Origin: Thermoleophilaceae bacterium
GTDB taxonomy: Bacteria > Actinomycetota > Thermoleophilia > Solirubrobacterales > Thermoleophilaceae
Reading direction: 5' to 3'
DNA: 64,000 bases
Assembly (NCBI GenBank): GCA_036378175.1
Contig: DASUWY010000048.1
Location: 1 to 64,000 of the forward strand
Numbering within the stretch: the stretch's first letter is position 1; every line of letters begins with the position of its first letter. The notes under the pieces are model-generated. The model did not search any database. It saw only the letters and a program-made list of their open reading frames with translations, and was not told the origin of the DNA. This document shows positions 1-64,000 of the stretch, in pieces. The translations under genes were made by a program, and so were the position numbers.

Positions 1-2793
1 CGAGTGATCCAGGGCGCCGAGTCGGGGGCGTTCCTGCGCCGCATCGAGCAGCTCCTGCACGGCGAGGACGGCTTCTACGACACCATCTTCGACGAGCTCG
101 GCGTGGCGATCCCCGCGGAGGCGCCGACCGTGACCGCCGCGGAACCGGTGCCGGCAGCCGCGGTGCCCGCCGCCGCACCCGCCGTGGCCGCGGACGCCGC
201 GCTCCTCCAGGCGGTGCAGGCGGCCACCTCGCTCGTCAAGGCGCACCGCATGCACGGCCACCTGGCGGCGCGGCTCGACCCGCTCGGCTCCGAGCCGGTG
301 GGCGACCCGGCGCTCGACCCCGCCACGGTCAACCTCACGCCCGAGCTCATGCGCGCGATCCCGGCCTCCGTGCTCCGCGTGGCCGTGCCGGGCGACACCT
401 TCGCCGACGCCCTCCCGCACCTCCAGGAGACCTACTGCGGCACGATCGCCTACGAGATCGAGCACATCTCCGATCACCGCGCGCGCGTGTGGCTGCGCCA
501 GACGATCGAGTCCGGCGCCCACCGCGAGCCCCTCACCGATGAGGAGAAGAAGCAGCTCCTCAAGCGGCTGTCGCAGGTGGAGGCGCTCGAGACCTACCTC
601 CACAAGGCGTTCCTGGGCAAGAAGCAGTTCTCGATCGAGGGCGTGGACGTGCTCGTGCCGATGCTGGATGAGTCGCTCATGCGCGCGGCCGGCGCGGGCG
701 CGCGCGAGGTGGTGCTCGGAATGGCGCACCGTGGCCGGCTGAACGTGCTCGCGCACACCGTCGGCCGCCCGTACCAGACGGTGCTCGTGGAGTTCGAGGG
801 CGAGCAGAATCTCGAGGCCGACACGGCGATGCCCGAGGGCGGAACCGGCGACGTGAAGTACCACCACGGCGCGTCCGGCAACCGGAAGCTTCCGGGCGGC
901 AAGGGCATCACCGTCACGCTCTCGCCGAACCCGAGCCACCTCGAGATCGTGGACCCGGTGATCGAGGGCCGCACGCGCGCGGACCAGACGAGCCGCAAGG
1001 GCCGCGAGCCGATCCACGACCCGACGGTCGTGATGCCGGTGCTGATCCACGGCGACGCCGCCTTCCCGGGCCAGGGCGTGGTGGCGGAGACGCTCAACCT
1101 GCAGGCCCTCGACGGCTACACCACGGGCGGCACCGTCCACATCATCACGGACAACCAGCTCGGCTTCACCACCGACCCGCACGACGCGCGGTCCACCCGC
1201 TACGCCTCGGACCTGGCCAAGGGCTTCGACGTTCCGATCATCCACGTGAACGCAGACGACGTGGAGGCCTGCATCGCCGCCGTGCGCCTGGCCACGCAGT
1301 TCCGAGAGCGCTTCGGCCGCGACGCGGTGATCGACCTGATCGGCTACCGCCGCTTCGGCCACAACGAGACCGACGAGCCGGCCTACACCCAGCCGGTGAT
1401 GTACGAGAAGATCAAGAAGCATCCGCCGGTGCGCAAGCTGTACGCGGACCAGCTGGTGGAGCAGGGCGTGATCACGCAGCAGGAGGCGGAGGCGATGGCA
1501 GCCGAGGCCTACAAGGCGCTGGCGGACGCCCACGCGGACCTCAAGGCTTCGCTCGCCGCTCCCGGGCCCGAGACCGGTGAGCACCAGCTCGACCGCACGC
1601 CGAGCGCGGAGCCCGCCACCGCGGTGCCGGCGGACACGCTCCGCTCGCTCAACGAGCAGCTGCTCAAGACTCCCCAGGGCTTCAGCCTCCATCGCAAACT
1701 GGGGCCGCAGATGGAGAAGCGGCGGAGCGCGCTCGACGAGGGCACGATCGACTGGGCGCAGGCCGAGGAGCTTGCCTTCGCCTCGCTACTCCTGCAGGGG
1801 GTGCCGATCCGGCTCACCGGACAGGACACCGAGCGCGGCACGTTCAGCCAGCGCCACCTCGTGTTCCACGACGCGAAGACGGGCGACCGCCACACGCCGA
1901 TCCAGAGCCTGCCGAACGCCACGGCGCCGTTCGAGCTGCACAACAGCCCGCTCTCCGAGGCCGCCTGCCTCGGCTTCGAGTACGGCTACAGCGCGCAGGC
2001 GCCCGAGGCGCTCGTGCTGTGGGAGGCGCAGTTCGGGGACTTCGTGAACGGCGGCCAGGTGGTGATCGACCAGTTCCTCGTGTCGGGAATGGCGAAGTGG
2101 GGTCAGAGCACGCGCCTCACGCTCCTCCTGCCGCACGGCTACGAGGGCTCGGGACCCGAGCACTCGAGCGGGCGCATCGAGCGCTTCCTCCAGCTCGCCG
2201 CCGAGGGCAACATCCGCGTGGCCAACTGCACCACGCCGGCCCAGTACTTCCACCTGCTGCGCCGCCAGGCGCTCGTGCAAAAGCAGCGGCCGCTCGTGGT
2301 GATGACGCCGAAGAGCCTGCTGCGGCTGCCCGCCGCCGCTTCGAAGCTCGAGGACCTGGCCGAGGGCAGCCAGTTCCATCCGGTGCTCGACGATCCCACA
2401 CTCCCCGGGCCGCGCGAGAAGGTCACGCGTCTCGTGCTGTGCACCGGCAAGATCTACTACGACATCGTCGCCGCGGAGGAGCGGGCGTCGACGGACAACG
2501 TGGCGGTGGGGCGCGTGGAGCTGCTCTATCCCTTCGCCTCTAGCGAGCTGCGGGAGCTGATGGACAGCTATCCGTCGCTGGAGGAGGTCGTGTGGGTGCA
2601 GGAGGAGCCGAAGAACATGGGCGCCCGCGCCTTCATGAAGCTGCGGATGCTCGACGAGCTGCTCGGTGAGAACCTGCGCTACCAGTACGTCGGCCGCGAG
2701 TTCCGCGCCAGCCCGGGCGAGGGCTACCCCGCGGCGCACCGCGCCGAGCAGATGCGCATCGTGCGTGCCGCGCTCGGCGTCAGCGCCGAGTAG
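1..2793 (+). CDS. kgd: Multifunctional 2-oxoglutarate decarboxylase / dehydrogenase E1 (Kgd/SucA), 5' partial
   Basis: Thiamine-diphosphate enzyme of the TCA cycle that decarboxylates 2-oxoglutarate. The reading frame is open to base 1, so the gene begins upstream. The first visible residues (R, then VIQGAESG) match the junction where, in mycobacterial Kgd, the E2-like acyltransferase domain (ending DHR) meets the E1 part, so the missing part is probably that fused domain. Visible blocks include MAHRGRLNVLAH (about residue 242), GDVKYHHGASG, NPSHLEIVDPV, the ThDP/Mg region GDAAFPGQGVVAETLN (about 351), DNQLGFTT, FGHNETDEPA, and C-terminal LLPHGYEGSGPEHSS and WVQEEPKNMGA. About 930 residues are seen. 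The GTG at base 4 is not the true start. Family assignment is near certain; the fused N-terminus is inferred. Confidence 0.96.
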   Translation, partial: RVIQGAESGAFLRRIEQLLHGEDGFYDTIFDELGVAIPAEAPTVTAAEPVPAAAVPAAAPAVAADAALLQAVQAATSLVKAHRMHGHLAARLDPLGSEPVGDPALDPATVNLTPELMRAIPASVLRVAVPGDTFADALPHLQETYCGTIAYEIEHISDHRARVWLRQTIESGAHREPLTDEEKKQLLKRLSQVEALETYLHKAFLGKKQFSIEGVDVLVPMLDESLMRAAGAGAREVVLGMAHRGRLNVLAHTVGRPYQTVLVEFEGEQNLEADTAMPEGGTGDVKYHHGASGNRKLPGGKGITVTLSPNPSHLEIVDPVIEGRTRADQTSRKGREPIHDPTVVMPVLIHGDAAFPGQGVVAETLNLQALDGYTTGGTVHIITDNQLGFTTDPHDARSTRYASDLAKGFDVPIIHVNADDVEACIAAVRLATQFRERFGRDAVIDLIGYRRFGHNETDEPAYTQPVMYEKIKKHPPVRKLYADQLVEQGVITQQEAEAMAAEAYKALADAHADLKASLAAPGPETGEHQLDRTPSAEPATAVPADTLRSLNEQLLKTPQGFSLHRKLGPQMEKRRSALDEGTIDWAQAEELAFASLLLQGVPIRLTGQDTERGTFSQRHLVFHDAKTGDRHTPIQSLPNATAPFELHNSPLSEAACLGFEYGYSAQAPEALVLWEAQFGDFVNGGQVVIDQFLVSGMAKWGQSTRLTLLLPHGYEGSGPEHSSGRIERFLQLAAEGNIRVANCTTPAQYFHLLRRQALVQKQRPLVVMTPKSLLRLPAAASKLEDLAEGSQFHPVLDDPTLPGPREKVTRLVLCTGKIYYDIVAAEERASTDNVAVGRVELLYPFASSELRELMDSYPSLEEVVWVQEEPKNMGARAFMKLRMLDELLGENLRYQYVGREFRASPGEGYPAAHRAEQMRIVRAALGVSAE

Positions 2794-2802
2794 CTCGCTC
2801 CG

Positions 2803-3600
2803 TCAGCGCTTTGAGCGCTGGCGTTCTGCCAGTTGCTCCGCCACGTCGGCTGAGCCGAGCCTTCTGCCGCTCGCCGCGACCGCGTCAGGGGCGATCGCCG
2901 CCAGCCAGCCGCTCACTCGCATGGCGAACGGGGCAACGTCGATGTCGCCGCGGTTGCGCTCGATCGCACGCACCACCGCGCCGGCCACCTGGCGCGGCGA
3001 GCGCGTGCGCACGTACGCCGGCAGCTTGATTCCCGTGTCCGCGAATAGTCCGGCCTCGCTCACGAACCCGGGCGACACCACCGACACGCCCACCCCGCTT
3101 CCATGTAGCTCGTCGCGCAGGGCCACCGCGAAGCCTCGCAGTCCGAACTTCGTGGCGGAGTAGACCGAGCCGCCGCCCGCGGCGATCTTGCCGGACATCG
3201 ACGAGATGAACACGAGGTGGCCCGCTCCGCGTTCGACCATCTTCGGCACGAGCTCGCGCGCGAGCTGCATGGGGGCGCGCAGGTTCACGTCGATGGTGCG
3301 GTCGATCTCCTCGGGGCTCAAGTCGTCGAGCCTCCCGCTCCCGGGGAGCGCGGCGTTTGCCACCAGGATGTCCACGTCGCTCGCGGCGCCGGCCAGCTGC
3401 CGCACACCTTCGCCACTCGACAGATCCGCGGGCACCACCTCCACCCGCTCGCCGAGGCCCGCGGCCAGGCTCTCCAGCACATCCGCCCTGCGCCCGCTCA
3501 GCAGCAGCGTGGCGCCGCGCTCGTGAAGCGCGCGCGCGATCGCGTCGCCGATCCCTCCAGACGCCCCCGTGAGGAGCGCTCGCCTCCCTCCGATCTCCAC
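2803..3600 (-). CDS. Short-chain dehydrogenase/reductase
   Basis: NAD(P)-dependent oxidoreductase of the classical SDR family, 265 aa, substrate unknown. The start is a GTG at 3600 (VEIGGRRALLTGASGG), because the frame further upstream overlaps the diguanylate cyclase and is not SDR-like. Visible motifs are the Rossmann TGASGGIG near residue 10, NAA (ILVANAALPG), the catalytic Ser in FISSMSGK, and YSATK supplying the catalytic Tyr and Lys. The C-terminal part is hydrophobic and basic, as in membrane-associated SDRs. It is convergent with kgd with a 9-bp gap and lies just downstream of the GGDEF gene on the same strand. Confidence 0.9.
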   Translation of the reverse strand: MEIGGRRALLTGASGGIGDAIARALHERGATLLLSGRRADVLESLAAGLGERVEVVPADLSSGEGVRQLAGAASDVDILVANAALPGSGRLDDLSPEEIDRTIDVNLRAPMQLARELVPKMVERGAGHLVFISSMSGKIAAGGGSVYSATKFGLRGFAVALRDELHGSGVGVSVVSPGFVSEAGLFADTGIKLPAYVRTRSPRQVAGAVVRAIERNRGDIDVAPFAMRVSGWLAAIAPDAVAASGRRLGSADVAEQLAERQRSKR

Positions 3601-3616
3601 GCGGCGGATCGTATTG

Positions 3617-4654
3617 CTAGGACGCCTGCGCCGCGCGGCTCTCGTGCTTGCTCTGCCAGAGCGCGGCGTCGGCGTGCGCCAGCAGCGCGTCGGGGGTGGT
3701 GCCGTTGTCCGGGAACACCGCCCACCCGATCGACGTCGTGAGTGGCGCCTCCCCCACGCGCACCTTTCGCAGCGAACGCTGCAGGCGTCGCGACAGCGCG
3801 AGCGCGTCCACCGGACCCGACTCCGGGGCCAGCACGGAGAACTCGTCGCCGCCCTGCCGCGCGACCGTGTCCTGGCCGCGCACCGTCTCCACCAGCATCT
3901 GCCCCACGTCACGCAGCAGCCGGTCGCCCTCGAGGTGCCCGTGAGTCTCGTTGATCTGCTTGAAGCGGTTGAGGTCGAGTAGGGCCAGGACGAAGCGGCG
4001 GTTGTGGCGGCCGTGCCGCGCGATCTCGTAGTCGAGCCGCTCGAACAGCGTGCGGTAGTTGCCCACGCCGGTGAGCGGATCGCGCTCGGCCGCCATCCGC
4101 ATGGCCTCCTGGCCAAGTTCCAGTCGTTCCCGCAGGAACGCCACCACCGCCGCCGCCACCACCAGAGTGGGGAGCGCGACGAGCGTGCGCACCAGGTTGT
4201 CGCGGGCGCTCCCCGGCTCGTAGACGATGGGCGCCGCGAGAGCCACGGATGCGAAGGCCACGTGCGCGCTCACGGAAGAGCGCTCGCAGAAAGCGAGCGC
4301 TGCGAACACGACCACGAACACGTAGAACCAGGAAACCACGTTGCCGTGCGGCCCCAGCGCCCACACGGACAACGCCACCTCGAGCGTGCCGATGGCCGGC
4401 ACGAGATGGAACCACGAGGCACGCATCCGATCCCACGGGACCATGAAGCAGGCGATGCCGGAGACGAAGGCGAGGAACGGCAGCAGGTTGGCCGCCGCGG
4501 GAGGCGTGGGGTTCTGCATGAGCCGATAGGCCGGCACCGTCGCCAGCCCCCCAGCCGAGAAGAGGATCCCGGCGATGCGGCCGATCGCGCGGCGCCCGGC
4601 GGCGTCGTTCTCCCAGAAGGCAGGCTGAGTTGTATCGAGCAGAGCGCGCGACAT
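3617..4654 (-). CDS. Membrane GGDEF diguanylate cyclase
   Basis: Predicted c-di-GMP synthase of 345 aa. Residues 1-190 hold about six hydrophobic membrane segments (a sensory or anchoring module). A C-terminal GGDEF domain starts at DPLTGVGNYRTLFE. The active-site signature is intact (GGDEF, about residues 266-270). An RxxD product-inhibition site (RGQD) lies five residues before it, so feedback inhibition by c-di-GMP is expected. The metal-binding block reads LLDLNRFKQINETHG, with Asn where many family members have Asp at the second position. No EAL domain is present. The input signal is unknown. It is followed by the SDR gene 16 bp downstream. Confidence 0.92.
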   Translation of the reverse strand: MSRALLDTTQPAFWENDAAGRRAIGRIAGILFSAGGLATVPAYRLMQNPTPPAAANLLPFLAFVSGIACFMVPWDRMRASWFHLVPAIGTLEVALSVWALGPHGNVVSWFYVFVVVFAALAFCERSSVSAHVAFASVALAAPIVYEPGSARDNLVRTLVALPTLVVAAAVVAFLRERLELGQEAMRMAAERDPLTGVGNYRTLFERLDYEIARHGRHNRRFVLALLDLNRFKQINETHGHLEGDRLLRDVGQMLVETVRGQDTVARQGGDEFSVLAPESGPVDALALSRRLQRSLRKVRVGEAPLTTSIGWAVFPDNGTTPDALLAHADAALWQSKHESRAAQAS

Positions 4655-4718
4655 CGAGTGGACCGGATAACCCCGATGAGGTATCGGCCCACACGGCGCG
4701 CGCCTTGAGGAACGGGCG

Positions 4719-5147
4719 CTAGTCCGACAGCCCCGCCGCCGCCAGGGCCTCGCGGCGGTCGAGGTGAAACTCCACGCGCGTGATTTTGCCGCCGGCGATG
4801 ATCACCACGGCGGCGGCCGGCTGCTCGAGCTGCACGCCGTCGTGGCGCGTCTCTCCGCGCAGCACGGCGTACGCGAGCACCCGCTCGCCCGCATCCACAA
4901 GCTCCTCCACCTCCACTTCGTAGCTCTTCCACGGGATCAGCCAGTCGCGCCACCCCTCGAGCAGGCCCTGGAAGCCGTGGAACTCCGTGGGCGGTCCGGA
5001 GGGTGTGATGAAGGCCACCACCACGTCGGGCGCGAACAGCTCGGGGTTCACCGCCTCCTGAAAGCGCTCGTCACGCACGAGTTGCACGAGGTCGAGGCCT
5101 TCTGGGAACAGGCCCCTGCGCACGAGCCGGACATTCTCCCGCGACAT
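4719..5147 (-). CDS. SnoaL-like / nuclear transport factor 2 fold protein
   Basis: Small protein of 142 aa with the SnoaL/NTF2-like pattern: an N-terminal helix (SRENVRLVRRGLFPEG), a central Trp-rich segment (GLLEGWRDWLIPWKSYEVEVEE) and alternating beta strands ending in KITRVEFHLDRREAL. The ATG at 5147 (MSRENV) is chosen because longer frames read into the divergent fadD gene. Such proteins are ketosteroid-isomerase-like folds that may be isomerases, hydrolases or simple ligand binders, and no catalytic residues decide between these. The promoter is shared with the divergent acyl-CoA synthetase (41-bp gap). Confidence 0.75.
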   Translation of the reverse strand: MSRENVRLVRRGLFPEGLDLVQLVRDERFQEAVNPELFAPDVVVAFITPSGPPTEFHGFQGLLEGWRDWLIPWKSYEVEVEELVDAGERVLAYAVLRGETRHDGVQLEQPAAAVVIIAGGKITRVEFHLDRREALAAAGLSD

Positions 5148-5188
5148 GCGCCCAGTATCGCGGGCAGGGCGGCCGGTAGGTTGCGCGT

Positions 5189-6949
5189 ATGGAATCGACT
5201 CTGAAGCTCGCTTCGTCCCAGGACGAAGCGATCCGCGCGGCGCAGGCGCCGACCTTCGCCCACGCCTTCCAGGCCACGGTCGAGCGCTTCGCCGATGACC
5301 TCGCACTGCGCACGCCCGACGACTCGGTGCAGATCATGTTCGGCGAGTACGCCGCGAGGGTGCGCCGGCTCGCGGCCGGGCTCGCGGGCCTCGGCGTGCG
5401 GCGCGGCCACACGATTGCGCTGCTGCTCGTGAACCGGCCGGAGTTCTTCATCTGCGACACCGCCGCGCTCCATCTCGGAGCCACGCCCTTCTCCGTCTAT
5501 GCCACGAGCTCGCCCGAGCAGGTCGCCTACCTGTTCGCCAATGCGGGCAACGACGTCGTCATCACCGAGCGCGCGTTCGAGCGGCAGATCGAGCGGGCGC
5601 TCGAGATCGGTGGCTCCTCGGCGCCCAGCCAGGTGATCCACATCGATGAGCTGGACCGGCTCGAGGCTTCGGCCGACCCGGCGTTCGACTTCGATGCGTC
5701 CTGGCGCGCAATCGCGCCGGATGACCTGCTCACGCTCATCTACACGTCGGGCACCACGGGGCCGCCGAAGGGCGTGGAGCTCACGCACGACAACCTGCTC
5801 GCCCAGTGGCGTGGGCTCGCGCAGGTCATTCCGGTGCGGATGGGCGGGCGAACCACCTCGTACCTGCCCACGGCCCACATCGCCGACCGCGCTCTGTCCC
5901 ACTACGGGCAGATGTTGTTCGGCCTTCAGGTCACATGCGTTCCGGACCCGCGCGAGGTGATCGCGGCGCTGCCGGGCACGCGTCCCACCTCATGGGGAGC
6001 GGTGCCGCGTGTGGCGGAGAAGATGAAGGCGGGACTCGAGGCGCTGATCGCCGCCGACCCCGACGAGGAGCGGCGCACAGCGGTTCAGGGAGCGATCGCG
6101 GTGGGAATCGAGCGCGTGCGCCACGAGGTGGACGGAACGCCCATGCCGGCGGAACTGGCTGAACGGCACGCCCTTGCCGAGGAGAGGGTGCTGCGCCCGA
6201 TGCGCGAGCGGCTGGGTCTCGACCAGGCGGAGTCGGTGGTGTTCGGCGCAGCGCCGATCCCGCTCGATGTGCACGTTTGGATGCGCGCCATCGGGCTTCC
6301 CACCGCCGAGGTGTACGGGATGTCGGAGTGCGCGTGTGTCGTGACCACGTACCACCCCAGCGAGGCGCGGCTCGACACCGTGGGTCGCGTGCTGCCCGGC
6401 ATGGAGCTGAAGATCGCCGAGGACGGCGAGGTGTTGCTGCGCGGCCCGCAGGTCATGCGCGGCTACCGGGGCGACCCCGAGCGGACCGCCGAGGCGATCG
6501 ACGCGGAGGGCTGGCTTCATTCCGGCGACGTGGGCGCGCTGGACGACGACGGCTGCCTGCGCATCGTGGACCGCAAGAAGGAGCTGATCATCAATGCGGC
6601 CGGCAAGAACATGTCGCCGGCTCTGATCGAAGGTCACCTCAAGACGGCGAGCCCGCTCATCGGCCAGGCCATGGTGGTGGGCGACCGCCGCCCCTACAAC
6701 GTGGCGCTTCTCGTCCTCGAGCCCGAGTCAGGCGCGGACCCGAACGACCCAGCGGTGCAGGAGGCGGTGGGCGCCGCGGTGGAGGCCGCGAACGCGAAGC
6801 TCTCGCGCGTGGAGCAGGTGAAGCGCTGGACCCTCCTCGCGGAGGAGTGGCTGCCGGGCGGTGACGAGCTCACCCCCACGATGAAGCTCAAGCGGCGCCC
6901 GATCGCCGAGAAGTACGCGGGGGAGATAGACGCGCTGTACGCGGATTAG
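5189..6949 (+). CDS. AMP-dependent long-chain acyl-CoA synthetase
   Basis: Adenylate-forming enzyme (ANL superfamily, FadD type), 586 aa, activating a fatty acid to acyl-CoA via acyl-AMP. The P-loop motif YTSGTTGPPKG lies near residue 185. Other core motifs are YGMSECACV (about 375), GWLHSGDVGALDDDG (about 440) and DRKKELIINAAGKNMSP, typical of eukaryotic-like long-chain ligases. The C-terminal Lys region is MKLKRRPIAEKY. Chain-length preference cannot be read. It starts with ATG at 5189, divergent from the SnoaL-like gene, and its stop overlaps the convergent MarR gene by 4 bp. Confidence 0.93.
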   Translation: MESTLKLASSQDEAIRAAQAPTFAHAFQATVERFADDLALRTPDDSVQIMFGEYAARVRRLAAGLAGLGVRRGHTIALLLVNRPEFFICDTAALHLGATPFSVYATSSPEQVAYLFANAGNDVVITERAFERQIERALEIGGSSAPSQVIHIDELDRLEASADPAFDFDASWRAIAPDDLLTLIYTSGTTGPPKGVELTHDNLLAQWRGLAQVIPVRMGGRTTSYLPTAHIADRALSHYGQMLFGLQVTCVPDPREVIAALPGTRPTSWGAVPRVAEKMKAGLEALIAADPDEERRTAVQGAIAVGIERVRHEVDGTPMPAELAERHALAEERVLRPMRERLGLDQAESVVFGAAPIPLDVHVWMRAIGLPTAEVYGMSECACVVTTYHPSEARLDTVGRVLPGMELKIAEDGEVLLRGPQVMRGYRGDPERTAEAIDAEGWLHSGDVGALDDDGCLRIVDRKKELIINAAGKNMSPALIEGHLKTASPLIGQAMVVGDRRPYNVALLVLEPESGADPNDPAVQEAVGAAVEAANAKLSRVEQVKRWTLLAEEWLPGGDELTPTMKLKRRPIAEKYAGEIDALYAD

Positions 6950-7374
6950 CTGTCCGCCAGCCGGCGGAGCACCTCGACCGCGTCGCGGAGCACCGCCTGC
7001 TCCTCCGGCGACAGGTCGTCCGCGATCGCGCGCGCGAGCCATCCGTCGCGCTGGCGCCGGTCCGCCTGCAGGGCGTCGTTCCCCTGCGTGGTGAGCGAGA
7101 CGAGCGCGCGGCGGCGGTCGCCCGGATCGGGGGTGCGCTCCACCAGCCCGTCTGACTCGAGGTCGCTCACCGTCTGAGCCATCGACTGCGGGCGCACACG
7201 TTCGGCGGCCGCCAGATCGCTCACGCTCTGCGGTCCCTCGCGGTCCAGGCGCCCGAGCACGGCCCCCTGCGACAGCGGGAAGCGGTGCTCCGCGCGCAGG
7301 CGGCGAATCAGGTGGCCGAGCACCACCCGGAGCTCGCTGGCCGTGCGTGCGGGATCCGTCTTTATCTTCGCCAT
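6946..7374 (-). CDS. MarR-family transcriptional regulator
   Basis: Winged-helix repressor of 142 aa. Seen are the N-terminal dimerisation helix (ELRVVLGHLIRRLRAE), the recognition HTH (LDREGPQSVSDLAAAERVRPQSMAQTVSDLESDGLVERTPD), the wing (DPGDRRRALVSLTTQGNDAL) and C-terminal helices. It is divergent from the MFS transporter gene, with only 44 bp between the two starts. That gap contains a perfect 6-bp inverted repeat, so it most likely represses the transporter and itself and is released by a small phenolic or drug ligand. The ligand is not known. Confidence 0.93.
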   Translation of the reverse strand: MAKIKTDPARTASELRVVLGHLIRRLRAEHRFPLSQGAVLGRLDREGPQSVSDLAAAERVRPQSMAQTVSDLESDGLVERTPDPGDRRRALVSLTTQGNDALQADRRQRDGWLARAIADDLSPEEQAVLRDAVEVLRRLADS

Positions 7375-7383
7375 CAGTCAGTG

Positions 7384-7397
7384 AAACTGCACAGTTT
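7384..7397. promoter_or_regulatory. Candidate MarR operator (AAACTG-CA-CAGTTT)
   Basis: Perfect 6-bp inverted repeat with a 2-bp centre, in the 44-bp gap between the divergent marR (start 7374) and MFS (start 7419) genes. A possible -10 (TATCAT, 7405-7410) lies just behind it on the plus strand, with a weak -35 (GTGAAA, 7381-7386). If that promoter is right, the transcript would begin at or within a few bases of the GTG, giving a leaderless mRNA whose promoter is covered by the operator. Operator function is inferred from position and symmetry. Confidence 0.6.
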
Positions 7398-7418
7398 GCC
7401 TGTGTATCATCGTACGGC

Positions 7419-9134
7419 GTGCGAGACGACAACTACAAGTGGATCGCACTGTCTAACACCACGCTCGGCGTGCTGCTCGCCACGCTGGACGTGTCGATCA
7501 CGCTGATCGCGATGCCGGACATCTTCCGCGGCATCCACCTCGATCCGCTCGTCCCCTCCAACAGCTTCTACCTCCTCTGGATGATCCTCGGCTACATGGT
7601 CGTGGCGAGCGTCCTGATCGTGAGCCTCGGCCGGCTCGGCGACATGTACGGCCGGGTGCGGATCTACAACCTCGGCTTCCTGATCTACACGGTCGCGTCG
7701 CTGCTGCTCACGATCGACTGGCTCACCGGCCGCGCGGGCGCCGACTACCTGATCGTCTTCCGGATCGTGCAGGGCATCGGCGGCGCCTGTCTGCTCGCCA
7801 ACTCGGCCGCGATCCTCACCGATGCATTCCCGGTGAACCAGCGCGGCATGGCGCTCGGCATCAACAACATCGTCGGCGTGAGCGGGATGTTCATCGGCCT
7901 CGTGCTGGGCGGGCTGCTCGCCCCGGTTGACTGGCGGCTCGTGTTCCTGATCTCCGTGCCGGTGGGGATCTTCGGCACGGTGTGGGCCTACCTCAAGCTC
8001 GAGGAGCGAAGCGAGCCGCGGCGCCGTCCAATCGACTGGTGGGGCAACCTCACCTTCGCGGTCGGCCTTATCTGCATCATGGTGGCGGTCACGCACGGGA
8101 TCCGGCCGTACGGCTCCCACGCCACCGGCTGGGGCAGCCCGACCGTGATCGCGCTCCTCGCGAGCGGGGTGGCCTGCCTGGCGGTGTTCGCTCTCGTGGA
8201 GAGGCGTGTGGCGGATCCGATGTTCCGCCTCGAGCTGTTCCGCATCCGGGCGTTCACGTTCGGCACGCTCTCCACCTTCCTGTCAGCCGTTGCACGCGGC
8301 GGCCTCATGTTCATGCTGATCATCTGGCTGCAGGGACTGTGGCTGCCGCAGCACGGTTACGACTTCACGAGCACGCCGCTGTGGGCCGGCATCTACATGC
8401 TGCCGCTGACGATCGGAATGCTCGTGGCCGGACCGACGTCCGGCTACCTCTCCGACCGCTTCGGTGCGCGCCCGTTCGCGACCGGCGGGATGCTGGGCAC
8501 GGCCGTGAGCTTCACGCTGCTCCTGCTCCTGCCCGTGAACTTCCCGTATCCGCTGTTCGCGCTCGTCCTGTTCATGACGGGTGCGTCCATGGGCCTGTTT
8601 GCGTCGCCCAATCGCGCCGCCGTGATGAACAGCCTCCCGCGCGGGGACCGCGGCGCGGGCGGCGCCATGAACCAGACCTTCCAGAACTCCGCGCAGGTGA
8701 TGTCGATCGGGATCTTCTTCACGCTGATGATCCTCGGCCTGGCCGCCACGCTGCCGAGCGCGATGAGCGCGGGCCTCGAGTCGCACGGTGTGCCGGCGGC
8801 CACCGCGCATCACGTCGCCGGGCTTCCCCCGGTGTCGATCCTGTTCGCCGCATTCCTCGGCTACAACCCGATCCAGCACCTGCTCGGCCCGCACGCCCTC
8901 GCCGCGCTCTCGCCGGCGAACCGGGCCACGATCACCGGCCACTCGTTCTTCCCCCATCTCATCTCCGCGCCCTTCCGCACCGGGCTTCACGAGGCGTTCG
9001 CGTTTGCCATCGGCGCCTGCCTGGTGGCCGCACTTGCGTCGCTCATGCGCGGAGGGCGGTACGAGTACGACGACGCAGCGGCGCCGTCGCGCGTGCTGCG
9101 CAGCCCACGACCCGAGGAGCAGCATGCAAGTTGA
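7419..9134 (+). CDS. MFS multidrug transporter, DHA2 (14-TM) type
   Basis: Proton-driven exporter of 571 aa with about 14 hydrophobic segments. Visible are the TM1 motif NTTLGVLLATLDVSITLIAMP (motif D1 of drug:H+ antiporters), motif A (LGRLGDMYGRVRIYNLGF) after TM2, and motif C-like ANSAAILTDAFP and VGVSGMFIGLVLGGLL. The GTG at 7419 (VRDDNYKW) is taken as start because upstream codons run through the operator and the MarR start. It sits beside a divergent MarR regulator. The MBL-fold gene overlaps its 3' end by 11 bp, suggesting translational coupling. The substrate is unknown. Confidence 0.92.
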   Translation: MRDDNYKWIALSNTTLGVLLATLDVSITLIAMPDIFRGIHLDPLVPSNSFYLLWMILGYMVVASVLIVSLGRLGDMYGRVRIYNLGFLIYTVASLLLTIDWLTGRAGADYLIVFRIVQGIGGACLLANSAAILTDAFPVNQRGMALGINNIVGVSGMFIGLVLGGLLAPVDWRLVFLISVPVGIFGTVWAYLKLEERSEPRRRPIDWWGNLTFAVGLICIMVAVTHGIRPYGSHATGWGSPTVIALLASGVACLAVFALVERRVADPMFRLELFRIRAFTFGTLSTFLSAVARGGLMFMLIIWLQGLWLPQHGYDFTSTPLWAGIYMLPLTIGMLVAGPTSGYLSDRFGARPFATGGMLGTAVSFTLLLLLPVNFPYPLFALVLFMTGASMGLFASPNRAAVMNSLPRGDRGAGGAMNQTFQNSAQVMSIGIFFTLMILGLAATLPSAMSAGLESHGVPAATAHHVAGLPPVSILFAAFLGYNPIQHLLGPHALAALSPANRATITGHSFFPHLISAPFRTGLHEAFAFAIGACLVAALASLMRGGRYEYDDAAAPSRVLRSPRPEEQHAS

Positions 9135-9789
9135 GTGGTACGGCCAGTCCGCGTTCCGGCTGAGCGCCGACGGCACGACGGTGTTCATCGATCCGTTCGG
9201 CGACATGTCGCGGCTCGCTGCGCGCGGGATCGAGTGGCACTACCCGGCTATCGCGGGCGTGGAGGCCGACTTCCTACTGGTCACCCACGAGCATGGGGAC
9301 CACAACGCGGTGGAGGTGATCGGCGGCGATCCGCCGGTCCTGCGCTCTACCGCCGGCAGGCTCGAGTCCCCCATCGGCGAGGTGCTGGCCGTGGCATCGG
9401 AGCACGACCCCTCCGCCGGGACCGAACGAGGCCCTAACACGATCTTCGTCTTCGAACTTGGCGGCGTGCGCGTGGCCCACTTCGGAGACTTCGGGCAGAG
9501 CGAGCTGCGCGAGGAGCAGGCTGCCGCCATCGGCGGCGTGGACCTCCTCATCATTCCGGTTGGCGGCGGCCCGACCATCGGGGCCGAGCAGGCGGCCGCC
9601 ATCGCCGGGCGGCTCCGAGCGAGGTGGATCGTGCCGATGCACTACCGCACGGAGAGGATCAGCTTCCTCGATACGGCTGACGCGTTCCTCGACCGCATCG
9701 CGAACGTGGAGCGCACCCCCGGCCCCGCCTTTGACACCGAGGACCTGCCCGGCGAGCAGCCGCTCGCCGTGGTGCCGGCCGCTCCCTAG
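9124..9789 (+). CDS. MBL-fold metal-dependent hydrolase (UlaG/YycJ-like)
   Basis: Predicted cytoplasmic metallo-hydrolase of 221 aa. It opens with VEWYGQSAFRLSADGTTVFIDPF, typical of the UlaG-like beta-lactamase-fold group. The metal-binding HxHxDH motif is THEHGDHNA (about residues 53-61). A later ligand region reads VAHFGDFGQ, and the C-terminal His is in WIVPMHYRTE. It starts with ATG inside the last codons of the MFS transporter gene, so the two are probably coupled and co-regulated by MarR. The substrate is unknown; a role in handling the transported compound is only a guess. Confidence 0.88.
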   Translation: MQVEWYGQSAFRLSADGTTVFIDPFGDMSRLAARGIEWHYPAIAGVEADFLLVTHEHGDHNAVEVIGGDPPVLRSTAGRLESPIGEVLAVASEHDPSAGTERGPNTIFVFELGGVRVAHFGDFGQSELREEQAAAIGGVDLLIIPVGGGPTIGAEQAAAIAGRLRARWIVPMHYRTERISFLDTADAFLDRIANVERTPGPAFDTEDLPGEQPLAVVPAAP

Positions 9790-9914
9790 GAGCGGCGCAG
9801 CAGCACGCGCAGAAGTCCTCGCGGCTGGGCCTCCTCCATGCGCGGGCCGGCGGACCAGCCGTGCAGGGAGCGCTTCATCGCCGTGCTCACTTCAAAACCA
9901 GCAATCGGAATCAT
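9786..9914 (-). CDS. Possible 42-aa small protein
   Basis: Short open frame beginning MIPIAGFEVSTAMKRSLHGW and ending in a basic RGLLRVLLRRS tail. Its TAG stop overlaps the stop of the convergent MBL gene. A Shine-Dalgarno-like stretch before the ATG is weak. Nothing similar is recognised. It is listed because the stretch 9790-10026 holds no other gene; it may be non-coding. Confidence 0.2.
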   Translation of the reverse strand: MIPIAGFEVSTAMKRSLHGWSAGPRMEEAQPRGLLRVLLRRS

Positions 9915-10026
9915 CAGGGCCTCCGCAGTTCGACTGTGAACAAGGCTGCACTACGCAGCCCGCCCTGACATCGGCAGGATGGAGCCGATATCGCAACGGC
10001 ACCCCTTAGCTTTGGTCAGCGCGCAC

Positions 10027-10306
10027 TTAGTGCGTGCTCTGTGTCCCGTCCCACCGCAGGCCCAGACCGCGCACGACGAAGGAGATGCCCACGAGCAGCG
10101 CGAGGGTGGCCACGCCGATGTCCGGCGACGAGCACGATGCCGGCAATGAGCTCGACCGCGGCCAGCAGCAGGGACCAGATGCGCCGGCCGGCTGTGGCGA
10201 ACGAGGATCACTCCGGCGATCCCACTCACCACTCCTAGAGCAGAAGCGCCCACCAAGCCTTGGCTACATCGCGCAGATCGCACTCAAGCCCGATTTCCGT
10301 ACTCAT
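10027..10306 (-). pseudogene. Decayed HdeD/DUF308-type membrane protein gene
   Basis: Reading from an ATG at 10306 (preceded by GGGAGG), the frame gives an N-terminus ending KAWWALLL followed by a stop. The expected HdeD-like sequence then continues in other frames: GVVSGIAGVILV, then IWSLLLAAVELIAGIVLVAG, then GVATLALLVGISFVVRGLGL before a TAA at 10027. The order and spacing match the first half of an HdeD (DUF308) membrane protein with two or more frameshifts and internal losses. No functional product is expected. Family identification by eye is fairly good; the exact breakpoints are approximate. Confidence 0.7.
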
Positions 10307-10356
10307 GGCGCCTCCCAACCCTCGGGGAGACGCGAAAGATCTTCGAGGCGCACGGG

Positions 10357-11277
10357 GTGGTCAAGCAGCGATACGGTGTTTGCACGCGTAGCTGTTCGCT
10401 AACCAAACTCGCGCGCTTCAGCTTGCCCCGGCTTACGGCCGCTGCGGTCCTCCTCGTCCTCTGTGCGCTTGTGATGGCGGCGTGCGGAGGATCCAACTCG
10501 CCGTCCACGGCCGCCACCACCCCCACCGGAACGGGCGGGTCCGCTGGCGCCGCCAAGCCCAGCACGATCGAGGGCGACGCGCTGAATCGGATGCCCGTGG
10601 TGCCCGGGCCGAGCGGCTCCCCGCCGGCGCTCTCCGGCCACAACGCCACCGACGTTCGCGCGTACCTCCGCGCCGTGTTCAGCGACGCCCAGGGGCTCTG
10701 GCGCGGCGAGTTCGCGTCCGCGGGCCAGCAGTACACGCCGGCACGGCTCACGCTCTTCTCTCAGTCGGTCAAGTCGGGATGCGGGGCGCAGGACGGCGTC
10801 GGGCCCTTCTACTGCAGCGCCAACCACGGCATCTATCTCGACCTGGGCTTCATGAAAGCGCTCACACAGCGCTTCGGGATCGGCGCCTTCGCGCAGGCGT
10901 ACGTCGTCGGCCACGAGTTCGGCCACCACATCCAGAACCTCACCGGCATCCTGCACCGCCGCGTACTGGCCGACCAACAGGATCCCGCCGGCAAGAACGA
11001 GCGTTCCGTACGGTTCGAGCTCCAGGCCGACTGCCTCGCGGGCGTGTGGGCGCACTCGGCCTACCAGCGCGCGAAGATCACCGACAGCGACATCACCGCC
11101 GCGCTCCACGCGGCGCAGCTCATCGGGGACGACCTCCAGCAGCACATCTCCGGGAACGCCATCGACAGCGGGCTCTGGACGCATGGCTCGTCGCAGCAGC
11201 GGCAGCAGTGGTTCATCACCGGCTTCGACAAGGGCGACCCGGGCGCGTGCAACACCTTCACCCCGGCGAGCGTATGA
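10357..11277 (+). CDS. Secreted/lipoprotein neutral zinc metallopeptidase (YpfJ-like)
   Basis: 306 aa. A signal peptide of basic residues plus a hydrophobic stretch ends in the lipobox-like VMAACGGS, so it is probably a lipoprotein, followed by a Ser/Thr/Gly/Pro-rich linker. The catalytic domain is the 'putative neutral zinc metallopeptidase' family (Pfam Zn_peptidase). The zinc motif is HEFGHH (His186, Glu187, His190), with a third ligand region in RFELQADCLAGVWAH. The GTG at 10357 has a GAGG seven bases upstream. Its stop overlaps the next start (ATGA), so it is coupled to the baeRF-like gene. Substrate unknown. Confidence 0.9.
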   Translation: MVKQRYGVCTRSCSLTKLARFSLPRLTAAAVLLVLCALVMAACGGSNSPSTAATTPTGTGGSAGAAKPSTIEGDALNRMPVVPGPSGSPPALSGHNATDVRAYLRAVFSDAQGLWRGEFASAGQQYTPARLTLFSQSVKSGCGAQDGVGPFYCSANHGIYLDLGFMKALTQRFGIGAFAQAYVVGHEFGHHIQNLTGILHRRVLADQQDPAGKNERSVRFELQADCLAGVWAHSAYQRAKITDSDITAALHAAQLIGDDLQQHISGNAIDSGLWTHGSSQQRQQWFITGFDKGDPGACNTFTPASV

Positions 11278-12395
11278 CCCTGCACACCGACATCCCGACT
11301 CAAACGGAGGTCGAGCATCTCCTCGCCGAGCAGGGAGGCCCGCGAGTGTCGATCTATCTGCCCACCACGCCGATCACGCCGGAGGCTGACGCGGCGCGCA
11401 TCGAGCTGAAGAACCTGGGTGCGGCCGCCGCGGAGCAGCTGGAGGACGCCGGCGCCGACCGGGCCACCATGCTCGAGTTCCGCGAGTCGCTGGACGAGCT
11501 CACCGACGACGAGGGCTTCTGGGCCGAGCAGTCGCACAGCCTTGCGCTGTTCGCCTCGGCCGCGGGCATGCGCACGTTCAGGCTGCCCAACCGCCTCACG
11601 AGCCACGTGGAGGTGGCGGACCGCTTCTACGTGAAGCCACTCCTGAGGGCGGTCACGTTTCCGCAGGCCGCCTTCGTGCTGGCGCTCGCCGCGGGGTCCG
11701 TCCGGCTCGTTGAGATAGCGCGAGACGGGCCGGCGTTCACGGTTCCCGTTCCGGGGCTCCCCAGCGACGCCGCCAGCGCGGCGGGCAAGGCCTCGATCGC
11801 CGATCGCTCCCCCATCCGCAGGCTCCAGGGCTCCGAGGGCCAGAAGGTTCGGCTGCGCCAGTACGCGAGAAAGGTCGATCAGGCCCTGCGCGGCGTGCTC
11901 ACCGGCCTCGAGCTCCCGCTGATCCTCGCGGCGGCGCGGCCGCTCGACGACATCTTCCGCTCGGTGAACACATACCCACGCCTCGTGGACGGCGGCATAG
12001 CCGGCAACCCCGAGAACAAGAGCGACGACGAGCTGGCCGCGGAAGCCCGCAGCGTGCTCGACCAGCTATACGAACGCGAGCTCTCCGCAATCCGCGACCG
12101 CTTCGGCGTCGCGGCCTCGCGCGGCCTGGGGTCGAGCGACGTCGCGACCGTCGCGCGGGCGGCCACCCAGGGCGCCGTGGCCACGCTGCTCGTGGACATC
12201 GACGAGAAGATGCCGGGCCAGCTCGACGAGGACACCGGAGCCGTCACTCTCAGCGGCGACGACCACGCCAGCTACGGGGTGATCGACGAGATCGCGCGCC
12301 GCGTGATGCTCACCGGCGGAGACGTGCTCGCCGTGCGGAGGGACGACGTGCCGGACGGCGCGCCCCTGGCGGCGATCTTCCGCCATCAGCTCTGA
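11274..12395 (+). CDS. baeRF-like protein (bacterial archaeo-eukaryotic release factor superfamily)
   Basis: 373 aa. The opening VSIYLPTTPITPEADAARIELKNL, the block LALFASAAGMRTFRLP and a C-terminal ribosomal L7Ae/eRF1-domain-3-like part (TGAVTLSGDDHASYGVIDEIARRVMLTGGDVLAV) are typical of the baeRF family. Members are related to eRF1/Pelota and were proposed to act on stalled ribosomes, though most are uncharacterised. The start is the ATG at 11274 that overlaps the stop of the metallopeptidase gene; upstream frame is shadow. It is followed by a Nudix gene 8 bp downstream, suggesting a three-gene operon. Confidence 0.8.
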   Translation: MTLHTDIPTQTEVEHLLAEQGGPRVSIYLPTTPITPEADAARIELKNLGAAAAEQLEDAGADRATMLEFRESLDELTDDEGFWAEQSHSLALFASAAGMRTFRLPNRLTSHVEVADRFYVKPLLRAVTFPQAAFVLALAAGSVRLVEIARDGPAFTVPVPGLPSDAASAAGKASIADRSPIRRLQGSEGQKVRLRQYARKVDQALRGVLTGLELPLILAAARPLDDIFRSVNTYPRLVDGGIAGNPENKSDDELAAEARSVLDQLYERELSAIRDRFGVAASRGLGSSDVATVARAATQGAVATLLVDIDEKMPGQLDEDTGAVTLSGDDHASYGVIDEIARRVMLTGGDVLAVRRDDVPDGAPLAAIFRHQL

Positions 12396-12403
12396 GCCCG
12401 GCC

Positions 12404-12868
12404 GTGAAGCGGAGCGCCGGCCTCCTGCTCTACCGGCTGCGCGATGGGCAGCTCGAGGTCTTCATCGCCCACATGGGTGGACCGTTTTGGGCCCGCAAGG
12501 ACGAGCGTGCCTGGTCTGTGATCAAGGGCGAATACGAGCAGGGAGAGGATCCACTCGAGGCAGCCCGTCGCGAGTTCGAGGAGGAGACGGGCCGGCCCGC
12601 GCCGCCCGGGCGGACGGTCGAACTCGGCGAGCTGCGGCAGGGGAGCGGCAAGCGCGTGGTGGCCTGGGCGATCGAGGCGGACTTCGATCCTGCGGCCGTT
12701 CGCAGCAACACGTTCACACTCGAGTGGCCGCCGCGGTCGGGGCAGATGCGCGAGTTCCCGGAGATCGACCGGGCGGAGTGGTTCGACACCGCGACGGCCC
12801 GCAGCAAGCTCGTCAAGGGCCAGGTGCCGTTCATTGACGCTCTAGAGCGGCAAGTTCTCGTGGACTAA
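12404..12868 (+). CDS. Nudix hydrolase
   Basis: 154 aa. A complete Nudix box is visible: G EYEQG E, seven residues, then REFEEETG (about residues 46-67), so Mg-dependent nucleoside-diphosphate-X hydrolysis is expected. Flanking segments (SAGLLLYRLRDGQLEVFIAHMGGPFWARKD and EIDRAEWFDTATARSKLVKGQ in separate parts of the protein) resemble the diadenosine-polyphosphate/NUDIX subgroup that includes MutT-like proteins with WP-region variants. The GTG start at 12404 follows the baeRF-like gene by 8 bp. The precise substrate cannot be told. Confidence 0.93.
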   Translation: MKRSAGLLLYRLRDGQLEVFIAHMGGPFWARKDERAWSVIKGEYEQGEDPLEAARREFEEETGRPAPPGRTVELGELRQGSGKRVVAWAIEADFDPAAVRSNTFTLEWPPRSGQMREFPEIDRAEWFDTATARSKLVKGQVPFIDALERQVLVD

Positions 12869-12981
12869 GGCCTCGCCTCAGCCAGGTAAGGCCGTCACCT
12901 CGCAAGGTCGCTCCTTCTGCCCGATGTGCGCGGCGCCTTCTTAGTCCAGGCTGCACTTAGAGCAATCACAGGAGAGTCGAG

Positions 12982-13392
12982 ATGAACCCGTTCCTGAGCA
13001 AAGAGTTGGCAGCCGAGCACATCCGTGACCTTCGCGACGCCGCTGGTCGCGCAAACCGGGGCCGCGCCGATGCGTCCTCCGGGGAGCCCGAGTCGGGCAC
13101 CCACATCACCGTTCGCCGCTTCACCGCGCGAGACATCGATGGCGTCCAGCGTCTGGCCGCGCTCGACGAGAAGCCGGTGCCCACCGGCGGCGTGCTCGTG
13201 GCGGCGCAGGCGGGCGAGCTCGTGGCCGCGCTCCCCCTCGACGGCGGCGAGGCCCTGGCGGACCCCTTCAAGCCCACGGCCGACGCAGTAGCCCTCCTGC
13301 ACCTCCGGGCGAAGCAGCTTCGCGCCGAGAGCAACAGGCCACGGATCCGCTGGAACCGCCTGCACATGCCGCGGGGCAGGCTGGCGGCGTAG
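12982..13392 (+). CDS. Conserved-looking hypothetical protein
   Basis: 136 aa, starting with ATG after a good AGGAGAG ribosome site. It is cytoplasmic, with no signal or membrane segment. An N-terminal helix is rich in charge (AAEHIRDLRDAAGRANRGRAD). A middle part reads ITVRRFTARDIDGVQRLAALDEKPVPTG, followed by GGVLVAAQAGELVAALPLDGGE, which resembles the first strand-helix-strand of a GNAT acetyltransferase. No acetyl-CoA P-loop follows, so the protein may be a small GNAT-like degenerate domain. A basic C-terminus closes it. Function is not assigned. Confidence 0.7.
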   Translation: MNPFLSKELAAEHIRDLRDAAGRANRGRADASSGEPESGTHITVRRFTARDIDGVQRLAALDEKPVPTGGVLVAAQAGELVAALPLDGGEALADPFKPTADAVALLHLRAKQLRAESNRPRIRWNRLHMPRGRLAA

Positions 13393-13429
13393 GTCGAGTC
13401 AGCGAGTAGGGCGCAGCGAGGTCGGGTAA

Positions 13430-13606
13430 GCCGGAAGCATCCCAACCTTCATCCGCTACATACTCGCCCGCCGCTTCCTAGCCCGCTACGTAGGCAAACG
13501 AGCAGCCCGCTTCCTTCCAGGAGGCTGGGTGGCATTCCTTGTGTATCCGCTGGTCCGTCGAGCATGGCGCCGCCGAATGAGGCGGCGCGTGGCAACCGCC
13601 TCATAG
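13430..13606 (+). pseudogene. Small basic membrane-protein frame lacking a canonical start
   Basis: An open frame of about 58 codons between stops at 13427 and 13604. It reads TFIRYILARRFLARYVG, then KRAARFLPGGWVAFLVYPLV and RRAWRRRMRRRVATAS. The alternating Arg/hydrophobic pattern and Gly-Trp-hydrophobic core look like a genuine small protein rather than chance. Yet no ATG, GTG or TTG precedes the conserved-looking part; only ATC (13439) or ATA is available. It is either a gene that lost its start or one using a rare start. Function unknown. Confidence 0.4.
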
Positions 13607-13627
13607 CCCAAAGCGAAGAGCGACGAA

Positions 13628-13742
13628 GTCGCTCGCGTTTGGCGAGCGGAAAAGCGAGTAATGCAAGAAAGAGGGCCCGGCATAGTGCTCTGCACATGCC
13701 GGGCCCGATGACGCAGCAGGACGACGCTTTTCCGCCGCCAAA

Positions 13743-13752
<10 letters not shown>
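13628..13752. repeat. Inverted copy of the tRNA-Asp 3' end and flank
   Basis: Arms 13628-13656 and 13725-13752 are reverse complements over about 28 bp with a single 1-base indel. The right arm includes the last ten bases of the tRNA-Asp gene plus 18 bases of its 3' flank. The arms enclose the trailer hairpin at 13673-13706. It is too precise for chance. It may be an inverted duplication at the tRNA end or a large secondary structure. Confidence 0.75.
13663..13706 (-). terminator. tRNA-Asp trailer hairpin / intrinsic terminator
   Basis: Perfect 11-bp stem (GGGCCCGGCAT, 13673-13683, with 13696-13706) plus an inner GTGC/GCAC stem and a 3-base loop. On the minus strand it is followed by TCTTTCTTGC, a pyrimidine-rich tail. 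It lies 36 bp beyond the 3' end of tRNA-Asp. Its inner loop, tail and preceding spacer recur after tRNA-Lys (57990-58049). Confidence 0.75.
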
Positions 13753-13816
<64 letters not shown>

Positions 13817-14010
13817 TGGCAGGGGAAAGGGTAGCGAAAGGCCGGTACCCCGTTCCTACCGTGTTTTCGGCGGCTTTCACGGCTCCTTTACACGGCCCTC
13901 ACGATGCGCTGAGAGGATCGGTCCACACGAGTTCCCTCCTCGTGGCTGCGCGTGGCACCGGCACTCCCCGACGGGGCCGCGCCGCGTTTTGCGGCGGACC
14001 CGCCGCCTCA

Positions 14011-14052
14011 GCGGGAATCGGACGTGGTCATCTGGCCATGTCCGATTCCCGC
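14011..14052 (+). promoter_or_regulatory. 20-bp stem-loop in the ada-alkA leader
   Basis: Arms 14011-14030 and 14033-14052. The outer 13 bp are perfect Watson-Crick pairs (GCGGGAATCGGAC / GTCCGATTCCCGC). The inner 7 bp pair with two G-U wobbles only if transcribed from the plus strand. It ends 35 bases before the Ada-AlkA start and has no U tract. It may be an RNA leader element, an operator for the Ada activator, or a read-through barrier. Confidence 0.6.
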
Positions 14053-14087
14053 CAGACTTCCTCCGCGGCACCTGCCAAGCTGCGGCC

Positions 14088-15563
14088 ATGCAGCTCGATC
14101 TGGAACATCTGCATCAGGCGTGCGAGGCGAAGGACGCCCGCTTCGACGGCTGGTTCTTCGCGGGCATCACGTCCACCGGCATCTACTGCCGGCCGAGCTG
14201 CCCCGCCCGGACGCCCAAGCGCGAGAACAGGCGCTTCTTCCCGACTGCCGCCGCCGCGCAGGCCGCGGGCTTTCGCGCCTGCAAGCGCTGCCGGCCGGAT
14301 GCTTCGCCGGGGTCGCCGGAGTGGGACGCGCGCGCGGACCTCGTCGGCCGCCTCATGCGTCTCATCGCCGACGGCGTGGTGGACCGCGAGGGGGTGACCG
14401 GCCTCGCCTCACGCGTGGGCTTCACCGAGCGCCACGTGCATCGCTGCCTCGTGGACGCCGTCGGCGCCGGTCCGCTGGCGCTCGCCCGCGCGCAGCGGGC
14501 GCAGGCAGCGCGAATCCTGCTCGAGACCACCGACCTTCCGATGGCGCCACTCGCCCTCGCCGCCGGCTTCGCAAGCGTGCGCCAGTTCAACCACACCGTG
14601 CGCGAGATCTTCGCCGGCACCCCCAGCGAGCTGCGGCGCCGGGCCAGGCGCGGTGACATCGCCGGCGGCGGCCAGAGCGGCATCGTCCTTCGGTTGCCGT
14701 ACCGGGCTCCGCTCGAGGCAGGCGAGCTGATCGCCTTTCTCGGCGCCCGGGCGGTGCCAGGGGTGGAGGAGATTGAAGGCGACACCTACCGGCGCAGCCT
14801 CCGCCTCCCGCACGGTCCGGGGATCGCCGAGCTCCGCCCCGAGGACGGTCACGTCCGCGCGACGCTTCACCTGGAGGACCTGCGCGACCTCGGCCCGGCC
14901 GTGCAGCGCTGCCGGCGGCTGCTCGATCTCGACTCTGATCCGCAGGCGATAGCTGAGCACCTGAGCCGCGATCCGCTCATCGGCTCGCTGGTGGAGGCGG
15001 CGCCCGGTCGCCGCGTGCCGGGGCACGTTGACGCGCACGAGCTGGCGGTGCGCGCGGTGCTGGGCCAGCAGGTGTCGCTGGGCGGCGCGGCCACGCTGGC
15101 GGGCCGCCTCGTGACCGAGCACGGTGAGCCGCTCGCCCGCCGACTCGGCGGCGTCACCCATCTCTTCCCAAGCTCCGAGGCTCTCGCCGCGGCGCACATC
15201 GGCGGCATGCCCGCCGCCCGGGCGGCGGCGGTGAACACCGTGGCGGCCGCGCTGGCCTCCGGCGAGATCGACCTCGGCGCGGGAGCCGACCGCGCGGCGG
15301 CGCAGCAGCAGCTGCTCGCCCTGCCCGGCGTGGGCCCGTGGACCGTCTCCTACGTCGCCATGCGCGCTCTGCGCGACCCGGACGCGTTCCTGCCGAGCGA
15401 CCTCGGCATCCGGCATGCGCTCGAGCGGCTCGGCCAGGATCCGAGCCCCAAGGCCGCGCTCAAGATCGCCGAACGGTGGCGGCCGTACCGCGCCGCCGCG
15501 AGCCAGCACCTGTGGAGCACCCTCACGAAAGCAAGGCCCGCAAACGTTCTATTGGCAGCATGA
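14088..15563 (+). CDS. Ada-AlkA fusion: methylphosphotriester sensor/activator plus 3-methyladenine DNA glycosylase II
   Basis: 491 aa, three modules. Residues 1-78 are the Ada zinc domain with the Cys set GIYCRPSC and ACKRC, where one Cys accepts methyl groups from DNA phosphotriesters. Residues of about 85-185 are an AraC-type double HTH (VTGLASRVGFTERHVHRCLVD and APLALAAGFASVRQFNHTVRE). The C-terminal part is an AlkA N-domain and HhH-GPD glycosylase with LPGVGPWTVSYVAMRAL and the catalytic Asp in FLPSDLGIR (about 435). It thus senses methylation, activates transcription and excises alkylated bases. The ATG at 14088 is chosen; upstream frame crosses the stem-loop. It overlaps ogt by 4 bp. 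Confidence 0.95.
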   Translation: MQLDLEHLHQACEAKDARFDGWFFAGITSTGIYCRPSCPARTPKRENRRFFPTAAAAQAAGFRACKRCRPDASPGSPEWDARADLVGRLMRLIADGVVDREGVTGLASRVGFTERHVHRCLVDAVGAGPLALARAQRAQAARILLETTDLPMAPLALAAGFASVRQFNHTVREIFAGTPSELRRRARRGDIAGGGQSGIVLRLPYRAPLEAGELIAFLGARAVPGVEEIEGDTYRRSLRLPHGPGIAELRPEDGHVRATLHLEDLRDLGPAVQRCRRLLDLDSDPQAIAEHLSRDPLIGSLVEAAPGRRVPGHVDAHELAVRAVLGQQVSLGGAATLAGRLVTEHGEPLARRLGGVTHLFPSSEALAAAHIGGMPAARAAAVNTVAAALASGEIDLGAGADRAAAQQQLLALPGVGPWTVSYVAMRALRDPDAFLPSDLGIRHALERLGQDPSPKAALKIAERWRPYRAAASQHLWSTLTKARPANVLLAA

Positions 15564-16048
15564 ACGACACCCTTTACATACAGATTCCAAGCCCGATCGG
15601 TCCGCTGCTCCTCGACGGCACCGAGCACGCGCTCCAGGGCGTGCACATGTCCCCAGCCGGTCCCGGCGCCGGCTGGCGCAAGGCGCGCGAGCCGTTCGCC
15701 GCCGCGATCGAGCAGCTCGAGCAGTACTTCGCGGGGGAGCGCATGGAGTTCGACCTCGAGCTCGACCTGCGTGGCACACGCTTCCAGAGGGACGTATGGA
15801 ATGCCCTGCTCACGATCCCGTACGGCGAGACACGCAGCTACGGAGAGATCGCGAGGCAGATCGGCCGGCCGGACCGCGCCCGTGCGGTGGGAGCCGCCAA
15901 CGGCAGCAACCCGGTGTCGATCATCGTCCCCTGCCACCGAGTGATCGGCTCCGACGGCAGCCTCACCGGCTACGGCGGCGGACTTCCCCGCAAGCGCTTC
16001 CTGCTCGACCTCGAAGCGGGCGTGGGAAGCCTCAACCTCACAGCCTGA
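15560..16048 (+). CDS. ogt: Methylated-DNA--[protein]-cysteine S-methyltransferase
   Basis: 162 aa suicide repair protein that moves O6-alkyl groups from guanine to its own cysteine. The active-site PCHRVIGSDG is intact, with Cys125. Upstream are the helix-turn-helix-like RFQRDVWNALLTIPYGETRSYGEIAR region and the Arg finger area RARAVGAANGSNP. The ATG overlaps the stop of ada-alkA (ATGA), so both are made from one mRNA and respond together to alkylation damage. The 3' end overlaps the convergent HD-domain gene by 11 bp. Confidence 0.95.
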   Translation: MNDTLYIQIPSPIGPLLLDGTEHALQGVHMSPAGPGAGWRKAREPFAAAIEQLEQYFAGERMEFDLELDLRGTRFQRDVWNALLTIPYGETRSYGEIARQIGRPDRARAVGAANGSNPVSIIVPCHRVIGSDGSLTGYGGGLPRKRFLLDLEAGVGSLNLTA

Positions 16049-16874
16049 ACAGCGGCACCAGGCGCTTCTCGTGCTCGGCCTCGATCCGGGCCACCACCTC
16101 CACGTGGTCCTCGAGGCCGGAGCCGCGCAGCTTGGTGGCGAGCAATTCGTCGATCTGGAAGATGCCCGACGAGTTGTTCATCTCGATCTCGATGCGCACG
16201 GCCTTGTCCTCGCCCGCGTCGATTCGCACCTCGTCGATCGCGGCGGCGGACACGGAGTGGATGTTCATCCGCGCGGACTCAAACGGGATGCGGGAGCGCC
16301 CCTTGGCCATGTCGAGCGCATCCGCCACGCGCACGATCCCCGCCTCGATCGTGAGCGGGTCGCCGCGGCGGCGGTGGGCGATGATCGCGTGCATCGCCTC
16401 CGCCGCCACGATGGAGCGCTCCGGCTCCTCGTACACGCTGGAGAGCAGCGAGTCGAGCTTGTCCGCGGCGAGGAAGAGGCTGAATGTCTCGTGGTCGGTG
16501 CGGTGGATCGACATGCCCACGCAGTGAAGAAGCGCGGCCACCGCCACCACCACCTCCGAGTCGCGCGCGTCCATCCCGTAGTCCTTCACCATCGCGGGCT
16601 CCACGCCGCGCCGCACCAGCAACCTGAGCAGCCGCAGCGCGATGTTCACCACGATCTGGATGTGCACCCAGGAGTGGTCGGACATGCCGAGCCGGTGCGC
16701 GTTCACCTGGGCCACGTGCCACCACGCCTTGAGCTGCGTGTCCTCGTTCACGGCGTCCAGCAGCCGCTCGAGCTTGCGGTTGCCGCGAGTGGGGAAGCGG
16801 ATCCGCGCGGCGGCAACCGCGTCTCGCGGGCTGGCGGGCAGCGGCGGTGAAGGCTCTTGAATCGGCTCTTCCAC
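16038..16874 (-). CDS. HD-superfamily protein with altered HD motif
   Basis: 278 aa. It has the layout of HD phosphohydrolases: a first His region (GMSDHSWVHIQIVVNIALRLL, about 64-84), the central doublet region AALLHCVGMSIHR (His117-Cys118), and a distal Asp in GIVRVADALDMAKGRSR (Asp185). The normal catalytic Asp of the HD pair is Cys here, which would weaken metal binding, so activity may be altered or regulatory. The N-terminus is Pro-rich. The gene lies directly downstream (11 bp) of the orphan PhoB-type wHTH gene behind a PHO box, suggesting a phosphate-linked role. Substrate unknown. Confidence 0.8.
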   Translation of the reverse strand: MEEPIQEPSPPLPASPRDAVAAARIRFPTRGNRKLERLLDAVNEDTQLKAWWHVAQVNAHRLGMSDHSWVHIQIVVNIALRLLRLLVRRGVEPAMVKDYGMDARDSEVVVAVAALLHCVGMSIHRTDHETFSLFLAADKLDSLLSSVYEEPERSIVAAEAMHAIIAHRRRGDPLTIEAGIVRVADALDMAKGRSRIPFESARMNIHSVSAAAIDEVRIDAGEDKAVRIEIEMNNSSGIFQIDELLATKLRGSGLEDHVEVVARIEAEHEKRLVPLFRL

Positions 16875-16885
16875 GACTAGGAAAA

Positions 16886-17227
16886 CTAACCGGCGGGCGA
16901 GAAGCGGTAGCCGATGCCGAAGTGGGTGTGGATGTAGGTGCGCTCGGGCGAGACGGCGGCGAGCTTGCGCCTGACCTTGCGGACGAAGACGTCCACCGAG
17001 CGGTCACGGTGCGACATTTCCCCGCCCCACACCGCGGCGTACAGCTCGGAACGCGAGACCACGCGGTCGTACCGCGCCGCGAGCGCATAGAACGTCTCGA
17101 ACTCGCGCACCGTGAAGTTCACGCGAGCGCCCTGGATGAACACCTGAAGCTCGGCCGGCCGGATGTCGACGCCGCCGATGCTGACTACCGGGCCTGGGTC
17201 GATCGGCTGAAGCGCGCTTTCCATCAT
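16886..17227 (-). CDS. Orphan PhoB/OmpR-type winged-helix DNA-binding protein without receiver
   Basis: 113 aa from ATG 17227 (MMESALQ); an alternative ATG lies at 17251. It is only a Trans_reg_C (OmpR/PhoB) effector domain: VNFTVREFETFYALAARYDRVVSRSELYAAVWG, the recognition helix block RSVDVFVRKVRRKL, and the wing TYIHTHFGIGYRFSP. The last 40 residues are nearly identical to the full-length regulator at 24047-24865. No receiver domain, so no phosphorylation control is expected. A four-repeat PHO box ends 31 bp before the start, suggesting control by, or competition with, the PhoB-like regulator. The HD gene follows by 11 bp. Confidence 0.88.
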   Translation of the reverse strand: MMESALQPIDPGPVVSIGGVDIRPAELQVFIQGARVNFTVREFETFYALAARYDRVVSRSELYAAVWGGEMSHRDRSVDVFVRKVRRKLAAVSPERTYIHTHFGIGYRFSPAG

Positions 17228-17257
17228 CGGCCGCGAACCTAGAACGAGCATCCGGGC

Positions 17258-17301
17258 ACTCGGTGAACGAGTGGTGACCTGGTGGAGAACATCTTGTTAA
17301 C
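17258..17301 (-). promoter_or_regulatory. PHO box: four 11-bp direct repeats
   Basis: On the minus strand the units are GTTAACAAGAT, GTTCTCCACCA, GGTCACCACTC and GTTCACCGAGT, head to tail at exact 11-bp spacing. This matches the actinobacterial PhoP/PhoB binding pattern (GTTCACC-like heptamers every 11 bp). It lies before the orphan wHTH gene and also about 55 bp upstream of the divergent hypothetical gene at 17357. Confidence 0.8.
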
Positions 17302-17356
17302 GCGTGGTGTGTGCACCCTTGCGACGCTCCGCGCGGCGCTGAGAGCATCGTTTGCA

Positions 17357-17776
17357 ATGGCCCTTCACCAGCTTCCGTCGGCCTCCGCGTGGACAACGCG
17401 CGAACGCATACTCGCGGAGCTGGTTGCGCACGGCGTGACGGTCCCGGACATCGGCCCGTCCGCGCGCTTCGTCGCGATCGCGCGGCTCACCGCCGATTAC
17501 CGGCCGCTCGCGCGGTCGTTTCAGGTGCTCGACGCTGCGTTGCGCTGGCTTCAGCAGACGGAGAGCGACCACGCGGTGGTCGACGTGATCGTCGACCTCA
17601 GTGCGCCCTCGCTCGACACTGCCGTGATCCGGCCCTTCCACGTCCTGACCGCCGACAACGCGCGCGAGCCGCTCGATCTGAGCGGCCCGGTGGGGCCGGC
17701 GTCCGCAGCCGCGCGAGCGCCGGTGCGCGCCCATCCGCTGCGCCGCCGTGCCGGTGCGGCGCGGCCGCTCGACTGA
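17357..17776 (+). CDS. Hypothetical protein divergent from the PHO-box gene
   Basis: 139 aa from ATG 17357; a GTG at 17282 would lie inside the PHO box. It is soluble, with no signal or membrane span. It begins with a helix-rich part (WTTRERILAELVAHGVTVPD), then a beta/alpha middle (LTADYRPLARSFQVLDAALRWLQQTESDHAVVDVIVDLS) and a basic Ala/Pro-rich tail, which looks poorly conserved. No family is recognised. It is convergent with ppk1 (7-bp gap). Confidence 0.5.
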   Translation: MALHQLPSASAWTTRERILAELVAHGVTVPDIGPSARFVAIARLTADYRPLARSFQVLDAALRWLQQTESDHAVVDVIVDLSAPSLDTAVIRPFHVLTADNAREPLDLSGPVGPASAAARAPVRAHPLRRRAGAARPLD

Positions 17777-17783
17777 CCACGCG

Positions 17784-19877
17784 TCAGGAGCGGTCGGACT
17801 CCTTCGCGAGCACCGCGTTCGTCGCCCGCTCCATGAGCTCCTGCTGCACGGCGCGGGTGCCGCCGTTGCGACGAGACCAGCTGCCGTCGCCCTGCAGCTC
17901 CCACGCAAACGTGTCGTCCGCGAGGCAGCGCTCGAGCGTGTCGTCGAGCTCGCGCCTCAGGCCCTCGTCCTCCACCGGCGCAAGGAGCTCCACGCGGTTA
18001 TCGAGATTGCGCGGCATGAGGTCGGCGGAGCCCATGAAATAGCGCCGCTCGCCATTGCGGCGGAAGGCGTACACGCGTGAGTGCTCGAGGAAGCGCCCCA
18101 CCACCGACACCACGCGCAGGTTCTCGTGGTCGGGGATGAGGCAGCAGATGCCGCGCACGATCAGGTCCACCTGCACACCGGCCACGGCGGCCCCGTACAG
18201 CGCGTCGATGCACGGCCGGTCCACGAGCGAGATCATCTTCATCACGATGCGTGCCTCCTGGCCCGCGCGCGCCGCCTCCGCCGTGGCCACGATCTGAGCC
18301 AGCAGCTGCTCGCGCATCGTCCCCGGCGCCACGAGCACCTTGCGGTGGTGGCGCGGCCGGGCGTAGCCGGTGAGCGAGTTGAAGAGGTCTGCCACGTCCG
18401 CGGTGAGGCCGGGGTCGGTGGTGAAGAGGCCGAAGTCCTCGTAGATCCGGGCCGTCACGCCGTGGTAGTTGCCGGTGCCGATGTGGACGTAGTGGCGCAC
18501 GCCGCCGGCCTCGCGGCGCACCACGAGCAGCGCTTTCGCGTGCGTCTTCAGGCCGGGCAGCCCATGCACCACGTGCGCGCCCGCCTCCTCCAGTGCGCGC
18601 GCCCAGCCGATGTTGCGGCGCTCGTCGAAGCGCGCCTTCAGCTCCACCAGGCACACCGCCTGCTTGCCGCGCTCGGCCGCTTCGATCAGCGCCGGCACCA
18701 GGTTTGAGTCGTCCGACGTGCGGTACACGGTGAGCTTGATCGCGAGCACGTCCGGGTCGGTGACCGCCTGCGTCACAAACCGTTCCACCGTCCCGGCGAA
18801 CGACTGGTACGGGTGGTGCACCAGCATGTCGCCCGAGCGGATCGCGGAGAAGATGTCCACCTGCTCGTCGTCCTCGACGGTGGCCGGGTGCGGCATGGGC
18901 GCCCACGGGGCATCCCGGAACTCGGGCGGAGCGTCCAGCCCGTGGATCTGCCAGAGGTCGCTCATGTCGAGCAGTCCCGCGACGTCGTAGACCTGACGCT
19001 CCTCCACGTCGAGCCATCCGATGAGGCGCTCGCGCAGCGCCGGGTCCATGTCCGCCCCCAGTTCGAGCCGCACCACCTCGCCGAAGCGGCGCCGGCGCAG
19101 CTCGTCCTCCACCGCCTGGAGCAGATCGTCCGCCTCGTCCGACACGGTGAAGTCCGCGTCGCGCGTGACGCGGAACATGCTGTGGCGCACGATCTCCATA
19201 CCCGGGAAGAGGTCGCCCAGGTGGCGCGCGATGAGGTCCTCGAGCGGCACGAACGTGGACTCGCCCACCGGGATGAAGCGCGGCAGCACCTCCTTGGGCA
19301 CCTTCACGCGCGCGAATGTCTCCGCGCTGGTCACGGGATCGCGCAGCCACACAGCGAGGCTCAGCGAGAGGTTGGAGATGTACGGGAAGGGCCGGCCCGG
19401 CCCGACCGCGAGCGGAGTGAGCACCGGGAAGATCTCGTCGCGGAAGATGCGGTCGAGCTCCGCCAGCTCACCGTCGCCGCAGCTGTCACAGAAGCGGATA
19501 CGGATGCCCGCCTCCCCCAGCGCCGGGAGAATCTCCCGCCCGAACACCTCCACACGCCGGCTCTCGAGGTCGCGCACACGCCTGGCGATCTCGTCGATTA
19601 CGAGGCTGGGGCTCAGGCCGTCCTTGCCGCGGGCGTCCACCCCGGCGTCCACCTGGTCGTGCAGACCGGCCACGCGAACCATGAAGAACTCATCGAGATT
19701 CGTCGTGTAGATCGCGAGGAACTTGACGCGCTCGAGCAGCGGAACGCTCGGGTCCTCGGCGAGCTCGAGCACGCGCTCGTTGAAGTCGAGCCAGGAAAGC
19801 TCGCGGTTGGCGTAGCGAACCTGCGCCGCAGGGGGCGAGGAGTCCAGCCACTCAGTTGTGTCAGCAGCCTGTTCCAT
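17784..19877 (-). CDS. ppk1: Polyphosphate kinase 1
   Basis: 697 aa, the usual PPK1 length. It reversibly transfers the gamma-phosphate of ATP to polyphosphate. The N-terminal domain opens NRELSWLDFNERVLELA. The catalytic His region is GLKTHAKALLVVRR (about residue 445), followed by YVHIGTGNYHGVTARIYEDFGLFT. The second conserved His lies in FLEHSRVYAFRRNGERRYFMGSADLMPRNLD (about 600; given as family landmarks). A GAGGAGG site precedes the ATG at 19877. It follows ppx (52-bp gap) and sixA on the same strand, forming a polyphosphate-metabolism cluster. Confidence 0.97.
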   Translation of the reverse strand: MEQAADTTEWLDSSPPAAQVRYANRELSWLDFNERVLELAEDPSVPLLERVKFLAIYTTNLDEFFMVRVAGLHDQVDAGVDARGKDGLSPSLVIDEIARRVRDLESRRVEVFGREILPALGEAGIRIRFCDSCGDGELAELDRIFRDEIFPVLTPLAVGPGRPFPYISNLSLSLAVWLRDPVTSAETFARVKVPKEVLPRFIPVGESTFVPLEDLIARHLGDLFPGMEIVRHSMFRVTRDADFTVSDEADDLLQAVEDELRRRRFGEVVRLELGADMDPALRERLIGWLDVEERQVYDVAGLLDMSDLWQIHGLDAPPEFRDAPWAPMPHPATVEDDEQVDIFSAIRSGDMLVHHPYQSFAGTVERFVTQAVTDPDVLAIKLTVYRTSDDSNLVPALIEAAERGKQAVCLVELKARFDERRNIGWARALEEAGAHVVHGLPGLKTHAKALLVVRREAGGVRHYVHIGTGNYHGVTARIYEDFGLFTTDPGLTADVADLFNSLTGYARPRHHRKVLVAPGTMREQLLAQIVATAEAARAGQEARIVMKMISLVDRPCIDALYGAAVAGVQVDLIVRGICCLIPDHENLRVVSVVGRFLEHSRVYAFRRNGERRYFMGSADLMPRNLDNRVELLAPVEDEGLRRELDDTLERCLADDTFAWELQGDGSWSRRNGGTRAVQQELMERATNAVLAKESDRS

Positions 19878-19929
19878 CCAAATGCGAGGTCCCTCCTCGG
19901 GCTGCCGTATGAACCCATCCTAGCCCGCG

Positions 19930-20817
19930 TCACCTCGCTGCCGCCAGGTCGGGGCTCAGCAGGTCGAGGATCACGCCCTCGCGCACGCCGCCCTTCCCCA
20001 CCGAGAGCGGCAGGCCGAGCAGCCCGGAGATCTCCTCGAACAGCAGTACGCCCGCGGGCAGGACACGCACGCGCTCGGGGTCTAGCTCGAAGCGCTTGGC
20101 CACCTCGGCTATCTGGCTCGACGCCAGGATGCGGATCGCTCGTTCGAGCGTGTCCCAGACGAGCTCGGCGCCCACCAGACGTCTCAGCGCGTTCGCGCTG
20201 CCGCCGGTGGCCACCGCGTGCAGGGCGGGCGGCACCTCCAGCCCCTCGAAGGTGCCTGCCACGTGGAGCCGGGCGGCCTCGAGCTCCACCACCGCCGGCG
20301 GGTCGCTCCGGAAGTAGGAGTCGGCGAGGAAGCCGGACCCGATCCTGAACGACTCCTCCCAGCTCGCTCCCTCGGCGAGCGTGCCGATCACGAGCTCGGT
20401 GGAGCCGCCCCCCACGTCCACCACCGCGATCGAGCCGTCGAGCGGCCCGCTGAAGGTGCGGGTGGCGCCGAGGAACGCGAGGCGCGCCTCCTCGTGGCCG
20501 CTGAGCACGCGCACGTGCAGCCCCGATTCGGCCTCCACGGCCGCCGCGAACTCCTCGCGATTCTTCGCCGAGCGCACGGCCGCCGTCGCCACCACGGCGA
20601 TGTCCTCCGCACCCAGCTCGCGCGCGAGCCGCGCCTGCGTGGCCACCACCTCGGCCGCCTCCTCGATCTTCTCCTCGCGGATGCAGCCCTTGTGCGTGCC
20701 CGTGCCGAGGCTCGTGAAGGCGCGCTGCGTCATCAGCTCCCGCAGCCGCCCGTCCGAGGGCTCGGCCACGAGCAGACGGGTGGTGTTGCTCCCGATGTCG
20801 ATGCAGGCGTACGACAC
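19930..20817 (-). CDS. ppx: Exopolyphosphatase / Ppx-GppA phosphatase
   Basis: 295 aa, one Ppx/GppA domain (short form). It releases phosphate from polyphosphate ends or hydrolyses pppGpp. ASKHA motifs are visible: phosphate-1 IDIGSNTTRLLV at the N-terminus, connect-region RSAKNREEF, and phosphate-2 IAVVDVGGGSTELVIG (about 140-155). The gene lies between sixA (9-bp gap) and ppk1, so synthesis and breakdown of polyphosphate are encoded together. Whether it favours polyphosphate or pppGpp cannot be read from the sequence. Confidence 0.94.
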   Translation of the reverse strand: MSYACIDIGSNTTRLLVAEPSDGRLRELMTQRAFTSLGTGTHKGCIREEKIEEAAEVVATQARLARELGAEDIAVVATAAVRSAKNREEFAAAVEAESGLHVRVLSGHEEARLAFLGATRTFSGPLDGSIAVVDVGGGSTELVIGTLAEGASWEESFRIGSGFLADSYFRSDPPAVVELEAARLHVAGTFEGLEVPPALHAVATGGSANALRRLVGAELVWDTLERAIRILASSQIAEVAKRFELDPERVRVLPAGVLLFEEISGLLGLPLSVGKGGVREGVILDLLSPDLAAAR

Positions 20818-20826
20818 GGCAGCCGC

Positions 20827-21255
20827 TCAGCGCGCGATCGCCGCGAGCTCGCGCGGGCGCAGAAGGACCTTGAGCTCGCCCTTCTCGATCGCCGCGAGCC
20901 CGCCCTTCTTCATCCTCACCTGCGCGCCGGTGAGGTTGTGCACCGCCATCGAGAAGTCCGGGTCGTGCCCCACGAGGAGCACCTCGTCGATCCCCGCGGC
21001 CAGCTCCTCGGGGTCAAAGGGGCCGCCGTTCAGGCGCTCGTCCACCGAGATCTCCACGCCGAGCGGTTCGCAGGCGAGCTTCGCGGTCTGCTCGGCCCGC
21101 ACGCGCGGGCTGGTGAGGCAGAGGTCGAACTTCACGCCCAGCGCCTTCAGCGCCTTTCCGGCCGCGCGCGCCTGCTCCTCGCCCTTCTTCGTCAGCGGCC
21201 GCGCCTCGTCGGGGGAGCCGTCCTCGGCCTCGGCGTGCCTAAGAAGCCAGATCAT
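20827..21255 (-). CDS. sixA: SixA-like histidine phosphatase
   Basis: 142 aa. The phosphoglycerate-mutase-like fold opens with the catalytic LLRHAEA (His7). The second signature is SPRVRAEQTAKL and the later catalytic His is in VLLVGHDPDFS. Small size and RHAEAEDG fit the SixA group, which removes phosphate from phosphohistidine proteins. It is first of the sixA-ppx-ppk1 run, all on the minus strand, so it may act on phosphohistidine intermediates or phosphate signalling. The physiological partner is not shown by the sequence. Confidence 0.9.
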   Translation of the reverse strand: MIWLLRHAEAEDGSPDEARPLTKKGEEQARAAGKALKALGVKFDLCLTSPRVRAEQTAKLACEPLGVEISVDERLNGGPFDPEELAAGIDEVLLVGHDPDFSMAVHNLTGAQVRMKKGGLAAIEKGELKVLLRPRELAAIAR

Positions 21256-21289
21256 CTAGGCGCATCACTGTAACCCGCCCGTCCAGCCG

Positions 21290-21460
21290 TTACGCGTGAC
21301 GGCGCCGGTAGCGCGCGCAGGCCATGTGGAACACGGCGCCTCTGAGGCGGATGTACGGCTCGCCCGCGCGGATGCTGCCACCGCAGGTGAGGCAGCGGCC
21401 CGCCTCGGTGCCTCCGAGGGCGGAGGCCACGCGCCTCAGGGTGGATCGCCGAAGTTCCAT
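21290..21460 (-). CDS. Small zinc-finger-like protein (56 aa)
   Basis: An open frame of 56 codons from ATG 21460 to TAA 21290. The protein reads MELRRSTLRRVASALGG, then GRCLTCGGSIRAGEPYIRL and FHMACARYRRRH. The CxxC and HxxxC set (with Phe-His-Met) forms a LIM/treble-clef-like zinc knuckle, and both ends are strongly basic, fitting nucleic-acid or protein binding. It sits 34 bp upstream of sixA on the same strand and may belong to that operon. No named family recognised. Confidence 0.7.
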   Translation of the reverse strand: MELRRSTLRRVASALGGTEAGRCLTCGGSIRAGEPYIRLRGAVFHMACARYRRRHA

Positions 21461-21494
21461 GCCACGCACCGTACGGCCCCATCCTCAGGCTGCG

Positions 21495-21512
21495 GTAAAA
21501 CGCTTGTAAAAC
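21495..21512. promoter_or_regulatory. 11-bp-spaced direct repeat (GTAAAAC x2)
   Basis: GTAAAAC occurs at 21495-21501 and 21506-21512, exactly one 11-bp step apart. On the minus strand this reads GTTTTAC twice, resembling a degenerate two-unit PHO box 35 bp upstream of the small zinc-finger gene and thus of the sixA-ppx-ppk1 run. Only four of seven positions match the GTTCACC-like unit, so the assignment is weak. Confidence 0.3.
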
Positions 21513-21564
21513 CGCGCGCGCTGATTCAGCACGGCATGCCAGCCGCGGCCCCAGCCGCTTCTTC

Positions 21565-22329
21565 CTAGGCCGGCTTGCGGGCGCGGATGATCGCCGAGGC
21601 CGCGTGCTCGTGCACCCGGTGCGTCTCCTTGATCTCCACGTCCGTGAGGCCTGCGGCCTGGAGGGCTTCCTTGAACTCCTCGCGCGTCAGCGCGCCGCCG
21701 ATGCAGCCCGTCCAGGCAGCCATGTCGGCTTGAATGGCCTCGTCCATGTCCGGGTCGCTGATCACGTCCGAGACCGCGAAGCGGCCACCCGGGCGCAGCA
21801 CGCGCGCCGTCTCGCGGAGCACCTTTCGCTTGTCACCGGAGAGGTTGATCACGCAGTTCGAGATCACCACGTCAACGCTCTCGTCCGGCAGCGGAATGTC
21901 CTCGAGATAACCCTTCAGGAACTCCACGTTCTCGACCCCGGCCGCAGCGGCGTTGGCCCGCGCGAGATCCAGCATCTCGTCGGTCATGTCGAGCCCGATC
22001 GCCTTGCCGGTGGGTCCGACCCTCCGTGCGGAGATGAACACGTCCGCGCCCGCGCCGGATCCGAGGTCGAGCACGGTCTCGCCCTCGTGCAGGTCCGCGA
22101 CCGCGGTGGGCACGCCGCACCCCAGCGATGCGTGCACGGCAGCCTCCGGCACGCCATCCGTCGTGGTCTCGTCGTAGAGCGTCGAGCCGAACTGACCGGC
22201 GTCGTCGGCGGGGCCGCACGCGACGGTGCCGCCGCAGCAGCCGCCATCGTTCTGCCCGGCCGCCCGCCTTGCGGCGGCCGCGTACTTCTCGCGCACGTTC
22301 TCGCGGATGGAGTCGGTCAGGTCAGCCAT
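21565..22329 (-). CDS. arsM: Arsenite S-adenosylmethionine methyltransferase
   Basis: 254 aa from ATG 22329. It methylates As(III) using SAM, giving volatile or excretable methylarsenicals. The SAM-binding motif is [17 protein letters not shown] (about 85). Conserved cysteines occur in [11 protein letters not shown] (N-terminal), [21 protein letters not shown] (the catalytic pair partner) and [12 protein letters not shown], the pattern of ArsM/AS3MT. The 5' end overlaps the arsR gene by 13 bp, so both are co-transcribed. No ars pump (arsB/ACR3) or arsenate reductase is seen in the window. Confidence 0.95.
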
Positions 22330-22670
22330 GCGGAAAGCTCCTTCAAGGCATTGGGGATCACGTAGTAGTAGGCCCACAGGCCGCGGCGCTCCGAGTCGAC
22401 GATCCCGGCGTCGCGCAGCTTCTTCAGGTGGTGGGACAGGGTGGGCTGGGAGACGTCGAACAGCGGCACCAGCTCGCAGACGCACACTTTGCCCGCGTGC
22501 TTGCGCAACACGTCAACGAGCTGGAGGCGGATGGGATCACCGAGAGCCTTCGCGACTTCGGACATGCGCGCCGCCTGCTCGCGCTCCACGTCCGGGTAGA
22601 CGACCGGCTCACAACACGGCTGGCCTGGCCCGCGCTTCTGCTTCGGAACCAGATCCAGATCGACGGCCAT
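22317..22670 (-). CDS. arsR: ArsR-family arsenic-responsive repressor
   Basis: 117 aa from ATG 22670. The winged helix contains MSEVAKALGDPIRLQLVDVLRKH and the metal-binding VCVCELVPLFDVSQPTLSHHLKKLRDAGIV, with the CxC at the start of the recognition region as in E. coli ArsR. An extra N-terminal CC pair (GQPCCEPVVYPDVERE) could give a three- or four-thiol As(III) site, as in the Corynebacterium/Acidithiobacillus type. It autoregulates the arsR-arsM operon and probably the divergent aquaporin gene. Longer frame upstream would run through the promoter. Confidence 0.94.
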   Translation of the reverse strand: MAVDLDLVPKQKRGPGQPCCEPVVYPDVEREQAARMSEVAKALGDPIRLQLVDVLRKHAGKVCVCELVPLFDVSQPTLSHHLKKLRDAGIVDSERRGLWAYYYVIPNALKELSAWLT

Positions 22671-22725
22671 CGATCTACATATATCTATTGAATTGGCATT
22701 TGTCAATGGATAGGCTGCCGCCGCG
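22671..22725. promoter_or_regulatory. Divergent ars promoter/operator region
   Basis: A 55-bp AT-rich gap (unlike its surroundings) between arsR and the aquaporin gene. It contains TACATATATCTATTG, and ATTGA (22687-22691) inverted against TCAAT (22703-22707), flanked by CTAT and GATAG. This is the likely ArsR binding site and holds promoters for both directions. Exact hexamers are not assigned. Confidence 0.55.
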
Positions 22726-23436
22726 ATGCGCACGCCTCCACTCTCGCGGCGACTTCTTGCCGAGCTCCTCGGTTCGGCGTTTCTGACGGCGGTCGTGCTC
22801 GGGTCGGGCATCGCCGCTCAGCAGCTTTCGCCGGGCGACACCGGGTTGCGACTGCTCGAGAACGCCGCCGCCACCGCTGCCGGGCTCTTCACGATCATCC
22901 TGATGTTCGGTCCGGTTTCGGGCGGCCACTTCAACCCGGTGGTGTCGCTCGTGGACGCTCGCTTCGGTGGCCTTCGCTGGCGCCATGCCCTCGCGTACAT
23001 CCCGGCCCAGGTCGCCGGCTGCGTGCTCGGCGCCACCGTCGCGAACGCGATGTTCGCCAGGGCGCTGGTGAGCATCTCGACCAAGCACCGCGCCTCGCCC
23101 TCTCACCTCTTCGCCGAGGTGATCGCCACCGTCGGGCTCTTGCTGGTGATCTTCTCCCTCGCCAGAACGCGGCGCCTGACCGCGGCGCCGGCAGCGGTGG
23201 GGGCTTACATCGGCGCGGCCTACTTCTTCACCAGCTCGACCAGCTTCGCCAACCCCGCGATCGACGTCGGGCGCGCGTTGTCCGACACGTTCGCGGGAAT
23301 AGCCCCGGCGTCCGTGCCGCCGTTCATCGTCGCGCAGCTCGTGGGAGCAGTCGTCGCGATCATCGCGATCCGTGCGCTGTACCCGGAGGTCGCACCCGAA
23401 GACGCGGCCGAGGTTGTGCTGCCGGCGCCCCCCTAG
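22726..23436 (+). CDS. MIP/aquaporin-family channel (AqpS/GlpF-like), ars-linked
   Basis: 236 aa with six hydrophobic segments. The first half-helix box is GGHFNPVVS (NPV in place of NPA); the second is FANPAIDVGRALSD (NPA), the usual pore signature. Divergent transcription from arsR-arsM suggests a role in arsenic movement. Arsenic-linked AqpS channels let As(III) or methylarsenicals leave the cell. Direction and substrate are inferred from context only. Its stop overlaps the convergent DUF47 gene by 4 bp. Confidence 0.88.
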   Translation: MRTPPLSRRLLAELLGSAFLTAVVLGSGIAAQQLSPGDTGLRLLENAAATAAGLFTIILMFGPVSGGHFNPVVSLVDARFGGLRWRHALAYIPAQVAGCVLGATVANAMFARALVSISTKHRASPSHLFAEVIATVGLLLVIFSLARTRRLTAAPAAVGAYIGAAYFFTSSTSFANPAIDVGRALSDTFAGIAPASVPPFIVAQLVGAVVAIIAIRALYPEVAPEDAAEVVLPAPP

Positions 23437-24050
23437 CGCCGCTTCAGCCGCATGCCCTCGATGACATGCGCGACCGTCTCGCAGGAGTCGATCGCCTGTT
23501 CCAGCGACTCGAAGATGTCCTTCCAGCGGATCACCACCATCGGGTCCGTGCCGGTCTTGAAGAGCGAGGCGATGGCCTCGCGGGAGATGCGGTCCCCCTC
23601 GTTCTCGAGGCGGTGGATCTCGATCAGCTGCGTGGACACGTCGTCGCCCGAGCGCAGGCGCATGAGCGCCTCCGCCACGGCTCCGGATGCGCCGGCCAGC
23701 ACGCTTGCCAGCTCCTGCGCCTGCTCCATCGGCGCCTCGACGCCGTACAGCTCGAGCGAGTCCGCTGCCTCCTCCGCGTAGTCCACGACGTCATCGAGGG
23801 CGCGCGCGAGCTCGTACGCGTCGCGCTGGTCGAGCTTCGAGCCGTTGAGCGTCATCTCGTGGATGATGTCGTGGGTGATGCGGTCGCCCTCCTGCTCGCA
23901 GATCAGGATGTCGCGGGCGAGCGAGGAGTGCTCCGGGAAGTCGTCGAGCAGCTCGCGCAGCAGCGAACCCGTGCGCTGGACGTTGCGCCCCGACTCCTCG
24001 AACAGCACCATGAGGCTGTCGCCGTTCCCGGAGTGACGCAACATGCTCAT
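23433..24050 (-). CDS. DUF47/PhoU-like phosphate transport accessory protein
   Basis: 205 aa, all-helical, from ATG 24050. The PhoU-like metal-binding repeats are visible as EQEGDRITHDIIHEM (about 55) and LENEGDRISREAIASLF (about 150), matching the DUF47 (Pit accessory) family. DUF47 proteins normally sit beside the low-affinity PitA transporter. Here the ATG overlaps the stop of a PhoB-like regulator and no pit gene is present. It may modulate the phosphate signalling system instead. A second, true PhoU is encoded at 28912. Confidence 0.88.
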   Translation of the reverse strand: MSMLRHSGNGDSLMVLFEESGRNVQRTGSLLRELLDDFPEHSSLARDILICEQEGDRITHDIIHEMTLNGSKLDQRDAYELARALDDVVDYAEEAADSLELYGVEAPMEQAQELASVLAGASGAVAEALMRLRSGDDVSTQLIEIHRLENEGDRISREAIASLFKTGTDPMVVIRWKDIFESLEQAIDSCETVAHVIEGMRLKRR

Positions 24051-24865
24051 GCGCCGCCGCTGAGCCCCTCGGGCTCGGGTGGACCGTCCTCCGGCGACTC
24101 CGGCTCGAAGCGATAGCCGATGCCGAAGTGGGTGTGGATGTACGTCCAGCCCGGGGAGAACCGTTCGATCTTCTGGCGGACCTTGCGGACGAACACGTCG
24201 ACCGAGCGGTCGCCGTGCACCATCGCGTAGCCCCACACGTGCTGGTAGATGTCGTCGCGCTCGAGCACGCGCCCCCGGGCCCTGGCCAGTAGCTGGAGCA
24301 GCTCGAACTCGCGGCGGGTGAGGTCGATGCTCTGGCCGCCGACGAAGGCCTGGAACTGGTCCGCCCGGATCTCGAGCTCGCCCGCCACCAGCGGCCCGTC
24401 CTCCGCCGCGGCGGGGCTCGACCGCTTGCGCCGGCGCACCACCGCCTCCACGCGCGCGATCACCTCCTGCGGGTGGCAGGGCTTCGTGATCCAGTCATCC
24501 GCGCCGATGCGCAGGCCGCGCACCCGCTGAGCCACGCTGGAGGTGCCGGTGCACACGATCACGCCGAGGCCCGGCACCGACTCGCACACCTGCTCGAGGA
24601 ACTCCCAGCCATGCGCGCCGAACAGCGCCAGGTCGACCACCAGCGCGTGGAGGCGCATGGAGAGCAGATCCTCCGGCCGCGGCGGCGCGGTGAGCACGCG
24701 CTGCTGCCAGCCCATCTCTCCCACGCGCTTGGCGAGCACGCGAACGAACCCGCTGTCCGTGTCGATCACGGCCAGTCGAATCGGTCCTGGCTGGACTCGC
24801 GCCCCGGTCACGCTTGGAACGGAGGCCGGCGCGAAGGGAGTCGCGGCGCTCTGGCTCTCCTGCAT
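24047..24865 (-). CDS. PhoB/OmpR-family response regulator
   Basis: 272 aa from ATG 24865; a GTG at 24913 would lie inside a PHO box. The receiver domain (about 30-150) has the acidic pair VIDTDSGF, phospho-acceptor Asp in LVVDLALFG, Thr in VCTGTSS and the conserved Lys in DDWITKPCHPQE. The C-terminal winged helix (about 175-262) ends RSVDVFVRKVRQKI and TYIHTHFGIGYRFEP. Divergent from pstS and flanked by PHO boxes, so it is the likely phosphate regulator. No sensor kinase lies next to it. It is coupled to the DUF47 gene by a 4-bp overlap. Confidence 0.93.
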   Translation of the reverse strand: MQESQSAATPFAPASVPSVTGARVQPGPIRLAVIDTDSGFVRVLAKRVGEMGWQQRVLTAPPRPEDLLSMRLHALVVDLALFGAHGWEFLEQVCESVPGLGVIVCTGTSSVAQRVRGLRIGADDWITKPCHPQEVIARVEAVVRRRKRSSPAAAEDGPLVAGELEIRADQFQAFVGGQSIDLTRREFELLQLLARARGRVLERDDIYQHVWGYAMVHGDRSVDVFVRKVRQKIERFSPGWTYIHTHFGIGYRFEPESPEDGPPEPEGLSGGA

Positions 24866-24907
24866 CTGAAAACGAGTGTATTGACGGGGATCGTGCCGAG
24901 GTAGGAC

Positions 24908-24929
24908 GTTCACGAGTTGTTCACAGGCG
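24908..24929 (+). promoter_or_regulatory. PHO box, two 11-bp repeats
   Basis: GTTCACGAGTT and GTTCACAGGCG, head to tail. They lie 43-64 bp upstream of the chosen regulator start, suggesting autoregulation, and about 160 bp before pstS. Confidence 0.75.
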
Positions 24930-24978
24930 CATCGTCGCGCACGCTCCGCCCGCTCCTGTGCAGATCCCGTGAACCCGG

Positions 24979-25033
24979 TGTTACCGGGCGTTCACATCCT
25001 TTTCACATCCCTGCCACACGTCGGTAACAGACT
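24979..25033 (+). promoter_or_regulatory. PHO box before pstS, up to five 11-bp repeats
   Basis: Consecutive 11-mers TGTTACCGGGC, GTTCACATCCT, TTTCACATCCC, TGCCACACGTC and GGTAACAGACT. The central two or three fit the GTTCACC-like unit best. They end 57 bp before the pstS GTG, the usual place for PhoB/PhoP activation of the pst operon. A CCCGGT-GTT-ACCGGG inverted repeat (24975-24989) overlaps the first unit. Confidence 0.8.
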
Positions 25034-25090
25034 GCGGGCCAGGGGATGCGACTGTCGCCGGCGACAACGCAAGCGAAAGAAGGAGTAACT

Positions 25091-26176
25091 GTGAAGTCAC
25101 GCCAGTGGCTCGCGGTGGTCCCGGTGGCAGGAGCGCTCGCGATGGGCGTCGCCGCGTGCGGGGGCAGCAGCAGTGCAAGCACCTCGTCATCCGGCAGCTC
25201 GGCATCGGGCACCGTCAACGGCGCAGGCTCGACGTTCGCCGCGCCGATCTACCAGCAGTGGGGCAGCGACCTGAAGAAGCAGGGCATCACCGTGAACTAC
25301 CAGCCCGTCGGCTCGGGCGCCGGAGTTGCCGCGCTCGCCAACAAGACAGCCGACTTCGCGGGCAGCGATCCGCCGCTCGTGGCCGCCGACAAGTCCTCGA
25401 TCAAGACGCCCGTGATCCAGATCCCGATGGCAATTGGGGCGATCACGGTGTCCTACAACGCCCCCGGCCTGCAGAAGGGCCTCAAGCTCGACGGCGGGAC
25501 CATCGCCGACATCTTCATGGGCAAGGTCACGACGTGGAACGACCCGGAGATCGCGAAGCAGAACCCGGGCGTGAGTCTGCCGTCGTCCAAGATCACCGTG
25601 GTGCACCGGTCCGATGAGTCCGGAACCACCAAGGGATTCACCACCTTCCTCTCCGCATACAGCCCCGAGTGGAAGAGCAAGATCGGCGCCGACAAGACCG
25701 TCAAGTGGCCCACCGGCACAGGCGCCAAGGGCAACGACGGCGTGGCTGCGGCGGTGAAGCAGACGTCCGGCGCGGTTGGGTATGTGGAGCAGGCCTACGC
25801 CCTGCAGAACAACTTCAACTACGCCGACGTGAAGAACAAGGCGGGCAAGTACGTCGCGCCGACGCTTCAGTCCACCTCTGCCGCGGGTGAGGGTCTCTCG
25901 GTGCCGCCGGATCTCGGCGTCGTCACGATCGACTCGCCGAATCCCGCGGCCTACCCGATCTCGTCCCAGACGTTCGTCGACGTTCACCAGGACGTCTGCA
26001 AGAGCGGGATGTCCGCGGGCAACGCGAAGGCGCTGAAGGCGTTCCTCACCTACGGGCTCGACCAGGGCCAGGCGGTGGCGAAGCAGCTCTTCTACGCCCC
26101 GCTCCCGGCGAACCTGCTCAGCAAGTCGAAGGCACAGATCGACAAGATCCAGTGCAACGGGAGCGCAATCGAGTAG
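25091..26176 (+). CDS. pstS: Phosphate ABC transporter substrate-binding lipoprotein
   Basis: 361 aa. It captures phosphate at the cell surface for the Pst transporter. The signal peptide ends in the lipobox GVAACGG, followed by a Ser-rich linker. Phosphate-binding blocks include GAGSTFAAPIYQQW, TADFAGSDPPL and HRSDESGTTKGFTTFL. The GTG at 25091 is chosen because an AGGAG lies five bases upstream and it gives a proper signal sequence; the ATG at 25046 would add unlikely residues. It is first in pstSCAB-phoU and preceded by PHO boxes. Confidence 0.96.
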   Translation: MKSRQWLAVVPVAGALAMGVAACGGSSSASTSSSGSSASGTVNGAGSTFAAPIYQQWGSDLKKQGITVNYQPVGSGAGVAALANKTADFAGSDPPLVAADKSSIKTPVIQIPMAIGAITVSYNAPGLQKGLKLDGGTIADIFMGKVTTWNDPEIAKQNPGVSLPSSKITVVHRSDESGTTKGFTTFLSAYSPEWKSKIGADKTVKWPTGTGAKGNDGVAAAVKQTSGAVGYVEQAYALQNNFNYADVKNKAGKYVAPTLQSTSAAGEGLSVPPDLGVVTIDSPNPAAYPISSQTFVDVHQDVCKSGMSAGNAKALKAFLTYGLDQGQAVAKQLFYAPLPANLLSKSKAQIDKIQCNGSAIE

Positions 26177-26178
26177 CC

Positions 26179-27189
26179 GTGGCCGCGTCGGCGACCACAG
26201 TCTCGCGCAGCGGCGACCACCCGGGCCTCCGGGGGTCGCCGCTCTCGCGGCTTCCCGATCGGGCTCTGCGGATCGCCCTGACCGTCCTCGCGGCGGGCAT
26301 CCTCGCCCTGATCGCGTTCTTCTTCATCCGCCTCTACGTGGAGGCGAGGCCGGCCTTCACCAAATTCGGCGTCCTCGGCTTCACGTTCGACAACAACTGG
26401 GACGTGTCACGCAACGTCTTCGGTGCGCTGCCGCTCGTGGTGGGCACGCTCATCACCTCCGCCGTGGCGCTGATCATCGGCGTGCCCGTGGCGATCGCCG
26501 CGGCGCTGTTCGTCACCGAGCTCTGCCCGACCAGGGCGCGCGGGCCACTGACGGTCATGCTCGACCTGCTCGCGGCGGTGCCGTCCGTGGTCTACGGCCT
26601 GTGGGGCGTGTTCGTGCTGATCCCGAAGCTCAAGCCCGCGGAGCAGTGGGTCACCGACACGCTGCACTTCATTCCGTTCATCGGGGGTGCGGCGGTGGCG
26701 GGGCCGAACTACTTCATCGGCGGGCTGATCCTCGCCATCATGATCCTGCCGATCGTGAGCGCGATCACGCGCGAGGTGATGGCCACCGTGCCGTCCGATC
26801 ACAAGGAGGCGGCTCTCGCGCTCGGCGCCACCCGCTGGGAGATGATCCGCACGGCGTTCCTCCCCTACTCGCGCGCCGGCATCACGGGCGCCGCGATGCT
26901 CGGGCTCGGACGCGCGATCGGCGAGACGATCGCCGTCACACTGGTGATCGGCAACGCGCCGCAGATCGGCAAGCACCTCTTCGATCAGGGCTACACGCTC
27001 GCCGCCGTGATCGCCAACGAGTTCGGCGAGGCCGCGAACAACCCGGTCCACCGCGCGGCCCTGATCGCCGCCGGGCTCGTGCTGTTCGTGCTCACACTGC
27101 TCGTGAACGCCGCCGCTCGCGCGTTCGTCGTCCGCGGCCAGCATGGTGACCGTGCCGCCGCCGAGCCCACGGGAGTGGCGGTGGCATGA
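26179..27189 (+). CDS. pstC: Phosphate ABC transporter permease PstC
   Basis: 336 aa from GTG 26179, three bases after the pstS stop; an ATG at 26152 inside pstS is an alternative. About six membrane segments. The EAA-loop for ATPase contact is [32 protein letters not shown], and [18 protein letters not shown] is typical of PstC. Forms the inner-membrane channel with PstA. Overlaps pstA by 4 bp. Confidence 0.95.
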
Positions 27190-28070
27190 GCGCGGTGCCG
27201 GCAAGCACGGTCCTGCACCCGGTGTCGAAGAGGCGCAAGCGCAAGGACGTGATCATGCGGGCGTCGCTTGCCGCGGCCACCGCGCTCGCGCTCGTGCCGC
27301 TCGTGCTCGTGCTCTGGTACGTGGCGGGGCGCGGTATCGGCGCGTGGAGCTGGCACTTCTTCAGCACCGATCCGACCGGAAGCTTCCTCGGCGATCCGGG
27401 TGGCATCAGGAGCGCGATCGTCGGCACGATCATGATGGTGGCGCTCGCCACCGTGATCTCGGTGCCTATCGGCATCGGCGTGGCGCTCTACCTCACCGAG
27501 TACGGCAAGGAGTCCTGGTTCGCGAAGGCGGTGCGTTACTTCGTGGACGTGATGACGGGCGTGCCTTCGATCGTGTTCGGCCTGTTCATCTACATCGTGC
27601 TGATCCTCGGCGGCTTCGGCGGTGGCGGCTACGCCGGCTGGAAGGGCTCCATCGCGCTCGCTCTGCTGATGCTCCCGGTGGTCACTCGTTCCGCCGAGGT
27701 GGTGCTGCTGCTCGTGCCGCAGACGCTGCGCGAGTCCGCGCTCGCGCTTGGCTCGCCGCGCTGGCGATTGATCGCGAAGGTCGTGCTGCCCACGGCGCTG
27801 CCGGGCCTCGTGACCGGCTCCCTGCTCGCCGTCGCGCGCGCGGCGGGAGAGACAGCACCGCTTCTCTTCACCGCCGCGATCGTGAACGGCACGTCGTTCA
27901 ACCTCGGGCAGCGGATGAACTCGCTGCCGGTGCAGATCTTCACCGACGTCGGGCAGGCACAGGACCGTCTGGTCGCGCGCGCCTGGGGCGCGGCGCTGAC
28001 CCTTGTGATCCTGGTTCTGCTCCTCACCCTCATTGCCCGCTACATGTCGAGAAGGAGCCGCCTCACATGA
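27186..28070 (+). CDS. pstA: Phosphate ABC transporter permease PstA
   Basis: 294 aa, six membrane segments. Recognisable PstA blocks are [34 protein letters not shown], the EAA loop [31 protein letters not shown] (given as consecutive landmarks) and [14 protein letters not shown]. It pairs with PstC. The ATG lies within the pstC stop (ATGA) and its own stop overlaps pstB, so the whole operon is translationally coupled. Confidence 0.95.
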
Positions 28071-28909
28071 CCGTTCCTCTGTCAACGCAGGCGGAGACTT
28101 CCGCCGAGCAGAAGCGCAGGTTCGAGCCCAGCCGCCAGGGCGCCGACGGCAAGGCCGGGTGCCGCGTGACCGTCCGGGGCCTGAACGCGTGGTACGGCGG
28201 ACAGCAGGCGGTGAAGAACTTCACGCTCGACTTCGTGCCCAACCATGTCACGGCCCTGATCGGACCCTCGGGCAGCGGCAAGTCGACGATGGTGCGCTGC
28301 ATCAACCGGATGCACGAGGAGATCCCCGGCGCGAAGGCCGAGGGCCAGGTGCTGCTGAACGACGAGAACCTCTACGACGACGGCGTGGACATCACATCTG
28401 TGCGGCGAACCGTGGGCATGGTGTTCCAGAAGCCCAACCCCTTCCCCACGATGTCGATCTTCGACAATGTGGCCGCCGGGCCACGACTGAGTGGAACGAA
28501 GGGCTCCGACCTCAAGGAGCGCGTGGAACGCAGCCTGCGAGCCGCGGCGCTCTGGGACGAGGTGAAGGACCGCCTCAGCCGGCCGGGCATCGGGCTCTCG
28601 GGCGGTCAGCAGCAGCGGCTCTGCATCGCGCGGGCCATTGCCGTGGAGCCGGAGGTGGTGCTCATGGACGAACCGGCATCCGCCCTCGATCCGGCCTCAA
28701 CGCTTCGCATCGAGGAGCTCGTGGAGGAGCTCAAGACGCGCTACACGATCGTGATCGTCACCCACAACATGCAGCAGGCCGCGCGGGCGTCCGACACCAC
28801 GGCGTTCATGCTGGACGGCGAGCTGATCGAAGCCGGGCCGACCGAGAAGATCTTCACCAAGCCCGACGACGAACGCACCGAGCGCTACGTGAGCGGAAAG
28901 TTCGGCTGA
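28067..28909 (+). CDS. pstB: Phosphate ABC transporter ATPase PstB
   Basis: 280 aa from ATG 28067. Complete ABC ATPase: Walker [11 protein letters not shown]-loop [16 protein letters not shown] (the PstB-specific form), signature [17 protein letters not shown], Walker [14 protein letters not shown] and H-loop VTHNMQQA. It has an N-terminal extension of about 30 polar residues before the ABC domain. Powers phosphate uptake with PstS, PstC and PstA. phoU follows two bases after the stop. Confidence 0.97.
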
Positions 28910-28911
28910 TC

Positions 28912-29604
28912 GTGGAGACGAGACGGGCCTTCCACGAGGAGCTGGCCGAGCTCGAGAGCCAGGCTCTCGGCGGGCTCGACCTGGTGGTGGGCGCGCTCGA
29001 GCGCACGATGGAGGCGCTGTCTGAGCACGACGTGGAGCTGGCCTCGATGGTGATCGCCGACGACGACCGCATCGACGGCCGCTACCTCGAGGTGCACCAG
29101 GGCATACTCTCGCTGCTCGCGCGCCAGGCGCCGGTGGCCACGGATCTCCGCCTCGTGGCCGCGCTGCTCGACGTGATCAAGCACGTGGAACGCATGGGCG
29201 ACCAGTGCGTGAACATCGCCAAGACCATCCCGCTGTCGGGCCACGAACCGCCCATCGTGCCCGAGCTGCTGAACACACTGCTCGAGATGGGCAGGTGCGT
29301 GAACGCGATGATCGTGCAGGCGAAGAGCGCGTTCGCCGCGCGGGACGTGGGGCTGGCGCAGGACCTCGTCACGCGCGACGAGGCCGTGAACCGCATGCAC
29401 CGCGAGTGCTTCCAGCTTGCGCTCGAGGCCGGGGACGACCCGGAGACGCGCGAGTGGGCGATGATGATGCTCGGCGTGGGCCGGGCGCTCGAGCGCGTGG
29501 GCGACAACGCCGTGGACATCGGCGAGCAGACCGCGTTCATCGTCACGGGGCTGTTCCGGGAGTTCACGGACGCCTCGCATCCGGCCGGAGCCCCCAGCTC
29601 CTAG
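28912..29604 (+). CDS. phoU: Phosphate signalling complex protein PhoU
   Basis: 230 aa, two PhoU three-helix repeats with metal-binding acidic motifs: MVIADDDRIDGRYLEVHQ (about 45), LDVIKHVERMGDQCVNIAK (about 90), LVTRDEAVNRMHRECFQ and GRALERVGDNAVDIGEQ (about 185). It links Pst transport state to the two-component regulator, keeping the Pho response off in high phosphate. GTG start at 28912, two bases after pstB. Last gene of the pst operon. Confidence 0.95.
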   Translation: METRRAFHEELAELESQALGGLDLVVGALERTMEALSEHDVELASMVIADDDRIDGRYLEVHQGILSLLARQAPVATDLRLVAALLDVIKHVERMGDQCVNIAKTIPLSGHEPPIVPELLNTLLEMGRCVNAMIVQAKSAFAARDVGLAQDLVTRDEAVNRMHRECFQLALEAGDDPETREWAMMMLGVGRALERVGDNAVDIGEQTAFIVTGLFREFTDASHPAGAPSS

Positions 29605-29645
29605 TTCCGACCTCCGACCTCCCCGAGCCGCAGTAGGGTCGGAGC

Positions 29646-31685
29646 GTGAGGCTTCTCGCTCTGGCCGCGCTGCTGGTGATCTTTCCCGCAACCGCGCGGG
29701 CGGCCGCGTGCCCAGGCGCCGATCCGTGCCCGTACAGCGCGTACGCGGCGTTCAGCCAGAACGGGGGTGGCGTGTTCCGCCAGCCGCAGGCCGTGGCCGT
29801 GTCGCCGTCCGGCGACGTATACGTGGGCGACCGCTGGAGCTACCTCGTCCAGCACTTCAGCCCGAGCGGCACCTTCCTGGGCGAGTTCGGCGAGTACGGG
29901 TCGGGGCCGGGCCAGTTCGGCGCGATCGGGGGGCTTGCGCTCGACGGGAACGGAAACATCTACGCGCTCGATACGGACCACAACCGGGTGGAGAAGTTCG
30001 GCCCGCACGGCACATTCATCCGGCAGTTCGGCGCGAGCGTGCTGAACATCGGCTGGAAGGGCGGCATCGCGGTGAGCGGGGACACGGTGTACGTGTCGAA
30101 CAGCGACCAGGAGGAGATCGCGCGCTTCAAGCTCGACGGCACGGCCCTCAGCGCCATCGGGGGCTCTGCGGGGCTCAAGCATCCACTCGGACTGGCGATG
30201 TCCGGCACGCACCTGTTCGTGGCCGACGACCAGAACAACCGCGTTGTGGAGCTCGACGCGGCCACCGGTGACGAGGAGGCGCAGGGTGCCGGGCTCACAC
30301 ACGCTTACGACGTCGGCGTGGACGGCTCGGGCAACGTCTGGGCGGCGGACAACGGCGGCAACCGCGTGCTGAAGTTCTCGCCCGACCTCTCGACCTCCAC
30401 CCCCTACAGCGGCGCGGGGATGAACACCCCTCGCGCGCTCGCCGTGAACGCCGGCGGCGACGTGTACGTGGCGGACACGCTCAACGAGCGGGTGCAGGAG
30501 CTGGGGCCCGACGGCAGCGTGCTCGCGGTGTTCGGGGTGAACGGGCGCAACTTCGGCAACGTCACGGGGCCGGAGGGTCTCGCCCTGGCGCCGGACGGTC
30601 ACCTGGTGATCGCGGACACGCTCGAGTACGCGATGCAGGAGCTCGACCCGAACGGCGTGTTCCTGCGGCGCTGGGGCAACCACAACCAGTTCCAGCTGGA
30701 GGCCGACGCCGCCGTGGATGCGGCCGGGAACATCTACGTGGCTGACACGGGACACGACGAGGTGCAGAAGTGGGACGCCGCGCTCACCACGGGAGCCGTG
30801 ATCGGACAGGGCCATCTCGCCGCGCCGCAGGGCGTGACGGTGGATCCCGCGGGCAACTTGTACGTCGCGGACACCGGCAACAACGAGATCGCGAAGTTCG
30901 ATCCCGCCGGCAACCTCGTGGCCGCCTGGGGCGGCTTCGACCAGCCCTCGGACGTGGAGTACTGGGCGTCCGTGCTCTACGCGGTGGAGGCCGGCGGCGA
31001 TCGCGTGGACGAGCTGTCGCCGGACGGCTCCATGCTTGCCCACTGGGGAAGCGCGGGCGCCGGCGCGGGCCAGTTCAACGCGCCCGACGGAATCGGAGTG
31101 GATCCGTCAGGCCGCGTGTACGTGGCCGACTCCGGCAACGCGCGCGTGCAGCGCTTCGGCCCAACCGGGGCGTTCCTCGACTCGTGGGGCGGCTACGGCC
31201 ACGCCGACGGCCAGTTCGTGGCACCCGCCGACGTGGCGGTGGGCGCGAACGGCGACACCTTCGTCTCCGACACCTTCAACAACCGGCTCGAGCGCTTCTC
31301 GTTCGGCGCGCCGGCGCCGCCGCCGCCACCTCCGCCGCCCGCGGCACCGGCCACGAAGCCGCGCCTGGCGGCACCGCGCCTCAAGCTGAAGATCGCCCGC
31401 CGCCAGCGCGTGCTGCGCCAGCACGGCGTGAAGGTCACAGTGAGCTGCGCCTCCAACTGCCGCGCCGTGGTCACCGCGCGGGGCTTCCGAACGCTCATCC
31501 TCACCCTCCATGCGAAGCACACGGCGCATCGCAAGCTGCGCCTCACCAAGGCCATGACCAGACGGGTACGAGCCGCGCTGCGCAAGCACCGCCGGATCAC
31601 GATCGTGGTGAGAGCAACGGCACGCGCCCCCGCAGGGCCGAGCGCCGCGACCACGCGCAAGACCAGGGTGACCGTTACGGGCTAG
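29646..31685 (+). CDS. Secreted NHL-repeat beta-propeller protein
   Basis: 679 aa. N-terminal signal peptide (RLLALAALLVIFPATARA). About ten NHL repeats follow to residue 555, with recurring elements such as DGNGNIYALDTDHNRVEKF, AGNLYVADTGNNEIAKF and SGRVYVADSGNARVQRF, forming one or two beta-propellers. A Pro-rich linker (eight Pro) leads to a very basic C-terminal domain of about 110 aa with one Cys pair (SCASNC), which may bind the cell wall or polyanions. It starts 41 bp after phoU, same strand, so it could be read through from the pst operon. Partner unknown. Confidence 0.85.
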   Translation: MRLLALAALLVIFPATARAAACPGADPCPYSAYAAFSQNGGGVFRQPQAVAVSPSGDVYVGDRWSYLVQHFSPSGTFLGEFGEYGSGPGQFGAIGGLALDGNGNIYALDTDHNRVEKFGPHGTFIRQFGASVLNIGWKGGIAVSGDTVYVSNSDQEEIARFKLDGTALSAIGGSAGLKHPLGLAMSGTHLFVADDQNNRVVELDAATGDEEAQGAGLTHAYDVGVDGSGNVWAADNGGNRVLKFSPDLSTSTPYSGAGMNTPRALAVNAGGDVYVADTLNERVQELGPDGSVLAVFGVNGRNFGNVTGPEGLALAPDGHLVIADTLEYAMQELDPNGVFLRRWGNHNQFQLEADAAVDAAGNIYVADTGHDEVQKWDAALTTGAVIGQGHLAAPQGVTVDPAGNLYVADTGNNEIAKFDPAGNLVAAWGGFDQPSDVEYWASVLYAVEAGGDRVDELSPDGSMLAHWGSAGAGAGQFNAPDGIGVDPSGRVYVADSGNARVQRFGPTGAFLDSWGGYGHADGQFVAPADVAVGANGDTFVSDTFNNRLERFSFGAPAPPPPPPPPAAPATKPRLAAPRLKLKIARRQRVLRQHGVKVTVSCASNCRAVVTARGFRTLILTLHAKHTAHRKLRLTKAMTRRVRAALRKHRRITIVVRATARAPAGPSAATTRKTRVTVTG

Positions 31686-31697
31686 GCGCCGCCTAGC
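31681..31697. terminator. Hairpin spanning both stop codons of convergent genes
   Basis: Perfect 8-bp inverted repeat GCTAGGCG / CGCCTAGC with one central base. The TAG stops of the NHL gene (31683-31685) and of the opposite DMT transporter gene (31693-31695) both lie in the stem. No U tract. Possibly a bidirectional transcription end. Confidence 0.4.
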
Positions 31698-32568
31698 GCT
31701 TGGTCTCCACCGCGAACTCAGTGTGGTGAGCGATCAGGGACCCAACCGCTGTGGAACGCGCGATGAGCACGACGCCGGCGATCACCGTGGCGAGCGCCAT
31801 GAGCACGGCCGCGCCGCCGAGCGGCGTATGGCTCCAGTCCTCTCCACCCACGAGGGGCGCGAGCAGCACGGGGAGAACCGTCTGCGCGCTGAACACGAGC
31901 GGCGCCACCTGACTGGCCGGCCGCGTCTGGAACGCGCTGTTCTCGCTCAGCACGCCGATCACCGCGGCGGCGGCCACCAGGTTCGCCCACAGCCAGGCGG
32001 AGAGGTAGGCGCCGGAGCTGAAGTCGTCGGACACGAGCTTGGTGACGAAGCCGCTGAGCGCGAACGCCACACCGGCGCTGAGCACCGGCGCGAAGCCGCG
32101 CGTGACAGAGCGGTCGCGGAAGAGGTACGGGAGCAGGGCGATCGCGCCGAGACCGACGAGGGCGGCCACAAGTCCGGCGCCATGTGTGTGCGTGCCGCTG
32201 CGGTCGGGCGCCGCCCACGCCACGCCGGCCTCCCCGCCGACGATGAGGAGCACACCCACCACATCGGCGCGTCGCACGCGCTCGCCCAAGTTCCTGGCGG
32301 CCACGAAAAGGAGGATCAGGAGCCCCGCGGCGAGCGCCGGCTGCACCGCGGTGAGCGGGGCGTGTCCCAGCGCGGCGGCATGCAGGGGCCAGCCCAGCAC
32401 CGCGAGCACCATCCCTATCCGCCAGCGGCGCCGTCGTATGAGCTCCCGCAGGAGCGCCGGGCGCAGCGAGAGGTCACGCGGCAGCGCGCGGGCGTCGAGC
32501 GCCTGCACCGCCACGGCGACGTTGAAGAGTGCGGAGGCCGCCAGCGCGAGAAGGAGCCCTAAGAGCAT
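31693..32568 (-). CDS. DMT/EamA-like membrane transporter
   Basis: 291 aa with nine to ten hydrophobic helices and two weak internal repeats, as in drug/metabolite transporters. N-terminus LLGLLLALAASALFNVAVAVQALDARALP, then GHAPLTAVQPALAAGLLILLFVAARNLGER and a short His-Thr-His-Gly loop (GTHTHGAG). It resembles the DMT subgroup with a TAVQP motif (EamA-like, QueT/NMN-type unknown). Substrate not identified. It is convergent with the NHL gene and divergent from the PAP2 gene (41-bp gap). Confidence 0.75.
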   Translation of the reverse strand: MLLGLLLALAASALFNVAVAVQALDARALPRDLSLRPALLRELIRRRRWRIGMVLAVLGWPLHAAALGHAPLTAVQPALAAGLLILLFVAARNLGERVRRADVVGVLLIVGGEAGVAWAAPDRSGTHTHGAGLVAALVGLGAIALLPYLFRDRSVTRGFAPVLSAGVAFALSGFVTKLVSDDFSSGAYLSAWLWANLVAAAAVIGVLSENSAFQTRPASQVAPLVFSAQTVLPVLLAPLVGGEDWSHTPLGGAAVLMALATVIAGVVLIARSTAVGSLIAHHTEFAVETKR

Positions 32569-32609
32569 TCAAATAGAAGATTGCACGGAATTCCGCTCGC
32601 GGGCACGAT

Positions 32610-33212
32610 ATGTTCGGAACTGGCGTGGATTACTCGATCTACAAAGCGATAGACGGCACCGGCCCAAGCTTTTTGCACGCCCCGCTCAAGTTCGCCGCCA
32701 ATGACCTCGTGTTCGTGATCGTCGTGCTGGTGGCGCTCACGTTCCTCGTGCCGTGGCGCCATCATCGCCTCGAGCGCCGCATCGGTGCGGTGCTCGCCAC
32801 GGCCGCCGGCGGCATCGCGCTCCTGATCGTCCAGCCGATCTCCAATGCGGTCGATCGAACCCGCCCGTTCGTCACGCATCCCCACGCCCACCTGCTGATC
32901 GCCCACGGGCGCGATCCCGGCTTCCCGAGCGATCACGCCACGGGCGCGTTCGCAATGGCAATGGGCCTCTGGCTCTATGACCGCACGATCGGGGCTGTGG
33001 CCTTCGTCCTCGCGGCCATAGTTGCGTTTTCGCGCGTCTACGTCGGTGTGCACTACCCGTCGGACGTGGTTGGGGGCGCGCTGATCGGAATCGCCGTCGC
33101 GCTGCTCATCTACTTCACGCCGCTGCGCTCCGTGGTCGTTCGCATCGCGCGCGCATGCTCGGATCTGTGGGAACGGATCCTGGGCGTCGTGCCCGTCGGC
33201 AGCAGGGCATAG
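32610..33212 (+). CDS. PAP2-family membrane phosphatase (undecaprenyl-diphosphatase-like)
   Basis: 200 aa with about five membrane helices. The three PAP2 motifs are all present: NAVDRTRPF (about 80), PSDHATGAFA (about 108) and SRVYVGVHYPSD (about 140-151), supplying the two catalytic His and the Arg. Most likely a BcrC-type undecaprenyl pyrophosphate phosphatase that recycles the cell-wall lipid carrier, though phosphatidic acid phosphatase is possible. A strong hairpin follows the stop. Confidence 0.9.
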   Translation: MFGTGVDYSIYKAIDGTGPSFLHAPLKFAANDLVFVIVVLVALTFLVPWRHHRLERRIGAVLATAAGGIALLIVQPISNAVDRTRPFVTHPHAHLLIAHGRDPGFPSDHATGAFAMAMGLWLYDRTIGAVAFVLAAIVAFSRVYVGVHYPSDVVGGALIGIAVALLIYFTPLRSVVVRIARACSDLWERILGVVPVGSRA

Positions 33213-33215
33213 AAA

Positions 33216-33246
33216 GGCGACGGCCCTCCGGGGGAGGGCCGTTGCC
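33216..33246 (+). terminator. Hairpin terminator after the PAP2 gene
   Basis: Fourteen-base-pair stem: GGCGACGGCCCTCC (33216-33229) with GGAGGGCCGTTGCC (33233-33246), one G-T pair, 3-base loop. Begins four bases after the PAP2 stop. No clear T run follows, as is common in GC-rich actinobacteria. Confidence 0.65.
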
Positions 33247-33355
33247 TGGGTTCCATATTCACTCGGAGCGGGGCTGCGACCCCATGCGCGTGCTCTGCTT
33301 GTTCCCGCCCAAACCCGGGTTCAATCGTGGTCTGGACGTATGTACGAGCGGCGGC

Positions 33356-34117
33356 CTACCAGTACTGGCGCCCGTCGCGCAGGCTTTCGAGCCGGCGCTC
33401 ATGGGAGCGGAAAGAGATCATCGCGAGCCCGCCGCCCACGCTTATTCGCGCAACGCCAAGCTCCGCGAGCCTCGGGATGTCGGGCGCGCCCGGCACGTAC
33501 AGCACATTCACCCGGCCGTCGAGCTCGGATGCAAGCCGCGCAAGCTCGTCCTCCTCCTTCGCGGCGATCGGGTAGACGCAGTCCGCCCCCGCATCCAGGT
33601 AGAGCCGGCCGCGTTCGAGGCTGATCGCGAGCGGGTCGTCGAGTCCGCGGACGTACGCGTCGGTGCGCGCGTTGATCACGATCTCCACGCCCGCGGCCTT
33701 CCCCGCGTCGCGCAGCTCCGCCAGGCGCGCGGCCTGCACATCCCCCTCCACCATCGAGCCGCCACCCGCGGCGTAGTCCGTGTCCTCGAAGTTCAGGCCC
33801 ACCACGCCGGCATCGAGCATCCGCTCCACGAGCTCACCCGCGGCAAGCCCGTACCCCGCCTCGAGGTCCGCGGTCACCGGTACTTCCACCGCGGCCGCGA
33901 TGCGCGCCACCGCGTCGAACATCTCGTCCGGCGGCGTCAGCTGATGGTCCTCGTACCCGAGCGCCAGCGCCACGCCCGCGCTGGTGGTTGCCACTGCCGG
34001 GAAACCCGCCTTCTCCACGTTCTTGGCCGTGGCCGCGTCCCACGCGTTCGCGAGCACGAGCGGCTCGCCGGGGCGGTGCAGCTCACGCAGGGTCTGGGCC
34101 TTGGCGCGAAGATCCAC
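33356..34117 (-). CDS. Isocitrate lyase / PEP mutase superfamily enzyme
   Basis: 253 aa TIM-barrel. Typical blocks are LVLANAWDAATAKNVEKAGF, AVATTSAGVALALGY, VTADLEAGYG (Mg ligands), VGLNFEDTDY and INARTDAY. The KKCGH active-site loop of true isocitrate lyase is absent, so it belongs with the 2-methylisocitrate-lyase-like or oxaloacetate/PEP-mutase-like carbon-carbon lyases; here D-E-D residues for Mg are kept. The GTG at 34117 is the start. It lies 12 bp downstream of the membrane protein gene on the same strand. Confidence 0.88.
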   Translation of the reverse strand: MDLRAKAQTLRELHRPGEPLVLANAWDAATAKNVEKAGFPAVATTSAGVALALGYEDHQLTPPDEMFDAVARIAAAVEVPVTADLEAGYGLAAGELVERMLDAGVVGLNFEDTDYAAGGGSMVEGDVQAARLAELRDAGKAAGVEIVINARTDAYVRGLDDPLAISLERGRLYLDAGADCVYPIAAKEEDELARLASELDGRVNVLYVPGAPDIPRLAELGVARISVGGGLAMISFRSHERRLESLRDGRQYW

Positions 34118-34129
34118 CCGCCGAGTCTC

Positions 34130-35815
34130 TCACGCCGGCGGTGAGGAGACGAGGGCGGCGCGGGCGGCCGCGTCCGCGGCGGGCTTGGCGCTCGCAAGCG
34201 CGATCTCCTCGCCCGGGTCGCCCTCGACGTGGGACGCGAACAGCGCGATGAGCACGAATGGGGCGAACCACACGATGTAGAAGTAGAACCAGTGGCCGGA
34301 TGGCAGCTGTGTGGCGATGAGCACTGCCGCCGCCAGCGCCGCCACCTGCACCGCGTCGCGCCGGCGTGGGACGAACGCCACCGCCACCGCGAGCGCGCCG
34401 GCGCCGGCCGCCACCAGGAGCTGCAGCCAGTGAAGGGAGGGGTAGAGCGTCCAGATGCTGAAGGGCGACACGCGGTGGAGCTGGTACGAGATCGTCGACG
34501 CCCAGAAGTCGTGGAAGCTGCTGCGCGGCACGTACACGCCGAGTGAGATCGCCACCACCGCGGCCAGGGCGAGGGCGAACCTGGCGAGCTGGCGCGGCCT
34601 GCGCTCGCCGGTGCCGGTGGCGAACAGCGGGGCGAGCGCGAGCGGGATGAACTTCGCAGCGGCTCCGAGGCCGAGCCAGCCACCGCGTGCGGCGGGCGAC
34701 CGCAGGGACAGGAAGGCCAGCACGAGCAGGCCGGCCACGAGCGCGTCGTTCGTGTTCGTGGCGAGCGCGTAGAGGGTGTACGGGTACGCGACCCAGGCGT
34801 AGGCGAGCGTGATCCCCAGGCGCCGCCCCGCCGGTCCGGCGCGGAGCCGTACGCCGGCCATGAACAGCCCGGCGAGCACCATCAGGTCGAAGAAGATCGT
34901 GGCCGCGTGCGCGGCGGGAAGCGAGTCCCACGCTCCGTGGTTCGGGAACACGAGCTCGAACGGCACGTACGCCAGGTAGTTCACCGGCCCGTACGTGTCG
35001 CCGTGGGCGTCGTTGGCCAGGTACAGAGGCTGCTTGTGCTCGATGCGGTCGGCCCCCACCACGCCGGCGTAGCCAACGTCGATCACCTGGTCGTTCGCCA
35101 CATTCACGAAGATCCGGAACGCGAGGAGCACCACGATGCCCGCCACCAGCCAGCTCGTCCGCGCGTACGGCACCAGCGCCTCGCGGCGGATCCGCGCCCG
35201 CAAACCCGCCCACAGCATGCGCGCGAGCAGATATGCCAGCACCGGGTACACGAGCGGCACCGACGCCAGCACGTGCCCCTGGTTGAACACGAGGTGCGAG
35301 ATCCCGAACGCGAGCAGCATCGCGAGGTCGAGATGCAGCAACCGGAACGGGCGCCGAGGGTCGATGAACGGCGCCACGAACAGGAGGCACAGCGGCAGCC
35401 AGACCCACCAGCTGTCGGCCATTCGGGCCAGATGCCCGCGGCTCTGCGGATTCGCGGCCTGCCAGCCCATGAAGCTCTTCACGATCCGGCCGTTCTCGCC
35501 GTTCACCTCCACCTCGCCGAGCGGGATCTTCTTCCCGAGGAAGTCGATCTGCCAGTAGCCGATCCCGTCGTGGATGCCGGCGATGTAGACCTGCGAAGGG
35601 ATGCCCGGATACTTCGCGCGCAGCTTGCGCCCCACGGGTGAGTTCAGCGCGATGCGGTGCGCCGCTATCGACGTGAGCTTGTAACCGGGCGGCACGACGG
35701 TCGGCGCGGGCCAGACCGACTGCACCGGCGCCACCGAGTCGGCCCGTGCCGGCGCCGCCACCAGGAGGAGCGCGAAGAGAACGAGCGGGAGTGTGACCCG
35801 GAGGGAGAGTCGCAC
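34130..35815 (-). CDS. Polytopic membrane protein, putative GT-C (GT87-like) glycosyltransferase
   Basis: 561 aa. Signal-like N-terminus (LPLVLFALLLVAAPARADS), then an exported domain of about 110 aa containing GIPSQVYIAGIHDGIGYWQIDF, then about ten membrane helices. The membrane part includes GYAGVVGADRIEHKQPLYLANDAHGDTYGPVNYLAYVPFEL (family landmark region) and GLGAAAKFIPLALAP, which resemble the mannosyltransferase-like GT87/DUF2029 group that uses polyprenyl-phosphate sugars. The acidic residues in VVGADRIEH might serve catalysis. The exported N-terminal domain is unusual. Donor and acceptor are unknown. Confidence 0.7.
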   Translation of the reverse strand: MRLSLRVTLPLVLFALLLVAAPARADSVAPVQSVWPAPTVVPPGYKLTSIAAHRIALNSPVGRKLRAKYPGIPSQVYIAGIHDGIGYWQIDFLGKKIPLGEVEVNGENGRIVKSFMGWQAANPQSRGHLARMADSWWVWLPLCLLFVAPFIDPRRPFRLLHLDLAMLLAFGISHLVFNQGHVLASVPLVYPVLAYLLARMLWAGLRARIRREALVPYARTSWLVAGIVVLLAFRIFVNVANDQVIDVGYAGVVGADRIEHKQPLYLANDAHGDTYGPVNYLAYVPFELVFPNHGAWDSLPAAHAATIFFDLMVLAGLFMAGVRLRAGPAGRRLGITLAYAWVAYPYTLYALATNTNDALVAGLLVLAFLSLRSPAARGGWLGLGAAAKFIPLALAPLFATGTGERRPRQLARFALALAAVVAISLGVYVPRSSFHDFWASTISYQLHRVSPFSIWTLYPSLHWLQLLVAAGAGALAVAVAFVPRRRDAVQVAALAAAVLIATQLPSGHWFYFYIVWFAPFVLIALFASHVEGDPGEEIALASAKPAADAAARAALVSSPPA

Positions 35816-35892
35816 GCTCGCACTATCGGCAATCGCGCCCCCACCCTTGATCGGCGGTTCAAGCGAGCCAGGTAGCTGCCGATCACGCGGGA

Positions 35893-36264
35893 ATGAATAC
35901 GGCAGTGTTCCTCGACCGCGACGGCACGCTCAACAAGCTCGCGCCGCAGGGCGAATGCGTTCGCTCACCCGGCCAGGTCGAGCTCCTGCGCGGCGCCGCG
36001 CACGCGGTGGGAATGCTGCGGCGGGCGGCCGGGGAGCTCGGCATCGATCTCGGCGAGTCGTGGATGATCGGCGACGCCGCCACGGACATCGACGCCGGAG
36101 CGGCCGCGGGCTGCCGGACGCTGCGGGTGCAGCCGGTGGACTTCTCGCTGCTCGACGCCGCTCACGCGATCATCGCGGGCAACGCTCAACCGGGCTGGAC
36201 GGCCGCGCCCTCCTGCACGAGCGTCCTCAGCCCGGTGAAGAAGATCATCAGCATCGTCCCGTAG
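35893..36264 (+). pseudogene. GmhB/HisB-N-type HAD phosphatase with internal deletion
   Basis: Frame of 123 codons. The start is normal: AVFLDRDGTLNK (motif I nucleophile). After LLRGAAHAV the sequence jumps straight to GMLRRAAGELGIDLGESWMIGDAATDIDAGAAAGCRT, the C-terminal motif IV. Family members carry about 80-90 residues between these, including motif II, the zinc-binding Cys/His loop and the motif III Lys, all missing here. The frame is preserved, so this is an in-frame deletion. The last 26 codons run into the convergent TetR gene, suggesting loss of the original stop. A working phosphatase is unlikely. Confidence 0.75.
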
Positions 36265-36839
36265 AGCTCGTCGTCCACGGCCTCCGGCTCGAGCATCTTC
36301 TCGAGCGCCATGCCGTTGACCATCGCGAAGGTCATCAGCGCGACCCTGTCGAGCTCCTCCTGAGGGGGAGTGTTCATGTCCGGGTCGCGCTCGACACGGC
36401 GGCGATACAGATCGGCGATCCGCTGCCGGAGGGCCCGGTAGCGCTGCACGAGCTCCTTTCGGAACGCCTCGTTGCGGCCCGCGTGCGCGGCGAACTCGAA
36501 GAACAGCCGCTCCCACTCGGGATCCGCGGCAATGGCGCGACTGAAGTCGGTGCCCGCCTGGCGCGCCTGCTCTTCCGGCGTCTCGTCGCCGGCGGTGGCA
36601 CGCTCGAGCTCCTCGAGCCGCGCGGCAAAGCGCTCGTCGAGCATCGCGAGGAAGAGCTCCTCCTTGCTCGCGAAGTTCGCGTAGAAGGCTCCCTTGGTGA
36701 AGCCCGCCTCCTCCGCCACCTCATCAATAGACGCGTGGTGAAGACCGCGGCGCGAGAACACCGTGCCGGCCGCCTCGATCAGGCGCGCCCGTGTATGCGC
36801 CTGCTTCTCCTTGCGGCTGAGCCGCGCGGCCTTGGCCAT
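36186..36839 (-). CDS. TetR-family transcriptional regulator
   Basis: 217 aa. N-terminal HTH: RARLIEAAGTVFSRRG, ASIDEVAEEAGFTKGAFYANFASKEELFLAML. The C-terminal ligand domain resembles the TetR_C groups that follow a P450. It starts at 36839, sharing one base with the P450 stop, so both are co-transcribed (P450 first). The 32-bp palindrome upstream of the P450 gene is its probable operator, giving autorepression. Ligand unknown, perhaps the P450 substrate. Confidence 0.92.
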   Translation of the reverse strand: MAKAARLSRKEKQAHTRARLIEAAGTVFSRRGLHHASIDEVAEEAGFTKGAFYANFASKEELFLAMLDERFAARLEELERATAGDETPEEQARQAGTDFSRAIAADPEWERLFFEFAAHAGRNEAFRKELVQRYRALRQRIADLYRRRVERDPDMNTPPQEELDRVALMTFAMVNGMALEKMLEPEAVDDELYGTMLMIFFTGLRTLVQEGAAVQPG

Positions 36840-38182
36840 CAGGCCGCCACCGCCTCTTCGTCACGCGGCCGCGATTGCACGCGACGACTGGCGATCACCT
36901 CCGCACCGCGGTTGGGCGTGAGCGTAATGGCGCGCCGCACCACGCGCTCGGGCTCGGTCCGTGCCGCCCGGAGGTCCACCGAGCGCGCGACCGCGGACAG
37001 CACGGTCTTCATCTCCACAACCGCGAAGCTCGCGCCGATGCAGCGCCGGATGCCGCCGCCGAACGGGATCCACGTGTAGGTGCCCGCCGGCTGCTCGAGG
37101 AAGCGCTCCGGCCGGAACGCCGTGGGATCCGGGTCGTACACGCTCGCGTGCCGGTGCATCAGGTAGATGCACGGTGCCACCTTCACGCCCGCCGGCAGCG
37201 TGTAGCCGCCGATCTCCACGGGCTCGGTGAGGCGCCGAACCACGATCGGGATGACCGGCCGCAACCGCAGCGTCTCCTTCGCCACCGCGTCCACGTACTC
37301 GTCCTCACCGGCGTCGGCCTCCTCGCGCAGGCGCTCGAGCTTGTCCGGGTGGCGCACGAGGCGCTCGATGCCCCAGGCGAGGGCGGTGGCGGTGGTCTCG
37401 TGACCGGCCACGAGCAGCGTCATCAGCTCGTCGCGGAGCTCCTCGTCGCTCATCGGCGAGCCGTCCTCGTGCTGCGCCTGGAGAAGCAGCGACATGATGT
37501 CGTCACGGGAGCCGAGGTTCTCATCGCCTCGGCGGGCGCGGATCTCGTCGTAGAGCAGCCCGTCGACGTCCGTGAACTTGTCCCGGAACAGCCGCATCTG
37601 GGAAACGCGCTCGGGCCCGAGCAGCGCGAGCGCGGCCATCTGCGTGGGCGCTGTGGCCCAGTCGAGCGAGCCGCGAATGGCCTCGCGAAGGCGGTCGAGC
37701 CGCGCGCCCTCCTCCATGCCGAACACCGCGCGCATGATCACCTCGAGGGTGACCGCCTGCATCCGCGGCCACAGCTCGAGCACCTCGCCCTGCGGCCAGC
37801 GCTCGATCTCGTGCTCCGCCACCTCGCGCATCACGTCCACATAGCGCTGCATGCGCTCGCCGTGGAACGGAGGGAGCAGCAGCTTGCGCTGCGCCAGATG
37901 CGGCTGCTCGTCGAGGAGCAGCACGGAGTTGTCCCCCAGCACCGGCCGGAGGATGGCGTTCGCCTCGCCAGCGTGGAAGACCTTCGGGTCGCCCGTGAAC
38001 ACCTGCCGGACGTGCTCCGGGTTCGCGAGCATCACCCAGGTGCCCTCCTGAGCGATGCGGACGCTGAACACGTCGCCGTGGCGCTTGTGGCAGCGCTCGA
38101 GGAAGGGGCCGGTTCGCGTGATCCACGCGAGTGTCTGAACCGGACGCGGCATGCGCGGTCCGGGAGGAAGCTGCTGAGTCAC
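36839..38182 (-). CDS. Cytochrome P450
   Basis: 447 aa heme-thiolate monooxygenase. I-helix oxygen-binding GHETTATALAWGIERL (about 250), K-helix ExxR in KETLRLRPVIP, and the heme loop FGGGIRRCIGASFA with the axial Cys381. The N-terminus has no membrane anchor, so it is soluble and needs separate redox partners, none of which is in the window. Sequence style resembles CYP families of bacterial CYP51/CYP102-like unspecific class I enzymes; a substrate cannot be named. Coupled to the TetR regulator gene downstream. Confidence 0.95.
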   Translation of the reverse strand: MTQQLPPGPRMPRPVQTLAWITRTGPFLERCHKRHGDVFSVRIAQEGTWVMLANPEHVRQVFTGDPKVFHAGEANAILRPVLGDNSVLLLDEQPHLAQRKLLLPPFHGERMQRYVDVMREVAEHEIERWPQGEVLELWPRMQAVTLEVIMRAVFGMEEGARLDRLREAIRGSLDWATAPTQMAALALLGPERVSQMRLFRDKFTDVDGLLYDEIRARRGDENLGSRDDIMSLLLQAQHEDGSPMSDEELRDELMTLLVAGHETTATALAWGIERLVRHPDKLERLREEADAGEDEYVDAVAKETLRLRPVIPIVVRRLTEPVEIGGYTLPAGVKVAPCIYLMHRHASVYDPDPTAFRPERFLEQPAGTYTWIPFGGGIRRCIGASFAVVEMKTVLSAVARSVDLRAARTEPERVVRRAITLTPNRGAEVIASRRVQSRPRDEEAVAA

Positions 38183-38216
38183 CGCCGTTACCTCTCTGTC
38201 TCCCGCCTGCTTTGAG

Positions 38217-38248
38217 ATACCGGAGAGTATCTGAATACTCGTCGGTAT
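38217..38248. promoter_or_regulatory. TetR-type operator before the P450 gene
   Basis: Inverted repeat with 14-bp arms ATACCGGAGAGTAT (38217-38230) and ATACTCGTCGGTAT (38235-38248), 12 of 14 positions symmetric, 4-bp centre. It sits 35 bp before the P450 start and just after the end of the PQQ gene. The likely repressor is the TetR protein encoded at the end of the same operon. Confidence 0.7.
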
Positions 38249-38254
38249 GTCAAG

Positions 38255-40087
38255 TCATCCTGAGATCGTCGGTGTGGTCTGGGCGTGGATGTCGATGTTC
38301 GCCTGAGCGAGGCCCGCCCCGGCACACTGCCACAGCGTGCCGAGCGGATCCTGGCTCTGGCTCGGTGCGGCCAGCGCCCTGGCCGACCCTCCCGCGGCGC
38401 CGCTGAGCGACGCATTCACCACCGCCGCGCCGCGCGCCTCGGAGATCGTGAAGCGGATCGTGCCATCGGGGAATGCAAGGCTGCCACTGCCCGAATCCGT
38501 CCCCCCGCCGCACGAGGCGCTGTCGCCGTGCTCCGACCCCGCATAGCTGACTGGCGCGCCGCTCAGCTGATGCGTGTGGCCTCGCCGATCGACGAACGTG
38601 CCGGAGCAGGTGCCCGACGCGTGCGCGCTCTGGTCCACCGGCTGGGGGCTCGTGGTCATGGGCGGCGTGAACGACACACTCCCCGACAAGCTGCAGTTCC
38701 CGCTGAACGAGTTCGCCCGGTCGTGTGGCCGCGGGTTCCCGAACGCGATGATCGCGCCGTGGCCGTCCTGCTGTGGCGCCGGTGCGGGTGGCGGTCCGAT
38801 GCCCACCGAGACATACAGCGCCCCGTGTGCGGCCGCAATGCCCCCGAAGGTCGGCGCGCCGAGCGGAAGCTTGCCGACGATCGCTCCAGTGGCCGGATCG
38901 CGTGCGGTCACGAAGCCGCTTGCATCGGCCGTGTAGAGCACGTGGTTGGCAATCGTCGTCGGGCTCCAGTGCAGACCGCCGGCGTCCGCCGACTGCCATG
39001 CGGTGGATCCGCCGCGCGTGAGGGAAACGACCTGTCCGCTGACGGTGTTCGCTCCGTAGATGCGACTGCCGTCGAACGCTGTCGAGCCGAGGAAGCCGCC
39101 CACGGCTGAGCCCGGACCCGCTGCCGCCTTCCACACCGGGCGCAGGGTGCGCCGGTCGAGCGCCCAGTAGGTGCCGGATTTCTGTCCCTCACCCACGAGA
39201 GGCCGGCCGCCCGGGCCGACAATCAGGTTGGGCGAGGCGCCGAAGTCCTCGTCTGGACCGACGGGATTGCCCGGTAGCGAGAAGGTGTCCCCGGAAGTGG
39301 CTTGGAAGTGGTCGAGGATCCGGCCATTCCCAGCATCGATGGCCAGGATCGAGTCCTCGGTGTCGGTGGCAGGGTCGTGGTAGTTGTTGCCGGTCCCCAC
39401 GAACAGCCGCCCGGTTCGAGTGTCGATTGCCGGCGTGCTCCACACCGCGGCGCCGTCGCTGCCGGGTGGCACAGTGAACGTCCGCCAGCGGATGCGCCCG
39501 CTCCGCTCGACGATGGCGACGACGCTGCCACGCGCGTGACTGTTGTCGCTGTTGGGCCCCGACGTGCCGACGTACACCGCACCACGCCAGAACACGGGGC
39601 TGCCGAACACGGTCGAGTCCGGCTGAGTCGTGAGGACGCGATCCCAGCGCACCGCGCCGCGCGCGAGGGACAGCGCCACGATCCGTGGGCGACTTAGCTC
39701 CGCAACCGGCACGTACACCGTCGGCCCGCCCGGAGCCCGCATGTCGATCGCCGCCGAGCCGTCCACCGCCCCGGCCACGTGACGGGACCATTTCACCTTG
39801 CCCGTCACCGCGTCGAGCGCGTAGACCCAGCCCCCGTTGTCCCCCGCCACGAGCACGCCCCCGGCGACCACCGGAGTGGCCGTGAAGTCGCCAGTGGGAG
39901 AGCTGAACTTCCAAGCCTGCGCGAGCGACGGCACCTCGGCGAGCGACGGCCCGGCGCGGCCGGCGTCGCGAGAGTTCGAAAGATCATGCCCGTACATGGG
40001 CCAATCGGCGACAGCCGCGCTCGGCGCGGCAAGTGCGAGTGCCAACGCTGCCGCAACCGCGGCGCGCGACAAACCGGCGGATTCCAT
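38255..40087 (-). CDS. Secreted PQQ-like beta-propeller protein
   Basis: 610 aa from ATG 40087, after a GGGAGGT site. Signal peptide SRAAVAAALALALAAPSAAVA. The propeller has repeated WD/PQQ blades (WVYALDAVTGKVKWSR, GTYWALDRRTLRPVWKAAAG, FVTARDPATGAIVGKLPLG), similar to membrane or periplasmic quinoprotein dehydrogenases, but no clear catalytic Asp-Glu-Asn set or heme site could be assigned. A C-terminal Cys-containing beta domain of about 150 aa (FSGNCSLSGSVSFTPP, GTCSGTFVD, ASCGGG) follows. Divergent from a TetR gene and controlled from a palindrome between them, so its expression is probably inducible. Confidence 0.82.
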   Translation of the reverse strand: MESAGLSRAAVAAALALALAAPSAAVADWPMYGHDLSNSRDAGRAGPSLAEVPSLAQAWKFSSPTGDFTATPVVAGGVLVAGDNGGWVYALDAVTGKVKWSRHVAGAVDGSAAIDMRAPGGPTVYVPVAELSRPRIVALSLARGAVRWDRVLTTQPDSTVFGSPVFWRGAVYVGTSGPNSDNSHARGSVVAIVERSGRIRWRTFTVPPGSDGAAVWSTPAIDTRTGRLFVGTGNNYHDPATDTEDSILAIDAGNGRILDHFQATSGDTFSLPGNPVGPDEDFGASPNLIVGPGGRPLVGEGQKSGTYWALDRRTLRPVWKAAAGPGSAVGGFLGSTAFDGSRIYGANTVSGQVVSLTRGGSTAWQSADAGGLHWSPTTIANHVLYTADASGFVTARDPATGAIVGKLPLGAPTFGGIAAAHGALYVSVGIGPPPAPAPQQDGHGAIIAFGNPRPHDRANSFSGNCSLSGSVSFTPPMTTSPQPVDQSAHASGTCSGTFVDRRGHTHQLSGAPVSYAGSEHGDSASCGGGTDSGSGSLAFPDGTIRFTISEARGAAVVNASLSGAAGGSARALAAPSQSQDPLGTLWQCAGAGLAQANIDIHAQTTPTISG

Positions 40088-40154
40088 CTGTACCTCCCTA
40101 CTCCCTGCACCCCTGCAGCGCACGGCTCGCATAGCCGGCGGCCTGACACCGTAC

Positions 40155-40170
40155 TATGACGTGCGTCATA
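40155..40170. promoter_or_regulatory. Palindromic operator TATGACG-TG-CGTCATA
   Basis: Perfect 7-bp arms with a 2-bp centre, in the 94-bp gap between the divergent PQQ-propeller gene (start 40087) and TetR gene (start 40182). Its end is 11 bp before the TetR ATG, overlapping the likely promoter. Typical of TetR autoregulation. Confidence 0.7.
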
Positions 40171-40181
40171 ATGCAACCGGC

Positions 40182-40751
40182 ATGAGCTCCAGTACGCGAC
40201 AACGGATGATTCAGAGCGCCGCGCTACTGATGCGGGAGCGCGGCGTCGATGGCACGTCCTTCTCAGAAGTGCTCGCGCACTCGGGCGCGCCCCGGGGCTC
40301 GATCTACCACCACTTCCCCGGCGGCAAGGCACAGCTCGTCGAAGAAGCCACGGCGTTCGGAGGTGAGTTCATCGCCGGTGGCTGGGCCGCGGCGCTCCAG
40401 GGAGACGATCCCACCGCAGTCGTGGATGCCTTCCTCGCGTTCTTCGTTCCGGTGCTCGAAGAAAGCGACTACACCGCCGGCTGTCCGGTGGTGGCGGGTG
40501 GCCTCGAAGGTCAGCGGACGCCCGCTGCCCGTGACGCCGCCGGGGCTGCCTTCAAGCACTGGGAGCTACTCCTCGCCGAATCGCTCGAGCGGCGTGGAGT
40601 GGCCGAGCAGCGCGCCCGCTCGGTGGCCACCACGTCTGTCGCCGCGATGGAGGGCGCGATCATCCTGGCGCGCGCCCAGCGCTCGAGCGGGCCGCTGGAA
40701 CGCGTGGCGAGCGAGTTGCGAGTACTGATTCGCGCCTCGCTCAGTTCCTGA
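40182..40751 (+). CDS. TetR-family regulator (LmrA/YxaF-like)
   Basis: 189 aa from ATG 40182. HTH: QRMIQSAALLMRERGVDGTSFSEVLAHSGAPRGSIYHHFPGGKAQL, with the SIYHHFPGGK turn typical of the LmrA/YxaF group. The C-terminal ligand domain includes CPVVAGGLEGQRTPAARDAAG. It is divergent from the PQQ-propeller gene and next to a perfect palindrome, so it probably represses itself and that gene. The upstream frame before 40182 runs through the operator and is not used. Confidence 0.92.
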   Translation: MSSSTRQRMIQSAALLMRERGVDGTSFSEVLAHSGAPRGSIYHHFPGGKAQLVEEATAFGGEFIAGGWAAALQGDDPTAVVDAFLAFFVPVLEESDYTAGCPVVAGGLEGQRTPAARDAAGAAFKHWELLLAESLERRGVAEQRARSVATTSVAAMEGAIILARAQRSSGPLERVASELRVLIRASLSS

Positions 40752-40794
40752 GAAAAAGACCGGCCGCCCCGTGGACGCCTTCGGGGGCGGCCGG
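40751..40794 (-). terminator. Intrinsic terminator for the 40822-41550 gene
   Basis: Stem of 11 bp: CCGGCCGCCCC (40760-40770) with GGGGCGGCCGG (40784-40794). Read on the minus strand it is followed by GTCTTTTTCT, a true T run, so it ends transcripts of the membrane-protein gene. It also lies just after the TetR stop and may act in both directions. Confidence 0.75.
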
Positions 40795-40821
40795 CCGTGT
40801 GGTGGCTGTCTTTGGCGGCGG

Positions 40822-41550
40822 CTACGCGGCGGGCTGCGGCGCGGGCGGCGCCGAGGGCTCCGCCGGAGCGCTATACCGCTCGCGCGGCTGGTCCCACTCC
40901 TCGTCGCTCATCGAGAGCACACGGGCGCCGATCGCTCCGAGGCCGATCAGCAGCACGGCCAGCGACGCGATGTTCGCGGCCTGGCTGTTGGCCACGGCGC
41001 TGACGATCCCGCCAAGCAGGATCGCGACGGAAGCCCACACGGGCGCGAAGCGCGTGCGGTAATTGGCCACCGCCAGCAGGATCGACCCGATCACGATGCC
41101 CACCATGAACAGGACGATGAGCGGCACCAGTGAGCCACCGCTCTCCGCCTTGTGCAGGAATGCCGCAAGCGCCTGGCGATCGAGTCCCGCGTGGTTGACC
41201 ATCTCGTACTCGGCAGCGCCGAGCGCGTACCAGCCGGCCGTGACGAAGCCGGCGCACATCAGCAGTGCGCCCGACACCTGACCGGCCGTGATCCCGCGCG
41301 GGCCGCGGAACAGCTTGATCAGGGCCGCGCCCACGAACAACATGAGCAGCCCGCCGATCAGGAACAGGATCCCGCCGAGCAGGTATGTGCCCTTGTGGGC
41401 GGCCACAGCGTTCAGCTCCTGGAGCTTGTTCTTGTGGTCGGTGTTCGGCTGGACCAGCGTGGCGATCAGCAGCATCGCCGGAGCGGCAAACAGCAGCAGG
41501 CCGGTGAGTGTCCGGCCGAAATTGCGCGCGTCAGAGAACCTGAGCAACAA
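40822..41550 (-). CDS. Hypothetical six-helix membrane protein
   Basis: 242 aa with about six membrane helices (TLTGLLLFAAPAMLLIATLV, GTYLLGGILFLIGGLLMLFVG, SGALLMCAGFVTAGWYALG, LVPLIVLFMVGIVIGSILL, APVWASVAILLGGIVSAVA, AANIASLAVLLIGLGAIGA) and a Pro-rich cytoplasmic tail. No known family is recognised. Followed by a strong terminator and not linked to neighbours, so it is a single-gene unit. Start is an ATG at 41550. Confidence 0.7.
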   Translation of the reverse strand: MLLRFSDARNFGRTLTGLLLFAAPAMLLIATLVQPNTDHKNKLQELNAVAAHKGTYLLGGILFLIGGLLMLFVGAALIKLFRGPRGITAGQVSGALLMCAGFVTAGWYALGAAEYEMVNHAGLDRQALAAFLHKAESGGSLVPLIVLFMVGIVIGSILLAVANYRTRFAPVWASVAILLGGIVSAVANSQAANIASLAVLLIGLGAIGARVLSMSDEEWDQPRERYSAPAEPSAPPAPQPAA

Positions 41551-41690
41551 CGCCTCCTCTGGAGTGGTGTACGGACCAAGGCTCGTGCCTCCAATTGCGA
41601 ACGTACGCCGTATGGGGAAGGCGGCGAAAGAGGGGTAAGCCGCACCGGCCAGGTTCGGCCTACCCCCGGAACTTGGCTTAGGCTTGCACT

Positions 41691-42362
41691 GTGGGGTGGA
41701 TCTACGGCGAGCTGGTCCTCGTCTCCCTCGCGGCCATGGTGTCGCCGACCACGCTGACGTTCTCAGTGTTCACACTCGTGCTCGGCCGCCGGCCGTTGCG
41801 CACCGGCGGGTGGTTCTACTTCGGTGCGCTGGGTGCCACGTTGCTCGTGGGTGTCGTGGCCGCGTTCGTGATCGGCGACGTCGCGTCGTCCTCCGGCACA
41901 TCCACGCCAAAGACCTGGGTGGCGATCTTGGACGTGGTGGCCGCCGTGCTTCTCATCGCCTGGGTGGTGCGCGCGCTTCGGCGTCCGCGGGACCCGGCGA
42001 AGGTCGAGAGCATGGTCAAGCAAATCGCCAAGATCACGGACTCCCCGGCAATGGCGATAGTCGGCGCCGGCGCCATGCTCGCCAATCCGGGCGGCTTCAT
42101 TCCGATCGCGCTCAAGAGCATCTCCGAGGTCAATCCGAGCGCGGGGCAGTACATCGTGGACTGGCTGTTCTTCGCCCTCGTGTCGCTGCTGCCGCTTGCC
42201 GTCGCGCTGGTGATGCTGATGGTCGCGCCCGGACCAACCAACCGGGTGCTTCAGCGTGTGCGTGGCTGGCTCGAGCGGCACGCACGCACGGTGGCCGCCG
42301 TGATCCTGCTGCTGCTAGCTGCGGCGCTGCTTCGCAACGGGATCGCCGGCCTCACGAGCTAG
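41691..42362 (+). CDS. GAP/Sap-like (SfLAP family) membrane protein
   Basis: 223 aa with six hydrophobic segments. The start VSLAAMVSPTTLTFSVFTLVLG and the later NPGGFIPIALKSIS fit the GAP (PF11139, Sap/SfLAP) family. In mycobacteria, Gap proteins help move glycopeptidolipids to the surface; outside that group the role is unknown. GTG start at 41691. A gap of about 140 bp upstream holds only its promoter region. Confidence 0.78.
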   Translation: MGWIYGELVLVSLAAMVSPTTLTFSVFTLVLGRRPLRTGGWFYFGALGATLLVGVVAAFVIGDVASSSGTSTPKTWVAILDVVAAVLLIAWVVRALRRPRDPAKVESMVKQIAKITDSPAMAIVGAGAMLANPGGFIPIALKSISEVNPSAGQYIVDWLFFALVSLLPLAVALVMLMVAPGPTNRVLQRVRGWLERHARTVAAVILLLLAAALLRNGIAGLTS

Positions 42363-42443
42363 CTCTCACCCGTTTCGGATGATGCCGCGGGCGTGGCGCC
42401 CGCATACGTTCGGCTCAGAACCGCATCGAGCTCGGAGGATTCC

Positions 42444-42998
42444 ATGACTGACCAGCCGGACGTTCTGTACATCGCCGCCGCGTCCTACGGAAGCGTCGAC
42501 GAGGCGGTGGCGGACTACGAGGCGATCAAGCTCCTCTACTACGAGGTGAAGGCGTCGGACGACTTCGACGCCGCCGTGATCGCGAAGAACGAGAAGGGCA
42601 AGGTCGAGATCGTGAAGAAGCACGAACAGCCCACGCGTCACGGCGCGGCGCACGGCCTGGGCTGGGGCCTCGCGGCGGGTGCGGTGGCCGCGCTCTTCCC
42701 GGCCATCGGCATCCTCGGGGCGCTCACCGTCGGCGGGGGTGCGGGCGCGGCGATCGGCGCGGTGTCCGGACACGTGAGCGGCGGCATGCGCCGAGGCGAT
42801 CTCAAGGAGCTCGGCGAGGTGCTCGACGAGGGCGAGGCCGGTCTCATCGTGGTCTACGCCACCAACATGGCGGACCAGATCGCGGCGAACATCAAGGCCG
42901 CGAACCGCATGGTGGCGAAGGCCACCGACATGGCGGCGGATGAGCTGGCTGCGGAGATCAAGGAGGTCGAGGCCGCGACCGCGGTACCGGCCTCGTAG
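42444..42998 (+). CDS. DUF1269-like membrane-associated protein
   Basis: 184 aa from ATG 42444 after a CGGAGGA ribosome site. The N-terminal half is alpha/beta (VLYIAAASYGSVDEAVADYEAIKLLYYE, DFDAAVIAKNEKGKVEIVKK). A Gly-rich hydrophobic middle (GAAHGLGWGLAAGAVAALFPAIGILGALTVGGGAGAAIGAV as a region) is followed by LKELGEVLDEGEAGLIVVYA. This matches the DUF1269 family, often seen with stress genes. An 81-bp leader precedes it. Possible operon with the next membrane gene (3-bp gap). Confidence 0.75.
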   Translation: MTDQPDVLYIAAASYGSVDEAVADYEAIKLLYYEVKASDDFDAAVIAKNEKGKVEIVKKHEQPTRHGAAHGLGWGLAAGAVAALFPAIGILGALTVGGGAGAAIGAVSGHVSGGMRRGDLKELGEVLDEGEAGLIVVYATNMADQIAANIKAANRMVAKATDMAADELAAEIKEVEAATAVPAS

Positions 42999-43001
42999 AG
43001 G

Positions 43002-43532
43002 GTGTCAGCCCGCGGCGCGCTGCGAACGCGCCGGGCTCGCGCCTGGCGCCAGATCGAGGATCACGTTCAGTCGCATGACGTGGCCCGCGTCATCTACGGC
43101 GCGATCATCGGGCTGGCGCTCGTGCTCGCGCTGCAGGTCCATCCTCCGAGCGCGGGACAGATAGCCGGACTGGTGGTGGCAACGGCGATCGCGATCGGGC
43201 TCGCGGAGCTCTACAGCGACATCGTCGGGAACCAGGCGCGCGCCCGGCGCCCGGCGTCGCGAGCCGAGACGCGCACTCTGGCCGCACGCGCCGGCGCCGC
43301 CACGCTCGGCGCAGCGTTCCCGGCGCTGTTCTTCGTCCTGGCCGCGGGCCACGTGGTGAGCCTCCAGCTCGCGTTCACCCTTGCGAAGTGGAGCGGCCTC
43401 GGGCTCATCTGCGGGTACGGCTTCATCGCATCCCGGCTCGCCGGGTCGAGTCTGGCGCGAGCCGTCGTACACGCCGCGCTCGCCGGCGCGGTGGCGGGCG
43501 CGCTGATCGCGTTCAAGGCTTTTCTGCACTGA
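43002..43532 (+). CDS. Hypothetical membrane protein
   Basis: 176 aa from GTG 43002, four hydrophobic helices (VIYGAIIGLALVLALQV, IAGLVVATAIAIGLAELYSDIVG, LGAAFPALFFVLAAGHVV, VVHAALAGAVAGALIAFKAFL). A very basic N-terminus (SARGALRTRRARAWRQ). No family recognised. It begins three bases after the DUF1269-like gene, so both are probably one operon; it is convergent with the aminotransferase fusion (5-bp gap). Confidence 0.65.
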   Translation: MSARGALRTRRARAWRQIEDHVQSHDVARVIYGAIIGLALVLALQVHPPSAGQIAGLVVATAIAIGLAELYSDIVGNQARARRPASRAETRTLAARAGAATLGAAFPALFFVLAAGHVVSLQLAFTLAKWSGLGLICGYGFIASRLAGSSLARAVVHAALAGAVAGALIAFKAFLH

Positions 43533-43537
43533 GCGCG

Positions 43538-46021
43538 CTACGTGCCTAGGTGCTCGGCCTTCAGCCAGTCGATCGTCGCGTCGAGGCCGGCCGCGTAGTC
43601 CACCCGCGGCTCCCATCCGAGCAGGTCGCGCGCCTTGCGGTTGCTGAAGTCCTGGTTCCTTCCGAGCATCTGGACGGCCTGCCGCGACAGCAGCGGCGGC
43701 GTGGTCAAGCGGGTGGTCCGGTGCAGCACCCGGTAGCCGTGCTCGAGCGAGAAGCCGATGCCGTTCGCCATCCAATACGGCATGTTCCAGCGCTTCGGCG
43801 CGCAGCCGAGACCTTCGGCCAGGCCGTCAATGAATTGCCTCCAGGTCACGTCGAGACCGTCGCTCGCGTTGAACGCGTTCCCGGGTGCCGCCTCATGTCG
43901 CGCGGCGAGGAGAGCAGCGTCCACCACGTTCTCGACGTACACGAGCCCGGCCACGGCCTGGCCGCCGTCCACGAGCAGCATGTGCCCGGCGCGAATCGCG
44001 CGCGCGATCTCGCCCACCACGTCGGTGGAGTGAGGCCCGTACACCGTCGCCGGCCGGAGGATGACCGTCTCGAGCCCGTGCGCTTCGCCAACGCGGCGGA
44101 CCTCTTCCTCCGCCGCGCGCTTGGTCTGCGCGTACCAGTTGCGAAAGCCATTGCCGGCGTAGCTCTCGTCAACCCCGGCGACTCCCGGATAGCCATAGAC
44201 GTCCGTGGTGCTGAAGTGAATGAAGCGCTCCACCGCCGCGTCCACCGACGCCTGCAGCAGGTTCCGCGTGCCGCCCACGTTCACGCCGGCGATCTCCTTC
44301 GGTGTCCCCCAGTCGGACACCATCCCCGCGCAGTGGAAGACGTGGCGGCAGCCTTCGGCGGCCCGTGCCATCGAGCGCGCGCTCGTGAGGTCGCCAACGG
44401 CGATCTCGACGTTCAGCCGATCGAGCAGCGAGGTGTCGCTGCTCGAGCGCGCGAGGCAGCGCACCTGGTACCCCTCCTCCACGAGGCGCCGCGCGAGATG
44501 ACCGCCGATGAAGCCCGTTGCGCCGGTGACGAGGCACACGTGGTCCCGCGAGGGGTCGATGCGCGTTCCGCGGAACTTCACGTCATCGCTTCCCGTCGGG
44601 GGCCCGTCCACCGGGCGACGCCGGATCGTCGCCGTGGCGATGTCCCGCACCACCCCCCAGTTCTTGCTCGCCGCGCCGTGCACGTCTGCCAGCACGGCAT
44701 CGAGCGCGTCGAGGAAGCTGGACGCCTCCGGCGCCGAAAGCGTTAGCGGCGGCAGCAGCTTGATCACGTCGTTCTTGCCCGCCGCCATCGTGATCACGCC
44801 ATGGTCTCGATGCAGGGGAATCACCACGAGTTGGGGGAAGAGCCCGCCGCTCGCCATGTGGAAGAGGCGCCAGTTGAGCCGGCCCACGGCGGAGCTCGGT
44901 GCGCCGAGCTCGATCCCGATCATCAGCCCGCGGCCGCGAACCTCCTTGACCATCTCGTAGCGCTTGGCCAGCTCGGAGATCCCGTCGCGCAGGACGGAGC
45001 CCATCTGGGCGCTCTGCTCGACGAGGTGATCGCGCTCGATGATGCGGAGCGTGGCCAGACCCGCGGCCATGGCGAGCCGGTTTCGCCCGTAAGTGGACTG
45101 GTGGACGTAGGAGCGCTCCAAGGTGCCGACGGCGCGCTGGAAGATGTCGCGGCGGGTGACCATGGCGGCCACCGGCATGTAGCCGCCGCTGAGCGCCTTC
45201 CCGACGAGCACGAAGTCTGGCTGGAGACCCCAATGCTCGAGCGCGAACCACTTGCCCGTGCGTCCGAGGCCAGTCTGAACCTCGTCGACGATGAAGAGGG
45301 TGCCGTAGCGCCGGCACAGCTCCTGCGCCGCCTCGAGATAGCCGGCGGGCGGGAGCGTGACCATGCGGCCCTGGATCGGCTCGACGATGAAGGCTGCCAC
45401 GTCCTTCTTCCGGAGCTGCGCCTCGAGCCGCTCGAGGTCGCCAAAGGGAACGCGCTCGCAGCCGGGCAGGAGCGGGCCGAAGCCCTCCTTGAAGAAGTCG
45501 TCCCCCACCAGCGACAGCGGGCCGAGCGTGATGCCGTGGAAGCTGCTGTCGCACGAGATCAGCCGCGGCCTGCCGGTGGCGGCGCGCGCGAACTTCATCG
45601 CCGAGTCCACCACCTCGGCGCCGGTGCTGCCGAAGAACACGGCGTCGAGCCCGGCGGGCAGGCGCTGCGACAGCGCCTCGGCCAGCATGCCGGCGAGCGC
45701 CGAGTAATGGATCTGCACGCCGTCGACGAAGTCCGCGGCGAGCGTGGCCGTCAGGGCGGTCCGAACATCGGGATGGTTGTGCCCGAGGCTTGCGAAGCCC
45801 TCGCCGGTGTGAAAGTCGAGGTACGCGCGACCGTCGCGGTCATAGAGGTACGAGCCGCGTGCCGACACGTACTCCTTGTCGAACCCGATGATCCGCAGCA
45901 CGTCGACGAGCGATGCGTCGAGATGGCGGCTGGCCAGCTCGAGCGTCTCGTCCGAGCGCGCCACGGCATCCGCCACGATCCCGAGCGAATCCGTGGGCCA
46001 GGATTCGGCGTCCAAACGCAC
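43538..46021 (-). CDS. Fusion: class-III PLP aminotransferase + NAD-dependent epimerase/3beta-HSD-like domain
   Basis: 827 aa in one uninterrupted frame. Residues of about 40-445 are a class-III aminotransferase (ornithine/acetylornithine type): VFFGSTGAEVVDSAMKFARA, VDEVQTGLGRTGKW, and the PLP Lys in VLVGKALSGGYMP (Lys275). Residues of about 495-825 are an extended SDR: CLVTGATGFIGGHLARRL, HFSTTDVYGYP and YAQTK (catalytic Tyr and Lys). Enzymes of these types act in amino-sugar or secondary-metabolite routes, so a keto-to-amine step paired with redox or epimerisation is plausible. No other sugar or biosynthetic genes are adjacent. Confidence 0.88.
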   Translation of the reverse strand: MRLDAESWPTDSLGIVADAVARSDETLELASRHLDASLVDVLRIIGFDKEYVSARGSYLYDRDGRAYLDFHTGEGFASLGHNHPDVRTALTATLAADFVDGVQIHYSALAGMLAEALSQRLPAGLDAVFFGSTGAEVVDSAMKFARAATGRPRLISCDSSFHGITLGPLSLVGDDFFKEGFGPLLPGCERVPFGDLERLEAQLRKKDVAAFIVEPIQGRMVTLPPAGYLEAAQELCRRYGTLFIVDEVQTGLGRTGKWFALEHWGLQPDFVLVGKALSGGYMPVAAMVTRRDIFQRAVGTLERSYVHQSTYGRNRLAMAAGLATLRIIERDHLVEQSAQMGSVLRDGISELAKRYEMVKEVRGRGLMIGIELGAPSSAVGRLNWRLFHMASGGLFPQLVVIPLHRDHGVITMAAGKNDVIKLLPPLTLSAPEASSFLDALDAVLADVHGAASKNWGVVRDIATATIRRRPVDGPPTGSDDVKFRGTRIDPSRDHVCLVTGATGFIGGHLARRLVEEGYQVRCLARSSSDTSLLDRLNVEIAVGDLTSARSMARAAEGCRHVFHCAGMVSDWGTPKEIAGVNVGGTRNLLQASVDAAVERFIHFSTTDVYGYPGVAGVDESYAGNGFRNWYAQTKRAAEEEVRRVGEAHGLETVILRPATVYGPHSTDVVGEIARAIRAGHMLLVDGGQAVAGLVYVENVVDAALLAARHEAAPGNAFNASDGLDVTWRQFIDGLAEGLGCAPKRWNMPYWMANGIGFSLEHGYRVLHRTTRLTTPPLLSRQAVQMLGRNQDFSNRKARDLLGWEPRVDYAAGLDATIDWLKAEHLGT

Positions 46022-46071
46022 GCGTGCACAATACGCGAGCCGCCTGCGGGGGCGCGCGACGCGGGGTGGGA

Positions 46072-46145
46072 TGGGCGGTGCCCGGCTCGAACGGGCGACC
46101 TCCTGCTTGTAAGGCAGGCGCTCTGACCAACTGAGCTAACCGCCC
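46072..46145 (-). tRNA. tRNA-Val (anticodon TAC)
   Basis: Minus-strand cloverleaf. Acceptor GGGCGGT pairs with ACCGCCC, discriminator A. The D-arm is GCTCAGTTGGTCAGAGC, anticodon loop CTTACAA, T-loop TTCGAGC. No encoded CCA. Lies between the pot operon and the fusion gene. Confidence 0.96.
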
Positions 46146-46172
46146 AGGCGCGGTCGAGTCTAGCCGCGTGTC

Positions 46173-47024
46173 TCAGGCGTTCGCGCCTGCGGCCTCGGCC
46201 GCCGGCGCCAGGCGCCGCGCCGCGGTGGAGCGCAGCACGCCGGTGTCGCGCGTGAGCCGTTGCGCGAGCGTGACCGGCACGATCGTCACCGCGATCACGA
46301 TCAGCACGACAACATTCACCTGCGGCAGCTGCTGGCCGAGCCGGATGTTGCCGAAGATCCACAGCGGCAGCGTGTTCTGGGCGCCGGCGGTGAACGTGGT
46401 GACAACCACCTCGTCGAACGAGAGTGCGAACGCCAAGAGCCCGCCGGCCACGAGCGCCGTGGCGATCACCGGCAGCGTGACGAAGCGGAACGTCTGCCAG
46501 CCGTCGGCGCCGAGGTCCATGGACGCCTCGATCAGCGAGGTCTGCGTCCGGCGCAGCCGCGCGAGCACGTTGTTGTAGACGGTGACGATGCAGAAGGTGG
46601 CGTGGCCGATGATGATCGTGAGGAGCGAGAAGTTCGTGCCTCCCCACGTGAAGAACGAGTTGAGCGCCATGCCGGTGATGATTCCGGGGAGCGCGATCGG
46701 CAGCACCAGCACGAGCGACACCGCCTCACGGCCGAAGAAGCGGAAGCGGTGCACCGCGAATGCCGCCATCGAGCCGAGCAGCAGCGCGATGCCGGTGGCC
46801 ACGAGCGCGGCGCGGATGGACAGCCAGAACGCATCCTTCATGTCCTGGTTGTGAAACGTGGAGGAGAACCACTTGGTGGACAGCCCGTCGAGCGGCCAGC
46901 TCTGCACGTTCGACGGGTTGAACGCGTAGAGGATGATGATCGCGATCGGGAAGAAGAGGAACAGCATGATCAGCGCCGCCCACACGGCGTGGGCGATGCG
47001 GCTGGTGCGGCTCGCCCCGATCAC
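46173..47024 (-). CDS. potC: Polyamine-type ABC transporter permease PotC
   Basis: 283 aa with six membrane helices. PotC-like features are LFFPIAIIILYAFNPS near the N-terminus, GMALNSFFTWGG, and the EAA loop LIEASMDLGADGWQTFRFVTLPVIATAL. Inner-membrane half of a spermidine/putrescine-type importer. Last gene of potA-potD-potB-potC; it overlaps potB by 4 bp. tRNA-Val lies just beyond its 3' end. Substrate class is from family resemblance; related transporters also move other cations. Confidence 0.92.
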   Translation of the reverse strand: MIGASRTSRIAHAVWAALIMLFLFFPIAIIILYAFNPSNVQSWPLDGLSTKWFSSTFHNQDMKDAFWLSIRAALVATGIALLLGSMAAFAVHRFRFFGREAVSLVLVLPIALPGIITGMALNSFFTWGGTNFSLLTIIIGHATFCIVTVYNNVLARLRRTQTSLIEASMDLGADGWQTFRFVTLPVIATALVAGGLLAFALSFDEVVVTTFTAGAQNTLPLWIFGNIRLGQQLPQVNVVVLIVIAVTIVPVTLAQRLTRDTGVLRSTAARRLAPAAEAAGANA

Positions 47025-47938
47025 AGCGCCTCGAACGCTCCCAGGCGCCGCGCGCCCATCAGATAGATCCCCATGACCACCACCGGAACCACCGCGAACG
47101 CGGCGGCGAACGGCACGTTGTTCGACACACCCACGCTGCGATAGACGACGTTGCCGATGAAGTCCGACCCCGCGCCGCCAACGAGGGTGGGCGTGATGAA
47201 GTCACCAAGCGTGAGGGAGAAGGTGAAGATCGAGCCGGCCACGATGCCCGGCAGCACCTGCGGCCAGAGCACTCGCCGGAACGTGTGCCAGCCGCGGGCG
47301 CCGAGGTCGGCAGACGCCTCGAGATACGAGTCGGGCACGCGCTCGATCGCCGCCCACACCGGCAGGATCATGAACGGCAGCCAGATGTAGCTGAACACGA
47401 TCCACATCGCCGTGTTCGAGTAGGCCACGTTCACCGACCCGAGCCCGATGTGGTCGAGGAACCAGTTGAGGATGCCGTCCTTGGCGAGGATCAGCCGCCA
47501 GGCGTACACGCGCACGAGGTAGGAGGTCCACAGCGGGATCAGCACCGCCACGAACAGAGCGGTCTGCAGCCGCCGCGGCGCGAGGCGTGCCGCATAGAAG
47601 GCAAACGGGAACGCGAGTATTGCGTCCGTGACCGTCACCGCCGCCGCGATCCCGATCGTGCGCAGGGCGATCGTCCGATACGTCGGTTCCGTGAAGAGGG
47701 TCTTGAAGTTGTCGAGCGTCCAGGTGTGGACTAGCTTGCCCGAGAACTCGTCCACGCTCCAGAGCGAGGACAGGAACAGGATCACGAGGGCCGCCAGGTA
47801 GATGAGCACGAACCACGCGCCGGGCGCCGACAGCAGCATCACGGCCCGCAACCACGGCCGGCGGGACAGAGCCGCCGACGCGCGGATGCGGGCCGAGCTG
47901 TGAGCGGGCGGACCCGAGGCGAAGCTGGATGCCTCCAC
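47021..47938 (-). CDS. potB: Polyamine-type ABC transporter permease PotB
   Basis: 305 aa, six membrane helices. N-terminal cytoplasmic stretch, then SAPGAWFVLIYLAALVILFLSSLW. The segment VRVYAWRLILAKDGILNWFLDHIGL is characteristic of PotB/PotH, and the EAA loop reads LEASADLGARGWHTFRRVLWPQVLPGI. Partners with PotC. Lies 8 bp after potD, overlaps potC by 4 bp. Confidence 0.92.
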   Translation of the reverse strand: MEASSFASGPPAHSSARIRASAALSRRPWLRAVMLLSAPGAWFVLIYLAALVILFLSSLWSVDEFSGKLVHTWTLDNFKTLFTEPTYRTIALRTIGIAAAVTVTDAILAFPFAFYAARLAPRRLQTALFVAVLIPLWTSYLVRVYAWRLILAKDGILNWFLDHIGLGSVNVAYSNTAMWIVFSYIWLPFMILPVWAAIERVPDSYLEASADLGARGWHTFRRVLWPQVLPGIVAGSIFTFSLTLGDFITPTLVGGAGSDFIGNVVYRSVGVSNNVPFAAAFAVVPVVVMGIYLMGARRLGAFEAL

Positions 47939-47946
47939 CGCGGTCC

Positions 47947-49128
47947 CTACCCCTTGATCTCAGTCCACTTCTGTTGCCACTCGGTGTAGTCCGTGCAGTC
48001 GTTCTTGCCGTTTCCGCACTCCTTCACCGGCGTCTTCCAGAACTTGATGCTGTTGAAGTACGCGGCCGGCGCGTTGGCGTGGTACTGCGCGCACGCGCCC
48101 TTCTGGATCTTGTCCATGAACGGGCAGGCCTTGGTGTTGGCCGGCGTCTCGCCGAACGAGATCGCCTGCTGCGCCTGCACCTGGGGCGTGGACACCCATT
48201 TCATCCACAGGTAGGCGCAGTTGGGGTGCTTGGCGTGCGCCGAGAGCATCCACGTGTCGGCCCAGCCGGTGGCGCCCTCCTTGGGGATCAGATCCTTCAC
48301 GGGTGCCTTGGCTCCCTGCAGGGTGATGGTCTGGTAGGGCCACGATGCGCCGATCACGGCGTCGCCGTTCTTGAACAGGTCGATCTCGTCGGAGGCGAGC
48401 GCCCAGTACTTCTTGATCAGCGGCCGCTGCTGCTTGAGCAGGTTCACCGCGGCGTTCAGCTGCGGCTGGGTGAGCTCGTAGGGGTCCGTGATCCCCAGAT
48501 TGGGCTGCGTCTTGGACAGGTAGAGGGCCGCATCCGCGATCTGGATCGGGTTGTCCGGCACCGTGATCTCGCCCTTGTACTTCGGGCTGTAGATCTCCGA
48601 CCAGCTGGTGGGCGCCGGCGTGACCTTCTGCGTGTTGTACAGAAGCGTGTTCGGTCCCCACTGGAGTGACACGCCGTAGTGCTTGCCATCCACCGTGTTG
48701 TGCGGCGGCGACTGGAGCTGCGGGATGAAGTCCTTCCAGCCCGGGATCAGGTTGACGTTGACGGGCTGAACGTCGCCACCCCGGATCAGGCGAAGGCTCG
48801 CGTCGCCGGACGCCGAGACCATGTCGTACTGGCTGCCGCCGCCCTGACGCATCAACGTGACCATCTCGTCCGAGGAGCCGGCGTACTTGGCGTGCACCTG
48901 ACAGCCGGTCTGCTGCTGGAACGGCTTGACCCACTGCGGCTGCGTGTAACCCTCCCACGCGACGAGATTGAGCTGTCCCTCGCCCGGCCCGATCTTCGTG
49001 GGAAGACTGCTCGACGAGCCCCCGGACGAGCTGCTGCTCGACCCCCCGCAGGCGGCCACGACAACGGCCAGTGCCGTGGCGAGGAGCACGCCAGCCGCCA
49101 CGCGGCGCGAGCTTCGATCGAATCTCAT
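47947..49128 (-). CDS. potD: Polyamine-type ABC transporter substrate-binding lipoprotein PotD
   Basis: 393 aa from ATG 49128. Signal peptide with lipobox VVVAACGG followed by a Ser/Gly linker. PotD/F family blocks: LNLVAWEGYTQPQW, QQTGCQVHAKYAGSSDEMVTLMRQG, YDMVSASGDASLRL and SPKYKGEITVPDNP. Four extra Cys near the C-terminus (TKACPF, KGACAQ, KECGNGKNDC) suggest two disulfides, unusual in the family. Its ATG overlaps the potA stop. Ligand could be a polyamine or related cation. Confidence 0.92.
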   Translation of the reverse strand: MRFDRSSRRVAAGVLLATALAVVVAACGGSSSSSSGGSSSSLPTKIGPGEGQLNLVAWEGYTQPQWVKPFQQQTGCQVHAKYAGSSDEMVTLMRQGGGSQYDMVSASGDASLRLIRGGDVQPVNVNLIPGWKDFIPQLQSPPHNTVDGKHYGVSLQWGPNTLLYNTQKVTPAPTSWSEIYSPKYKGEITVPDNPIQIADAALYLSKTQPNLGITDPYELTQPQLNAAVNLLKQQRPLIKKYWALASDEIDLFKNGDAVIGASWPYQTITLQGAKAPVKDLIPKEGATGWADTWMLSAHAKHPNCAYLWMKWVSTPQVQAQQAISFGETPANTKACPFMDKIQKGACAQYHANAPAAYFNSIKFWKTPVKECGNGKNDCTDYTEWQQKWTEIKG

Positions 49129-50282
49129 GAGTCCATTTCCTCCTCGTTTGTGCCTTCGGTTGGACGAAGCGGCGAAGCATCCTCCGGACGCCACACAAGC
49201 CAGACGCGGCTGCCGCGCTCGTCAAGCACGGCCTCAGCGGATGTCTCGAGGTTCTGCCTGAGCACGACGAGCGTCTCGCCGTGGTCGAGCTCGACCACGT
49301 AGCGCGTGACCGAGCCGAGATACACCACCTCGCGCACGACGCCCGGTTCCCCGTAGGGGTCCGCCGGCGCCGATTCGAGCATGCGGATCTTCTCGGGCCG
49401 GATCGTTGAGCGCTGCCCGTCCTGCTCGATGATGTTCGAGGTGCCCACGAAGCCGGCCACGAACTCGTTCGCCGGTCGCTCGTAGATCTCGCCCGGCGTG
49501 CCCACCTGCTCGATCCGGCCCTCTGAGAAGACGGCGATGCGGTCGCTCATCGTCAGCGCCTCCTCCTGGTCGTGGGTCACGTAGACGAAGGTGATCCGCT
49601 CGGACAGCTCGCGCTGGATGGCCTTCAGCTCCATCTGCATCTCCTGGCGCAGCTTCAGGTCGAGTGCGCCGAGCGGCTCGTCGAGCAGGAGCACTCGGGG
49701 CCGGTTCACGATCGCGCGCGCGAGCGCCACCCGCTGCCGCTGACCGCCCGAGAGTTGGATCGGCCGGCGCTTTCCGACGTCCGGCAGCCGCACCATGGCG
49801 AGCGCCTCGGCCACGCGCTGCTCGCGCTCGCGCTTCGGCACGCCCTGCACGCGCAGTCCGTAGCCCACGTTCTCCCCCACGCTCATGTGCGGGAACAGCG
49901 CGTAGTCCTGGAAGACGGTGTTGACTGGCCGCTGGTAGGGCGGCTGGCGCGACACGTCCTCGCCGTGCAGCTCAATCGCGCCCGAGTCCGGCGGCTCGAA
50001 TCCGGCGATCAGGCGCAGCGTGGTGGTCTTGCCCGAACCGGACGGACCAAGCATGGTGAAGAACTCGCCCTGGGCGATCTCGAGCGACAGGCGCTCGATC
50101 GCCACCACGTCGCCGTAGGTCTTGCGCAGCCCGATCAGCCGGACGGCGGGCGCGCCGGATCCTTTGCCTGCCGACGTCGCGGCCGAGTCCTGGACGTCGT
50201 CGGTGGTCGTACTTCCTCGATGGAGCACGCGCGGCGAGTCTATGGGCCGATTGACCCGCGCACAATGCCCGCCCTGGAGCAT
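49125..50282 (-). CDS. potA: Polyamine-type ABC transporter ATPase PotA
   Basis: 385 aa. ABC domain: Walker A MLGPSGSGKTTTLRLIAGFE, Q-loop VFQDYALFPHMSVGENVGYG, signature LSGGQRQRVALARAIVNRP, Walker B LLLDEPLGALD, H-loop VTHDQEEALTMSDRIAV. C-terminal TOBE-like regulatory domain from about 290. The start is uncertain: ATG 50282 (used) or GTG 50228; the ABC domain begins only at about residue 47, so the shorter form is plausible. First gene of the pot operon. Confidence 0.93.
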   Translation of the reverse strand: MLQGGHCARVNRPIDSPRVLHRGSTTTDDVQDSAATSAGKGSGAPAVRLIGLRKTYGDVVAIERLSLEIAQGEFFTMLGPSGSGKTTTLRLIAGFEPPDSGAIELHGEDVSRQPPYQRPVNTVFQDYALFPHMSVGENVGYGLRVQGVPKREREQRVAEALAMVRLPDVGKRRPIQLSGGQRQRVALARAIVNRPRVLLLDEPLGALDLKLRQEMQMELKAIQRELSERITFVYVTHDQEEALTMSDRIAVFSEGRIEQVGTPGEIYERPANEFVAGFVGTSNIIEQDGQRSTIRPEKIRMLESAPADPYGEPGVVREVVYLGSVTRYVVELDHGETLVVLRQNLETSAEAVLDERGSRVWLVWRPEDASPLRPTEGTNEEEMDS

Positions 50283-50319
50283 CTCCGCAAGAAGCGTGCT
50301 CCGCGGAGGCGAACTCGCG

Positions 50320-50451
50320 CTAGTGCGCTAGGCCCAGCCGGCGCGCTTCCGCCAGCGCGTCTCCACGCGATGCCACCCCAAGCTTTCGCGGGATCGCGGA
50401 AACGTGGTGGTCCACGGTCTTCGGCGAGATGTACAGGCGCACCGCGATTTC
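50320..50451 (-). pseudogene. LuxR-type HTH remnant
   Basis: A 43-codon stretch reads EIAVRLYISPKTVDHHVSAI then PRKLGVASRGDALAEARRLG and ends LAH with a TAG at 50320. This is the C-terminal half of a LuxR/GerE DNA-binding domain (recognition helix SPKTVDHHVSAI). An in-frame TGA directly precedes it, and the expected start of the domain is missing. The rest of the gene is gone, replaced by the divergent membrane gene. It lies just upstream of potA. Confidence 0.75.
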
Positions 50452-50480
50452 TCACGCAACCGGCGGACTAGCCTTGATGC

Positions 50481-51224
50481 GTGGCATTCACGCTCACGCT
50501 GGTCGGCGCGATGCTCGCATGCGGCCTCGAGATGCTCGAGGCGCTCGCGATCGTGCTCGCGGTGGGGATCTCCCGCCGCTTCCGCGATTCGCTGATCGGC
50601 GCGGCGGGCGCCGCGCTGGCGCTCGCCCTGCTCGCCGTGGTGCTCGGCCCGGTGCTCATCTCGCGCGTGCCACTCGCGCCGTTGCGGGTGCTGATAGGGG
50701 CATTCCTGCTGCTGTTCGGGCTCGAGTGGCTGCGCAAAGGCGTGCTGCGGCTCGCCCATCTGCGCTCGCCTTCCTCGTCATTCAAGGAGTTCGTGGAGGA
50801 GCAGGAGTCGCTCGAGTCGGTCGCGCTCCCGCCGGCCGGCCGGCCGGACTGGGCCGGGCGCACCATCGCCTTCAAAGGGGTCCTGCTCGAGGGCGTTGAG
50901 GTGATCCTCATCGTCACGGCGCTCGCCGCGCACCCGGGAGGGCTCACGCCCGCACTCATCGGCGGCGGCCTGGCGCTGGTGGCCGTGGTGGTCATCGGCC
51001 TCGTGCTTCACGCCCCGCTCGCGCGGCTGCCGGAGACGCACCTCAAGTACGTGGTCGGAATCGTGCTCTCCACGTTCGGCGTGTTCTTTGCGGCGGAGGG
51101 GCTCGGCGTCGCGTGGCCGCTGTCAGACGCGGCGCTTCTTTATCTCGCCGCCGGGTTCTTCTTGATCTCGCAGCTCCAGATCCGCGTGCTCACTCGCGAG
51201 CGCGCGGCGGTGGCCACGGCATGA
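50481..51224 (+). CDS. COG4280-like membrane protein with FTR1-like ExxE motifs
   Basis: 247 aa with about seven helices. Two repeated acidic helices stand out, GLEMLEALAIVLAVG (about 15-29) and LLEGVEVILIVTALA (about 135), resembling the REGLE/ExxE motifs of FTR1-type iron permeases and of TMEM165/UPF0016 cation exchangers. This pattern fits the uncharacterised COG4280 family. A metal-transport role is inferred. GTG start at 50481; overlaps the next small gene by 4 bp. Confidence 0.65.
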   Translation: MAFTLTLVGAMLACGLEMLEALAIVLAVGISRRFRDSLIGAAGAALALALLAVVLGPVLISRVPLAPLRVLIGAFLLLFGLEWLRKGVLRLAHLRSPSSSFKEFVEEQESLESVALPPAGRPDWAGRTIAFKGVLLEGVEVILIVTALAAHPGGLTPALIGGGLALVAVVVIGLVLHAPLARLPETHLKYVVGIVLSTFGVFFAAEGLGVAWPLSDAALLYLAAGFFLISQLQIRVLTRERAAVATA

Positions 51225-51436
51225 GTGTGCTCCGCCAGCTGCGCAAGCTCGTCCTGGGCGAGACCTGGTCGCTCCCGCTCGGCGTGGCGGCCGCACTTGC
51301 CGTCGCGGGCATCTTCCGGGCGGTCGACGGCGCGCACGGCTGGTGGCATCACGCCGGCGGCTTCATCCTCCTCGGACTGGTGGTGCTGGCGCTCAGTGGC
51401 TCGCTGGCGGGCGCGCTGCGGGCTCGCCGTAGATAG
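51221..51436 (+). CDS. Small membrane protein coupled to the COG4280-like gene
   Basis: 71 aa from ATG 51221 inside the stop of the previous gene. Basic N-terminus (SVLRQLRKLVLGE), two hydrophobic helices (LPLGVAAALAVAGIFRAV and AGGFILLGLVVLALSGSLAGAL) joined by a Trp/His loop (GAHGWWHHAG), Arg-rich end. Probably a subunit partnering the larger membrane protein. Overlaps the convergent DJ-1 gene by 44 bp. Confidence 0.65.
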   Translation: MSVLRQLRKLVLGETWSLPLGVAAALAVAGIFRAVDGAHGWWHHAGGFILLGLVVLALSGSLAGALRARRR

Positions 51437-52166
51437 GACGATCTGCGCGCGACCGCCGTCGATCGGAAAGCGCCTTGCGGGCGCGGCGCAGGCGCGCCGC
51501 GGCGGCGTGCCCGTTGATCCGCCCGGCCATCTGGAACGGCCGGTCGCCCAGCAGAAGCCGGAACGCCAGCCGCAGCGTGCTGGCGTCTGCCTTGTCCGGA
51601 GAGCCGGATTCGAACGGCGGCTGCGGGTCGTATTCGATGATCAGCTGAAGCGATTCAGCGAGCTCGCGCCCATGAACGCGCTCGGTCAAAGCAAGCGCCA
51701 TGTCGATGCCCGCGGACACGCCCGCCCCGCTGATGTGGTTCCCCTGCCACACGACGCGATCGCCCACCACCTCGACGCCCATCGCCCGCAGGTTGTCCCG
51801 GAATCCCCAGTGGGTGGTGGTCTTCTTGCCTTCGAGCAGACCGGCCGCGGCGTAGAGACCCGCGCCGGTGCAGACGGAAGCCGTCCACTTACAACCGGGC
51901 GCGGCAGAGCGCAGCCAGTCGATCAGCACGTGATCGCTTAACACAGGCACCGGATTACCGCTCCCTGGCACAACGATGAGATCGGGGTGCGGCAGCGTGC
52001 TGGGTGTGTCCGTCGGGACGACCGTCAAGCCGACGTCGCAACGCACGGGATCCAGCGATCGCGACACGAAGTGAACTTCCGCGCCCGGCCAGCGGCTGAT
52101 CACCTCGTATGGCCCGACCAGGTCGAGCGCGGTGAAGTCCGGGTAGAGGACGTACGCGATCTTCAT
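51393..52166 (-). CDS. DJ-1/PfpI family protein (isonitrile-hydratase/GlxA-like)
   Basis: 257 aa from ATG 52166. Opens KIAYVLYPDFTALDLVGPYEV, with the nucleophile Cys in ASVCTGAGLYAAAGLLEGKK (about 100) followed by TTTHW, the layout of isonitrile hydratase and of the N-terminal domain of GlxA regulators. No AraC HTH follows; the tail is basic. The ATG overlaps the stop of the multicopper oxidase gene, so it is co-translated with it. The last 44 bp overlap the convergent small membrane gene. Activity unknown. Confidence 0.85.
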   Translation of the reverse strand: MKIAYVLYPDFTALDLVGPYEVISRWPGAEVHFVSRSLDPVRCDVGLTVVPTDTPSTLPHPDLIVVPGSGNPVPVLSDHVLIDWLRSAAPGCKWTASVCTGAGLYAAAGLLEGKKTTTHWGFRDNLRAMGVEVVGDRVVWQGNHISGAGVSAGIDMALALTERVHGRELAESLQLIIEYDPQPPFESGSPDKADASTLRLAFRLLLGDRPFQMAGRINGHAAAARLRRARKALSDRRRSRADRPIYGEPAARPPASH

Positions 52167-53908
52167 TGCTCGCCCTCGGCCGGGCTGACGTCGAAGCTGA
52201 ACATCATTCCGCTCTCGTGGTGCTCGGCGATGTGGCAGTGCGCCATCCAGTGACCGGGGTTGGTGACGTCCAGCAGGATGTCCACCGTCTCGCTGGTCCG
52301 CACCAGCACGGTGTCCTTCCAAACAAGGCTTGGCTCGGGCACCCCATCTCGGGAAAGGACGACAAAGCGCCCCGCGCCGTGGATGTGGAACGGGTGGTGC
52401 ATCGGATGGTCACCGGCCATCTCGTTGAGCAGCCGGATCTTCACCCGGTCACCTACGCGGAAGCGCCAGTCGATCGCCGCGTTCTCCGCATCGGTGGCGC
52501 GATCGATCAGCTTCCAACGCATGTTCGCCGGCGTGGTCAGCCGGTTGACCTCGACCATGTCGTCCTCCCACTCGATGCCGCCGGCCGCCGCGTGGTCGTG
52601 GCCGTGGTCGTGGTGCTCGTGGTCGTGGTGATCGTGGTGGTCGTGGCCGTGCGCTCCGCCGGCCTCGGCCACAAGCTGAGCCGGCAGGAGCTTCATACCG
52701 CACTGCGGGCAATGACTCGGCTCCTCACTCACCACCTCGGGGTGCATCGGACAGATGTAGGTGGTCTTGGGCGCCTCGGCCGCAATCAGCTTCATCCCGC
52801 ACTGCGGGCAGTGGCCGGGCTGGTCGCTCGCCACCTCCGGGTGCATCGGGCACACGTAGACGACCGGGCCCTCCCCGTCGGGCGCGGGCATGTCCATCTC
52901 GGCTATGAACGCCAGCGTCTTGTCGGGCTCTGCCTCCAGGTACGGCGCGACCCGCTCGCGTTCGGCAACCATGTCCGCGTTTGTGCGCAGGTCTTCGAAT
53001 TCCGCCTTGAGCGATGGCGCGGCCCGTTCGTCGCGGACGGTGATCGTCGCCAGCACATAGACCCGCTCCGGCGTGCGGTGCACGAGCGCGAATTCCCCAG
53101 GCGCATCGAACAGGACGTCGACCACCACGCGCTCCGAAGGAGCCAGGACGACGTCGTCGACGAACTGCTCGTGCTCAACGTGGCCGCTGTCGCCGCCCAC
53201 GAGCTTCATCCGAGCACCGGGGAGCGCCACCTTGAAGACGCGTGTATTGGCGGTGTTGGTCAGGTAGAGCCGCACGACCTCGCCCGAAAGCGCCGTCAAA
53301 GACAGTTCGCTTTCGCCGGCGGCGAGCAGCACGTCGCCGAAGCGGCCCATGGCTGCATGGGTCGTCTCGGCGCGGCTGAACGGAGCGACCTTGCCCTCCT
53401 CGAGCAGGATGTCGTCGAGAGTCAGAGCAAGCTCGCGATGGACCGCCGGCCAGTAGTCAGGGTCCGCCGGCTCGACCAGCACGTTGCCGTACAGCCCCAT
53501 CTCCTGGCCGTAGTCCTCGCGGATGTGCGGGTGATACCAGTACACCCCGGCGTCGGGAAATTGGACGCGGGCCGTGAAGCGGCCGCCCACCGGAATCGGC
53601 GCCTGCGTCTCGTGGGTCCCGTCGTACCGGTTGTCGAGCCGCAGCCCGTGCCAGTGGACGGTGCCTTCCATGTCGCCCTCGTTCTCCACGCGGACGAGGA
53701 CCTCCGAGCCCTCCTTCACCCTCAGGGTCGGTCCGGGGATCGAGCCGTTGTACGCGAGCATCCTCACGGTGGTGTCGCCGAGCCGCTTGGCAACCGGCGC
53801 GATCCGCAGCTCGAATTCCTCACCGTGGGACAGGTCGACTATCTCGGTGGGGCGAGCGTTGGCAAGACCGGCGGGGTCCGTGGGGAAGTGGTCGTGTGTG
53901 GTGCTCAT
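52163..53908 (-). CDS. Multicopper oxidase with tandem heavy-metal-binding inserts and His-rich loop
   Basis: 581 aa from ATG 53908 (AGGAGAG upstream). Cupredoxin domains hold the copper ligands HWHG, WYHPH, HPMHHPFHIHG and MAHCHIAEHHESGMM (the T1 Cys-His-Met set). Between the second and last cupredoxin parts are two copies of a CPMHPEV...CPQCGMKL metal-binding domain (about 350-375 and 385-410), then a tract of alternating His and Asp/Gly (about 420-440). No signal peptide is seen. Likely a copper-dependent oxidase with its own metal-loading or sensing arms. Coupled by overlaps to a flavin monooxygenase upstream and DJ-1 downstream. Confidence 0.92.
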   Translation of the reverse strand: MSTTHDHFPTDPAGLANARPTEIVDLSHGEEFELRIAPVAKRLGDTTVRMLAYNGSIPGPTLRVKEGSEVLVRVENEGDMEGTVHWHGLRLDNRYDGTHETQAPIPVGGRFTARVQFPDAGVYWYHPHIREDYGQEMGLYGNVLVEPADPDYWPAVHRELALTLDDILLEEGKVAPFSRAETTHAAMGRFGDVLLAAGESELSLTALSGEVVRLYLTNTANTRVFKVALPGARMKLVGGDSGHVEHEQFVDDVVLAPSERVVVDVLFDAPGEFALVHRTPERVYVLATITVRDERAAPSLKAEFEDLRTNADMVAERERVAPYLEAEPDKTLAFIAEMDMPAPDGEGPVVYVCPMHPEVASDQPGHCPQCGMKLIAAEAPKTTYICPMHPEVVSEEPSHCPQCGMKLLPAQLVAEAGGAHGHDHHDHHDHEHHDHGHDHAAAGGIEWEDDMVEVNRLTTPANMRWKLIDRATDAENAAIDWRFRVGDRVKIRLLNEMAGDHPMHHPFHIHGAGRFVVLSRDGVPEPSLVWKDTVLVRTSETVDILLDVTNPGHWMAHCHIAEHHESGMMFSFDVSPAEGEQ

Positions 53909-54984
53909 GCTGCTCTCCTGAGTTCGAAGCTCGGGGTCGTGCGAGTGGTGTGCTGTGCGATGTACTCGGCGTCGTCCTTGACCCAGCCGAGAAGCGCTGA
54001 GCCGCGGGTGTGCTGCCAGGACATGCCGAGGAAGTAGAGGCCGGGCGACGCAGTCACGCCGCGTTGGTGCAAGACGCGTCCCGCGCCGTCGAACACGGGC
54101 GCACCGACCCATGAGTAGTCCGTGGTGTAGCCGGTGGCCCAGATCACGGCGTGCACGTCGACCGCGCTGCCATCGCTGAAGGTCACACGCGAACCCTCGG
54201 CGCCGACGGCGCGCGGGCGCAGCTCGACGCGGGACCGCCGCGTCACCGTTCGCGGACTCGATCCGATCAGCGTGTCCCGACCTGCGAGCCGGCGTCCGAT
54301 CCGCGTCGCCGCCGACTTGCGCATCAGGCCGGTCACCTCGAGGTACCAGAAGAGGTCCCGGCCGAAGATCCGCTGCGGCAACGGCGTCTGGCGCGACCCC
54401 ACCGCAAGATGGACCTCGCGCGAGTCCGAAAGCTCCTCAGCGATCTGAAAGCCCGTGTTGCCCCCACCCACGACCAGCACGGTGCCCTCCGGCAGGCCGG
54501 CTGGCTTTCGGTAATGGTCGCTGTGCATCTGGACGACCCCGGAATCGAGGCCGTTGGCGAAGGCGGGTATCCGCGGCGTCTGAAACGGGCCCGTCGCAAT
54601 CACGACCTGATCCGCTTCGATCCGCGCACCGTCGAGCTCGACGGCGAAGCCTTCCGCGCCGCGACTCACCGAGCGCACGTTGCTGCCCAGCTCAACCGGC
54701 AGGTCGAACCGCTCGGCATACTGCTGCAGATACGACACGACCTCGTCACGACTCGGGTAGCCGTCGGGGTCGCCTGGAAATGGCAGACCAGGCAGGCTGT
54801 CGTAGCGGCGCGATGTGAACAGGGTCAACGAGTCCTAGCGGTTACGCCAAGCCGAACCGATCGCATCACCACGATCGAGGATTACGAACCGGCGGCCCTG
54901 CCGTGCGAGGTGGTAGCCAAGCGCGAGGCCGGCCTGCCCTGCTCCGACTACTACGACGTCATAGCGAGCGCCGTTCCCGATCAT
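53905..54984 (-). pseudogene. FAD-dependent monooxygenase interrupted by an in-frame TAG
   Basis: Read from ATG 54984 (GGAGG site upstream) the protein starts YDVVVVGAGQAGLALGYHLA (FAD Rossmann) and reaches GSAWRNR, then TAG (54835-54837), then resumes in the same frame with DSLTLFTSRRYDSLPGLPF. The NAD(P) motif VLVVGGGNTGFQIAEELSDS and ATGY (IWATGYTTDY) follow to 53905. The interrupted position is normally Trp (RNRWDSL), a one-base TGG-to-TAG change. Otherwise it is a normal CzcO/Baeyer-Villiger-like flavin monooxygenase of about 359 aa. A sequencing error or readthrough cannot be excluded. Confidence 0.85.
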
Positions 54985-55169
54985 CTTGCGCCTCCAGCGA
55001 GACGCGCATCCTGGCCGCATCCTTGGAAGGACGCGAGGCTTGCGGGACGAGTCCAGTGGACCACGCTTCGGTCCCCCTTCCTGCTTCTGGCGTTACTCCG
55101 GTCGGTGGGCCAATTACCGAACCGAGTGGCTAGCCTAGCGCTGCGCTCACGCCGCGCACAAGGAATGAA

Positions 55170-55242
55170 TAGGGGCGAGGGGAATCGAACCCCCGATCTC
55201 CGGCTTGAAAGGCCGGCGTCCTAACCGCTAGACCACGCCCCC
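55170..55242 (-). tRNA. tRNA-Glu (anticodon TTC)
   Basis: Minus-strand cloverleaf. Acceptor GGGGGCG pairs with CGCCCCT (G-T at the end), discriminator A. The D-arm contains GTCTAGCGGTTAGGAC, anticodon loop CTTTCAA, T-loop TTCGATT. About 73 nt. No CCA encoded. The 150 bp on its 3' side hold no gene I can support. Confidence 0.95.
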
Positions 55243-55277
55243 GCGGTTCTCGTGGCCAAGTCTAGGCGCCCGAAGCG

Positions 55278-56246
55278 CTATTTCAGGTGATGGTCGCGCA
55301 GGAAGCGGTCGGCCACGGCCGCGGGCGAGGCGCCTTGGAGCACCACCGACGCGTTCATCTGCCGCATCACTGATGTGGTGAGCGTGGCGCTCACGGCATT
55401 GAGCGTGTCCGCGAACGCCGGCCCTTCCACGTCGAGCACCTTCTGCCGCACGAGCGGGGCCTCGTTCTGAAAGCCGAACATGTTCTTCGGGTCCTTGAGC
55501 ACGACGTACTTCGAGGTGCTGGTGAGTTGGCCATCGGTGGAGAACGCGTCGGCCGCGTCGATGCTGCCGCTGTCGAGCGCCGCGTACTGAGTGCCGATGC
55601 GGCGCGGCTTGAACACAAGATTTCGCAGCCCGTAGACGCGCCTCAGGCCGATGTATCCCTCGAGGCGCGTGCGGAACTCGGGCGCACCCGACACGCGAAT
55701 CGCGCGCGGCACCTTCGCGAGGTCCGCGATCGTCTTCAGGTGGTAGCGGCGGGCGAACGCCGCGGTCACCGCGAGCACGTCGCGGTCCTGGAAGGGCGTG
55801 GGATTGAGCATCGCCACACCCTCGTCCGCCGCGACCTTCTGGGCCTCCCGGTACGCCTGCGCGGGCGAGCGGGTGCGGTTGGTCTGGTTGCCGATCACCG
55901 TGCGCAGGATCCCGGTGTACTCGGGGTATGCGTCGAGGGTGCCGAGCGTGAGCGCGCGGTAGATGATCTCTGTTGCGCCCACGTCGCTCTTCAGGTTCAC
56001 GCGGAAGCCTTTCGAGCGGAGCGCCTGCGCGTACAGCTCGCCGAGCAGGAACTGCTCGGGGAAGTTCTTGGTGCCGAACGTGACCGGCGGCTTGCCGACG
56101 CCGGGCCCGGTGGCCTTCGTGCCCTTGCTCTCGCCCGAACCGCCGCAGCCCGCGGAGGCCAGAGCGAGGACGATCACGGTCGCCGCAGCGGGAATGTGCG
56201 AGATGCGGGACAACCGCGGACCAGATGAGCGCAATGCGCTACGCAC
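55278..56246 (-). CDS. Glycine betaine/osmoprotectant-type substrate-binding lipoprotein (OpuC/ProX-like), orphan
   Basis: 322 aa from GTG 56246; the longer frame upstream overlaps the kinase gene. Lipobox ALASAGCGG after a hydrophobic stretch. The OpuAC fold is recognisable by VTFGTKNFPEQFLLGELYAQAL, DAYPEYTGILRTVIG, and SGAPEFRTRLEGYIGLRRVYG. No ABC ATPase or permease is nearby, so either it serves a transporter elsewhere or acts as a sensory input for the upstream histidine kinase gene, which overlaps it by 8 bp. Ligand (betaine, choline, carnitine) not determined. Confidence 0.85.
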   Translation of the reverse strand: MRSALRSSGPRLSRISHIPAAATVIVLALASAGCGGSGESKGTKATGPGVGKPPVTFGTKNFPEQFLLGELYAQALRSKGFRVNLKSDVGATEIIYRALTLGTLDAYPEYTGILRTVIGNQTNRTRSPAQAYREAQKVAADEGVAMLNPTPFQDRDVLAVTAAFARRYHLKTIADLAKVPRAIRVSGAPEFRTRLEGYIGLRRVYGLRNLVFKPRRIGTQYAALDSGSIDAADAFSTDGQLTSTSKYVVLKDPKNMFGFQNEAPLVRQKVLDVEGPAFADTLNAVSATLTTSVMRQMNASVVLQGASPAAVADRFLRDHHLK

Positions 56247-57798
56247 CCACCCCGGCCGGGGCCGTGGCGGGCCGCTGTTCCTCGGCGGGCGCAGAGTCCG
56301 GAATCGTAAAGTGGAAGATGCTGCCGCTGCCGGGACGGCCCTCAACCCAGATCCGGCCGCCGTGGTGCTCGATGATCTTCTGGCAGATGGCGAGGCCGAT
56401 CCCGGTTCCCTCCTTCGAGGCACCGAGCCGCGCGAAGGGCTGGAAGATGCGCTCCGCCTGACGAGGATCGATCCCGATGCCGTTGTCGCGCACTGAGAAG
56501 CGCCACTCGGTTGGGAACAGCGTCGCGCTCACGTGCACCTCGGGTGCATCGTCATCGCTGAACTTGAGCGCATTCGACAGCAGGTTCTGGAACACCTGGG
56601 CGAGCTGCTTGGCGTCCACGTCCACGGTCGGCAGCGGGTCCGAGGTGAGGGTCGCGCTCTTCTCGGCGATCCGGCCCGCGAGATTCTCTCGCGCGCGGTC
56701 GAGCAGTTCGTCAGCGGCCACCGGCTCGCGCTGCAGCTCGCCGTGGCCCACGCGCGAGTACTCGAGCAGGTCGCGGATCAGCGTGCGCATGCGGTCCGTG
56801 CCGGCGAGGATGCTGTCGAGGAACGTCTTGCCGCTGTCGTCGAGCCGGTCGCGGTAATCGCGGTCGAGCAGTCCGGCGAACACCGTGACGGTCTGGAGCG
56901 GCTCCTTCAGGTCGTGCGACGTGACAGCCGCGAACTGATCGAGCTCCGCGTTCGAGCGCTCGAGCTCGGCGGTTCGTGCCGCCACTTCGTCACGGCTGTG
57001 TTCCAGCGACGCCGCCATCGTGTTGAAAGCCCGCCCGAGGTCGCCCAGCTCGTCGCCGCGCTGGTCCGGGGCACGCGCGGTCAGGTCGCCTTTCGCCACG
57101 CGCTCTGCTCCGGCGGCAACCTCGCGTACCGGTCGCACCACCGACCTCGCGAGGTAGATCGCCAGCACCAGCACCGCGCCCAGTCCGATCACCAGTCCGC
57201 CGATCCCGAATCCCACGGCCACGTTCGCGCGGCTGCTCGCCTGGCTCGTGCGCTTGTCCGCGAGCGCGCGCTCGCTGTTGAAGAGCTGCGTGAACTGGGT
57301 GCGGATCGCCTGGATCCGCTGCGGTCCTGTGCCGTTCACGATCACCGATCGCGCGACGTCGATCTTGTCGCGCGCAAGCGAGATCATCGGGATCGAGTAC
57401 AGGTTCACGTAGTCGTCGATCGAGCCCGTGATCTGGCTCGCCGTGGCGGCCGCCTTCGGGTTGTCCCGCACGAGCGCCTCGAGCTCACGGGCCTGCGCCG
57501 GATATGCCTGGCGGGCCGCCGAGTACGGCTCGAGAAACACTGGCTTCGCGCCGCTCGCCACGTAGCCGCGGACGCCCGTCTCGAGGTCGATCGCAAGCTT
57601 CTCGAGCTTGTTGCCGGCAGAGATCGCCTCCTGCGCGCGGATGGCGCGGTTGGCCGAGTCTCGTTGGCCGCGGATCGCGAACACGAGCACTACGAAGACG
57701 GCACCGATCAGCAGCGCGAAAGCGCCGCTCGCGACGACCATCCGTGTGGTGATGCTCCTTCTCAAGGTGATCCACCAGCCGCCAAAGCCCCGGGCCAC
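56239..57798 (-). CDS. CHASE3-HAMP sensor histidine kinase
   Basis: About 519 aa if started at GTG 57798; other possible starts are a TTG nearby and ATG 57741. The frame is open back to 58062 but that part looks non-coding. Two membrane helices ([23 protein letters not shown] and [19 protein letters not shown], given as family landmarks) flank a CHASE3 sensor ([21 protein letters not shown]). HAMP follows, then His[18 protein letters not shown] with the phospho-His, and HATPase motifs [19 protein letters not shown] and [18 protein letters not shown]. No response regulator is adjacent. Bacteriophytochrome-like kinases often share this HisKA style. Confidence 0.92.
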
Positions 57799-57989
57799 CC
57801 GGACAGGCAGCCTCCGCGGCGACAGGAAGGCGAGTCCCGTGCTCAGAACCGATGATAGATGCGCCCCCGAGGAGTTCGCAAACGCATAATGAGACCCAAA
57901 CGAGTGCCAATGCGCCTCGATTGAGGCAAGGCCACGCCCGCACCGGGGCCCCGAAGGGGCCCATGTCACCCGTATGAGGACCGAGCACG

Positions 57990-58033
57990 GCAAGGGAGAG
58001 GCCTCCCCATAGTGCTCCGCATATGGGGAGGCC
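57990..58033 (-). terminator. tRNA-Lys trailer hairpin / intrinsic terminator
   Basis: Perfect 11-bp stem GGCCTCCCCAT (58000-58010) with 58023-58033, inner GTGC/GCAT stem and 3-base loop; on the minus strand followed by TCTCCCTTGC. It lies 39 bp beyond the 3' end of tRNA-Lys. Inner loop, tail and the GATGA(A)CGCAGC spacer match the tRNA-Asp trailer. Confidence 0.7.
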
Positions 58034-58072
58034 GATGAACGCAGCCAGGCGACGGTCCGCAACCGGCTGAGA

Positions 58073-58144
58073 TGGGCCCCCTGGGACTCGAACCCAGCCC
58101 GCCGGATTAAAAGTCCGGTGCTCTACCAGATGAGCTAGAGGCCC
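58073..58144 (-). tRNA. tRNA-Lys (anticodon TTT)
   Basis: Minus-strand cloverleaf. Acceptor GGGCCTC pairs with GGGGCCC (one T-G pair), discriminator A. The D-arm is GCTCATCTGGTAGAGC, anticodon loop CTTTTAA, T-loop TTCGAGT. 72 nt, no CCA. Sits 43 bp after the purH stop on the same strand. Confidence 0.95.
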
Positions 58145-58187
58145 CGGCGCTGGATGCTATGCGCTGAGGCGGGGGGTGCCGCGCCGC

Positions 58188-59780
58188 TCAGTGACGGAAG
58201 TGCCGGCGCGACGTGAAGACCATCGGCACGCCCGCCTTCTCGCACGCGTCGATCACCTCGACATCGCGCGTGGAGCCGCCCGGCTGGATGATCGCACGCA
58301 CGCCGGCGGCGATCGCCGCCTCGGGGCCGTCCGCGAACGGGAAGAACGCGTCGGAGGCCATCACGGCGCCCTCGAGCGAGGTGCGTGACTTCTCCACGGC
58401 GATGTTCACGGAGTCGACGCGGCTCATCTGGCCCGCGCCGATTCCCACGGTGGCGAGATTCTTCGTGAGCACTATCGCGTTGGAGCGCACGTGCTTGCAC
58501 ACCCGCCATGCGAACAGCAGCTCGCCCCACTGCTCCTCGCTGGGCCGGCACTCCGTGGCGACCGACATGTCGTCCCGGATCTCGGTCTCGCTGTCGCGGT
58601 CCTGCACGAGGATGCCGCCGCGCACGCGCTTCACGTCATGCTCCCCGAGCGGGACACGCCGCCGCTCCTGGTTATCGAGGATGCGGATGTTCGGCTTCTG
58701 GGTGAGGATCTCGACGGCGTCCTCGTCATAGCCGGAGGCGAAGACGAGCTCCACGAAGATCTCGCTGAGCTTCTGCGCCAGCTCGCGGTCCACTCTGCGG
58801 TTGAAGCAGAACACGCCGCCGTAGGCGCTCATCGGGTCGCACTCGAGCGCCTTCTCGTAGGCCTCGAGCACGGTGGACCCCACCGCGGCGCCGCAGGGGT
58901 TGTTGTGCTTGAGAATCGCCGCCGCCGGCACCTCGAACTCTTCGAGCAGCTTTCGCCCGGCGTCGAGGTCGAGCAGGTTGTTGAACGAGAGCTCCTTGCC
59001 GTGGCGCTTCGACACCATCGACAGAAGGTCCGTTCGCGCTCCCGCCTGCATGTAGTAGGCGGCGCGCTGGTGCGGATTCTCGCCGTAGGTGAGGTCCAGC
59101 ACCTTCTCGTACGCACGCACGTAGAGGCCCGGGAACGACTCCTCCTTCTCGGAGAACCAGCGCGAGATCGCGGCGTCGTAGCGGGCGGTGTACCCGAACG
59201 CCTCCATCGCGAGCGCCTCGCGCGTGGGCTCGGAGAGCCGGCCCTCCGAGCGCCGGAGCTCGTCGAGCACCGCGTCGTAGCTCTCGGGCCTCACCACCAC
59301 GGCTGAGAAGGGGAAGTTCTTCGCCGCCGCGCGGATCAGCGTGGGGCCGCCGATGTCGATGTTCTCGATCACCTCGTGGTCCTCAACCCCGCGCTGGTTC
59401 GACACGCGCTCGAAGGGATAGAGGTTCACGCACACGAGATCGATCGCCTCGATCGAATGCTCCGCGAGCGTGCTCATGTGCTCCGGGTTGGACCGGACCG
59501 CGAGCAGGCCGGCGTAGATGCGCGGGTTGAGCGTCTTCACCCGCCCATCCAGGATCTCCGGAAATCCGGTGTAGTCCTCCACGGAGCGGGTCTCGATTCC
59601 GGCCTCGCCGAGCTCGCGCGCGGTGCCACCCGTGGAGAGGATCTCCACGCCGAGATCTTTCAATCCGCGGGCGAAGTCCACGAGCCCGCGCTTGTCGGAC
59701 ACCGACAGGAGCGCGCGGCGGATGTGCACCTCCCCAGGCTGGATGACCTCTGTGGGACTCGACTCGGTGGTCTCAGACAT
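58188..59780 (-). CDS. purH: Bifunctional AICAR formyltransferase / IMP cyclohydrolase
   Basis: 530 aa from ATG 59780; GAGGAACG lies upstream. The last two steps of purine synthesis. N-terminal MGS-like cyclohydrolase (RRALLSVSDKRGLVDFARGL, STGGTAREL, DGRVKTLNPRIYAGLLA). C-terminal formyltransferase domain with LKHNNPCGAAVG (catalytic Lys-His) and FPFADGPEAAIAAGVRAIIQPGGS. It overlaps purN by 8 bp, forming a purN-purH pair downstream of recQ. Confidence 0.97.
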   Translation of the reverse strand: MSETTESSPTEVIQPGEVHIRRALLSVSDKRGLVDFARGLKDLGVEILSTGGTARELGEAGIETRSVEDYTGFPEILDGRVKTLNPRIYAGLLAVRSNPEHMSTLAEHSIEAIDLVCVNLYPFERVSNQRGVEDHEVIENIDIGGPTLIRAAAKNFPFSAVVVRPESYDAVLDELRRSEGRLSEPTREALAMEAFGYTARYDAAISRWFSEKEESFPGLYVRAYEKVLDLTYGENPHQRAAYYMQAGARTDLLSMVSKRHGKELSFNNLLDLDAGRKLLEEFEVPAAAILKHNNPCGAAVGSTVLEAYEKALECDPMSAYGGVFCFNRRVDRELAQKLSEIFVELVFASGYDEDAVEILTQKPNIRILDNQERRRVPLGEHDVKRVRGGILVQDRDSETEIRDDMSVATECRPSEEQWGELLFAWRVCKHVRSNAIVLTKNLATVGIGAGQMSRVDSVNIAVEKSRTSLEGAVMASDAFFPFADGPEAAIAAGVRAIIQPGGSTRDVEVIDACEKAGVPMVFTSRRHFRH

Positions 59781-60402
59781 CAGCTCGTTCCTCAATCAAC
59801 ACCCGGCGCGGATTGTCGGGATCGATCCGCACCGCCCCGCTCGCGAGAAGCCTGACCGCGCGCGGGAGCAGCTCGTGCTCGATCGCGTGGACGGACTCCT
59901 CGGTCGCCTCAAGCTCCGCAGAATACGGAAGCTCGAAGGCCTGTTGCAGGATGATCGGCCCGCTGTCCACCCCCTCATCGACGAAGTGGACGGTCACCCC
60001 CGCGAGCCGGACCCCATACTCGAGCGCCTGCTCGATCGCGCGGATACCGCGGAATGCAGGGAGAAGTGATGGATGCACGTTGATGATCCGGCCGTGGAAG
60101 CGGCGGATGAAGTCGGGGCTGAGGATCTGCATGAACCCGGCGAGCACGAGCAGATCGATCTCGTGCGCATCGAGCCAGTCGCCGAGCGCGGCGTCACGCG
60201 CCGGCCGGTCGCCGCCATGCTCGGCGGCGTCGAAGACTGCGGTCTCGATCCCTGCCGCACGCGCGCGCTCGAGCCCGCGGGCGGCCGCGCGGTTCGATCC
60301 CACGCACACCACCTCGATGCCGTCCCGGCCGTGGACCTTGTCCAGGATCGCCTGGAGGTTCGATCCCTCGCCGGAGACCAGGACCGCGACTCGGAAGCTC
60401 AC
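59773..60402 (-). CDS. purN: Phosphoribosylglycinamide formyltransferase
   Basis: 209 aa. Transfers formyl from 10-formyl-THF to GAR. VLVSGEGSNLQAILD at the N-terminus is the GAR phosphate loop. The catalytic Asn-His-Asp triad is visible as RIINVHPSLLPAF (Asn, His) and VHFVDEGVDSGPIILQ (Asp). It overlaps recQ upstream and purH downstream by a few bases, so the three are co-translated. Confidence 0.96.
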   Translation of the reverse strand: MSFRVAVLVSGEGSNLQAILDKVHGRDGIEVVCVGSNRAAARGLERARAAGIETAVFDAAEHGGDRPARDAALGDWLDAHEIDLLVLAGFMQILSPDFIRRFHGRIINVHPSLLPAFRGIRAIEQALEYGVRLAGVTVHFVDEGVDSGPIILQQAFELPYSAELEATEESVHAIEHELLPRAVRLLASGAVRIDPDNPRRVLIEERADV

Positions 60403-62168
60403 GCCGCGATGACGGCAGGCGGCACCCGGAGCACGGGACGCGTGCCTCCCGTGGTGGCCAGCCGTTTCTGCTCGATCAGCTCGTCGATACGAGCAAGGAT
60501 GTCAGCCCGGCGCATGTGGGCGGAGGCTCCATAGGCGGGCAGGCCGTCGTAGGAGTTCCGCTCGATCTTCTTGCTGCGCGCGCCGTGCAGGATCGCCGCG
60601 CACGTGGTGCGTCCGACGGCGGGCCGTGCTCCGCGCGCGACCGACAGGATCGCCTCGTCCAGGTTCTCGATCGTCTCTGGCGCGGGGGGAGGTGCCTCGG
60701 GCAGAAGGCCGGGATCACAGACGTCGCAGCACGGTCCGGCGAGCTGCGGCTGCGCGCGATCTCCGAAGTGGCGCAGGATCGCGACGCGCCGGCACGCCTC
60801 GCCCTCCACATACGCCCAGATCTCGCGGTACTGCCTCCAGCGCGCACGTGCCGCCTCGCCCATCGACGCGCGGCAGCGAGCGTCGGCGCGGCCGTCGAAC
60901 CCGCACACGATCCTCCCCGCCACGACGTCACGCGCCGATGGCAGCGGCTCGATCATCTCTGCGCCGGCGAGATGTCCCACGAGCGCTGCCACCTGGTCCC
61001 CATCGCATCCGGCCGCCCTTCCGAGCTCAGATGCGTCGAGCTCATAGCGGCCGTCGCCGTCCGCCACCGCCGCGAGCCGGTCGAACAGCACCCGCGGCAG
61101 CTCGGGCGCCAGCTCATCGCGCTTGATGAAGTGGACGTGCAGCGCCTTGTCACGATTCTCCGCGAGGAGCAGCGCGCGGGCGGGCGCCCCATCGCGTCCC
61201 GCGCGTCCCGCCTCCTGGTAGTACGCCTCGAGCGAGGCCGGAACGCTCGCATGGATGACGGTCCTCACGTTCGGCTTGTCCACGCCCATGCCGAACGCGT
61301 TTGTGGCCACGATCACTCGCGTCTCGTCCGCGAGGAAGCGCCGCTGCACCGCGGCGCGCCGCTCCCGATCGAGCCCCGCGTGATACGGAAGCGCCTCCTC
61401 GCCCAGCTCCTGCGAGAGCATCGTGGCGAGTTCCTCCGCTCCCGCGCGCGTGCCCGCGTAGACGATGGCCGGCAGCGCCTCCGGCTCGCGCAACGTCTCG
61501 AGCAGAAGCAAGTGCTTCTCGTGCGGCGTGGGCCGCGCTACCGCGAACGACAGGTTCGGCCGGTCGAATCCGGTGGCCACGCGCAACGGATCGTCGAGCG
61601 CGAGGCGCCGCACGATGTCGGCCGCCACGCGCGGGGTGGCCGTGGCGGTGGATGCCACGATCGCGTCCGCCTCCAGGTACCGCGCAGCGTCCGCGAGCCG
61701 GAAGTAGTCCGGCCGGAAGTCGTGCCCCCATTGCGACACGCAGTGCGCCTCGTCCACCACGAAGAGCCCCACTCGCGCGTCCTTCATGCGACGGACGAAG
61801 CCGGGAGACGAGAACCGCTCGGGCGCGACATAGAGAAGCCTCAGCTCGCCGGCGGCGGCCCGCCCGAGTGCCTCGCCGTTCGCGGCCGAATCCTGCTGCG
61901 CGTTCACGAGCGCCACGCTCGAACCGAGGCCGCGCGCGCGGAGCGCGTCCACCTGATCCTGCATGAGCGACACGAGTGGCGACACCACGATCGTGAGGTC
62001 GTCCCGCAGCAGCGCCGGCAGCTGGTAGCAGAGCGACTTGCCCGACCCGGTGGGCATCACGACCAGCACGTCGCGGCCCGCAAGCGCGGCATCGCAAGCC
62101 TCGCGCTGCCCTGGCCGGAAGGCCGGGAAGCCGAAGTGCTCGTGAAGGGATCGCTCCAGATCGGTCAC
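60399..62168 (-). CDS. recQ: RecQ-family ATP-dependent DNA helicase
   Basis: 589 aa. Motif I MPTGSGKSLCYQLPAL (about 36-52), DEAH-type motif II FVVDEAHCVSQWGHDFRPDY, motif III ASTATATPRVA, motif V IVATNAFGMGVDKPNVR, and motif VI QEAGRAGRDG. A RecQ zinc-binding region (CRRVAILRHFGD, CCDVCD) and a winged-helix tail follow; no HRDC domain. Unwinds DNA in recombination and repair. It starts the minus-strand recQ-purN-purH unit; linkage to purine genes is only positional. Confidence 0.95.
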   Translation of the reverse strand: MTDLERSLHEHFGFPAFRPGQREACDAALAGRDVLVVMPTGSGKSLCYQLPALLRDDLTIVVSPLVSLMQDQVDALRARGLGSSVALVNAQQDSAANGEALGRAAAGELRLLYVAPERFSSPGFVRRMKDARVGLFVVDEAHCVSQWGHDFRPDYFRLADAARYLEADAIVASTATATPRVAADIVRRLALDDPLRVATGFDRPNLSFAVARPTPHEKHLLLLETLREPEALPAIVYAGTRAGAEELATMLSQELGEEALPYHAGLDRERRAAVQRRFLADETRVIVATNAFGMGVDKPNVRTVIHASVPASLEAYYQEAGRAGRDGAPARALLLAENRDKALHVHFIKRDELAPELPRVLFDRLAAVADGDGRYELDASELGRAAGCDGDQVAALVGHLAGAEMIEPLPSARDVVAGRIVCGFDGRADARCRASMGEAARARWRQYREIWAYVEGEACRRVAILRHFGDRAQPQLAGPCCDVCDPGLLPEAPPPAPETIENLDEAILSVARGARPAVGRTTCAAILHGARSKKIERNSYDGLPAYGASAHMRRADILARIDELIEQKRLATTGGTRPVLRVPPAVIAA

Positions 62169-62238
62169 TCAGCGAGGGTAACCGCCGAATCGGCGGGATC
62201 GGGGCCGCAGCGCCGCTTTGTCACAGTCCAGTTACGCA

Positions 62239-62589
62239 ATGAGCGAAGTTGTTCCAACGGAGCGCTTCGATCCGGCTTCCCTCGCGGACCAACCTGAGCC
62301 GGTACGGCGCTACTTCGTCCACGCAATCGCGCCCGGCGCGGTGCTCGCCGAGGGCGCGCGGCTCACCATGACCGGCGCGCTGTTCGGCCGCTTCCAGCTG
62401 TTCGACGCCCATGACGAGGACACCACTCGCTCGGCGGCCGGACGCGCCGCAGTCGAGAGCTTCTGGTGGCCTCCGAGCCTGCTGCCGAGCCGCTGGGTGG
62501 AGTGGCGTGCCCCGCGCTACGCGCCGTTCTTCCAGGCGACCGTCAGCGACGTCGTGCCGCGCCGATCATCACGGCAAGGTCGCGGCTGA
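62239..62589 (+). pseudogene. Truncated DUF6544-type protein gene
   Basis: Frame of about 116 codons from ATG 62239. The N-terminus RFDPASLADQPEPVRRYFVH and AIAPGAVLAEGARLTMTG is typical of an uncharacterised family (DUF6544-like), as is the later DTTRSAAGRAAVESFWWPPS. The 50-60 residues normally between them are missing, and after VEWRAPRYAPFFQATVSDVV the frame runs into the convergent methyltransferase gene. An internally deleted, 3'-truncated remnant is the best reading; the family match is from memory. Confidence 0.55.
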
Positions 62590-63127
62590 CCCACGCCACA
62601 TCGGCATCGAAGTCCGCCTGCTCCAGCCAGTCGAGCTGGGCGGCCACGGTGCTTGGCTTGTCATAGTCGCCGTCGATCGGCGTGATGGCGTCGGAAGGGT
62701 CGTCCGGCACCACCACGTCACCAACGACGATCCGCCCGTGATCCGCGAGCACCTCCCGCGCGCGCGTGAAGAGATCCGCTTTCCCCGCCGCATCCAGGTG
62801 ATGCACGGCGAGCGCGGAGAACACGACGTCGAACGGACCAGCAGGCAGGGGATCCTGCAGCCGCGCGACCAGGAGCTCGGCGCCGGAGAGCACACGAGCG
62901 GCGCGGTCGAGCATCTCCGCGCTCGCATCGACGCCAACGAGATGTGCATCGGGGTGCCGAGCCAGCACCCGGCGGGCTGTCTCGCCCGTGCCCGTTCCCA
63001 GCTCCAGCAGGCGCGCGGCGCCGGCGCCGGTCGCGCGCGCGACCTCATCCTGCAGCCGCTCGTACTCCGGCACCTCGCGGCGCATCAGCGCCAGGTATTC
63101 CTCAGGCCTCCAGTGAAACTGGGCCAC
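62543..63127 (-). CDS. SAM-dependent class I methyltransferase
   Basis: 194 aa. SAM-binding motif I LLELGTGTGETARRVLA (about 40-56), motif II VGVDASAEMLDRAAR, motif IV FDVVFSALAVHHLDAAGK, post-motif DHGRIVVGDVVVPDD. Small-molecule type with no target-binding domain, so the substrate is unknown. It begins at the base next to the purF stop on the same strand, likely co-transcribed with purF. Confidence 0.9.
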   Translation of the reverse strand: MAQFHWRPEEYLALMRREVPEYERLQDEVARATGAGAARLLELGTGTGETARRVLARHPDAHLVGVDASAEMLDRAARVLSGAELLVARLQDPLPAGPFDVVFSALAVHHLDAAGKADLFTRAREVLADHGRIVVGDVVVPDDPSDAITPIDGDYDKPSTVAAQLDWLEQADFDADVAWVSRDLAVMIGAARRR

Positions 63128-64000
63128 TCAGAGCAGCGCGCGCGACACCATCGGCAGCGGCTTGGACTCCGCCTCGAGGGCAAACTTGCCGTTTGCCGAC
63201 TCGGTGTGCTCCAGGGGGTATTCGCCCGTGAAGCACGCGTCGCAGTGGGTCTCGCGGCCAAGGCCGATCGCCTCGTACAGCCCGTCGATCGAGAGATACG
63301 CGAGCGAGTCGCAGCCGAGCTCCTCGGCCACCTCCTCGACGGTGCGGCCGTGGGCGACCATCTCCTCGGTGGTGGACATGTCGATCCCGTAGTGGCATGG
63401 GTGGCGAATCGGCGGCGCCGAGATGCGCATGTGCACCTCGGAGGCGCCCGCGTCGCGCAGCATCTTCACGATCTGCCGCGTGGTGTTGCCGCGCACGATC
63501 GAATCGTCCACCACCACGATGCGCTTGCCTCCCACGATCTCCGGCAGCGGGTTGAACTTCATCCGCAGCCCGTGCTTGCGCAGCTCCTGCCCAGGCTGGA
63601 TGAACGTGCGCGCCACGTAGCGGTTCTTGATCAGGCCGTCGTCCTTCGGGATGCCGGACGCGTTGGAGAAGCCGCCGGCGGCCGGGTTGCCGGAGTCGGG
63701 CACGGCGATCACGAGGTCCGCCTCCACCGGCGCCTCGCGCCAGAGGATCTCGCCCATCCTGCGCCGCGAGACCTGCGTGAGCCGGCCCTCGAGCTGCGAG
63801 TCGGGCCGCGCGAAGTAGATGTGCTCGAACACGCAGAACGCGCGCCGCGCGCCCTTCACCACCTGGCGCACCTCGAGCCCGCGCTCGCCGATCGACACGA
63901 GCTCGCCCGGCTCGACCTCGCGGAGCATCTTCGCGCCGATGATGTCGAAGGCGCAGCTCTCAGAGGCCACGCAGTAGCGGTCGCCGAGCTGGCCGATCGC
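63128..64000 (-). CDS. purF: Amidophosphoribosyltransferase, 5' part outside the window
   Basis: First committed step of purine synthesis. The frame is open to base 64000 (AIGQLGDRYCVASESCAFD), so the N-terminal glutaminase domain lies outside. Visible are the PRPP-binding loop KRIVVVDDSIVRGNTTRQI, PDSGNPAAGGFSNASGIPKD, and Fe-S/metal-type cysteines in RHPCHYGID, LGCDSLAYLS and HCDACFTGEYP, as in the B. subtilis-type enzyme. About 291 residues are seen. The methyltransferase gene follows directly. Together with purH and purN it makes a local purine cluster. Confidence 0.97.
   Translation of the reverse strand, partial: AIGQLGDRYCVASESCAFDIIGAKMLREVEPGELVSIGERGLEVRQVVKGARRAFCVFEHIYFARPDSQLEGRLTQVSRRRMGEILWREAPVEADLVIAVPDSGNPAAGGFSNASGIPKDDGLIKNRYVARTFIQPGQELRKHGLRMKFNPLPEIVGGKRIVVVDDSIVRGNTTRQIVKMLRDAGASEVHMRISAPPIRHPCHYGIDMSTTEEMVAHGRTVEEVAEELGCDSLAYLSIDGLYEAIGLGRETHCDACFTGEYPLEHTESANGKFALEAESKPLPMVSRALL

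What the first reader, a model, noticed from the sequence alone, without database searches (positions are those of the whole stretch)
43538..46021. Aminotransferase-epimerase fusion standing alone
One 827-aa frame joins a class-III PLP aminotransferase (Lys275) to a complete extended SDR/epimerase (YxxxK kept). Both active sites appear intact, so the fusion likely channels a keto/amino intermediate. No partner biosynthetic genes are adjacent, leaving the pathway open; possible roles include an amino-polyol, amino-sugar or sphingoid-like product.
Basis: partly seen in the sequence, partly recalled or inferred. Interest (0 to 1): 0.55.

Follow-up and report, generated by a model that had tools for sequence, protein, structure and literature searches.

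The report
Aminotransferase–reductase fusion of hopanoid makers
A soil actinobacterium carries one long protein that joins an amino-group-transferring enzyme to an oxidising/reducing enzyme; relatives show it is genuine, is found almost only in bacteria that make hopanoids (bacterial membrane lipids resembling cholesterol), and probably remodels the sugar-derived tail of those lipids.

Summary
The fusion is real: one 827-aa frame on the minus strand (46021..43538), class-III aminotransferase (Lys275) then an extended SDR (Tyr630/Lys634), both active sites conserved. It is not an assembly artefact: 12 of 29 related loci are fused (one on a complete isolate chromosome) and 17 of 29 are adjacent genes, most overlapping by 4 nt; a single origin of the fused state is rejected (p-AU 3.6e-5). 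The neighbourhood holds no partner, but the genome does: the aminotransferase is sister to HpnO (hopanoid aminotransferase) and PigE. In 232 genomes of the order the family occurs in 29, 26 of which have squalene-hopene cyclase (54 of 232 do); all 12 high-quality carriers have it, as do three non-actinobacterial carriers. It usually accompanies HpnO (25 of 29), so it is an extra step, not a replacement. The SDR is not HpnA (164 bits, cut-off 368) and carries an NADP-type Arg. Best reading: a bifunctional hopanoid side-chain tailoring enzyme working on shared carbonyl intermediates of the C35 polyol tail. The hopanoid link rests on co-occurrence and homology; substrate and direction are inferred.

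The parts
43538..46021 (-). CDS, 827 aa, aminotransferase-SDR fusion (GTG start at 46021; stop 43540-43538)
   Evidence: homologues align from residue 1-11
44690..45871 (-). class-III aminotransferase domain (residues 51-444), HpnO/PigE-like
   Evidence: Pfam PF00202; tree; nearest fold PigE 4ppm, 40% identity
45197..45199 (-). codon of Lys275, PLP Schiff-base lysine
   Evidence: 29 of 29 conserved
44579..44623 (-). inter-domain linker (residues 467-481), disordered in the model; in most split relatives the gene junction lies near here
   Evidence: pLDDT < 50; junctions
43547..44539 (-). extended SDR domain (about residues 495-825)
   Evidence: Pfam Epimerase/3Beta_HSD; NCBIfam best HpnA 164 bits and OleD 161 bits, both far under cut-off
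44447..44449 (-). codon of Arg525 after the second beta strand, NADP(H)-type residue
   Evidence: 30 of 30 in the family; the NADP reading is recalled SDR knowledge
44120..44134 (-). codons of Tyr630 to Lys634, SDR catalytic YxxxK
   Evidence: 30 of 30 conserved

Best explanation
A bifunctional tailoring enzyme of the hopanoid (bacteriohopanepolyol) side chain. SHOWN: a genuine fusion of an HpnO/PigE-type PLP aminotransferase and an extended SDR with an NADP-type Arg; a gene pair older than the fusion, kept together across Solirubrobacterales, two Verrucomicrobia and one Bradymonadales genome, often as a 4-nt-overlapping operon, and fused or split more than once; found almost only in genomes with squalene-hopene cyclase, usually besides a separate HpnO. 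INFERRED: the substrate is the C35 polyol side chain made by HpnH/HpnG (ribosylhopane, an aldehyde when open, or bacteriohopanetetrol). The SDR interconverts a side-chain hydroxyl and carbonyl with NADP(H); the aminotransferase interconverts the same or a neighbouring carbonyl and an amine. The two share a carbonyl intermediate, which would explain coupling and fusion, and give a second amino- or hydroxy-hopanoid beside HpnO's aminotriol. Least certain: direction. Two versions: (a) the SDR makes a carbonyl from an alcohol and the aminotransferase aminates it (OH to NH2, NADPH formed); (b) the SDR reduces and the aminotransferase aminates the ribosylhopane aldehyde, a two-way branch point giving bacteriohopanetetrol or aminotriol. 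I lean slightly to (a), because HpnO already covers direct amination in most carriers.
For: Aminotransferase sister to [Streptomyces HpnO-position gene + Solirubrobacterales HpnO + PigE], family branch 99/97. The Streptomyces relative (47%) is the last gene of hpnC-D-E-...-shc-...-hpnH-ispG-dxs. HpnO-type genes lie beside shc in G066 and G090 and beside hpnH in G015. 101 relatives: aminotransferase hits E<=1e-100 in 13 genomes; shc and hpnH over cut-off in the same 12 of those 13 and in no others. Whole held order, 232 genomes: family 29, shc 54, overlap 26; 12 of 12 high-quality carriers have shc against 14 of 100 other high-quality genomes; all 10 carrier genera lie among the 15 shc genera of 54, hypergeometric 1.3e-7. 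26 of 29 genomes behind L010-L038 have shc, including all three outside Actinomycetota. Own genome has hpnC, hpnD, hpnE, HpnG-LytB, shc and hpnH on contig C51. The Bradymonadales genome has shc, hpnH and only this pair as HpnO-type aminotransferase. Junctions, repeated fusion, active sites.
Against: No physical linkage to hopanoid genes in the flanks of the 29 loci or the window; in one genome, G223, it lies about 16 kb from shc on one contig. 3 of 29 carriers of the order lack shc (G196, G198, G237; 76, 86 and 63% complete). Only 26 of 54 shc genomes have the family, so it is not core. Co-occurrence can reflect shared descent or soil habitat; the Fisher tests do not correct for kinship. The L034 genome (G125) gave no hpnH match. 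The class-III aminotransferase superfamily is broad, and homology does not fix the substrate. The SDR also resembles OleD and 3beta-HSD, so other large hydrophobic substrates are possible. An NADP-type residue fits reduction better than the oxidation of version (a).
Confidence: 0.57

Rival explanations
1. It acts on another amino-lipid or amino-sugar that hopanoid producers also happen to make (a sphingoid-like or keto-acid-derived lipid), and co-occurs with hopanoids only through lineage or habitat.
For: The SDR scores almost equally with OleD (161 bits, 2-alkyl-3-oxoalkanoate reductase) and HpnA (164 bits); the Bradymonadales SDR prefers OleD (136 against 111 bits); no linkage to hopanoid genes; tests not corrected for kinship.
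Against: The aminotransferase half is nearest to HpnO and PigE; the three carriers outside Actinomycetota all have shc; the genus-level test is strong.
Confidence: 0.18
2. It is simply a second HpnO: the aminotransferase half makes 35-aminobacteriohopanetriol and the SDR half is an aldehyde reductase that makes bacteriohopanetetrol or protects the pathway from aldehyde; no new product. (This is version (b) of the best explanation taken alone; its weight overlaps with it.)
For: In the Bradymonadales genome it is the only HpnO-type aminotransferase found, with shc and hpnH present; the ribosylhopane-to-bacteriohopanetetrol enzyme is unestablished (passages of PMC12583986); NADP-type Arg525; the nearest solved SDR is 3wj7, which I recall as the NADPH-dependent reductase Gox2253 (only the title of that paper was seen, in reference lists).
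Against: HpnO is present besides it in 25 of 29 carriers of the order and in both Verrucomicrobia; the two aminotransferase clades are separate, with near-fixed differences at 8 positions.
Confidence: 0.25
3. It is a polyamine (putrescine-type) catabolic enzyme served by the potABCD-like transporter operon just upstream on the same strand.
For: A PotA/YdcS-like ABC operon lies at 46173-50282 on the same strand; putrescine aminotransferase is among the nearest solved aminotransferases.
Against: A tRNA-Val gene separates them; the operon was not seen as shared among related loci; PigE scores far above putrescine aminotransferase (407 against 269 bits).
Confidence: 0.04
4. Assembly artefact or chance read-through joining two genes.
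For: 17 of 29 related loci are two genes.
Against: 12 of 29 loci in independent assemblies are fused, one on a complete isolate chromosome (Conexibacter sp. S30A1); a single origin of the fused form is rejected.
Confidence: 0.01

Closest known systems
HpnO, hopanoid aminotransferase (ribosylhopane to 35-aminobacteriohopanetriol)
   Same: Class-III aminotransferase, 44-50% identical, same N-terminal extension, same genomes, PLP residues kept
   Different: Separate clade; usually present in addition to HpnO; paired or fused with an NADP-type SDR; not in the hopanoid cluster in the 29 loci examined
PigE (prodigiosin MAP aminotransferase)
   Same: Best NCBIfam hit and best fold (4ppm, 40%)
   Different: 407 bits against a cut-off of 850; PigE's aminotransferase is the C-terminal half behind another N-terminal half, here it is N-terminal with an SDR behind
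HpnA, hopanoid-associated sugar epimerase
   Same: Best NCBIfam hit of the SDR half; HpnA-like genes also follow HpnO-type aminotransferases in seven places in six genomes
   Different: 164 bits against 367.65; different SDR clade; STDVY-type motif and R525, against an Asp at position 524 in the HpnO-linked HpnA seen
OleD / 3beta-HSD-type SDRs
   Same: OleD 161 bits; Pfam 3Beta_HSD 127 bits
   Different: Far below the OleD cut-off (580); ole genes were not sought
Azasugar three-gene cluster (aminotransferase, phosphatase, dehydrogenase)
   Same: A class-III aminotransferase coupled to a dehydrogenase acting on an amino-polyol (passages of PMC8382821)
   Different: The dehydrogenase there belongs to PF00107/PF08240 and comes with a phosphatase; here an SDR, and no phosphatase among the neighbours scanned

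Membership tests
HpnO | Class-III aminotransferase with PLP lysine | tested here: met
HpnO | Falls inside the HpnO clade | tested here: not met
   sister clade, 99/97; HpnO plus family without PigE is not rejected (p-AU 0.239), so near kinship stands
HpnO | Genome makes C35 hopanoids (shc and hpnH present) | tested here: met
   own genome C51; 26 of 29 order carriers have shc
HpnO | Encoded in the hopanoid cluster | tested here: not met
   not a strict criterion, hpnO is often outside the cluster (PMC12583986 passages)
HpnO | Converts ribosylhopane to aminobacteriohopanetriol | not testable with these tools
   needs assay or deletion
HpnA (TIGR03466) | Score over the curated cut-off 367.65 | tested here: not met
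   164.4 bits; none of 101 genomes has a hit over the cut-off either
HpnA (TIGR03466) | Same clade as the HpnO-linked HpnA | tested here: not met
   SDR tree, quick method, SH-aLRT 99
PigE (NF053554) | Score over the curated cut-off 850 | tested here: not met
   407 bits
Extended SDR superfamily | TGxxGxxG and YxxxK | tested here: met
Putrescine / acetylornithine / ornithine aminotransferases | Score over the NCBIfam cut-off | tested here: not met
   all 25 best hits shown are below their cut-offs
Azasugar three-gene cluster | Adjacent phosphatase and PF00107/PF08240 dehydrogenase | tested here: not met
   fusion partner is an SDR; none of the nine window neighbours scanned is of these families. 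One relative, L024, has a PF00107/PF08240 dehydrogenase just downstream

The most novel reading that the evidence does not exclude
The fusion makes an undescribed class of nitrogen hopanoids by azasugar-like logic: the aminotransferase puts an amine on C35 of opened ribosylhopane, the SDR oxidises the C32 hydroxyl to a ketone, and the amine closes on it to a five-membered cyclic imine or pyrrolidine, i.e. a lipid-anchored iminosugar; or, more simply, an amine is placed at an internal carbon of the tail.
Probability: 0.1. Interest if true: 0.8.

Novelty: new variant of a known kind. Interest (0 to 1): 0.52.

Why it matters
Bacteriohopanepolyol side chains are used as biomarkers of past bacteria, yet the enzyme from ribosylhopane to bacteriohopanetetrol and the role of HpnA are stated as unknown, and amino-hopanoids occur in strains without hpnO (passages of PMC12583986). 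A dedicated aminotransferase-SDR pair nearly confined to hopanoid producers, including the cultured-name genome Conexibacter sp. S30A1, gives a concrete gene for these gaps. A fused enzyme also makes the link between the two activities directly testable with one purified protein.

Tried and rejected
Polyamine role from the upstream pot-like operon: rejected, not seen as conserved in relatives. Partner from local context: the shared neighbourhood of L019, L029, L033 and L037 is haem, cytochrome-assembly and molybdopterin housekeeping (families scanned on L019 only); neighbours of L024, L025, L034, L035 and L036 are mixed. SDR as a duplicate of the HpnO-linked HpnA: rejected by score, motif and tree. 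Assembly artefact: rejected. Nested origin of the aminotransferase inside HpnO: not supported, though a joint clade without PigE is not rejected. A counterexample for HpnO as a hopanoid marker: G046 (96% complete) has two HpnO-type aminotransferase plus HpnA-like pairs but no shc or hpnH over cut-off; it concerns HpnO, not the fusion family. Phylum sample: of 396 genomes only the window's own holds the fusion family, 23 others hold HpnO-type hits, so no test outside the order within Actinomycetota was possible. Paper searches for a described fusion listed none; I read only listings and passages. In one search my gene picker chose wrong-strand frames in some GC-rich loci (e.g. L010, L038), so the fused/split counts rest on tblastn frames. 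Rows dropped: from the aminotransferase tree 6 of 82 rows (partial or redundant: L043, L059, L063, L065, L086, L100) and one locus with a stop in the match (L061); from the SDR set matches shorter than 240 residues, with stops, or identical. The structure search listed only aminotransferase matches in its 50 rows, so it said nothing on the SDR; no second model was run.

Full report
OBSERVATION. The 827-aa frame is real and lies on the minus strand, 46021 to 43538, with a GTG start. Residues 51-444 are a class-III aminotransferase and 497-718 match the Epimerase family. Lys275, the TGATGFIG loop and Y630/K634 are present and conserved: Lys275 in 29 of 29 family aminotransferases, Y630 and K634 in 30 of 30 family SDR domains aligned. 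AlphaFold2 gives two folded domains (mean pLDDT 82.7) joined by a disordered linker at 467-481; pTM 0.59 leaves their relative placement open. The nearest fold is the PigE aminotransferase, 40% identical.

NOT AN ARTEFACT, AND NOT ALWAYS FUSED. One scan of genome contigs returned 58 loci; 29 of them (L010-L038) match both halves, the other 29 are other aminotransferases or SDRs. Of the 29, 12 are fused and 17 are adjacent genes. L018, counted as fused, ends early in the SDR, and L015 runs off its contig. In 10 of the 17 split loci a GTG start overlaps the TGA stop by four bases, in one more a TTG does; the others are at -1 (two), -8, -11, about -23 and +22. Fused and split forms are mixed on the tree: nine changes by parsimony, and holding the 13 fused rows as one clade is rejected (p-AU 3.57e-5; 34 rows: 13 fused, 16 split, 5 HpnO). 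One fused locus is on the complete chromosome of Conexibacter sp. S30A1. So the pair came first, probably as a translationally coupled operon, and fusion or fission happened repeatedly.

WHAT THE AMINOTRANSFERASE IS. Its best curated model is PigE (407 bits against a cut-off of 850). Its relatives on annotated plasmids are either PigE-like genes in prodiginine-like clusters, an unassigned Rhizobium gene, or, in Streptomyces fungicidicus, the last gene of a hopanoid cluster hpnC-hpnD-hpnE-...-shc-...-hpnH-ispG-dxs; the unannotated Streptomyces sp. BHT-5-2 locus also holds shc, hpnE and hpnH. A review says orf14 and orf18 of S. coelicolor are responsible for aminobacteriohopanetriol (passage of PMC10301674); that orf18 is this aminotransferase is my recollection. 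In the maximum-likelihood tree of 76 aminotransferases (6 of 82 rows left out) the fusion family is one clade (99/97), sister to PigE, Streptomyces HpnO and a Solirubrobacterales HpnO group. The own genome has both: the fusion and a 49%-identical HpnO-type gene on contig C25, followed by an overlapping HpnA-like SDR gene. Orthologues of that gene sit beside shc in G066 and G090 and beside hpnH in G015.

DISTRIBUTION. In 101 relatives, HpnO-type or family aminotransferases (E<=1e-100) are in 13 genomes; shc and hpnH over their cut-offs are in exactly 12, all among the 13; the exception is G046. In all 232 held genomes of the order the family (E<=1e-150) is in 29, shc in 54 (50 over cut-off), HpnO-type genes in 52; family and shc overlap in 26, family and HpnO in 25, HpnO and shc in 48. 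The three carriers without shc are 63-86% complete. Among genomes at least 90% complete and at most 5% contaminated, all 12 carriers have shc (one, G222, as a fragment below cut-off), against 14 of 100 non-carriers. Fisher tests (2e-16 and 2e-9) ignore kinship; at genus level all 10 carrier genera are among the 15 shc genera of 54 (1.3e-7). Of the 29 genomes behind L010-L038, 26 have shc, 24 over the cut-off, including two Verrucomicrobia and one Bradymonadales; many of these 29 are the same organisms as in the order set. hpnH is present in two of these three outsiders, missing in G125. Both Verrucomicrobia also have a separate HpnO-type gene, the Bradymonadales genome only the pair. In a spread of 396 genomes of the phylum no further carrier appeared.

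WHAT THE SDR IS. It scores 164 bits with HpnA (cut-off 367.65) and 161 with OleD (cut-off 580), and forms its own clade apart from HpnA-like SDRs (quick tree). All 30 family members have Arg525 after the second strand, as NADP-dependent extended SDRs do (recalled rule), whereas the HpnO-linked HpnA of G000, G001 and G099 have Asp one position earlier. Most other HpnA-like SDRs also have the Arg (20 of 22 aligned), so the Arg separates the family from the HpnO-linked HpnA only. The family's S-(T/S)-T-D-V-Y motif (D607, Y609 in 30 of 30) is absent from the 22 others aligned. The nearest solved relative is 3wj7.

HOW IT MAY WORK. The known route goes from hopene via HpnH to adenosylhopane, via HpnG to ribosylhopane, then via HpnO to aminobacteriohopanetriol or by an unestablished enzyme to bacteriohopanetetrol; the role of HpnA is unknown (passages of PMC12583986; HpnA suspected in that step, passages of PMC5462960). 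Open ribosylhopane is an aldehyde with three hydroxyls (recalled chemistry). An NADP-type SDR and an HpnO-type aminotransferase on one chain would share a carbonyl on this tail. Because HpnO is usually also present, I favour an additional product: alcohol to carbonyl by the SDR, carbonyl to amine by the aminotransferase. The reverse use of the SDR, reducing the aldehyde to bacteriohopanetetrol at a branch point, is nearly as likely. Substrate, direction and channelling are inferred; none is shown. The boldest reading left open, a cyclic-imine or pyrrolidine hopanoid, borrows the logic of bacterial azasugar clusters, where an aminotransferase and an aminopolyol dehydrogenase act in turn and the amine closes on the new carbonyl (passages of PMC8382821).

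NOVELTY. No listing or passage I saw describes this fusion (open-licence papers only). I file it as a new variant of the HpnO kind: it probably works like HpnO plus an SDR, but is not a member of the HpnO clade, nor of HpnA or PigE.

Noticed in passing
L112:14813-16459 (G066 hopanoid cluster); matches also in L113, L114, L115: A phosphorylase (HpnG position) fused to LytB/IspH inside the hopanoid cluster, PF01048 plus PF02401 in one 548-aa frame; another hopanoid-pathway fusion in this order.
   Followed up: partly
window 52163-54112 (-): Multicopper oxidase with two heavy-metal-binding (HMBD) motifs and a His-rich stretch between its cupredoxin domains.
   Followed up: no
window 46173-50282 (-): potABCD-like ABC operon with a YdcS/PotD-like binding protein, separated from the fusion by tRNA-Val 46069-46146.
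   Followed up: partly
G046 contigs C23 and C337 (L078, L086, L118): Two HpnO-type aminotransferase plus HpnA-like pairs in a 96%-complete genome without shc or hpnH over cut-off; unexplained.
   Followed up: partly
L009:7339-9719 (-), and G001, G046 (twice), G068, G099, G100: HpnO-type aminotransferase directly followed by an HpnA-like gene (NAD-type Asp where seen), a second, independent aminotransferase-SDR pairing in hopanoid producers.
   Followed up: partly
window 36839-38182 (-): Cytochrome P450 beside a TetR-like regulator at 36186-36839 (regulator named by eye from its sequence; P450).
   Followed up: no
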